From NCBI GenBank assembly GCA_012799135.1, contig JAAZLW010000061.1:1-38163 (forward strand): a stretch of 38,163 bases of DNA, in the 5' to 3' direction. Each line of letters begins with the position of its first letter. The first letter of the stretch is position 1. Below the pieces are notes generated by a model. The model searched no databases, was not told the origin of the DNA, and worked only from the letters and a program-made list of their open reading frames with translations. The position numbers and the translations under genes are program-made. This DNA is from Bacillota bacterium. GTDB taxonomy: Bacteria > Bacillota > Limnochordia > DTU087. Positions 1-38,163 of this stretch are shown piece by piece.

Positions 1-2
1 CC

Positions 3-230
3 GCCGCCGGTTTACCCATGGGGTTAGGTGCTTTTCTTGGTGCGATTGTGGGCGCGGTTTCGCCTTTAACCCTGGCCATATCTCTAGGCTTTGCTGCGGG
101 AGCCATGCTCTATATTGTTTTCGATGAGCTGATCCCAGAAGCGCAGTTACACGCGGAGGGTCACAGTGGAACCTTTGGCGCTGTTATGGGGGTCCTTGCC
201 GGGATGGCACTATTATCCTATTTGGGATAG
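3..230 (+). CDS. ZIP-family metal transporter, C-terminal part (start lies before the window)
   Basis: Frame is open from position 3; hydrophobic 'LGFAAGAMLYIVFDELIPEAQ...GHSGTFGAVMGVLAGMALLSYLG' matches the C-terminal helices of ZIP/ZupT-like proteins. Confidence 0.7.
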   Translation, partial: AAGLPMGLGAFLGAIVGAVSPLTLAISLGFAAGAMLYIVFDELIPEAQLHAEGHSGTFGAVMGVLAGMALLSYLG

Positions 231-318
231 GGCGAAACACCCAGAGGTGAACAAACAAGGGAAACACACCGGGGCTACCTGGCCCTAGGGTGTCTCCCCT
301 TACAGAGTCAGGTTGCCA

Positions 319-1347
319 TCAAAGGTCTAGTTTCAAATCTCCGTCTTCAATCCATCCCAGCTGTCGCAATGGTATTGCGATTACGTACGTCAACAAGGCC
401 GGCAAGATGAAATGCAAAAGCAGGATCTTGGGCCAGACCCCGGTACCCATGGCAGCGATAGTTCCGATTTGCCCCACCAAGCCACTGGTTCCCATCCCCG
501 CACCGGTGGGGATGTTCTCCATGAAGAATATCCTGGTTGCCAAAGGCCCCAATAGGGCACTGGCTAGGGTAGGGGGAATCCAGATCCGGGGGTTGCGAAT
601 GATGTTAGGGACCTGGAGCATGGATGTGCCTAGCCCTTGGGCCAAGAGTCCCCCTACGCCGTTTTCCTTGTAACTCATTACTGCGAATCCGATCATCTGG
701 GCTGAACAGCCCACGGTGGCGGCCCCGCCCGCTAGGCCGCTTAATCCCAGACTGATAGCTATGGCAGCACTACTGATGGGCAAGGTCAGAATCATCCCCA
801 TGAGAGTAGATACGATGATCCCCATGGGAATAGGATGTAGCATGGTTGCTTCGTTAATGATGGCACCAAGGGTACGCATCAGCAAGGATACTGCGGGCCC
901 GATTTGCTCACCGACTAGCCCCCCCACCAAGATAGTAGCCACAGGTACCAAGATTATGTCGAGCTTAGTCTTCCCGGTCACCCGCTTGCCTACCTCAGCT
1001 GCCGCTAAAGCTGCCACTAACGCGCCAACCGGCTCACCGACCTTGATCACAGATGGGGCTCCTGGGACAAGACTAATAGTACCTGCTCCTAAAGCTCCCG
1101 CTACTGCTGAGGCATAAAGGACTAAGGGAGGAGCTTTGATCCCACCGGCAACGGCGATTCCAATTGCCGGCCCCATCATTAGCTTAGCAAACTGCCCGAA
1201 CCGCACCACAAAGTCTATCCTGAGGAGGTCGCCAACCTGTTCGAGGATGACGCCCACGATTAATGAGGCAAACAATCCCAGAGCCATGGAGTTAAGTACA
1301 TTGGCCGCATATGATACAGGCTTTTTGGAACTATACCTTTCTGTCAT
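319..1347 (-). CDS. PTS transporter subunit IIC (EIIC_2 / PfoR-like membrane protein)
   Basis: 342 aa polytopic membrane ORF; motifs 'VGEPVGALVAALAAAEVGKRVTGKTKLDIILVP' and 'GTSMLQVPNIIRNPRIWIPPTLASALLGPLATRIF' are typical of this family. Confidence 0.8.
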   Translation of the reverse strand: MTERYSSKKPVSYAANVLNSMALGLFASLIVGVILEQVGDLLRIDFVVRFGQFAKLMMGPAIGIAVAGGIKAPPLVLYASAVAGALGAGTISLVPGAPSVIKVGEPVGALVAALAAAEVGKRVTGKTKLDIILVPVATILVGGLVGEQIGPAVSLLMRTLGAIINEATMLHPIPMGIIVSTLMGMILTLPISSAAIAISLGLSGLAGGAATVGCSAQMIGFAVMSYKENGVGGLLAQGLGTSMLQVPNIIRNPRIWIPPTLASALLGPLATRIFFMENIPTGAGMGTSGLVGQIGTIAAMGTGVWPKILLLHFILPALLTYVIAIPLRQLGWIEDGDLKLDL

Positions 1348-1584
1348 AACCGTTCAGGCCACGGAACTCTGTTGGGGACAGATACATGGCCCTACACCTC
1401 CATCTACCAAGAAGTATTCTCAAACTAGCTGGGATATTCGTAATCTGACCGGGGAAATCCTGCGACGCCACCAGATAATTGATCTAGGCTTGTTCGGAAA
1501 GACTATGGCAAGCGTCACGTACCGTACAGAGGAAACGTCACTATTACCGTATAATATAAGATGTGATACTCGCAATGGGGAGGT

Positions 1585-2715
1585 ATGGTTTTGCAGTACC
1601 GCAAGTTTGGCAATACTGGAGTTCAGATCTCAGCTTTGGGTTTTGGAGCCATGCGCTTACCGGAGATCGAGGAGAAAGGCACCTTTCGGATCGATGAAGA
1701 TCGAGCCCTGCTCACAATCACCCGTGCTTTTGAATTAGGTGTTAATTATATCGATACTGCCTATGGCTATTGCCATGGTAATAGTGAGATAGTAGTAGGG
1801 AAAGCGCTAAAAGGTTGGCGGGATAAGGTGTATCTGTCCACCAAGCTACCTGTCTGGATGGTCAAAGCCAAAGCTGATTACCGTCGATTGCTAGAGGGAC
1901 AATTGCGGAAGCTGGATGTGGACTACATTGATTTTTACCATTTCCATGCCCTTGATCAGGAGCGATTCGAAACCGTGGTACTCAAATACGATCTACTCGA
2001 TGAGGCACAAAAAGCTAAGGATGAAGGCCTCATCAAGCACATCTCCTTTTCTTTCCACGATGACCCTGAGGTTTTGAAGCGATTGGTGGATGTGGGGATT
2101 TTCTCATCCTTGCTCTGCCAGTATAATCTTCTGGATCGGGCCAACGAAGAGGCCATAGCATATGCCCATGCTAAGGGTATGGGAGTGGTAATCATGGGTC
2201 CGGTGGCTGGCGGACGGTTGGCGGCATCATCCAGAACCATTCAGGAACTGTTGGAGGGGCGAGCCGTCAGTACCCCGGAACTGGCATTGCGCTTCGTTTT
2301 GGCTAATAACCATGTGAGCTGCGCTCTTTCCGGGATGAGTAGTGTCGAGATGGTGGAGGAAAACGTGAAGACAGCCTCCCTAAAGACCCATCTAACAGAT
2401 GATGAACTACAAAAAATCAAGATGGCCCTGGTAGAAAACGAACGCCTGGCTGAGCTATATTGTACTGGCTGTGACTACTGCATGCCTTGCCCCAATGACA
2501 TCAATATTCCCCTGAATTTCCGACTAATGAACTACCACCGAGCCTATGGTTTAACCGATTATGCCCGAGGTGAATACCGCAAAATCGGTAGTACAGAACA
2601 GCTAAAGGGCAGGAAAGCAGAAGAATGTGTTGAATGTGGAATATGTGAAGAAAAGTGCCCTCAGAAGATTGCAATTCGCAAGCAGCTGAAAGAGACGGCA
2701 GCAGCATTGGGCTAA
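1585..2715 (+). CDS. Aldo/keto reductase with C-terminal 4Fe-4S ferredoxin-like domain
   Basis: 'FGNTGVQISALGFGAMRLP', 'YIDTAYGYCHGNSE', C-terminal Cys motifs 'CTGCDYCMPCP' and 'CVECGICEEKCPQ'. Confidence 0.9.
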   Translation: MVLQYRKFGNTGVQISALGFGAMRLPEIEEKGTFRIDEDRALLTITRAFELGVNYIDTAYGYCHGNSEIVVGKALKGWRDKVYLSTKLPVWMVKAKADYRRLLEGQLRKLDVDYIDFYHFHALDQERFETVVLKYDLLDEAQKAKDEGLIKHISFSFHDDPEVLKRLVDVGIFSSLLCQYNLLDRANEEAIAYAHAKGMGVVIMGPVAGGRLAASSRTIQELLEGRAVSTPELALRFVLANNHVSCALSGMSSVEMVEENVKTASLKTHLTDDELQKIKMALVENERLAELYCTGCDYCMPCPNDINIPLNFRLMNYHRAYGLTDYARGEYRKIGSTEQLKGRKAEECVECGICEEKCPQKIAIRKQLKETAAALG

Positions 2716-2744
2716 CCTACAGACAATCTGGAGTATACGACTAG

Positions 2745-2769
2745 GCGGCGCGCATCGGGCCGCTTTTTT
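2745..2769 (+). terminator. Putative intrinsic terminator after the aldo/keto reductase
   Basis: GCGGC (2745-2749) / GCCGC (2759-2763) stem followed by TTTTTT. Confidence 0.5.
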
Positions 2770-2941
2770 GGCTGAAGTGAGTAAACAGCGAGTTTACCGA
2801 GCGGTAATTACTATTTAATTAATCAGGAAGGAGCTAGAGATTAGTTATATAATCACATAGAGTGATAGGCTTTGTATCCATACCAAAAACATGATCTGGG
2901 AACGGCATAGCAGGATGGGCAGATCTCAAGGAGGATCAAGT

Positions 2942-4486
2942 ATGCCAGGCCATCCATCACCACTAACGTCAGTGCTGAAAGGGAAAACGGATCTGAAAGC
3001 ATCCAAACAGTTCTGGTCAGTTCTTGCAGCCGGTTTGGGTTTACTTCTAGTTAGGCTATGGCCAATCCAATATGAAGGGGTGTGGGCAACAGAATATGGT
3101 GGTTGGCAACACTTAGTGCTGGAGTCTCTTACTGTCAGTATGGCCTTCCGCGTGTTCTATATCGGGTGGCATGTCGGCATAAGAAGACAAACACTGCGGG
3201 GTTTGACTTATAGCGTCACTTTCCTGTCGATTGGAGTTTTGGGTCTCTTGCATATGCTCTCTCTACCTAATATGCCCTCCTTTATCACCCCCAACAGTCT
3301 CAATAAAGCAGTGTTGTTCAGCTACACATCACATCTGGTCAGTAGTATTTGTTTACTTCGTGCTTCGTTTTTGCCGGTTAGACGGATAAGCCGTCTAACT
3401 CGCACTTGTTATCTAGCAGCTAGCCTTTTGCTTACCTCACTAGCCACCTTGATTATCCTAGTTTACGAAAACTACCTTCCCCAAGTCTTCGTTGGGTCAA
3501 AGCCGGTACGAAGAACCACCACACTGATCGCATTAGTTGCCGCCGGGTTGTCACTCTTGTTATTCGTGCGTTTTAATGTTACATATAGAAAAGCCCACAA
3601 GGAAAGCTATCGATATATTAAGGCGGGGGGTGGTATGTGGGTCTTGAGCCAAGTGAGTTTTCTTTGTCTCGGCAATGGATTCCATACCTACAATCTCATT
3701 GGTCATATCTACAGAGCGGTAGCCTATGGGTACATATGCCACGGGGTATTGTCACTGACTGTGCAGCGCCCATATGATGCGCTAGATCGGGCCCGAGAGC
3801 AGCTCCGTCGGACTCGGCAATATCGTACTTTGGGGCGGATAGTGGGACGTCTCGCTCATGAGCTGAAGAACCCCTTGGCCGCTATTCGGGCCTCAGCCCA
3901 GCTCTCCACTATCCTCGATGACCAGACTGAGCGGGGAAGAGTCAACCAACGGATTCAAGCAGAGGTGGATCGGCTTAGCGACCTCATTACTATGACCCTG
4001 GAGGTTGGCTGGGAGAGGCGGCAGATTTGGGATCTTGTCCATCTGGATCAGATCGCGGAGGAAGTGTGTTCGCTTTGGGAAGCAGAATTGCGCATACTAA
4101 GTATTACGAGCAAGGTATGTGTGCAAGATGAGCTTCCGCCCATTCAAGGTAATCCTAAGCTACTGCAGCGGGCCCTGACAAATCTGGTACTAAACGCAGT
4201 AGAGGCCATGCCGGGGGGAGGAGAGCTAGGCATTTCGATTTACCAAGAGGCAGAGGGGTCATCCATTAGGGTGGAAATATCAGATACCGGGCCAGGAATT
4301 CCTGATGAGCTGAGAGACCGGCTTTTCCGGGAATTTACTACAACAAAACCTCACGGAACGGGAATGGGACTCATGATTACACACCAGATTATAACTGAGA
4401 TCCATCGGGGGCAGATCTGGTTTAGTACTGTCCTAGGAGAAGGTACCAGCTTTTTCATAAGGTTGCCGGTGACCCAGACAAAGTAG
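2942..4486 (+). CDS. Sensor histidine kinase with N-terminal multi-TM (MASE3-like) sensor domain
   Basis: AAGGAGG RBS just upstream of ATG 2942; about 7 hydrophobic segments with 'FLSIGVLGLLHMLSLPNMPSF' and 'LPQVFVGSKP'; HisKA 'LAHELKNPLAAIRASAQL'; HATPase 'NLVLNAVEAMP', 'DTGPGIP', 'GTGMGLMI'. Confidence 0.88.
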   Translation: MPGHPSPLTSVLKGKTDLKASKQFWSVLAAGLGLLLVRLWPIQYEGVWATEYGGWQHLVLESLTVSMAFRVFYIGWHVGIRRQTLRGLTYSVTFLSIGVLGLLHMLSLPNMPSFITPNSLNKAVLFSYTSHLVSSICLLRASFLPVRRISRLTRTCYLAASLLLTSLATLIILVYENYLPQVFVGSKPVRRTTTLIALVAAGLSLLLFVRFNVTYRKAHKESYRYIKAGGGMWVLSQVSFLCLGNGFHTYNLIGHIYRAVAYGYICHGVLSLTVQRPYDALDRAREQLRRTRQYRTLGRIVGRLAHELKNPLAAIRASAQLSTILDDQTERGRVNQRIQAEVDRLSDLITMTLEVGWERRQIWDLVHLDQIAEEVCSLWEAELRILSITSKVCVQDELPPIQGNPKLLQRALTNLVLNAVEAMPGGGELGISIYQEAEGSSIRVEISDTGPGIPDELRDRLFREFTTTKPHGTGMGLMITHQIITEIHRGQIWFSTVLGEGTSFFIRLPVTQTK

Positions 4487-4599
4487 CAGACACCTGCAGG
4501 GTTGACTTATGGAGAACCGATCTAGGATATGAATATTAGTATAGAAAGGCACTTTGGATTCTCTTAAGTATAGATGGATTGGGAATGGAGGTCGTTGCG

Positions 4600-5130
4600 A
4601 TGACAAAAGACATTGCTGATGCAATTAGAGATCGGCGGAGTATCAGGCGTTTTACCTCTAGGGAGATACCCGGTGCCACACTCTCCCGATTATTGGAAGC
4701 AGCTTGTATGGCACCAAGCGCGGGGAATCGGCAGCCCTGGTTTTTCTATGTGGTAAGAAATCCAGATATCCGCCAGGACTTGGCCAAGGCTGCTTTTGGC
4801 CAAAGCTTCCTAGCAGAAGCACCGGTGAATATCGTCGTATGTGCCAAGCCGGAACGGAGTTCCGCTCGTTACGGTGAGCGGGGGGCAAAGCTTTATTGCC
4901 TCCAGGACACGGCTGCGGCTGTCCAGAATTTGCTGCTCATGGCAGAAGGACTCGGCCTGGCTACGTGTTGGGTCGGAGCCTTTGATGAACAGGAGGTCAG
5001 TCGAGCCCTTGACATACCAAAGGCGCGTAGACCGGTGGCGATTATCCCAGTAGGCTACAGCAATCTGGCCAGACCGCCGGAATCCCCTACCCGTCGAGCC
5101 CTCACCGAGGTTGCGAAGATGGTGGATTAG
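4600..5130 (+). CDS. Nitroreductase family protein
   Basis: 'AIRDRRSIRRFTSREIP', 'ACMAPSAGNRQPWFFYVV', 'QDTAAAVQNLLLMAEGLGLATCWVGAFDEQEV'. Confidence 0.93.
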   Translation: MTKDIADAIRDRRSIRRFTSREIPGATLSRLLEAACMAPSAGNRQPWFFYVVRNPDIRQDLAKAAFGQSFLAEAPVNIVVCAKPERSSARYGERGAKLYCLQDTAAAVQNLLLMAEGLGLATCWVGAFDEQEVSRALDIPKARRPVAIIPVGYSNLARPPESPTRRALTEVAKMVD

Positions 5131-5231
5131 CAAGAACCAACCGAAACTTAGCAAGGATTTCCCAAGGCTCTCACCGTTTTCATGAATAACACTGTATAGC
5201 ACAATAGCTGCATCACTTAGGAGGTTACATG

Positions 5232-6596
5232 ATGACAGGTAGAGAGTTAGTGCTGGCGGCTCTTCAGCGGCAAGCAACTCCACGGGTGCCTTGGGTCCCT
5301 TTCACTGGGGTACATATTGGCAGTCTCAGGGGAGTCACTGCTCAGGAACTGCTGCAAAGTGCCAGCCTGTTGGTGGCCTGTGGTGAAGAAGCCAACGAGC
5401 GCTATCAACCAGATGGCCAGCCGGTGATTTTCGACCTACAGGTAGAAGCGGAAATTCTCGGCTGTAAGCTGCAGTGGGCCAAGGATGCGCCTCCGGCAGT
5501 TGTATCTCACCCCCTAGCCGCAGGATACGATGGTTTGATGGATTTGCCCAAACCAAGGCCCAAAGATGGGAGGCTACCGGTAATTCTCGATGCCATGCGG
5601 GCTCTTAAACAAAGGATCGGGCATGATACGGCCCTTTACGGGTTGGTGGTAGGGCCTTTCACCCTAGCTCTGCACTTGCGTGGGACTAATCTCTTTCTCG
5701 ACATGTTTGACCAACCGGAGGCAGTGAAGGAATTAATGTATTTTTGCCGCCAGGTGACTGAGGTAATGGCCGATCACTATATCGATGCGGGTATGGATGT
5801 AATCGCGGTAGTAGATCCCATGATCTCACAGATATCAGCTGAGCACTTTCAGCAATTTGTCAGCGGAGATGCCACCCACATCTTTGATTTCATCCGAGGA
5901 AAGAACGCCTACTCGTCCTTCTTCGTCTGTGGCAACGCAACACCGGTACTGGAGGTTATGGCCCAGTGTGGTCCTGATGGTCTTTCAGTAGATGAAAACG
6001 TGGATATGGTCTTTGCAAAAGAGATTGCCGATCGGCATGACATATCCTATGGTGGCAATATTCCCCTTACCACTGTCATGCTGCATGGGGATCAGGCAGA
6101 TAATATGCAGGCAGCTTTGAAGTTAATCGACAGCTGCAGCGGACCGGGCTTTATCCTATCGCCGGGTTGTGACATGCCTTTTAACGTGAGACCGGGAAAC
6201 GTCAGTGCCATCACTCTAGCGGTATTCGATCCAGAGAAAGCCCGGGTTTTCGTACAGACCCATCAGAGGCCCGCGGATTTGGCCGAGACCCAAGTCAAGC
6301 TGCCCGATTATGATCATTTGCCGAGGCCCCTAATCGAAGTGATCACTTTGGATTCTGCGACCTGTCCACCCTGTAAGTACATGGTTGATGCCACTCGGCA
6401 GGTGGCTAAGCTGTTTGCCGGTAAGGTAGACTGGGTGGAATACAAGATTACGGAGAAGGAAAATGTGGTCCGGATGCAGCGCTTGGGAGTTACCAATATC
6501 CCCACTATTGTGATCAATGGCAATCCGACTTTTGTTTCCTGCATTCCCGATCTATCTACTTACAAACGGGAAATCGAAAAGGTGCTGCAATCATGA
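5232..6596 (+). CDS. Uroporphyrinogen decarboxylase-type (MtaA/MtbA-like) methyltransferase fused to a C-terminal thioredoxin-like domain
   Basis: URO-D-like N-terminal domain ('TGRELVLAALQRQATPRVPWVPF', 'FFVCGNATPVL', 'GGNIPLTTVMLHG'); C-terminal about 85 aa 'EVITLDSATCPPCKYMVDATRQVAK...GVTNIPTIVINGN' is a CPPC thioredoxin-like fold. Confidence 0.85.
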   Translation: MTGRELVLAALQRQATPRVPWVPFTGVHIGSLRGVTAQELLQSASLLVACGEEANERYQPDGQPVIFDLQVEAEILGCKLQWAKDAPPAVVSHPLAAGYDGLMDLPKPRPKDGRLPVILDAMRALKQRIGHDTALYGLVVGPFTLALHLRGTNLFLDMFDQPEAVKELMYFCRQVTEVMADHYIDAGMDVIAVVDPMISQISAEHFQQFVSGDATHIFDFIRGKNAYSSFFVCGNATPVLEVMAQCGPDGLSVDENVDMVFAKEIADRHDISYGGNIPLTTVMLHGDQADNMQAALKLIDSCSGPGFILSPGCDMPFNVRPGNVSAITLAVFDPEKARVFVQTHQRPADLAETQVKLPDYDHLPRPLIEVITLDSATCPPCKYMVDATRQVAKLFAGKVDWVEYKITEKENVVRMQRLGVTNIPTIVINGNPTFVSCIPDLSTYKREIEKVLQS

Positions 6597-7486
6597 TCAA
6601 TGTTATTTTGCTGACCGGCTTCCTCGGCAGTGGCAAGACAACATGCCTAAATCAGCTTCTACCCAGGCTAGCCCGGGCCAATAAGCGGGTAGCAGTGGTG
6701 ATGAATGAGTTCGGTAGTGTAGGTGTTGATGGTAAGTTAATCGATGGTGTGGTTCGGCCGGTGGAGCTGCAGAATGGTTCTATTTTCTGTGTTTGTATCA
6801 GAGACAACTTTCTGGCGGCCATGGCCAAACTAGCTGAGGAGCTGAAGCCGGAAATCGTGGTGATCGAAGCTACCGGCGTGGCAGATCCTTTTGAGATGGG
6901 AGACTTTCTAGCCTACCCGGGTCTACTGGGTATTTATCGGTTGTATCGGACAGTGACATTGATCGATGCCATTAATTTCCCAAAAGTGATTCAGACTCTG
7001 CGGGCGGCCCGGGCTCAGGCTGAGGCCGCTGATGTTTTCGTGATCACCAAGACCGACTTGGTTGATTGGGAGGGGTCAGTGGATCTAGGTAATCTCCTGG
7101 TGCAGCTCAATCCCACTGCTTTACAGATAGTAGCTCCTTTCTGCCGGTTGTCTGGCACCGAGTGGGAGCTTGTGCTGGGACTCACGCAGGCAGTAGCAGC
7201 GGGCAGGCAGTATTCTGTTAGGCAGCCCGCCCGGGATCCGATAGTGTCTGTCACCTTATCAATCGGCCCCTTTGCCGATATTACTTCTGCCCGGGAGGCA
7301 ATAGCCAGGGCCTTGCCCCCCAATACGCTGAGGGCCAAAGGTTTTATTGATATCAGCGGTAGACCGCACTTATTTCAATATACCATGGGGAAGGCTGAGG
7401 TAACGGATGTCAACGGTAGGGTGGAAAAGACGGGGCAGTTAGTTGTCATTGGGCTAAACCTTCGGCGTGACCAGATTCCGCTATGA
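6593..7486 (+). CDS. G3E (CobW/COG0523) family P-loop GTPase
   Basis: Walker A 'GFLGSGKTT', 'VVMNEFGSVGVDG', 'EATGVADP', 'TKTDLVD'; ATGA overlap with the upstream stop codon. Confidence 0.9.
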   Translation: MINVILLTGFLGSGKTTCLNQLLPRLARANKRVAVVMNEFGSVGVDGKLIDGVVRPVELQNGSIFCVCIRDNFLAAMAKLAEELKPEIVVIEATGVADPFEMGDFLAYPGLLGIYRLYRTVTLIDAINFPKVIQTLRAARAQAEAADVFVITKTDLVDWEGSVDLGNLLVQLNPTALQIVAPFCRLSGTEWELVLGLTQAVAAGRQYSVRQPARDPIVSVTLSIGPFADITSAREAIARALPPNTLRAKGFIDISGRPHLFQYTMGKAEVTDVNGRVEKTGQLVVIGLNLRRDQIPL

Positions 7487-7574
7487 GTTCCGGCTATCAC
7501 CTGAGTTGGGCGATGCTTAGGCCATACCTGGAGGGAAGCCCATCTGGGTATCGGGATGGGTTTTCCGATTAGCA

Positions 7575-7603
7575 GGGACAAGCAGATACACTTCTGCTAT
7601 AAT
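7575..7603 (+). promoter_or_regulatory. Candidate sigma-A promoter upstream of the nicotinate phosphoribosyltransferase
   Basis: GGGACA (7575-7580) - 17 nt - TATAAT (7598-7603). Confidence 0.45.
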
Positions 7604-7657
7604 GTCTATGGCGGGTTTGCATGCAGTGGGTTTAGATATAGCCGGGGAGGTAAAAGA

Positions 7658-9112
7658 ATGAGTAAATACAACCTAACCATGGCAACAGATCTATATCAGT
7701 TGACGATGGTCTATGGGTATTACAAGACAGGAACCGCTCACCGTATCGGGGTGTTTGATCTTTTCTTTCGCCGCTTACCTTGGGGGAACGGGTATGCTCT
7801 AGCTTGTGGCCTCGAGCAGGCCATTGACTACATAAGAGAGCTAAGATTCAGTGAAGATGACCTAGCCTATTTGAGGAGTCTGAAGCTTTTCCCTGAAGAT
7901 TTTCTTGACTATTTGCGAAAAATGCGTTTCACTGGAGATATAGATGCAGTAGTGGAAGGCACCCCAATCTTCCCGGGAGAACCCATTGTGAGGGTCAAAG
8001 CACCCATAGCGGAGGGTCAGCTTCTGGAGACAAGTCTGGCCAATATCATTAACCACCAGACCCTAATCGCCACTAAAGCTGCCCGAGTTATGGAGGCTGC
8101 CGGGGATACAGTGGTCATGGAATTTGGGTTAAGGAGGGCTCAAGGGCCCGATGCCGGCCTGTACGGAAGCCGAGCCGCCTATATCGGGGGATGTCAGGCC
8201 ACCAGCAATGTGCTGGCCGGCCAGCTGTACGACATACCGGTCAAAGGCACCCATGCCCACTCTTGGGTGATGAGTTTTCCGGATGAATTGACCGCTTTCA
8301 GGGCTTATGCCGAGGCCTATCCGCATGCTTGCCTGCTCTTGGTGGATACCTATGATACCATCAGAAGCGGTGTTCCCAACGCGATTCGGGTAGCTAAGGA
8401 ACTGGAGACTAAAGGTCATAAATTCTTGGGAATACGTCTAGATAGCGGCGATTTGGCATACCTGTCTAAGGTGGCTCGACAGATGCTGGATGAGGCGGGA
8501 TTGGAGCATGCCATCATAGTTGGTTCCGGGGATCTCGATGAAGACATTATCCGGGATCTCAGAGTCCAGGGAGCTAGGATAGATAGTTGGGGAGTGGGGA
8601 CGAAACTCATTACTGGAGACAATAATCCAGCTTTAGGTGGAGTCTATAAACTGGTTAGTTTGGAAGAAAATGGTAAACTGGCTCCCAAGATCAAGGTGAG
8701 TGAGAATGCAGAAAAGACCACTAACCCGGGAGTGAAGGATACCGTCCGTTTTTACAGTCAGGAGAACGGCAAGGCTTTGGCGGATCTCTTGATCCTGGCT
8801 GATGAAAAGATTCCACCCCATGGGCCTTTGACTATCTTTGATCCCATAGATACCTGGAAGAGAAAGACATTGCGGGATTATGATACTGAACGACTGCTGG
8901 TGCCCATGTTCCGCAGTGGCGAGCAGGTCTACGAATGCCCTTCGGTGCAAGAGGTCCAAGAGTATGCTCGTAGGCAGTTGGAGCATTTCTGGCCGGAGTA
9001 TAAGCGCCTCAATAATCCTGAGAAGTATATCATCGATTTGAGTGAGGACCTCTGGAATCTCAAGCATACGATGATTAGAGAACTGAGGACATCTTATATT
9101 GAAAGGCACTAA
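7658..9112 (+). CDS. pncB: Nicotinate phosphoribosyltransferase
   Basis: 'MATDLYQLTMVYGYYKTG', 'FDLFFRRLPWGNGYALACGLEQ', 'EFGLRRAQGPDAGLYGSRAAYIGG', 'GTHAHSWVMSF', 'GIRLDSGDLAYLS'; RBS ggggaggt upstream of ATG 7658. Confidence 0.95.
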   Translation: MSKYNLTMATDLYQLTMVYGYYKTGTAHRIGVFDLFFRRLPWGNGYALACGLEQAIDYIRELRFSEDDLAYLRSLKLFPEDFLDYLRKMRFTGDIDAVVEGTPIFPGEPIVRVKAPIAEGQLLETSLANIINHQTLIATKAARVMEAAGDTVVMEFGLRRAQGPDAGLYGSRAAYIGGCQATSNVLAGQLYDIPVKGTHAHSWVMSFPDELTAFRAYAEAYPHACLLLVDTYDTIRSGVPNAIRVAKELETKGHKFLGIRLDSGDLAYLSKVARQMLDEAGLEHAIIVGSGDLDEDIIRDLRVQGARIDSWGVGTKLITGDNNPALGGVYKLVSLEENGKLAPKIKVSENAEKTTNPGVKDTVRFYSQENGKALADLLILADEKIPPHGPLTIFDPIDTWKRKTLRDYDTERLLVPMFRSGEQVYECPSVQEVQEYARRQLEHFWPEYKRLNNPEKYIIDLSEDLWNLKHTMIRELRTSYIERH

Positions 9113-9216
9113 ACATGGCTTATGTCGAAGACTAAATCTGAGCAGAGGTAGTGTGGTAGTACTGGCTTGCAGAAAGGTCCAGGAACAGTGACAGATGATG
9201 CCAGTGAGGTGAGGCT

Positions 9217-9801
9217 ATGCTCTACATTTTGGTAGTAGCTGCACTCAGATTGTTAGTTCCCCTGATATTTCGAATCCGGGTAGAGGGTAACTTGCATATT
9301 CCCCGGGAAGGTGCCGTGGTATTGGCTGCCAATCATAGAAGTCTCTGGGACCCGGTATTTGTGACTCTAGCGAGTCGCCGCCCTGTGTATTTCATGGCTA
9401 AAGAGGAGCTATTTCGTATCCCCATCTTAGGTTTCCTCTTGCCTTACCTAAACGCGTTCCCGGTACGCAGAGGTGAAAATGATCGAAAGGCTATTCGAAA
9501 AGCTCTATCAGTTTTGCACCAAGGTAGTGTACTGGGCATTTTTGTGGAAGGCACCCGCAACAAAGACCAAACGGGGAAGATAGGGCCTCTAAAGCATGGT
9601 GCCGCCATGCTGGCCAGTAAATCCGAAGCCAGTATTGTACCGGTTGCCATCCAGAGAATGAAACGCCAGATCACGATCAGAGTCGGACAGCCACTGACAC
9701 CTCACTGGCAGTTGTTGGATCGGAGGACTCGCTATCAGATTATCAGTGAGACTCTGCAAGAGGTCTTAAGCCAGATGCTGGAGCCGTTGCCCCAGCTATA
9801 G
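9217..9801 (+). CDS. 1-acyl-sn-glycerol-3-phosphate acyltransferase (PlsC-like)
   Basis: 'AANHRSLWDPVFV' (HX4D), 'PVRRGENDRKAI', 'FVEGTRNKD'. Confidence 0.93.
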   Translation: MLYILVVAALRLLVPLIFRIRVEGNLHIPREGAVVLAANHRSLWDPVFVTLASRRPVYFMAKEELFRIPILGFLLPYLNAFPVRRGENDRKAIRKALSVLHQGSVLGIFVEGTRNKDQTGKIGPLKHGAAMLASKSEASIVPVAIQRMKRQITIRVGQPLTPHWQLLDRRTRYQIISETLQEVLSQMLEPLPQL

Positions 9802-9935
9802 GATTCAGACTTTAGCAGACTGGATGCGAATACTGAACATGACACTATGGAGCAATGCCGCGGTTCTGGAATAACTTGGTGGAAGGAATCGATACCTTCA
9901 TCAAGAATGAAAAACACCATGCCTTAACTAAGGAC

Positions 9936-9974
9936 CCTGACTTTTGTGCCTTGGGCTCAGTCAGGTTTCTTTAT
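9936..9974 (+). terminator. Possible terminator upstream of the peptide SBP gene
   Basis: CCTGAC (9936-9941) / GTCAGG (9960-9965) stem followed by TTTCTTTATT; it lies inside the over-extended ORF starting at 9944, supporting the start at 10034. Confidence 0.35.
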
Positions 9975-10033
9975 TGGTTGTAGGTCAAAGGAAACGAATT
10001 GTGTCAATCACAGTATACGAGGGAGACGAGCCG

Positions 10034-11656
10034 ATGAAAAGATTTTGGTTTACTGGTCTTATGTTTTGCTTATTGGTACTTGTTAGCACAAATCTGGCCC
10101 TAGCTGCCAATGCTAACCCAGAAGGTCAGATCGTTATAGTCGGTACTGATATCGAGACCCTTAATCCCATGCTCTCAGAAAGTACCTATGAGACTGTTGT
10201 GCTCAATGGGATTTTCAGCCAATTGGTGCGTATGGATGAAGCCGGTAATCTTGTACCGGATCTAGCTCTCGAAGTGCCGACTGTAGACAATGGCGGGATT
10301 TCCGCCGATGGCAAGGTATTTACTTTCCATCTCCGCAAAGATGCCAAATGGCATGATGGTAAGCCGGTCACGGCTAAGGATGTGGCCTTCACGTGGGAGA
10401 TGATCATGCAGGCCCCCCAGGTAGTATCTCGGGATGGTTTCAGTGATATTGAACGGATGGAAACCCCCGATGATTATACGGTAGTTATGTATCTAAAAGA
10501 ACAGCGGGCGGCCTGGTTGCTCAACTGGGCGGCGATTTCTGGTGCCATCCTTCCGGCACATGCCTGGAAGGGTGTGGAACCAAAGGAGTTTACCAAGGCC
10601 CATAAGCTATCTCGTCAACCGATAGGTTCCGGCCCTTTTAAGCTTGTCGAGTGGAAACCAGGCAGTCATGTAATTCTGGAAGCCAATAAGGAGTATTACG
10701 GTGAAGGCCCATATTTGGCCAAATTTATTTACCGAGCCGTTTCTGATAGCAACACTCAGTTGACCATGCTCAAGACCGGTGAGGCCGATATTGCCATGAA
10801 TCTGGTGGGGGACCAGTATCCCCAGGTACAGGCAATTAAGCGGCTGCAGGTTAGTCTTGATCCGGGCTCAGCTTATACTCATATGACATTTAATCTGGAT
10901 AATTCCCTTTTTCAAGATAAGCGGGTACGGCAGGCTCTGAACTATGCTTTGCCCAGGCAGCTAATCGTGGAGAAGGTCCTGAAAGGCATAGGAATGGTGG
11001 CTACGACCAGTACTGCGCCGATTCTGTGGGCCTATGATGACTCCCTGGAGCCTTACCCCTTCGATCCGGAGAAAGCCAAGGATCTCCTTACAGAAGCAGG
11101 TTGGGTTGATACTGACGGTGATGGTATTCGAGAAAAGGGTGGCAAGCGCCTGGCCTTCTCCCTGTCAACTAGTGCAGGTGCTAAGGATAGGGCCCAGATC
11201 GCCCAGATCGCCAAGCAATTCTGGAAGGAGATCGGTGTTGACCTCGAGATTAAGCTCGTGGAAGCCACCATGCTCTTTGGTGATGTGCTCGAAAACCGGA
11301 AGTTCGATATGATCATGTTCGGTTGGCTTACACCGGCTGATCCTGATGAGTTTACTTTGTATCATTCTTCTCAGATCCCAACTCCCGAAAATGAGATGCT
11401 GGGACAAAACTACGCTGGCTACGTCAACCCCAAAGTCGATCAGCTCTTGGAGAAAGGCAAGTCTCTCTTGAATCAGGAAGAGCGGTTACCGGTCTACCGG
11501 GATATCCAAAAGATCATCTATGATGAACTACCCATGCTGTATTGCTACTATTTTGTCGATATTCACGCAGCTCCTAAGGCTCTGGAAAACTGGCGCCCTG
11601 CTCCTTTCACCAATGGGATCAACTGGAATGTTAACCAGTGGAGACTAGCCAAATAG
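10034..11656 (+). CDS. Peptide ABC transporter substrate-binding protein (SBP_bac_5 / DppA-OppA type)
   Basis: Signal peptide 'MKRFWFTGLMFCLLVLVSTNLALA'; 'TFHLRKDAKWHDGKPVTAKDVAFTWEMI', 'FKLVEWKPGSHVILEANKEYY'. Confidence 0.93.
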   Translation: MKRFWFTGLMFCLLVLVSTNLALAANANPEGQIVIVGTDIETLNPMLSESTYETVVLNGIFSQLVRMDEAGNLVPDLALEVPTVDNGGISADGKVFTFHLRKDAKWHDGKPVTAKDVAFTWEMIMQAPQVVSRDGFSDIERMETPDDYTVVMYLKEQRAAWLLNWAAISGAILPAHAWKGVEPKEFTKAHKLSRQPIGSGPFKLVEWKPGSHVILEANKEYYGEGPYLAKFIYRAVSDSNTQLTMLKTGEADIAMNLVGDQYPQVQAIKRLQVSLDPGSAYTHMTFNLDNSLFQDKRVRQALNYALPRQLIVEKVLKGIGMVATTSTAPILWAYDDSLEPYPFDPEKAKDLLTEAGWVDTDGDGIREKGGKRLAFSLSTSAGAKDRAQIAQIAKQFWKEIGVDLEIKLVEATMLFGDVLENRKFDMIMFGWLTPADPDEFTLYHSSQIPTPENEMLGQNYAGYVNPKVDQLLEKGKSLLNQEERLPVYRDIQKIIYDELPMLYCYYFVDIHAAPKALENWRPAPFTNGINWNVNQWRLAK

Positions 11657-11811
11657 CCTGTCCCTTCGGAGGCAGACTCTCGATTCATATTATAGTAGGG
11701 TTTGCCTCCCCTGCATGATCAGTAAGGGGCTTTCCGCCAAGATTGGTCAGGGTTGGAGTTGCTTACAATCAGACCGGGGAAGGCTATGGCAAAGCTATGG
11801 GAGGAGTTAGT

Positions 11812-12765
11812 ATGGGAAGATATTTTGCGAGGAGGCTTGTGCAAGCAATACCTTTGCTTTTGGGGATCTCCATCATTTCTTTTTTTGCAATGAGAATGAT
11901 GCCAGGTGGCCCCATGGCTGGTTACCTAATGAATCCCCGGGTAACCCCCGCAGATGTTGCGCGTCTGGAAGAAGCCTGGGGCCTGGACCAACCATTGATG
12001 ACCCAATATATTAAGTGGCTTAGTTCCATGCTCGCGGGTGACTGGGGTTGGTCTTACCGCACCGGTTTACCGGTTCTGGAGATGATCATGCAGCGCTTGC
12101 CCCAAACACTGCAATTGATGGTCACCTCCTATGTTTTGGCCGCTATTGTGGCGATACCGCTCGGTATTTTTAGCGCAGTCTATCGGTATAGCATTTTTGA
12201 CTACTGCGCTACGGTGTTCGCCTTTATGGGAGTTGCTATCCCCTCCTTTTGGTTTGCTGTAATGATGCAATTGGTCTTTTCGGTGCGGTTAGGGTGGTTA
12301 CCGTCAGCAGGTATGGCCACTATCGGCCTTGAGTACTCGCTGGTAGACCGGCTTAGCCACATGATTATGCCGGTATTCGTTTTGGCTCTGATCAACATGG
12401 CCAGCTGGAGTCGGTACATGCGGTCCAGTATGCTGGAGGTAGTCGGTCAGGATTATGTTCGTACAGCCATGGCTAAAGGTCTTTCCCACAGAGCAGTGAT
12501 ATATAAACATGCTTTGAAAAATGCACTTATACCCGTTGCCACGATTATGGGTCTTGACTTGCCTGTGTTTTTCGGTGGTGCAGCTCTGACAGAGACCATT
12601 TTTGCCTGGCCAGGCATGGGTCAGCTCTTTGTTGACTCTGTTTTCAGCCGAGATTACCCGATTCTCATGGGAGTTCTGATGCTTACAGCGGTACTGGTCG
12701 TCCTTGGGAATCTGCTGGCAGATCTCACCTACGGGCTTCTGGATCCACGCATTCACTATGACTGA
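11812..12765 (+). CDS. Peptide ABC transporter permease (DppB-like)
   Basis: 'RYFARRLVQAIPLLLGISIISFFAMRMMPGGP', 'EVVGQDYVRTAMAKGLSHRAVIYKHALKNALIPV' (EAA loop). Confidence 0.93.
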   Translation: MGRYFARRLVQAIPLLLGISIISFFAMRMMPGGPMAGYLMNPRVTPADVARLEEAWGLDQPLMTQYIKWLSSMLAGDWGWSYRTGLPVLEMIMQRLPQTLQLMVTSYVLAAIVAIPLGIFSAVYRYSIFDYCATVFAFMGVAIPSFWFAVMMQLVFSVRLGWLPSAGMATIGLEYSLVDRLSHMIMPVFVLALINMASWSRYMRSSMLEVVGQDYVRTAMAKGLSHRAVIYKHALKNALIPVATIMGLDLPVFFGGAALTETIFAWPGMGQLFVDSVFSRDYPILMGVLMLTAVLVVLGNLLADLTYGLLDPRIHYD

Positions 12766-12779
12766 GGGGGGAATGGGAC

Positions 12780-13688
12780 ATGAGTGACAATGCTAGTATT
12801 AGTTGGGAAGAGCTTTCAACAGCTGAAGGCACCCAAGATGCACGCTCGGTGAAAAGTCCATGGCAAGAGGTTGTACGGCGCTTTCGCCGCAACCGGTTGG
12901 CGGTACTTGGCCTCATCGTGCTGATTATTCTCTGCATTTTGAGTCTCCTCACCCCCTGAGCAGCACCTTACGATCCTGCTGCTATCGACCTATTTGACAT
13001 TCAGTCTCCACCTAGCCCGGAGCATTGGATGGGAACTGATGATCTTGGCCGGGATGTATTGACCCGCCTAATGTACGGTTCCAGAGTGACTTTATCAGTG
13101 GCAGTGGCAGCAACAGCTATCGGTGTGTTGGCGGGAGTCGTACTCGGAGGGATTGCCGGTTACTACGGCGGTCTTCTAGATACCTTAATCATGCGTTTTA
13201 TCGATGTAATGCTGTCCTTCCCAACTCTGTTTTTGTTGATCATCCTATCGGCATACGTGAAGGCTACCATCCTGGGGATAGTGGCAATCATTGGGTTTAC
13301 CAGTTGGATGGGGATTGCTCGTCTGGTCAGGGGAGAACTGCTTTCTTTGAAGGAAAAGGAATTCGTCGAGGCCAGTCACGCCATTGGCGCCAGGGATGCT
13401 CGGATTATATTCCGTCATTTAATTCCCAACGCCATGGGGCCGGTGATTGTGGCCGGGACCTTGAATGTCGGATATGCTATCTTGTACGAGTCCTCTCTTA
13501 GCTTCTTGGGGGTTGGCATTCAGCCACCGGCGGCTAGCTGGGGCAATATGCTGACCAATGCGCAATCCTATGTGACAAGTGCTCCATGGTTGGCTTTTTG
13601 GCCAGGGATCCTCATATTCGTGACGGTACTTTGCTTCAACTTTGTCGGTGATGGCATGCGGGACGCTCTTGACCCTAAGCTGAAGTAG
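12780..13688 (+). pseudogene. Peptide ABC transporter permease (DppC-like) interrupted by one in-frame TGA
   Basis: ATG 12780 gives MSDNASISWEELSTAEGTQDARSVKSPWQEVVRRFRRNRLAVLGLIVLIILCILSLLTP-(TGA 12957-12959)-AAPYDPAAIDLFDIQSPPSPEHWMGTDDLGRDVLTRLMYGSR...; frame is unchanged on both sides of the stop. Confidence 0.88.
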
Positions 13689-13772
13689 CCTGGTCATGGA
13701 GACCGAAGGAAGCTAGAGTAGGATTAGGAGAACAGGAAAGATGTCGGTAAGCTCAAACAGGGAGGGAGCGTT

Positions 13773-14735
13773 TTGACTCAAGGACCGAATATATTGATAG
13801 CTTATCAGATGGGTAATCAGCACGTGGCAAACATTGTCGAGATAGCGCCAAAAGCGAGCTTACGGCTAAAACCGCGTCAAGCAGTCATTCAGGAGGACGT
13901 AGTTTGGGCGGAGATCTTCTTCGGTTGGCCCCCTACCGAGTTACTCAAGGAAGCCCAGCATCTAAGCTGGGTACACTTGCCTAGCGCGGGAGCCGACGGA
14001 TATACTAACCCCGAGATTTATGCACATCCGGACGTCATTTTGACCAATTCCAGTGGAGTTTATGGGATTCCAATGGCTGAGCATGCTTTCAGTATGATGC
14101 TGGCTTTTAGCCGGACTTTACACACGTATATACGATTTCAGCAGGATAGGCATTGGGAGAAGTTGCCGGTTTCCGGAGAGCTCTATGGGAAGACCTTAGG
14201 GATTCTAGGCCTCGGAGACATCGGTACAGAAATTGCGCTAAGGGCCAAGGCCTTTGGTATGCAGGTATGGGCACTAAAACGTCGAGTGGCTGCCAAGCCG
14301 GACTATGTTGACGAGCTAGTAGGCCCGGCCGGGCTGCGGGATTTGATGGGTGTCAGTGATTATGTCGTGATCGCTTTACCTTTGACCGCCGAGACTACCA
14401 GATTGATCGGTGAGCAAGAACTAGGTTGGATGCGATCCCATGCTGTTTTAATCAATGTGGGCCGTGGTCCGATTGTCGATGAACAGGCATTAATCAAAGC
14501 CCTGCAGGAAGGTCGTCTGGCCGGGGCTGGCCTGGATGTGTTTGAAGAAGAGCCATTGCCACAGGCTAGTCCCCTTTGGGAGATGCCCAATGTAATCATC
14601 ACACCACACTCAGGTGGTGTTACCCCGGAGTCTGCCCGTAGAACGACAGAGATCTTCTGTCTGAATCTCAAGCTATGGCTGGATGGGCGTAAAGAAGAAA
14701 TGATTAACGTCGTGGATATGGAGGTCGGTTACTAG
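13773..14735 (+). CDS. D-2-hydroxyacid dehydrogenase (NAD-binding)
   Basis: 'GKTLGILGLGDIGTEIALRAKAFGMQVWALKR', 'LINVGRGPIVDEQALIKALQEGRLAGAGLDVFEEEPLP', 'NVIITPHSGG'; TTG start after gggaggg. Confidence 0.93.
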   Translation: MTQGPNILIAYQMGNQHVANIVEIAPKASLRLKPRQAVIQEDVVWAEIFFGWPPTELLKEAQHLSWVHLPSAGADGYTNPEIYAHPDVILTNSSGVYGIPMAEHAFSMMLAFSRTLHTYIRFQQDRHWEKLPVSGELYGKTLGILGLGDIGTEIALRAKAFGMQVWALKRRVAAKPDYVDELVGPAGLRDLMGVSDYVVIALPLTAETTRLIGEQELGWMRSHAVLINVGRGPIVDEQALIKALQEGRLAGAGLDVFEEEPLPQASPLWEMPNVIITPHSGGVTPESARRTTEIFCLNLKLWLDGRKEEMINVVDMEVGY

Positions 14736-15574
14736 AAACTGGCCTTGTAACTGATCAAGTAGATGATCCACAAGTGAGCCGGGTAGAAGACGTAGAAAAA
14801 CCATTTGGCCGAGGGGCCTCCTCTCCCCAGTTCGCCATTATACGCTAAGAAAAACGGTAGAGCGAAGACCATCATCCATTGGTAGTCATGGATGAAGAGT
14901 TGCTGGAGGGTCAAGGGGCCAAGTAGGGAAGGCATCAGCGACCCAATGGTATAGAAGAGGGCGAGTAAGCCGCTTTTCCCCCGAAAAAGGTAAAAGGTAA
15001 GGCTCATCATTAATCCATAGATGCTGGCTTCAGTAAAGAGCATTGCTATGCTCAAGATCAGGATGTGAGGTACGCCCAAGAGCGGGTTTTCAGTTTCTCG
15101 GACTTGCTCACAGGCAGACATCAGTGCCACTCCTAGGCCAAGGGAAAAAAAGATGTTGTTATGCCACGTAATGTCGGTGGGAAACAGATGTTTTAGAATA
15201 CCGGAACCGACAGCCATAATTATACCTGCGCCTAGTAGCCGCGCCACATACTTTGGTCTACTTCTGGTATGAAAGAAGCCTTCAACAGTGAGGAAAAAGA
15301 ATACCGGTGCAACTACCCTTCCCAGATAGCGGAACCAGAGGGGCATGGCCGGAATGAATTGCCTCAAGTGATCTAGTACCATGAGGGCAGAGGCGATGGT
15401 CTTGAGTTGAAAGCTATTTAATGAGTATGGCCTTTTTCCCACTTGACACTCTCCCCAGCAACTCCCGTAGTGAGCACTGCTGATCGTCATCATTCTATAG
15501 CATATACTGACAGCCTTACAAACGCATAGTGGAATTCCAGAAAATCCCATGCCCAATCTTGACGGGAGAGGCAT
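14732..15574 (-). CDS. TraX-family membrane protein (true start probably internal)
   Basis: 'LNSFQLKTIASALMVLDHLRQFIP...RYLGRVVAPVFFFLTVEGFFHTRS', 'WFFYVFYPAHLWIIYLI'. The N-terminal ORF extension overlaps the rpoB promoter, so an internal start is likely. Confidence 0.75.
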   Translation of the reverse strand: MPLPSRLGMGFSGIPLCVCKAVSICYRMMTISSAHYGSCWGECQVGKRPYSLNSFQLKTIASALMVLDHLRQFIPAMPLWFRYLGRVVAPVFFFLTVEGFFHTRSRPKYVARLLGAGIIMAVGSGILKHLFPTDITWHNNIFFSLGLGVALMSACEQVRETENPLLGVPHILILSIAMLFTEASIYGLMMSLTFYLFRGKSGLLALFYTIGSLMPSLLGPLTLQQLFIHDYQWMMVFALPFFLAYNGELGRGGPSAKWFFYVFYPAHLWIIYLISYKASF

Positions 15575-15587
15575 ATCATGTTATAAT
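15559..15587 (+). promoter_or_regulatory. Strong sigma-A type promoter driving rpoB
   Basis: TTGACG (15559-15564) - 17 nt - TATAAT (15582-15587). Confidence 0.75.
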
Positions 15588-15637
15588 ATACTTCCCTGTT
15601 ATCGAATTATATCGTGCTGGTTTTAGCTCTTTTCACG

Positions 15638-15666
15638 AAGAACCTCTAGTCCAACGGTTCTTTTTT
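15638..15666 (+). terminator. Leader terminator/attenuator candidate upstream of rpoB
   Basis: AAGAACC (15638-15644), 11-nt loop, GGTTCTT (15656-15662), then TTTT; lies between the promoter and the rpoB start codon. Confidence 0.55.
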
Positions 15667-15838
15667 CAAATATATCGTTAAATATTCTCGGGTTTTATCC
15701 TTTGACATAGCGGGGAGAGGTCTATGCAACGGGCGTAGATAGGTCTCCCATTTTGTGCTGGAGCGGTTTTGAGCCAAGTAGTGAGGCTTTTTTCGTATAT
15801 GAAGTATGTCAACAGATTGCGAAGGAGAGGTGAATGCT

Positions 15839-18800
15839 TTGGCTGTGGTGACACAAGTGGGCAAGAGGCAGCAACGCACTAGTTTCGGCAGAATCAAGGA
15901 AGTCCAAGCCATACCTAATCTCCTTGATATTCAGCGGCGACCCTATGATTGGTTTCTCGCGGAGGGATTGCTGGAAACCTTCCGGGACATCTCGCCGATT
16001 GAGAGCTTTACCGGTAATCTGGTGCTGGAATTCATTAGTCACTTTCTAGGTGATCCTGAGTATTCTGTCGAGGAATGCAAGGATAGAGATATGACCTATG
16101 CTGCTCCCATGCGAGTCCGAGCACGCCTGGTCAATAGAAAAACAGGTGAAGTCAAAGAACAAGAAGTGTTCCTAGGTGATTTTCCCCTAATGACTGAACA
16201 GGGGACCTTTATCATCAATGGAGCGGAACGGGTGATCGTTAGCCAATTGGTACGTTCACCTGGGGTATACTACGGGGAAGATCGGCATTCCAGTGGTAAA
16301 CAGCTATATACTGCTAACTTAATCCCTGATCGTGGTGCCTGGCTGGAGTTCGAAACAGATGCCAATGATGTAGCCTATGTTAGAATTGACCGAACCCGGA
16401 AACTACCGGTGACTGTACTGATCAGAGCCATCGGATACGGTAGTGATGAGCAGTTGACAAAGCTGTTTCATGGAGGTATCGGTTTAGGCCCCACTATAGA
16501 TAAAGACAGGACTAAGTCCGAGACAGAAGCGTTAATTGAGATCCATAGGAGGTTGCGACCCGGCGAACCACCCACAGAAGAGTCGGCTAGAAGCCTTTTT
16601 GAGACCCTGTTCTTCGATAGCAGACGCTATGATCTGGCATCAGTGGGTAGATACAAACTAAACAAGAAACTCCGTATTACAGAGCGTCTGACGGGAAGGG
16701 TTACAACCCGGCCGATCGCTCATCCCAAGACAGGCGAGTTGATTGTGGAAGCCGGCGTTAAGCTGGATCGGCGAGTGGCTGAGAAAGTGATGGCTGCCAA
16801 AGTGGAAGCCGTATATGTGAAAGGCAAAGGGGATCAGGAAATCAAGATCCTGGGAAATGGGCAACCCCATGAGAGTGAACGGACACTTACACCCCAAGAC
16901 CTTGTGGCTGCTGTCAACTATTTCTTCAATCTAATGGATGGTGTGGGTAGTGTCGATGATATCGATCACCTGGGTAATCGGCGTATAAAGAATGTAGGAG
17001 AGCTGCTACAGAACCAATTTCGCATCGGATTGTCCCGGATGGCCAGGGTTGTAAGGGAGCGTATGACGATTCAAGATGAAGATGTGATCACTCCCAAAGC
17101 ACTGATCAACAATAGACCGGTTGTTGCCGCCATCAGGCAATTCTTTGGCAGCAGTCAGTTATCGCAGTTTATGGACCAGACTAATCCTCTGGCAGAGTTG
17201 ACCCATAAGCGACGGCTTTCGGCCTTAGGACCTGGAGGCCTTTCCCGGCAGAGGGCAGGGTTTGAGGTAAGGGATGTACATCACTCACACTATGGTCGTA
17301 TGTGCCCCATCGAAACACCCGAAGGACCAAGCATCGGCCTGATCGGTTCTCTTTGTACCTATGCCCGTCTGAACGAATATGGCTTTATCGAGACTCCGTA
17401 CCGCACGGTGGAGAACGGCCGGATTACCGATGAAGTGCAGTATCTAACCGCTGATGAAGAGGATAATTATGTGGTTGCTCAAGCCAACGAGCCACTGGAT
17501 GACGAGGGACGTTTTGTGCATCCTCGGGTTACAGTACGCTATATGGACAGAATTCTCCTGTCACCCTCTGAGCAAGTAGATTTCATGGATGTTTCTCCAA
17601 AGCAGTTGGTAAGTGTTACTACTAGCCTGATCCCGTTTTTGGAGAATGACGATGCATCTAGGGCTCTAATGGGCTCTAACATGCAGCGCCAGGCAGTGCC
17701 ACTTTTGCGAGCCGAAGCCCCCTATGTGGGAACAGGCGTGGAATATAAGGCGGCGGTAGACTCTGGAGTACTAGTTACTGCAAAAAACCCCGGCAAGGTA
17801 GAGCGTGTTACTGCGGAAGAGATTGTGGTGAGAACCGGTGGTGGAGCCAGAGATATCTATCGTCTACGCAAATTTGAGCGGTCTAACCAAGGTACTTGTA
17901 TCAACCAGCGTCCACTTGTAAGTAAGGGTATGTATGTTGAGCGTGGCGAGGTGATCGCCGATGGCCCTGCTACCAAAGATGGCGAATTGGCTTTGGGTCG
18001 GAATACTTTAGTAGCCTTTATGCCTTGGGAAGGGTATAACTACGAAGATGCCATTTTGATCAATGAAACCCTAGTCAAGGAAGACGTTTTCACGTCAATT
18101 CATATTGAGGAGTATGAAGCTCAGGCTCGGGATACCAAGCTCGGTGTGGAAGAGATCACGCGGGATATTCCCAATCTAGGAGAAGATGCTCTTAAGGATC
18201 TTGACGCTACCGGAGTTATTCGTATCGGTGTGGAGGTAAGGCCGGGAGATATCCTTGTCGGTAAAGTCACTCCCAAAGGAGAGACTGAACTAACTGCAGA
18301 GGAACGACTCTTAAGGGCCATCTTCGGGCAGAAAGCTCGCGAAGTCAGAGACACCTCTTTGCGAGTACCCCACGGCAAGGGCGGTACAGTAGTGGATGTG
18401 AAGGTGTTTAGCCGGGAAAATGGAGATAAGCTCCAGCCTGGTGTTGATCGACTGGTACGAGTCTATCTGGCTCAGAAACGGAAGATCTCAGAAGGGGACA
18501 AGATGGCGGGGCGTCACGGTAACAAGGGTGTGATTGCCAAGATTCTGCCAGAGGAGGATATGCCCTTCATGCCAGATGGCCGCTCGGTGGACATTGTACT
18601 CAATCCTCTGGGAGTGCCATCGAGAATGAACATCGGTCAGATACTGGAGACTCATCTAGGCTGGGCGGCGGCGGCATTGGGGATCAAGGTAGCTACTCCC
18701 GTTTTTGATGGTGCCCGGGAGGATGACATAATCTCATTCCTAAAGCAGGCTGGGTTACCTTCTACCGGCAAGACGACTTTATATGATGGTCGCACCGGTG

Positions 18801-19288
18801 AACCTTTCGATAACGAGATCACTGTAGGTTATATATACATGCTCAAACTAACTCATCTCGTCGATGACAAGATCCATGCTCGTTCCACCGGGCCTTACTC
18901 TTTAGTAACCCAACAGCCCTTGGGCGGAAAGGCTCAGTTCGGTGGTCAGCGTTTTGGTGAGATGGAAGTCTGGGCCCTAGAGGCTTACGGGGCAGCCCAT
19001 ACCTTGCAGGAGATGCTGACTGTCAAGTCTGATGATGTCATCGGACGCGTAAAGGCCTATGAGGCCATTGTTAAAGGTGAGAACATACCTGAGCCCGGTG
19101 TGCCTGAATCCTTTAGAGTACTGATCAAGGAATTGCAGAGCATTGGCCTTGATGTTCGAGTCTTTTCTGAAGAGGAAGAAGTCCAGCTAAAAGAAGTCGA
19201 CGAGGATGTGAGTAAGATGGCCAAGGAACTTGGCATAGACATTCCCCAAAGAGATGTGGGTAAGCCGAATGAGGAAGGGTCAGGGTAA
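15839..19288 (+). CDS. rpoB: DNA-directed RNA polymerase subunit beta
   Basis: Full-length about 1150 aa RpoB: '[32 protein letters not shown]', '[20 protein letters not shown]', '[30 protein letters not shown]', '[28 protein letters not shown]'. Likely TTG start at 15839 after aaggagaggtg; the ORF track starts at 15806. Confidence 0.98.
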
Positions 19289-19289
19289 G

Positions 19290-19338
19290 CTGAGGCTGCC
19301 GATAGTGGATCTTTGGTCTTGATGATACCTCAGTTTTT
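19290..19338 (+). terminator. Putative terminator directly after rpoB
   Basis: CTGAGG (19290-19295) pairs with CCTCAG (19328-19333), followed by TTTTT; loop is long (32 nt). Confidence 0.4.
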
Positions 19339-19343
19339 GCTGG

Positions 19344-19372
19344 TTGTTTCGCGGTTAGGTTTGTGCTACAAT
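19344..19372 (+). promoter_or_regulatory. Candidate promoter of the tRNA gene
   Basis: TTGTTT (19344-19349) - 17 nt - TACAAT (19367-19372). Confidence 0.55.
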
Positions 19373-19391
19373 ATAGCCTAGCGAGCGAGAT

Positions 19392-19468
19392 CCGCCCGTA
19401 GCTCAGCTGGATAGAGTGTCTGACTTCGAATCAGAAAGCCGCAGGTTCGAGTCCTGCCGGGCGGGCCA
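19392..19468 (+). tRNA. tRNA-Arg, anticodon TCG, CCA encoded
   Basis: Cloverleaf: acceptor CCGCCCG/CGGGCGG, D stem GCTC/GAGT, anticodon stem TCTGA/TCAGA with loop CTTCGAA, T stem GCAGG/CCTGC with TTCGAGT loop, G73 + CCA. Confidence 0.95.
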
Positions 19469-19472
19469 GAGA

Positions 19473-19506
19473 GAACCCCCACGACCATGAGGTTGTGGGG
19501 GTTCTT
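19473..19506 (+). terminator. Strong hairpin terminator after tRNA-Arg
   Basis: GAACCCCCACGACC (19473-19486) - atga - GGTTGTGGGGGTTC (19491-19504), 14-bp stem. Confidence 0.7.
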
Positions 19507-19515
19507 CGTAGGTGC

Positions 19516-20142
19516 TTAAAGCAGTCCCCCCACCGTGAAGCTATAGCTACCGGATTCCAGTTCATAAATAGCTCTTCCATCTTCGTGCCTGATTAAGGTA
19601 ACCCGCTCGGCCTCCATAGCGAGGTTTCCGCTTTCCATTACCCTGTCTTGAGAGGTAGCAGGGATGTATAGGGTAGCAGTGGTATTGGGAACGGTATAGT
19701 GGTTAAAGGAGTTCATTCTTTTGTTTCCGGCAAAGCCTTTTTCTACGGTGTAGGCGTTCCAGCGCTCCCAGATAGAAGATGTCCCCTGAACCACAGGATA
19801 TAGTCAGGAAGCATATTCTGTCTGCTCCAGCATCTCATATGCCACGTCAACCCTTCCAATTTTCATCAGTGCTGGAAGTACTTTGCCAGTAACATAGAAG
19901 CCGGTGTTGATTGTGTATTCTGCTCCTTCGCTTCTTCCACCTCTACACGCCTCATAGTAGTTTTCAGCAAATCTCTCGTTGTACTCATCGTTGGCAATGT
20001 TGAAGTAAATCGCCAGTGCGCACGAAGCTTGGGTGTCGCAGATCACGATGGGTGCATCTGGAGCCGACGTACCTAAAGGCCCTGACGCTTCAGGTGCTCT
20101 TGTCTTCACTGTCGCGGGATCAATAAAATACCCTCGTTTCAC
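19516..20142 (-). pseudogene. GH78 alpha-L-rhamnosidase C-terminal remnant (truncated, internal deletion, in-frame TGA)
   Basis: Minus-strand reading '...VICDTQASCALAIYFNIANDEYNERFAENYYEACRGG...INTGFYVTGKVLPALMKIGRVDVAYEMLEQTEYAS-*-LYPVVQGTSSIWERWNAYTVEKGFAGNKRMNSFNHYT-VPNTTATLYIPATSQD...'; diagnostic GH78 motifs with the stop at the expected Trp of 'TEYPSWLYP'. Confidence 0.87.
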
Positions 20143-20382
20143 TTCCGCTTGATGCCTTCAGGCGCGTGAATTCTTCCCTAGGCTTGGTTCATCTGGGAAA
20201 GTTTACCAGGGGATCGGGGCGAAGGCTGTTGAGTCAAAAGGCGAGATCAAGAAGACTCCTTTGACAGATAAGAAAGCGAAGAAGGAATTCGTCAAGTTAC
20301 AAGAGAAAGTTTAGATAGTCATAATTAAGCAAGCGCGATGTGATTTGTGTGAATGCTTGGCATTGGAATGGAGGGGTATTTG

Positions 20383-21915
20383 TTGGGTAGGAATGTCCTT
20401 CAGGCAAGAGGAATATCGAAGAGCTTTTCTGGGACAGTTGCTTTGGACGGTGTAGATTTTGAGCTGAATGAAGGAGAAGTCCATGCCCTAGTTGGTGAGA
20501 ATGGCGCCGGAAAATCGACTCTGATTAAGATACTCAGCGGAATTCTCAGGCCGGATGAAGGAGAAATTTATCTCGATGGCAATCCAGCAAGTATTTCAGA
20601 TCCACTAACTGCCCAGCGACTCGGTATTGCAGCCATCTATCAGGAGCCAGCTGTATTTCCCGAACTCAGTATTGCTGAGAATGTTTTCATGGGACACCAT
20701 GAGATACACAGGATGACCCGTCGGATTGACTGGCGAAAGACCTATGAGGAAACAGAAAGACTGCTCGATTCGCTGGATGTGAAACTGGATCCGAAGACCA
20801 AGGTGAAGTTCTTGAGTGCTGCAGAGCAGTAGCTGGTCGAAATCGTTAAAGCTTTGTCTTTTAACTCGACGATCCTGATCATGGATGAGCCCACCTCCTC
20901 GCTTACCCTCAAGGAGATCGAAAGGCTCTTTACTACCATAGAGCGCCTGAAAGAGCAAGGGACATCGATCGTCTTCATCTCTCACAGACTCGAAGAAGCA
21001 TTTGAGATAGCAGATCGGATCACTGTTCTACGCGATGGACGCTACATTGGTACCAAAGACATCTACGGGGATGAAGTCAGTGTAGACGACATCATCAGGA
21101 TGATGGTAGGGCGGGAACTAACCGAGCTTTTCCCGAAAAAGCAGGTTAAGATAGGGTCGCCGGTTCTCAGAGTCGACCATCTAGCCAAAGGAAGCCAACT
21201 GTATGACATAAACTTCAGACTGAACAAAGGAGAGATCCTGGGGTTCTTCGGACTGGTCGGGGCCGGCAGAACAGAATTGGCTCGGGTGATCTTTGGGCTG
21301 GAGAAAGCGGATAGGGGCAGCATTTACCTAGATGAACAGGAAGTCAAGATCGATAACCCTTGGACTGCCTTGGAACACGGTATAGCCTACGTTCCGGAAG
21401 ACAGGCAGGCCCAGGGTCTTGTTTTGCCTATGAGCATAACCCACAACATAACCCTTCCAGTGGTTGATAAGTTCTCGACAATGAGCTGGATAAACGAGTA
21501 CAAGGAAACGGCGGAAGCAAAAAGGTACGCGGATATACTGCAAGTCAAGGCCTACGGGCTGTGGGAACAGGTCGCGAAGCTCTCTGGAGGCAATCAGCAA
21601 AAGGTGGTACTAGCCAAGTGGCTGGCTACTAATCCCAAGATCCTGATCTTGGATGAGCCAACGAGAGGCATAGATGTAGGTGCAAAAGTTGCCGTGCATG
21701 AGTTCGTGGGCAAGCTGGTCTCCCGCGGAGTAGCCATCATCATGATATCATCCGAACTCCCGGAAGTACTGGCGATGAGCGACCGGGTAATGGTGATGTT
21801 CGAAGGGAGGATCGTCGACGAGTTTAGCAGAGAGGATGCAACCCAAGACAGGGTACTATCTGCGGCAGTGGGGATGCGTGCCGAAAACAAACAGATAGCT
21901 GGGGTGAGGACATGA
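20383..21915 (+). pseudogene. RhaT-like rhamnose/sugar ABC transporter ATPase (two ABC domains), interrupted by one in-frame TAG
   Basis: 'GENGAGKSTLIKILSG', 'KFLSAAEQ-(TAG 20830-20832)-LVEIVKALSFNSTILIMDEPTSSL'; the frame continues intact through the second domain ('KLSGGNQQKVVLAKWLATNPKILILDEPTRGIDVGAK'). Confidence 0.88.
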
Positions 21916-22916
21916 GTGACGCAACGAGCTTGGCACTAGATAAAAGCGGGATACTGGAGAGAATTTTGGCATTTCGGGAATTAGTGCTGTTTGTATTCAT
22001 AGTCTTACTCATTGCCGGTGTTAGCATTAGAAGCCCTCGGTTCCTGGCTCTAGACAATTTCAAGGTCATCTTGCTTGATGCATCCATACTGATGGTGGTA
22101 GCCATAGCTCAGATGATCGTGATGCTAACTGCAGGCATTGACTTGTCGATAACAGCCGTTCTGGCGTTTAGCGGCATGGCAGTAGCGCTCCTGGTTAGAG
22201 ACGGCATAGTCACACAACCGTGGCTGTGCCTACTGTTGGGAACACTGATTGGTCTTGCCTTAGGCTCCATCAACGGGCTTCTTGTCTCCAAGGGTGGCAT
22301 GCCTCCGATAATCGCTTCGATCGCCACCATGACTATATATAGAGGTGCCACGTATCTGATAAGTGGCGGTGCATGGGTAAGTGCCCATCAGATGACAGAT
22401 GGTTTCATATCGATAGCAAGAGGAACGGTGTTTGGCATACCTAATTTGGTGGTTACCGTGATCATCGTCTCACTTATTGCCTATTACTTCCTGGGTCACA
22501 CTCCCACCGGAAGGAAGATCTATGCCGTGGGAGACAATCCAAATGCTGCACGATTTGCAGGTATCAATGTCAACAGGATCAATTTCCTTGTTTATGCGTT
22601 ATCGGGTGGTATTTGTGGCTTTTCTGGGGTTCTCTGGGTCTCTCGATATGCGTCTGCTCAGTCTAATGCAGCCGTAGGATTTGAACTACAGGCAGTTGCG
22701 TCGTGTGTGATCGGAGGCGTACTCATCTCTGGTGGTTCGGGTTCTGTTCCCGGCGTGTTGCTAGGCTCACTTCTATTATCGGTAATCGTGAATGCACTCG
22801 CGGTTGCGCGGGTGAATCCCTTTTGGAGAATGGCCATCCAGGGGGTAATAATCCTAGTCGCAGTTGTGATCGATACAATGATGTCAAGACGCATTGGTAA
22901 GAGGGAGGCTCAATAG
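21912..22916 (+). CDS. Rhamnose/sugar ABC transporter permease (RhaP-like)
   Basis: 'MLTAGIDLSITAVLAFSGMAVALL', 'GGMPPIIASIATMTIYRGATYLISGGAWVSA', 'RKIYAVGDNPNAARFAGINV'; ATGA overlap with the upstream stop. Confidence 0.88.
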   Translation: MSDATSLALDKSGILERILAFRELVLFVFIVLLIAGVSIRSPRFLALDNFKVILLDASILMVVAIAQMIVMLTAGIDLSITAVLAFSGMAVALLVRDGIVTQPWLCLLLGTLIGLALGSINGLLVSKGGMPPIIASIATMTIYRGATYLISGGAWVSAHQMTDGFISIARGTVFGIPNLVVTVIIVSLIAYYFLGHTPTGRKIYAVGDNPNAARFAGINVNRINFLVYALSGGICGFSGVLWVSRYASAQSNAAVGFELQAVASCVIGGVLISGGSGSVPGVLLGSLLLSVIVNALAVARVNPFWRMAIQGVIILVAVVIDTMMSRRIGKREAQ

Positions 22917-22918
22917 CA

Positions 22919-23923
22919 GTGAGTACAGTGGGCTCAGACATTGTAGGTGGAATTCAAGAAAGAAAAGGCTTTTCGATACGATCGTTCTTCGCCAGGTGGG
23001 AATGGGTACTACTCTTTCTGATAGGAATCGTGTTTGTGGTCAATGCCAACATTGCTCCCTACTTTCTCAGGACCAGTGTGCTCTTTGATATGACCTTCAA
23101 CTTCACAGAAAAGGGACTAATCGCTCTGTTTCTGGCTTTCATTATCATGATGGGAGAGATCGACATTTCCGTTGCTTCAAACATGGCGATGTCTGCTGTA
23201 ATCACTAGCATGTTCTTTCAAGCGGGAGTGAACATCTGGATTTCCGTAATCCTCGGTTTGCTTGCCGGGACATTTGGTGGCTTCCTTAATGGCTATATTA
23301 TTACCAAAGTTAAGATTCACTCTATGGTTGTGACCTTGGCCACACTCTCTCTTTACAGAGGTATAGCATATGTCTTGCTGGGTGACAAGGCAGTTACCGG
23401 CTTTCCAGTGGAGTTCATGTACCTAGGCCAAGGGTATGTGGGCAACTCTCCTGTGCCATTTGAGTTGGTATTGTTTGCGGTACTGGCAGTGGCCTGTGGG
23501 GTGGTTCTCCACAAGACCAAGTACGGAAGGTACATATATGCCATCGGGAACAATGAGACTGCTGCCAGGTATTCGGGTATCCCGGTTGACCGCATAAAAC
23601 TCGTACTATTTACTACCGTCGGGCTGATTTCTGCCATTGCAGGGATACTCTTTATTTCCAGAGTTGGCGTCTGCCGCCCGGACTTAGGAGACCAGTTCCT
23701 GTTCGAAATCGTGACCATAGTGCTTCTTGGAGGAGTGAGCATAAACGGCGGAGAGGGTTCCATAGTCGGCGTCGTGTTGTCTTTGTTTCTGATAGGGTTG
23801 ACCAGATACGGTATGATTCTGGTCAACATAAGGGCTCCCGTGATTAACATCGTCATAGGCTCTATGTTGATTATAGCTGTCCTGGTACCGAGATTCACAC
23901 GCTTGGTTTCCAAGGAAGGCTAG
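22919..23923 (+). CDS. Rhamnose/sugar ABC transporter permease (RhaQ-like)
   Basis: 'ARWEWVLLFLIGIVFVVNANIAPYFLRTSVLFDMTFNFTEKGLIALFLAFIIMMGEIDISVAS' closely resembles RhaQ; GTG start. Confidence 0.88.
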   Translation: MSTVGSDIVGGIQERKGFSIRSFFARWEWVLLFLIGIVFVVNANIAPYFLRTSVLFDMTFNFTEKGLIALFLAFIIMMGEIDISVASNMAMSAVITSMFFQAGVNIWISVILGLLAGTFGGFLNGYIITKVKIHSMVVTLATLSLYRGIAYVLLGDKAVTGFPVEFMYLGQGYVGNSPVPFELVLFAVLAVACGVVLHKTKYGRYIYAIGNNETAARYSGIPVDRIKLVLFTTVGLISAIAGILFISRVGVCRPDLGDQFLFEIVTIVLLGGVSINGGEGSIVGVVLSLFLIGLTRYGMILVNIRAPVINIVIGSMLIIAVLVPRFTRLVSKEG

Positions 23924-24179
23924 AATTGGGGCCTTTAGCAGAACTGAGTGGACCTGCCTTGGGTACGATGGAACTTCCCGCCAACGATTACAAAGGTTGC
24001 GGAGCAGCAGATACAAGGACGGGGACCGGTCCCAGGTAGATGCTCCGCTGCTGACGATGAGGTTCAAGCGACTATTATTGCTGTGAGAGGTGATGAGGGG
24101 GTGATCGCAGGTTTGAGGATCAGGTAATTCGCTTGGTCAACAGTTGGTTATCAAAGAACGAGAAAGGGATGAAAGCAAA

Positions 24180-25208
24180 GTGAAAAGAAAACAGTTTATT
24201 TGCTTCTCGCTTATAGTTTTACTGGTATCTGCCGCTTTCGGCGGTGTCGCATTCGCCCAGGCTAATGGGCCGTTCACTATAGCAGTTGTCGTGAAATCCG
24301 AAGGAAACCCATTCTTTGAGGCCGTCGAGGTTGGTTGCCGTGAGGCAGTAGAAGAGATCGGGGCTGGCGACACCTTAATCTTCTTGGGACCCGAATCACC
24401 AACCGTTGAGGGGCAGATAGAGGTAATCAGCGCTCTGGTTGCTCAGGGTATAGATGGAATTACTATAGCTGCCAACGAACCCAATGCGCTCGTTCCCGTT
24501 TGTCAAAGGGCGCAAAAGGCCGGGATCGTAGTAACTAGTTTCGACTCGCTTGTCTCGCCCGACGGGAGCCAGCTGTTCATAAACCAGGCAGATATGGAGC
24601 GGGTCGGCAGAGACCAGGTTCGGTTGATGGCGGAGATACTAGACTACGAAGGTCAGTTTGCGATTCTGAGCGCCGGACCGACTATGTCTAACCAGAATAC
24701 CTGGATCGCCTGGATGCTCGAGGAGCTAGCCGAACCTGAGTACGCAAAAATGGAGCTCGTGGCAATCGTCTACGGTATGGATGAAAGGGAGAAGAGCTAC
24801 TCTGAAGCGATGGGTCTGTTCAGATCATATCCGGATCTCAGAGGCATAATCTCACCGACCACCGTAGGAATGGCCGCGACAGCTCGAGCGATCAAGGACG
24901 CCGAACTCGATGGTAAGGTCTTCTTGACTGGATTGGGACTTCCAAGCGAAATGGCGGCTTATATCAGGGAAGGTATCTGCCCACAGATGGCCCTCTGGAA
25001 CCCCATCGATCTCGGGTACATGGCAACCTATGTAACTCGGCTGATGGTAGCAGGAAAGATAAAGGGTGAAGTAGGAGAGACCTTTGAAGTCGGCAAGATG
25101 GGTTCAAGAGAAATCACCATGGATCCTGCACTTGGCAAGGTCGTACTGCTTGGACCGCCGTTTGTGTTCAACCAGGAAAACATTGATGACTGGGCTGACG
25201 TATACTAG
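24180..25208 (+). CDS. Rhamnose ABC transporter substrate-binding protein (RhaS-like)
   Basis: 'ILSAGPTMSNQNTWIAWMLEELAEPEYAKMELVAIVYG', 'RSYPDLRGIISPTTVGMAATARAI', 'ALWNPIDLGYMATYVTRLM' match RhaS-type SBPs; likely GTG start at 24180. Confidence 0.87.
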   Translation: MKRKQFICFSLIVLLVSAAFGGVAFAQANGPFTIAVVVKSEGNPFFEAVEVGCREAVEEIGAGDTLIFLGPESPTVEGQIEVISALVAQGIDGITIAANEPNALVPVCQRAQKAGIVVTSFDSLVSPDGSQLFINQADMERVGRDQVRLMAEILDYEGQFAILSAGPTMSNQNTWIAWMLEELAEPEYAKMELVAIVYGMDEREKSYSEAMGLFRSYPDLRGIISPTTVGMAATARAIKDAELDGKVFLTGLGLPSEMAAYIREGICPQMALWNPIDLGYMATYVTRLMVAGKIKGEVGETFEVGKMGSREITMDPALGKVVLLGPPFVFNQENIDDWADVY

Positions 25209-25350
25209 GAATATACGAAGTAGCAAAATGCCTCTGGTGGCTTCGACAAGAAAATGGTATACTATGAAAGTGTGAAAAACTGCGTTTGGTGCGAGGGTGG
25301 GATGGGCTTTAGGTTCGATTCACAGTCGGTAGGTTACGTGCTTATCAATA

Positions 25351-25419
25351 TGACTAGGTGATGAAGCTCACCCGGACTTGACGTCCAGACCGCTTTGCAG
25401 CTAATGGCTTCTGCGATAC
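25351..25419 (+). ncRNA. Fluoride riboswitch aptamer (crcB motif)
   Basis: GGTGA-TGAAGC-TCACC (25357-25372), accessory hairpin GGAC/GTCC (25374-25386), ACCGCTTTGCAGCTAATGGCTTCTGC; pseudoknot GAAGC (25363-25367) with GCTTC (25407-25411). Same layout as the remembered crcB pattern GGCGATGGAGTTCGCC...ACGCTGCTTAGCTAATGACTCCTAC. Confidence 0.88.
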
Positions 25420-25443
25420 TAAGGTGTCGTGGAGGCCTTTTTT
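25406..25443 (+). terminator. Riboswitch expression-platform terminator
   Basis: GGCTTCTGCGATAC (25406-25419) - TAAG - GTGTCGTGGAGGCC (25424-25437), 14-bp stem with G-T wobbles, then TTTTTT; the 5' arm overlaps the aptamer pseudoknot strand. Confidence 0.85.
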
Positions 25444-25460
25444 CTTGAGGAGGCGATTTC

Positions 25461-27038
25461 ATGGTAGCAGACATTATGCTAGGGGCTGTTATAGTCATAA
25501 TCACAGGATTCCTGGCTGGTCACCTGGTGGAGAGACTGGGTATTCCTCGGCTGTTAGGAATGCTGATCGTTGGAGTACTTATAGGACCCCATGCGCTGGG
25601 CTGGATAAGTGGCGATCTCTTGAGCTTGAGCAATGAGATTCGGATGCTTGCCTTGACTGTAATCTTGCTCAAGGCTGGTCTGGGATTGGACAAAAAGAAG
25701 ATCCTGGCGCAAGGCAATACGGCTATACTGCTAGGGATCATACCATGCACTATGGAAGCAGCGGTTTTGGCCATTTCCACTCATTATCTCTTGGGCTGGG
25801 ATTGGACGATCTCTTGGCTGCTGGGTTGGATTGTCTGTGCGGAGTCACCGGCTGTTCTCGTCCCCATGATGTTACGCCTTAAGTCCGAAGGTTGGGGTGC
25901 CAAGAGTGGTTTGCCTGATCTTGTACTAGCAGGAGGGGCCTTGAGTGATGTTGTCGCGATTACTGTCTTTGGGATCGTATTGGATACGGCGACTATGGGA
26001 TCAACTCCGGGATTAGCCACTCTAGGAGCGATCCCCCTTAGTGTAGCCGGGGGTCTGGTAGCCGGCCTCGTTGCAGGTAAACTCCTCACTAGAGTGCTCT
26101 ATGATGTCGGAATTACTCGGAACGCCACTCAGGATCTGCTCATCGCCCTAACTGCAGCGGTAGCACTAGTCATGGGCGGCGACAAGGTCGGGTATTCAGG
26201 CTACCTGGCGGCAATGATGATGGGCTTCACTATTGTGGAGTCCAGTGAGGTATTGGCCAGACGTATTCGGGCGGAACTAGATCGTGTGTGGGTAATCGCC
26301 GAGATCTTCCTATTCGTGCTGATTGGAGCAGAAGTCAATGTCTCGGTTGTTAGGCAGGCAGGGGGTAGCGGGATCGCCCTATTGGTTTTGGGCCTTTTGC
26401 TAGGCCGTATGCCCGGGGTCTGGATATCTACAGCCAGATCTACTCTATCCAGTAGGGAGAAGCTCTTCATGAGTGTGGGGTATTTGGCTAAAGCTACGGT
26501 ACAAGCCGCTATTGGTGCCATACCTTTGTCTATGGGCATCCCCCATGGGGAAGTGATTCTAGCCTTTGCTGTTCTTGCCATTATTGTGACTGCTCCTGTG
26601 GGAGCCATTGGGACTAGTCTTTTGGCCCCTAGGCTATTACAACGTGGTGATGTTGATCCTACAAAAGTGACTGTTGAGAAGAAGTACCGCTTTCTAGTGG
26701 CCTTGGATCAAGAAGGTACTGCCATGCGAGCCCTTGAGGAAGCTGCTCAGCTCGCCAGGCAGCTAGATGCTACCCTCATGATCTTGCATGTTGACGAAAG
26801 CGGCGGAGCAGCTCCATTCGTAAGCATGCTTTACGATAGCAACCGCTACCTAATCAGCGATGTAGAACACGATCTCGTCATAGGCAGTGGTAATCCTGTA
26901 GAGGGCATCATCCAGTTAGCAATAAGCGGCGATGTAGATATGATTTTCATGGGAAAAGGTACACCGTCTACTCTTGCCAGTGACATAACTCCCAAGGTGC
27001 TAGAGCAATCACCGGTGCCGGTGATCGTTGTATCGTAG
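25461..27038 (+). CDS. CPA2-type cation:proton antiporter with C-terminal universal stress protein domain
   Basis: Na+/H+-exchanger-like membrane region 'GHLVERLGIPRLLGMLIVGVLIGPHALGW'; C-terminal Usp domain 'RFLVALDQEGTAMRALEEAAQLARQLDATLMILHVDE...VPVIVVS'; gaggagg RBS. Confidence 0.9.
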   Translation: MVADIMLGAVIVIITGFLAGHLVERLGIPRLLGMLIVGVLIGPHALGWISGDLLSLSNEIRMLALTVILLKAGLGLDKKKILAQGNTAILLGIIPCTMEAAVLAISTHYLLGWDWTISWLLGWIVCAESPAVLVPMMLRLKSEGWGAKSGLPDLVLAGGALSDVVAITVFGIVLDTATMGSTPGLATLGAIPLSVAGGLVAGLVAGKLLTRVLYDVGITRNATQDLLIALTAAVALVMGGDKVGYSGYLAAMMMGFTIVESSEVLARRIRAELDRVWVIAEIFLFVLIGAEVNVSVVRQAGGSGIALLVLGLLLGRMPGVWISTARSTLSSREKLFMSVGYLAKATVQAAIGAIPLSMGIPHGEVILAFAVLAIIVTAPVGAIGTSLLAPRLLQRGDVDPTKVTVEKKYRFLVALDQEGTAMRALEEAAQLARQLDATLMILHVDESGGAAPFVSMLYDSNRYLISDVEHDLVIGSGNPVEGIIQLAISGDVDMIFMGKGTPSTLASDITPKVLEQSPVPVIVVS

Positions 27039-27201
27039 TGAAGAGGGTATTCGCCTACATGGTTCCGGGATCTCTAGAGCCTTAGCCTAGAGAGGTTAAA
27101 GCTCATCAATGCTAGAAGACACGTAGGACTTCTCCGATATGTGACGAATGAGCCATCAGGGAGTGTTTTCTATAACGTTGCGAAAAATGGGAGGGAGTAA
27201 T

Positions 27202-27990
27202 GTGACTCATGAAATACCTATTGGCTTACAGTTGTTTTCCGTTCGACATGATCTGGATAGGGATCTGCAGGGCACTCTGCAGGCAGTAGCCGATATGGGT
27301 TATGAAGGGGTAGAGTTTTTCGGCTTTCCTAGCCATCCGGCGGGAGAATTGAGGGATCTTCTGGATGAGTGCAAGCTAGCCTGTTGCGGGTGGCATACGC
27401 CCTTTGAGCTTGTTCAAGATGACAAGCTAGAAGAGACAATTGCTTTCAACCGAGAGCTAGGGAACAAATACATCATCGTGCCCGGCATACCGCCAGAGCT
27501 CCGCCGTTCTCGGACTGATTGGCTTAAGCTGGCGGAGTTCTTCAATGGGTTGAGTAAGAAACTTAGTCCCTATGGAATGGTAACAGGTTATCATAATCAT
27601 CATGTCGAGTTTGCTCCGCTGGATGGTGAGCAGCCTTGGGATACATTCTTTGGGAATACCGAGAAGCAGATTGTCATGCAGCTGGATTTGGGTAATGCAA
27701 TGTTAGGTGGAGCTAATGTTGTTTCGATTCTAGAGAAGTATCCTGGACGGGCTACCACCATTCATCTAAAGCCCTATTCTTTTGAAGCTGGGAAAAATAA
27801 CCCCCATGTGGGGTTTCGCCCTCCAATTGGAGAAGATGATGTTCCTTGGCCTGACGTATTCAGGCTTTGTAAATCGGGTGGAACAGAGTGGTACATTGTT
27901 GAATACGAGAGTGATGCCTTTTCGCCATTGCAGGCGGTGGAAAAATGTCTCGAGGGGTTGAAGGAAGTACAGGCATCAGCACGAGGTTGA
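27202..27990 (+). CDS. Sugar phosphate isomerase/epimerase (xylose isomerase-like TIM barrel)
   Basis: 'IGLQLFSVRHDLDRDLQGTLQAVADMGYEGVEFFGF', 'YHNHHVEFAPLDGEQPWDTFF', 'LDLGNAMLGG'; GTG start after gggagggag. Confidence 0.88.
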   Translation: MTHEIPIGLQLFSVRHDLDRDLQGTLQAVADMGYEGVEFFGFPSHPAGELRDLLDECKLACCGWHTPFELVQDDKLEETIAFNRELGNKYIIVPGIPPELRRSRTDWLKLAEFFNGLSKKLSPYGMVTGYHNHHVEFAPLDGEQPWDTFFGNTEKQIVMQLDLGNAMLGGANVVSILEKYPGRATTIHLKPYSFEAGKNNPHVGFRPPIGEDDVPWPDVFRLCKSGGTEWYIVEYESDAFSPLQAVEKCLEGLKEVQASARG

Positions 27991-28057
27991 GATAGGCAGG
28001 AGGGAGCCCAGACTGACACCATTATCTAAGCGAGTGCCGTCAGACCCGGATATGGAA

Positions 28058-28100
28058 GGGTGGCTAGCTAGCAAAATGGCTAGGAGCCACCCCCTTTTTT
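28058..28100 (+). terminator. Intrinsic terminator after the isomerase gene
   Basis: GGGTGGCT (28058-28065) / AGCCACCC (28085-28092) with inner CTAGC/GCTAG stem, then CCTTTTTT. Confidence 0.75.
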
Positions 28101-28260
28101 CTTTCTTGCTCTGTTCTGTACTGGTTTGCAGGAAAGGGAAAAAGTTCGCACTGTACAGAAGGAGAATCATCTGGCGTGTTGAATAACTAGATACAGTTAG
28201 TTTGTACGGGGGACGAACGAAGATTCCCCATACAGTAATCATGAATCGGGGGGGAGACCA

Positions 28261-29445
28261 TTGAAGCTATCGATAGCTAATAACACATCGGTGAAAGAGC
28301 AAAACTTGAGAGTCATTCTCAACTTGATTAGGGCTGCAGGTCGGATCTCCCGAGCAGAAATTAGTAGACAGACTGGCCTTAGCCGATCTACTGTCAGTGA
28401 ATTGGTGGGTTTTCTTTTGCGGCAAGGTATTATCGAGGAAGCGGGAACTGGTGACTCTCTCGGCGGTCGACGTCCGATTCTGCTCGAGATCAGAGCCAGA
28501 GGTAGGCTGATCGGTGCCGTCCATGTGGATGATGATGGCTCGTTATATGGCCATACCGAAGATCTGGCAGGGAACAGGTTCAAAACAGGTAGAGCTCATG
28601 CCCGGAAACCAGAGGAACTCGTTTTAGGCATATGGGAACTGCTGAAGGAGCTGACTGATGGAGATATCGATCGGTTGGCTTCGATTGGTCTGGCTCTACC
28701 TGGTGTTATTTCACCCCAGGGTGGCATATTGTCTGCTGTCAACTTGGGGTGGAATAATGTGCCGGTTGCAGAGCCCCTAAGGCGAAGACTTGGTATTCCA
28801 GTAAGGGCTGAGAATGCCACGGGTTTGGCGGCCTATGGCGAAATGTCAGCCAGAGGCTTTGATGTACATAACCTTGTTTACCTGCGGATTGGCTCGGTAG
28901 TTGGTTCTGGGATAATAACCAACAACCAATTACACCGGGGTCTGCGGGGGAGTGCCGCTGAGATCGGACACATGGTACTTGATGCCGGTGGAGAGCTGTG
29001 TAAATGTGGCCGAAAGGGATGCCTCGAGACTAGAGTTTGCCGCAGAGCTGCTTTAAGACTTCTGGTAGACCACGATGCTGAGCGTGATCATTCATCATTA
29101 AACTTAGGCAACATCTTTGAGTACCTAGTTGGGAGGGACGAACAGGGCGATCGGATTGCTCAAAGAGTAATAGCTGATATAGCCAGCAGCACTGCCAGTG
29201 CCATCGTGAACGTTCTTAATATCCTCGGTCCTGATACGGTCGTAATTGAGAGCGTACTTTGCGATTCCAGCACATTTTGGTCAGTCTTAACCGGTACCAC
29301 TGCTAAGGAAGCACTGCCCTTTGCAGAAGGCAAGTATCAGTTGCTGCCCTCTTCCTTAGGGAAAGAGGCGGTGGTTGTCGGAGCTATGGCCTATGCTACA
29401 AGACTCTTTTATGAGCACAGTCAGATTCCCACCGTGGGGATATAG
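28261..29445 (+). CDS. ROK-family transcriptional repressor (NagC/XylR-type)
   Basis: N-terminal HTH 'ISRAEISRQTGLSRSTVSELVGFLLRQGIIEEAG', ROK 'EIGHMVLDAGGELCKCGRKGCLET'; TTG start. Confidence 0.9.
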   Translation: MKLSIANNTSVKEQNLRVILNLIRAAGRISRAEISRQTGLSRSTVSELVGFLLRQGIIEEAGTGDSLGGRRPILLEIRARGRLIGAVHVDDDGSLYGHTEDLAGNRFKTGRAHARKPEELVLGIWELLKELTDGDIDRLASIGLALPGVISPQGGILSAVNLGWNNVPVAEPLRRRLGIPVRAENATGLAAYGEMSARGFDVHNLVYLRIGSVVGSGIITNNQLHRGLRGSAAEIGHMVLDAGGELCKCGRKGCLETRVCRRAALRLLVDHDAERDHSSLNLGNIFEYLVGRDEQGDRIAQRVIADIASSTASAIVNVLNILGPDTVVIESVLCDSSTFWSVLTGTTAKEALPFAEGKYQLLPSSLGKEAVVVGAMAYATRLFYEHSQIPTVGI

Positions 29446-29534
29446 AGGGGGGTGAAGCGTGGGGTCAGTATGCAGATCCGTATGAACACGTAATCGGGGC
29501 TGATCCAAAGCCATAACGGAAGAGAGGGGAAAAC

Positions 29535-30560
29535 ATGTCAAAACTAAGATTTGGTATTGTGGGTGCGGGAGTGTGGGGAGAGACCCACGCCTATCTGTAC
29601 CAGGAGCACCCGAACGTTGAAGTAAGTGCTATTTGTGACTTGGACGTAGCTAGAGCTAGAAGGCTAGCGGCTAAGTTTAGCATACCCGGTGTTTTCTCAG
29701 ATCATAATGAGATGTTGCGGCATGCAGAACTAGATGCGGTCGCGATTGTCACCCCGGATTTTGCTCATGGCAAGATAGCAGTAGACTGCGCCAATGCCAA
29801 GAAGCACCTGCTTGTAGAAAAGCCGTTAGCCACCACTCGGGAAGATGTAGAAGCTATTGTCGAGGCTGCGGAAAGAAATCACGTCAGGGTGATGGTCGAC
29901 CTGCATAATAGGTGGAGCCCCCCTTTCGCTGTAGCCAAGCAGTCGCTTGATAGTGGTGAATTGGGCGATCCAGTCAGTGCCTATTTTCGCCTAAACGACA
30001 TTAAGTGGGTAGCCACCGATATGCTACCTTGGGCTGCGAAGTCTTCTATCCTGTGGTTCCTAGGAAGTCATACAGTTGATACTCTGCGGTGGTTCTTCAG
30101 TGATGAAGTGGAGCAGGTCTATTCAGTATCTAGTTCGGGTGTGCTAAAAAGGCTCGGTGTGGATACAGTAGATGTCTATCAAACCATTTTGGAGTTTAGA
30201 AACGGTGGAATTGCCTCCATAGAAAATGGCTGGATTACCCCAAATACACATCCCTGTGTGAATGACATCAAGTTCAATATTACCGGCACCAAGGGCATGA
30301 TTAATCTAGATCTGAGCAACAACCAGATGATCGAACGATTCACCGAAGACAAGAATGATCGTCCCGATGTCTTGGTGCGGCACTTTATCCATGGGAAAGC
30401 CAAGGGATTTGCCTATGAAAGCATTCGGCACTTTGTCGATTGCTTGGTCACCGGTGAGGATTTCTTGGTATCAATTCAGGATGCAGCAAATACCTCGTTG
30501 ACAGTGCTAGCCATTCTGGAATCAGCAGCGACAGGCAAGGTAGTTAAGGTCAAATACTAA
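29535..30560 (+). CDS. Gfo/Idh/MocA family oxidoreductase
   Basis: 'LRFGIVGAGVWGETHAYLYQEHPNVEVSAICD', 'LLVEKPLATTREDVEAIVEAAERNHVRVMVDLHNRWSP'. Confidence 0.93.
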   Translation: MSKLRFGIVGAGVWGETHAYLYQEHPNVEVSAICDLDVARARRLAAKFSIPGVFSDHNEMLRHAELDAVAIVTPDFAHGKIAVDCANAKKHLLVEKPLATTREDVEAIVEAAERNHVRVMVDLHNRWSPPFAVAKQSLDSGELGDPVSAYFRLNDIKWVATDMLPWAAKSSILWFLGSHTVDTLRWFFSDEVEQVYSVSSSGVLKRLGVDTVDVYQTILEFRNGGIASIENGWITPNTHPCVNDIKFNITGTKGMINLDLSNNQMIERFTEDKNDRPDVLVRHFIHGKAKGFAYESIRHFVDCLVTGEDFLVSIQDAANTSLTVLAILESAATGKVVKVKY

Positions 30561-30639
30561 GCGTTCTATGCTAAACAGTGCCCTGTATTGGCTCTAATAG
30601 GATCCGCTAAACCGAAAGGGACTACTTGCTAAAACGGTG

Positions 30640-30668
30640 TTGACTTTCCAACCGGTTGTGGATAGAAT
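30640..30668 (+). promoter_or_regulatory. Promoter with palindromic operator candidate upstream of the DeoR regulator
   Basis: TTGACT (30640-30645) - 17 nt - TAGAAT (30663-30668); spacer contains the perfect palindrome CAACCGGTTG (30649-30658). Confidence 0.65.
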
Positions 30669-30770
30669 AGGCTGCAGAGAAAGAAACGAACATATAATGT
30701 TTGCCAGTGACGGGAACGGAGTGTCATAATGGGGAAACCAAACGCAGCGAAGGCTAAGGGATGGTTTTGA

Positions 30771-31526
30771 ATGGAAGCACGAAGAAAAAGAATGGTAGAG
30801 CTAATCCGCCAAGAGGGCGAGGTAAGCATCGCTAGGTTGAAAGAGTGCTTTTCTGACGTTTCAGAGATGACTCTCCGCCGCGATTTAGAATTCCTGGATC
30901 GGAACAAGCAGATTGTGCGTGTCTACGGAGGCGCTAAATCCATAGGGGCGGTAGTGGGCTTATCTGAAGAAGTATACGCAAAACGTTCCAGAGATAACGT
31001 AGAAGAGAAGAATCTGATTGCAAAGAAGGCACTGCGCTTGTTGCAGCCTAATATGTCTGTTTTTGTCGATTCAGGCTCGACAACTACCGCATTAACACAC
31101 ATTATGCCAGACAAAGAATTCCTCATCTATACTAGTGGGATTACATGTGCGGTGGAGCTGGCAAGGCTGTCAAAATCGACAGTCTATCTGCTCGGAGGTG
31201 AGCTGAGTAGAAACAGCCTTAGTACCCAGGGCTCACAGCCGGCCCGTGAAATAGAATGCGTTAATTTCGATATCGCTTTTCTCGGAGTAACGGGGTTCAC
31301 GTTGGAAAAGGGATTCACCACCGGGCTTTCTGATGATTGCAGGCTGAAGCGGACAGTCATTGACAGAACGAGAGAGATAGTAGTACTTATGGACTCCAGC
31401 AAGATCGGAAAAGTATTACCCTATACCTTTGCTCAGTTAGACCAGATCGATACTGTAGTGGTTGATGAGAAAATTGATCCAGATATTGTGCAAAGATTGG
31501 AAGATGCAGAGGTTAGGGTGATTTGA
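30771..31526 (+). CDS. DeoR/GlpR family transcriptional regulator
   Basis: 'EARRKRMVELIRQEGEVSIARLKECFSDVSEMTLRRDLEFLDRNKQIVRVYGGA', 'VFVDSGSTTTAL', 'LMDSSKIGK'. Confidence 0.93.
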   Translation: MEARRKRMVELIRQEGEVSIARLKECFSDVSEMTLRRDLEFLDRNKQIVRVYGGAKSIGAVVGLSEEVYAKRSRDNVEEKNLIAKKALRLLQPNMSVFVDSGSTTTALTHIMPDKEFLIYTSGITCAVELARLSKSTVYLLGGELSRNSLSTQGSQPAREIECVNFDIAFLGVTGFTLEKGFTTGLSDDCRLKRTVIDRTREIVVLMDSSKIGKVLPYTFAQLDQIDTVVVDEKIDPDIVQRLEDAEVRVI

Positions 31527-31696
31527 AGGCAACTACAGTCTGGCCAGGTGGCCAAAAGGCCCTATCACTGTTGATTCACCATATATCTCACGGCTCGTAA
31601 GGGAGAGCGGTAGAGGAGGTGATTGATGACCACCAACGCTGAAGTCTTGGATGTCTGGTAAACGAGAAAGAAGTTTGCTAAAACGGAGGCGGAGAA

Positions 31697-32926
31697 ATGA
31701 AAAAACACAGTGTCAAGACGTTCTTGGGAATATGCATATTACTGAGCTTGGTATTAAGTTGTGCTGTTGTGACCAGTGCTGGCGAGGTAGTCGAGATCGA
31801 GTTCTGGCATCGCTGGACAGGAGGGCACAACGAGCAGTTACAGCAGATTATAGATGATTTTAACGCACAGAATCCGAGCATAAGAGTTAAGAATGTTCCC
31901 AGCCCGGGGGAATACCTACCGCTGCTCCAACGGATCTTGACCAAGTTGGCAGCTGGAGAAGCGCCGCCTGATATGGTAGCGACTGGGTATTTTCTCATGG
32001 ACTATACGGCAAATACTTTTGGGGCGGTAAACCTCGGCCGTCTTCCAGGTTGTGAAGAGATCTTTGACAGATACATTCCGGCAACATTGGAAATATGCCA
32101 GGTTGATGGGAAGCAGTGCGGAGTTCCTTTAGCCCTTAGTAACCAGGTTCTTTATTATAACCCGGAAATATTCATAGCAGCAGGCCTAGATCCAGAGAAG
32201 CCTCCAAAAACTTGGGATGAGCTCTATGAATACGCCAAGATCATTAAGGATAAGACAGACAAATACGCATTATACATCCAAAACCCTGATACATGGATGA
32301 TGGCTGCATTGATTGAGAGCAATGGCGGGCGCATGAAAGTTGATGGCAGAGCAGCTTTTAATGGCCCTGAAGCAGTCGAGGTTATGGAGATGTGGGCAAG
32401 GTTTTATAGGGAGGGGCTAATCCCTCAGATCTCCTATAACGAAGCGGTAAGAGCCTTTCAGGCTGGCCAAATCGCCATGCATCCTTCCTCCATCATGGGA
32501 TTGGTCAACTATCGGGAAACGAGTCCGTGGCTTCGGGTTAGCGAGCTTCCGTCTTTTGGTTCAAAACCTAAGCGCCAGACTTCCGGTGGAGCCGGTGTAG
32601 TAATACTCAGCCGTGAAGCAAAGAGACAGGATGCGGCATGGGAATTCATTAAGTATCTTTCGACGGTAGAGGCCATGGAAACGTGGGTCAAGACAGGTTA
32701 CTTGAGCCCACTGAAAGCTGACGTACCCCTATATGATGATAGGCAAATACCGGCATATGAGCAGCTAGGTAATATGATACCATGGGTAAACTGGCCTGGA
32801 CCTTTTGGGCTGGAAATGGATCAGTTGATTATGGATTGGCGGGACAAGATTCTGTTTGGGCAAGTCGGTGTGGAAGAAGGCCTGAACAAGGCGGTCGAGC
32901 AGGTTAATAGCAAGTTGCGTTATTAG
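31697..32926 (+). CDS. Carbohydrate ABC transporter substrate-binding protein (CUT1 / UgpB-like)
   Basis: Lipoprotein-like signal peptide; 'IEFWHRWTGGHNEQLQQIIDDFNAQNPSIRV', 'YYNPEIFIAAGLDPEKPPKTWDELYEYAKII'. Confidence 0.9.
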   Translation: MKKHSVKTFLGICILLSLVLSCAVVTSAGEVVEIEFWHRWTGGHNEQLQQIIDDFNAQNPSIRVKNVPSPGEYLPLLQRILTKLAAGEAPPDMVATGYFLMDYTANTFGAVNLGRLPGCEEIFDRYIPATLEICQVDGKQCGVPLALSNQVLYYNPEIFIAAGLDPEKPPKTWDELYEYAKIIKDKTDKYALYIQNPDTWMMAALIESNGGRMKVDGRAAFNGPEAVEVMEMWARFYREGLIPQISYNEAVRAFQAGQIAMHPSSIMGLVNYRETSPWLRVSELPSFGSKPKRQTSGGAGVVILSREAKRQDAAWEFIKYLSTVEAMETWVKTGYLSPLKADVPLYDDRQIPAYEQLGNMIPWVNWPGPFGLEMDQLIMDWRDKILFGQVGVEEGLNKAVEQVNSKLRY

Positions 32927-32955
32927 CGATATGTCTAGTACCATTTGACCTGGCC

Positions 32956-32990
32956 GAAAGGAGAACTGCTCCTGGTTCTCCTTTCTCTTT
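32956..32990 (+). terminator. Intercistronic hairpin between SBP and permease (leaky terminator or stabiliser)
   Basis: GAAAGGAGAAC (32956-32966) - 8-nt loop - GTTCTCCTTTC (32975-32985), perfect 11-bp stem followed by TCTTT. Confidence 0.6.
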
Positions 32991-33023
32991 ACTCTTATCT
33001 ATGACTAGCGGGGTGATGAGGCA

Positions 33024-33911
33024 GTGCGCATGAGACTTAGGTCTGGCATAATTCCTTATCTATATATCATGCCGGCTTTACTGATTCTAATTGTGTTTCT
33101 ATATTGGCCCTTGATTTTCAATCTGATATTAAGCTTCATGAGGTGGGATCTTGTTAGCCCGGTACGTCTTTTTGTGGGGCTGCAAAACTATGCAGAAATG
33201 TGGAGCAGGGAGAGTTTCAGATGGGCGGCTCTAAACAGTCTCAAGTATTTTCTTGGAATACTCCCATTTTCAGTATTGCTGCCCCTTGGTTTGGCCACTG
33301 TCCTATCAGGAGTGAGAAAGGACTCGACCCGGCGGGTATACGAGACAGTGATGTTTATGCCTACAATGCTTTCTTTTGCTGTGGCGTGTTTCATCTGGAT
33401 TTGGATGTTCAACCCAATAGGTGGAGTGATCTCTCGTCTTCTCCAGGCATTGGGGTTGCCTACGATATCATGGTTAAGTGATCATAGGTATTCATTAATA
33501 GCGGTGGTGATTGTCTCTGGGTGGAGAGTGGTTGGATACTACCTGGTATTGTTTGCAGCAGCTTTGTTAGCTATTCCCGAAGAGTATGTCGAGGCAGCCA
33601 AGATCGATGGTGCGAATGGCTGGCAGGTCTTCTGGAGAATCAAATGGCCCTTGATTAGCCCCACAACATTCTTCGTGACGGTTACGACGGTGATCAATGC
33701 CTCAAGTGATACGTTTGTGCCAATTCATCTTCTAACCCGGGGCGGACCCTATAATTCCTCAAATAACCTAATCTATTTGGTCTATCAATACGCATTCCAG
33801 TTCTTCAATGCGGGTCTGGCTGGAGCCACAGCCGTGGTTGTGTTTGGAATATTCATCGCAGCGACCCTCTTACATTTCTTTCTAGGGGAGAGATTTGTTC
33901 ACTATGAATAA
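33024..33911 (+). CDS. Carbohydrate ABC transporter permease (UgpA/MalF-like)
   Basis: 'YIMPALLILIVFLYWPLIFNLILSF', 'AAKIDGANGWQVFWRIKWPLISPTTFF'. Confidence 0.93.
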   Translation: MRMRLRSGIIPYLYIMPALLILIVFLYWPLIFNLILSFMRWDLVSPVRLFVGLQNYAEMWSRESFRWAALNSLKYFLGILPFSVLLPLGLATVLSGVRKDSTRRVYETVMFMPTMLSFAVACFIWIWMFNPIGGVISRLLQALGLPTISWLSDHRYSLIAVVIVSGWRVVGYYLVLFAAALLAIPEEYVEAAKIDGANGWQVFWRIKWPLISPTTFFVTVTTVINASSDTFVPIHLLTRGGPYNSSNNLIYLVYQYAFQFFNAGLAGATAVVVFGIFIAATLLHFFLGERFVHYE

Positions 33912-34734
33912 TAGGCGGAGATACAAGGAGATCATCAGGCACCTCTGCAATATTGTGATCTGCATCTTACTGATATTCCCTATCTTCTGGATGATATCTA
34001 CGTCATTCAAATTACCGGAAGAGCTTTTCACCAGCGATCTGCGACTGATCCCTCACAACCCAAGCATGAGCAATTATGCATACGTGCTTAAGAACTTGCC
34101 TATCGCTGTGTGGTTTAAGAATACGATCATTATTACAGCTGGCATCACTATAGGAAGGATTCTATCCAGCATCCTGGCAGCCTATGGGTTTGCTCGCTTT
34201 GAGTTTCGTGGCAAGCAGTTTCTGTTCTTCCTAGTGGTTGGGACAATGGTACTTCCCTTTGCCATCACCATGATTCCTAACTACATAATGATCTCTTCTT
34301 TAGGACTTACCAATACGCATCTAGGTGTCATTCTGCCCTATTTGGCCAGTGGCTTTGGTGTATTCTTCTTAAGGCAGCATATATTGTCAGTCCCCCAATC
34401 ACTCTATGATGCGGCTACGATCGATGGCGCAAACACCTGGCAAGCTCTCTGGCAACTAACGGTACCTGTGATCAAGGGTCCCATTTTTGCACTTGTAGTG
34501 CTTCTGGGACTTGAGGCTTGGAACATGTTTGTCTGGCCTCTGCTCATTCTGGTCGAACCAAACATGCATACTTTGCCTATAGGATTACAGTACTTCCAGG
34601 ACCAGGAGACAGGAGTCGTATGGGGGGAATTGATGGCCACGGCAAGTCTAGCATCAGTGCCGGCACTTTTGATATACATTTCGGCACGCAACTACATCGT
34701 CGAGGCATCAATTACTTCTGGAATTAAGGGTTGA
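33895..34734 (+). CDS. Carbohydrate ABC transporter permease (UgpE/MalG-like)
   Basis: 'LLIFPIFWMISTSFKLPEELF', 'YDAATIDGANTWQALWQLTVPVIKGPIFAL'. Confidence 0.93.
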   Translation: MFTMNNRRRYKEIIRHLCNIVICILLIFPIFWMISTSFKLPEELFTSDLRLIPHNPSMSNYAYVLKNLPIAVWFKNTIIITAGITIGRILSSILAAYGFARFEFRGKQFLFFLVVGTMVLPFAITMIPNYIMISSLGLTNTHLGVILPYLASGFGVFFLRQHILSVPQSLYDAATIDGANTWQALWQLTVPVIKGPIFALVVLLGLEAWNMFVWPLLILVEPNMHTLPIGLQYFQDQETGVVWGELMATASLASVPALLIYISARNYIVEASITSGIKG

Positions 34735-34789
34735 TAGTTCGCATTCATTGATGAGCTGTAAACGAAGACTATGGAGAGAAGGTATAAGA

Positions 34790-35662
34790 GTGAACCTTGG
34801 TATTAATACTTTTCATGTGGTTGATCGCTATGGGCTTGATGAGCAAGGCGAATACAGCCCGCAGAACTTGGCGAGGTCTGTGGAATCCATCGTGCGTGAA
34901 ATGGACCTACGGATTATCGAATTGTTCCTGGATGCCGGCTCTCAACGGCCGGATCTTATGGGTGATGGCGCGTTACGCCGTCTAAAGGAGCTCAAAGAAG
35001 CTGAGAATATCAGGTTCTCGGCCCATCTACCTTTCAAATATCTCGATCTTTCCAGCCTAAATGAAGGGGTACGTAAGCTAAGTATGGAATGCTGCAAGCG
35101 TGCCATCGACTTCGGTGAGGAGCTGGATGTGGATACCTATGTGGTCCATTTGACCGGTGCCGAGGTGCGCTGCCTCTATGCTGATTGGAGTCCAAGTTCG
35201 CCCTACGTACTAAACAAACTGTTGGAAGAAACCATTATGAATGCCCACAAGAGTCTGGAAGAGCTGACCCGATATGTCGACCCTCGCAGGCTATGTGTCG
35301 AGAATCTCTATCCAGCTGACTTCTCGGATTTCGAGTGCGTAGTACAGGAATTAGGGACGTCGGTTTGCTTTGATGTAGGTCATCTTCTGCTACACAAAAA
35401 GAATCCTATTGCCTTCCTAGATGATTTCGCCGATCGTATTCGGGTTATTCATCTCCATGACGTATCGATGATTCCCGTAGAGTCGGGCAAAGTCGTTAGG
35501 ATTGATCATCAGACTCTGGGTACAGGTGAACTTGACTTGTCTCGGTTCCTGAAGAAACTTGAGGGCATTCAGTTTGACGGATACCTGATTCTTGAACCGC
35601 TAAACGGCTCGGTTGGAAGGAAGTCTCTCGAGGTCCTTAGGCAGCATATTACGAAGATCTGA
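34790..35662 (+). CDS. Sugar phosphate isomerase/epimerase-like TIM-barrel protein
   Basis: 'LGINTFHVVDRYGLDEQGE', 'FSAHLPFKYLDLSSLN', 'LCVENLY', 'VCFDVGHLLLH', 'RVIHLHDVS'; GTG start after agagaagg. Confidence 0.82.
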   Translation: MNLGINTFHVVDRYGLDEQGEYSPQNLARSVESIVREMDLRIIELFLDAGSQRPDLMGDGALRRLKELKEAENIRFSAHLPFKYLDLSSLNEGVRKLSMECCKRAIDFGEELDVDTYVVHLTGAEVRCLYADWSPSSPYVLNKLLEETIMNAHKSLEELTRYVDPRRLCVENLYPADFSDFECVVQELGTSVCFDVGHLLLHKKNPIAFLDDFADRIRVIHLHDVSMIPVESGKVVRIDHQTLGTGELDLSRFLKKLEGIQFDGYLILEPLNGSVGRKSLEVLRQHITKI

Positions 35663-35696
35663 ATCCCTGACCGGCATTCACAGAAAGAGTGATAAC

Positions 35697-36407
35697 ATGT
35701 CCAAACTGGCTCCGCCATGTGAGCTTGATGTATGGGTACTTTGCGATTTCGATGGTACCGCTTCTGTTCGTGATGTCCAGAACATGCTCCTTGATCATTT
35801 CCTTGGGCAAGGTTGGAGAAAAGAGGTGCAAGCAGCGTTAGCGGAAGGGAAAAAGAGCTCGGCCTATATGCCCCGAATTTATGCTGATTGGCCAGCCACC
35901 AGAGAGGAGATGATTCGCGCTATCGATGAAAAGGCTGAGCTCGATCCATATCTTGTCGAGTTCGTAGAGTACTGCCGCAAGCAGCAGTATCATTTGGAGA
36001 TTGTCAGTGACGGCCTCGACATATACATTAACCATCTGTTGGGCAAACACCAATTGGATTACATCCCATATACTTCTAATCGGCTGGTGTTTGCCGATGG
36101 TAAGGCTAGGTTAGAATCGCCATTTCGCAGTGGCTTCTGTGGCTTATGTGGGAACTGCAAGAAACAAAGGGTATTGGCCGCAAGAAAGGCGAATGCCGAC
36201 TGTGTAGTCTATATCGGTGACGGTATTTCAGATGAGTGCCCTGCTGCCATAAGCGATATAGTCTTTGCCAAGAATCAGCTCTTGGCATATTGCCAGGAGC
36301 ACGATTTACCTGCCATACCGTTTGAGAACTTCTCCGAAGTGCTCGAGGCATTTCCCGAAGCGCTAGAGAATTACCAAAAAATGCAAGATCGGATTGCAAG
36401 AGGTTAA
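35697..36407 (+). CDS. HAD-IB family phosphatase (MtnX-like)
   Basis: 'VLCDFDGTASVRDVQNMLLDHFLGQGW', 'LEIVSDGLDIYINHLL', 'CGLCGNCKKQRV', 'CVVYIGDGISDECPAAISDIVFAK'. Confidence 0.83.
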   Translation: MSKLAPPCELDVWVLCDFDGTASVRDVQNMLLDHFLGQGWRKEVQAALAEGKKSSAYMPRIYADWPATREEMIRAIDEKAELDPYLVEFVEYCRKQQYHLEIVSDGLDIYINHLLGKHQLDYIPYTSNRLVFADGKARLESPFRSGFCGLCGNCKKQRVLAARKANADCVVYIGDGISDECPAAISDIVFAKNQLLAYCQEHDLPAIPFENFSEVLEAFPEALENYQKMQDRIARG

Positions 36408-36527
36408 TATGATGGCGATGAAAGGTCATTTTGTCTGAGTCTTTGGCCAGGTACCATGTACAGAGATGAAAGGTGTCCTTTGTGCTATTGATAGTCCGTG
36501 GCACATATTGGAAAGGTTTGAGTGTGC

Positions 36528-36713
36528 ATGGCGCGGGAGCTATATATCATCGCGGGTGGTCTGCTGGCTTGGATAGGGCTAGTAGAACTACGCAAACTTG
36601 ACTGTCCAGGAGAACTCCAGAAACTGAATGGGAAAACACGGCGATTGCGCAGATTAGCCGGCTGTCTGATATCTTTTCTAGGATTCTGCTTGGCACTCTA
36701 TGGCGCTTGGTAG
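36528..36713 (+). CDS. Small (61 aa) predicted two-helix membrane protein
   Basis: 'MARELYIIAGGLLAWIGLVELRKLDCPGELQKLNGKTRRLRRLAGCLISFLGFCLALYGAW': two hydrophobic helices around a basic linker. Confidence 0.5.
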   Translation: MARELYIIAGGLLAWIGLVELRKLDCPGELQKLNGKTRRLRRLAGCLISFLGFCLALYGAW

Positions 36714-36853
36714 TCCTGCCATGGCCACAAATAGACAAGCAGCCCTCTTCGGAGCTGAGAACTCCCCTTGCTAAGAGCACCCTTCCTCGGGCAATGGGAA
36801 GGCAACTAGAGCATCAGCTGCGCAGGAATGGTACCCTTGGTCATCGGTGGTAT

Positions 36854-37801
36854 TTACCTTGCCAATCGGTGTAAACCGGCGTCCCGGGCAATGCTGATGG
36901 CCTGATGGTGCTCGGTTCGCTTCAGAGGACGAGCTAGCTCTGGGTACCTTTGGGCCAAGTGGGCTGGACGGTATTGGCCCATTATATTGACATAGGTATC
37001 AGCAGAGATCTCCTTGGCGATGAACTCTGTTATCTTACGCGTATCTTCCAGGTGGTTAGGCATGACCAGATGACGCACCATGAGACCGCGATGAGCTATA
37101 CCAGCGCCATCTATGATCAGATCGCCTACTTGACGGTGCATTTCTCGAATAGCGGCTTTAGCTACCGTTGAGTAGCGCCGGGCACCGGCTAGCCGCTCAC
37201 CAGTCTCATCATCGGCAAACTTGAAATCTGGCATATAGATGTCCACTATACCGTCAAGTAATCTCAAGGTGGGGAGTGCATCATATCCACCGGTGTTATA
37301 TACAAGGGGCACTTCCAGTCCATCACCTGCTGCCAGGACAAGTGCCTCCAGTATTTGAGGTACTACGTGGCTTGGCGAAACCAGGTTGATATTATGACAG
37401 CCCCGTGTCTGTAGATTGAGCATCATGTCAGCTAGGTGCCGACTGGTTGTCTCCTGCCCGGCACCGCATGCACTGATATCGTAGTTCTGACAGAACACAC
37501 AGGCCAGGTTACAGTTGGCGAAGAAAATGGTGCCAGAGCCCCCAGCCCCCACCAGGACATCCTCTTCGCCATAGTGTTGGCCACAGCTGGACACTACGGC
37601 AAGTCTACCTGTCCGGCAAACTCCGATCTCTCCTTCCAGACGATTGACTTTACAGACTTGTGCACAGATCGCGCAATGGGATAGCCGTGTTGTGGCTTCC
37701 TCTGCTCGTCGCTCTAGCTCGCCTGTGCGATAAAGGTCGAGATAACCAGGAATGAAAAGGTCCTGCGAATTCACGGTAGAACCAGCTCCTTTCTCGATCA
37801 A
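36854..37801 (-). CDS. Radical SAM protein (COG1313, PflA-like)
   Basis: 'CNLACVFCQNYDIS' (CX3CX2C), 'CAICAQVCKVNRLEGEIGVCRTG', 'VYNTGGYDALPTLRLLDGIVDIYMPDFKFAD', 'VRHLVMPNHLEDT'. Confidence 0.9.
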   Translation of the reverse strand: MIEKGAGSTVNSQDLFIPGYLDLYRTGELERRAEEATTRLSHCAICAQVCKVNRLEGEIGVCRTGRLAVVSSCGQHYGEEDVLVGAGGSGTIFFANCNLACVFCQNYDISACGAGQETTSRHLADMMLNLQTRGCHNINLVSPSHVVPQILEALVLAAGDGLEVPLVYNTGGYDALPTLRLLDGIVDIYMPDFKFADDETGERLAGARRYSTVAKAAIREMHRQVGDLIIDGAGIAHRGLMVRHLVMPNHLEDTRKITEFIAKEISADTYVNIMGQYRPAHLAQRYPELARPLKRTEHHQAISIARDAGLHRLAR

Positions 37802-38083
37802 AGTGGTAAGGGTAGCCTGACTTATCTATGGGTCTTACTTCTGATCATAATCTTTACCAATCTCACGGCCGTATCCTGCTACTGGCCCTGGCATAAGATA
37901 CACTGAGCCCAGCGCAGGGCATGGGTGGGATTGCCAGATGGCCCTATCTAGCACAATCGATCTCAGGAAAGAAGGTACGGCGGCGGATGCGCCGAATTAT
38001 TGATCCAAATCTAGGACCAAGGCTATTGCGACGCTGCAGATGCCCAGATCTGCAAGAGGTTGGGTGAAAGGAAGCGTGGTTGC

Positions 38084-38163
38084 ATGAAGGCGCATATCCT
38101 GACTGATAACAGAGCTGCTGCGCCAGGTATTGTCGGGGAGCATGGCCTGTCAGTATTCATCGA
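38084..38163 (+). CDS. MBL-fold metallo-hydrolase, N-terminal fragment (runs off the window)
   Basis: ATG 38084: MKAHILTDNRAAAPGIVGEHGLSVFI..., resembling the start of MBL-fold proteins of the 'DNxxxPGLxxEHGLSxLIE' type; aaaggaag RBS. Confidence 0.65.
   Translation, partial: MKAHILTDNRAAAPGIVGEHGLSVFI

Follow-up and report, generated by a model that had tools for sequence, protein, structure and literature searches.

An NHA2-like antiporter with a Usp domain behind a predicted fluoride riboswitch, from a clade not found together with CrcB in Bacillota genomes

Why an antiporter gene should stand behind a fluoride riboswitch is the question raised by a locus in a 38,163-nucleotide stretch of Bacillota DNA (the window), in which a predicted antiporter carrying a universal-stress (Usp) domain follows such an element. 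Known bacterial fluoride exporters belong to two families, and Na+/H+ antiporters are the second most common class of gene behind fluoride riboswitches. F- is not directly removable by a Na+/H+ exchanger. As far as the account of Baker et al. 2012 cited in PMC11139923 goes, the pairing of riboswitch and antiporter is already known, with the gene directly behind the switch, as it is here. The window system differs from the antiporters described there in its fused Usp domain, in a Ser-Asp motif in place of Asp-Asp, and in a measured exclusion of CrcB. Antiporters bearing Usp domains have also been described (PMC8214093), and the fluoride operon of Enterobacter cloacae FRM places a Usp protein, encoded by uspA, under a fluoride riboswitch as in the window; there, however, the Usp protein has its own gene within a crcB operon, whereas in the window Usp is fused to the antiporter (PMC5533749). 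In the literature read, the role of the antiporter is explained as pH homeostasis only. A prior report of CrcB exclusion, or of a riboswitch-linked Ser-Asp fusion in two phyla, was not found in the literature searched, with most subscription journals outside its coverage.

The element upstream of the antiporter gene is almost certainly a fluoride riboswitch. When the window was searched against all of Rfam, the RF01734 model matched on the plus strand (E=1.8e-6) above its gathering score of 34 bits (Table 1), and a search of the 3.1-Mb genome found this copy as its sole fluoride riboswitch. An earlier reading of this DNA, made from sequence only, had described a crcB-motif layout with a GGTGA/TCACC stem, a GAAGC:GCTTC pseudoknot and an inserted GGAC/GTCC hairpin. 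The model match bears out the layout, and all three elements can be read directly in the sequence, with GAAGC at 25363-25367 pairing with the GCTTC strand. The hairpin and pseudoknot are common to this copy and known crcB RNAs; one extra small hairpin sets it apart from the RF01734 class, the rest being ordinary. The score exceeds the gathering score by only 1.9 bits, with relatives reaching up to 50 bits, as might be expected if the match were decayed or due to chance and the antiporter gene constitutive, which we consider very improbable. Against this, the core motifs are all intact in the window copy, and the near relatives G012, G013 and G016 retain them, as well as the terminator and the start of the antiporter gene downstream. 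Both paired elements also covary. The hairpin occurs as GGTGA/TCACC, GGCGA/TCGCC and GGGAA/TTCTCC among relatives, and the pseudoknot as GAAGC:GCTTC, GGAGC:GCTCC, GAAGT:ACTTC and GGAGT:ACTCC across related antiporter loci, with 5/5 pairs in all 39 readable sites, a figure partly constrained by the regular expression used to read those sites. A chance match was rejected on this conservation and covariation.

The aptamer runs into an intrinsic terminator, its stem (25406-25437) formed by 14 pairs and followed by T6, with a predicted fold of -23.1 kcal/mol (z = -6.3; 0/200 shuffles equally good). The terminator scan is expected to return 1.8 terminator-like sites by chance in the region, so the case for this terminator is carried by its fold and its conservation; G012 retains most of the pairs despite several base changes. 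Many crcB RNAs likewise have a terminator that overlaps the 3' portion of the aptamer (PMC2864571). The pseudoknot strand had been claimed to double as the 5' arm of the terminator, and this proved correct: the two structures both use 25407-25411 and thus are mutually exclusive, as both the overlap and the folding of the expression platform indicate. Transcriptional fluoride-ON control of the antiporter gene is a well-supported prediction from this arrangement, and we infer that the window RNA responds to fluoride. In the absence of fluoride, the terminator would form from the 3' portion of the aptamer and the transcript would stop ahead of the antiporter gene, while with fluoride-Mg2+ bound GCTTC would be kept in the pseudoknot and polymerase would read through into the gene. 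The ON logic originally proposed is borne out. The spacing before the ATG had been given as 18 nt; 17 bases were counted between the end of T6 (25443) and the ATG (25461).

Table 1 Features of the riboswitch-antiporter locus, in window coordinates
Feature	Position	Strand	Basis or remark
Fluoride riboswitch aptamer (RF01734)	25348..25420	+	35.9 bits; single copy found in genome
Aptamer hairpin, GGTGA 25357-25361 / TCACC 25368-25372	25357..25372	+	Read from sequence; loop holds GAAGC
Small inserted hairpin GGAC/GTCC	25374..25386	+	Sequence and RF01734 match; in G012 stem conserved, loop variable
Intrinsic terminator, 14-bp stem, loop of 4, T6	25406..25443	+	Terminator scan and folding
3' pseudoknot strand GCTTC, common to terminator 5' arm	25407..25411	+	Sequence; covariation
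Ribosome-binding site GAGGAGG, outside terminator stem	25447..25453	+	Read from sequence
NHA2-like CPA2 antiporter with C-terminal Usp domain, 525 aa	25461..27038	+	Pfam, sequence and fold matches
Na_H_Exchanger domain PF00999, residues 16-386	25506..26618	+	144 bits, above cut-off
Glu128 (AESPAV)	25842..25844	+	Val in NHA2 and nearly all unfused relatives
Ser162-Asp163 ion-site motif	25944..25949	+	Asp-Asp in NHA2 and every unfused relative covering the site
Usp domain PF00582, residues 410-524	26688..27032	+	50 bits, above cut-off

The gene product had been described as a CPA2 antiporter with a C-terminal Usp domain, and the Pfam matches agree, while neither the CrcB domain (PF02537) nor the CLC domain (PF00654) is among them. 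Among solved structures, NHA2 (SLC9B2) of human or bison comes nearest by sequence (E 1.8e-43), far ahead of archaeal NhaP structures at E 1e-8, and the predicted model (mean pLDDT 86.8) also matches NHA2 best by fold, with NhaP and NapA next. E99, D163, R316 and K344 align with NHA2 residues and are invariant in a 37-row clade alignment. Of these, E99 and R316 correspond to the Glu-Arg pair that forms a salt bridge specific to NHA2 (PMC8850199). Compared with NHA2 (PDB 7b4l, 7p1k), the window protein thus retains the Glu-Arg pair, the second Asp and the Lys, but is bacterial, has Ser for the first Asp and carries a Usp tail. The double aspartate (DD) of the NHA2-like ion site is absent in the window protein and in all Usp-fused copies. 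The Usp region is predicted as alternating strands and helices (pLDDT about 58-84). By reading, it contains neither the ATP-binding motif G-2x-G-9x-G(S/T), which is present in the cyanobacterial copy L151, nor the KdpD-type c-di-AMP motif (A/G/C)xSxSx2N(Y/F) (PMC8214093). Sensing of c-di-AMP or ATP through these known motifs was rejected for the window copy, where they are missing.

Close homologues of the antiporter domain within its own class (73 genomes) mostly stand directly behind riboswitches. A clade profile (A1) searched across 399 Bacillota genomes matched in 35 of them, from 31 genera and 21 families, and in 31 of the 35 a fluoride riboswitch lies directly upstream of the clade antiporter. 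Three of the other four are without a riboswitch, and the fourth (G276) has its gene close to the beginning of a contig and its riboswitch elsewhere. A riboswitch is present in 32/35 antiporter genomes versus 124/364 others (p=2e-11), and 30 of these 32 have one detected riboswitch. A riboswitch also lies upstream of the antiporter gene, an unfused Asp-Asp relative, in Clostridium sp. CF012. Two antiporter homologues with no detectable aptamer (L039, L040) still have a hairpin containing GCTTC and a T-run that resemble the terminator half of the switch, possibly decayed riboswitches. A 33% identical antiporter is also encoded at 5488-6666 of a 7.3-kb phage record from human faeces (MT837274.1, labelled Bacteriophage sp.).

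The clade antiporter was not found together with CrcB. CrcB is absent from all 35 antiporter genomes but present in 163/364 of the other Bacillota genomes (p=4.7e-9), and among riboswitch-bearing genomes it occurs in 0/32 with the antiporter versus 85/124 without (p=8e-14). Nine of the 35 antiporter genomes are single-contig. Within the class of 73 genomes, none of those carrying close homologues has CrcB, and neither CrcB nor CLC was found in the genome of the window, which is 96% complete, in searches that detected CrcB in 10/14 and CLC in 12/14 control genomes. Among families with riboswitches, a CrcB genome occurs in 4/21 antiporter families versus 40/57 others (p=6e-5). Those four families (f30, f54, f77 and f114) include both antiporter genomes and CrcB genomes, never the two genes in one genome. 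The exclusion could partly reflect shared ancestry, which the family-level test lessens but does not remove. A general effect of CPA2 proteins was rejected, as genomes of the same class do carry other CPA2 paralogues alongside CrcB. No exclusion was found for CLC proteins as a whole (12/35 versus 141/364, p=0.7); most CLCs of the antiporter genomes are without the CLC-F signature, which is clear only in G077, a genome whose antiporter lacks a riboswitch, and ambiguous in G139. The clade antiporter is a protein unrelated to the CrcB/Fluc and CLC-F exporters but occupies the same riboswitch-controlled niche, and it appears to act as a substitute for the Fluc channel CrcB. A role in fluoride tolerance, which had been suggested for the window antiporter from its riboswitch, is strongly supported by these genome comparisons, and we consider it highly likely that the clade serves in fluoride defence, given both the riboswitch linkage and the CrcB exclusion.

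Within this clade, the antiporters fused to Usp make up a subfamily of their own. In Bacillota the fusion was found in the window copy, in G012 and in G095, which belongs to a different family; in G013 and G016 the antiporter copy is truncated where the contig ends. Widening the search around G095 for further Usp-fused members yielded G095 alone. In its contig (L118, contig C25, near 3390-3400) Usp lies in another frame a few codons from the conserved linker, a probable 1-nt indel that may be real or an assembly error. A tblastn search of plasmids returned seven cyanobacterial records with 97-99% query coverage including Usp, for example pAQ7 of Picosynechococcus PCC 7002, and the four cyanobacterial plasmid copies examined all have a fluoride riboswitch upstream (45-50 bits). 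Every Usp-fused copy examined stands behind a fluoride riboswitch. All fused copies have Ser-Asp at the ion site, versus Asp-Asp in the unfused clade members covering it, and most, with the exception of G095, also have Val128 replaced by Glu. In the tree the fused copies form a monophyletic group (support 100/100). Because the fusion and the ion-site change both map to the same branch, their association amounts to one linked event and not to repeated evidence. On a plasmid of Synechococcus NIES-970 (L152), a c-di-AMP riboswitch (60.5 bits, 4645-4808) is located just downstream of the fluoride-riboswitch antiporter.

How the clade would protect cells is a separate matter, as an exchanger replacing an exporter is odd unless the protein also moves fluoride or alters the pH gradient. 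The overall explanation that we think probable is a fluoride-ON switch controlling an NHA2-like clade that acts by cation/H+ exchange as the main riboswitch-controlled defence in bacteria lacking the Fluc channel CrcB. The induced antiporter would exchange cations (Na+, K+ or Li+) for H+, adjusting both the pH of the cytoplasm and the pH gradient; this would limit HF trapping and its damage, with Usp as a regulatory module of the antiporter; here we infer the direction and ions of transport as well as the role of Usp. Cation/H+ exchange as the chemistry of the clade is somewhat favoured, because the cation-site residues are conserved, but is less secure for the window copy than for the clade, as only one of the two Na+-binding aspartates of NHA2 remains in the window protein. 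The possibility that the clade antiporter moves fluoride itself, by F-/H+ exchange or HF symport, and represents an additional family of exporters next to Fluc/FEX and CLC-F, is held more tentatively. It would account for the complete absence of CrcB, for the single detected riboswitch in nearly all riboswitch-bearing antiporter genomes and for the near absence of a clear CLC-F signature, and a relative, Drosophila NHA1, has been proposed as an H+-Cl- cotransporter (PMC9174904). The conserved NHA2 cation-site aspartates, Glu-Arg pair and Lys of the clade argue against fluoride transport, however, as does the fact that all solved relatives found are cation/H+ exchangers. Extended to its full form, in which the riboswitch-linked clade is an unrecognised fluoride exporter family replacing Fluc in about 9% of the sampled Bacillota genomes, and the Usp-fused Ser-Asp subfamily of Bacillota and cyanobacterial plasmids a specialised variant whose ion site has been remodelled (Asp162 to Ser, and mostly Val128 to Glu), this idea is doubtful.

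An accessory role, in which the antiporter does no more than relieve general acid or ion stress, and CrcB is missing for phylogenetic reasons or because another, unknown exporter is present, appears unlikely. It agrees with pH homeostasis as the reason given for riboswitch-linked antiporters (PMC11139923), with a C. difficile riboswitch operon in which an NhaP-type antiporter follows CLC-F (PMC11477304), and with the presence of some CLC in about a third of the antiporter genomes. It does not readily explain why the CrcB exclusion holds at the family level, including the four families with both kinds of genome, or why other CPA2 paralogues of the class coexist with CrcB. The exclusion instead suggests that the antiporter is the main riboswitch-controlled defence in many bacteria, making the clade a good candidate for a means of fluoride survival that has received little study. 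As Picosynechococcus PCC 7002 is genetically tractable and carries the homologue SYNPCC7002_RS15580 on pAQ7, the role of the antiporter is directly testable.

No fluoride-related neighbours of the antiporter were seen among the genes examined in the window. A TIM-barrel gene follows 110 nt downstream, and on the upstream side lies a sugar ABC transporter with a binding protein that matches RhaS. A sugar ABC ATPase (20353-21915, plus strand) seems to be divided between two ORFs of 159 and 353 aa that correspond to the halves of one protein, as a frameshift would leave it. The window also contains the rpoB gene for the RNA polymerase beta subunit (15806-19288) and a tRNA-Arg (19392-19468).
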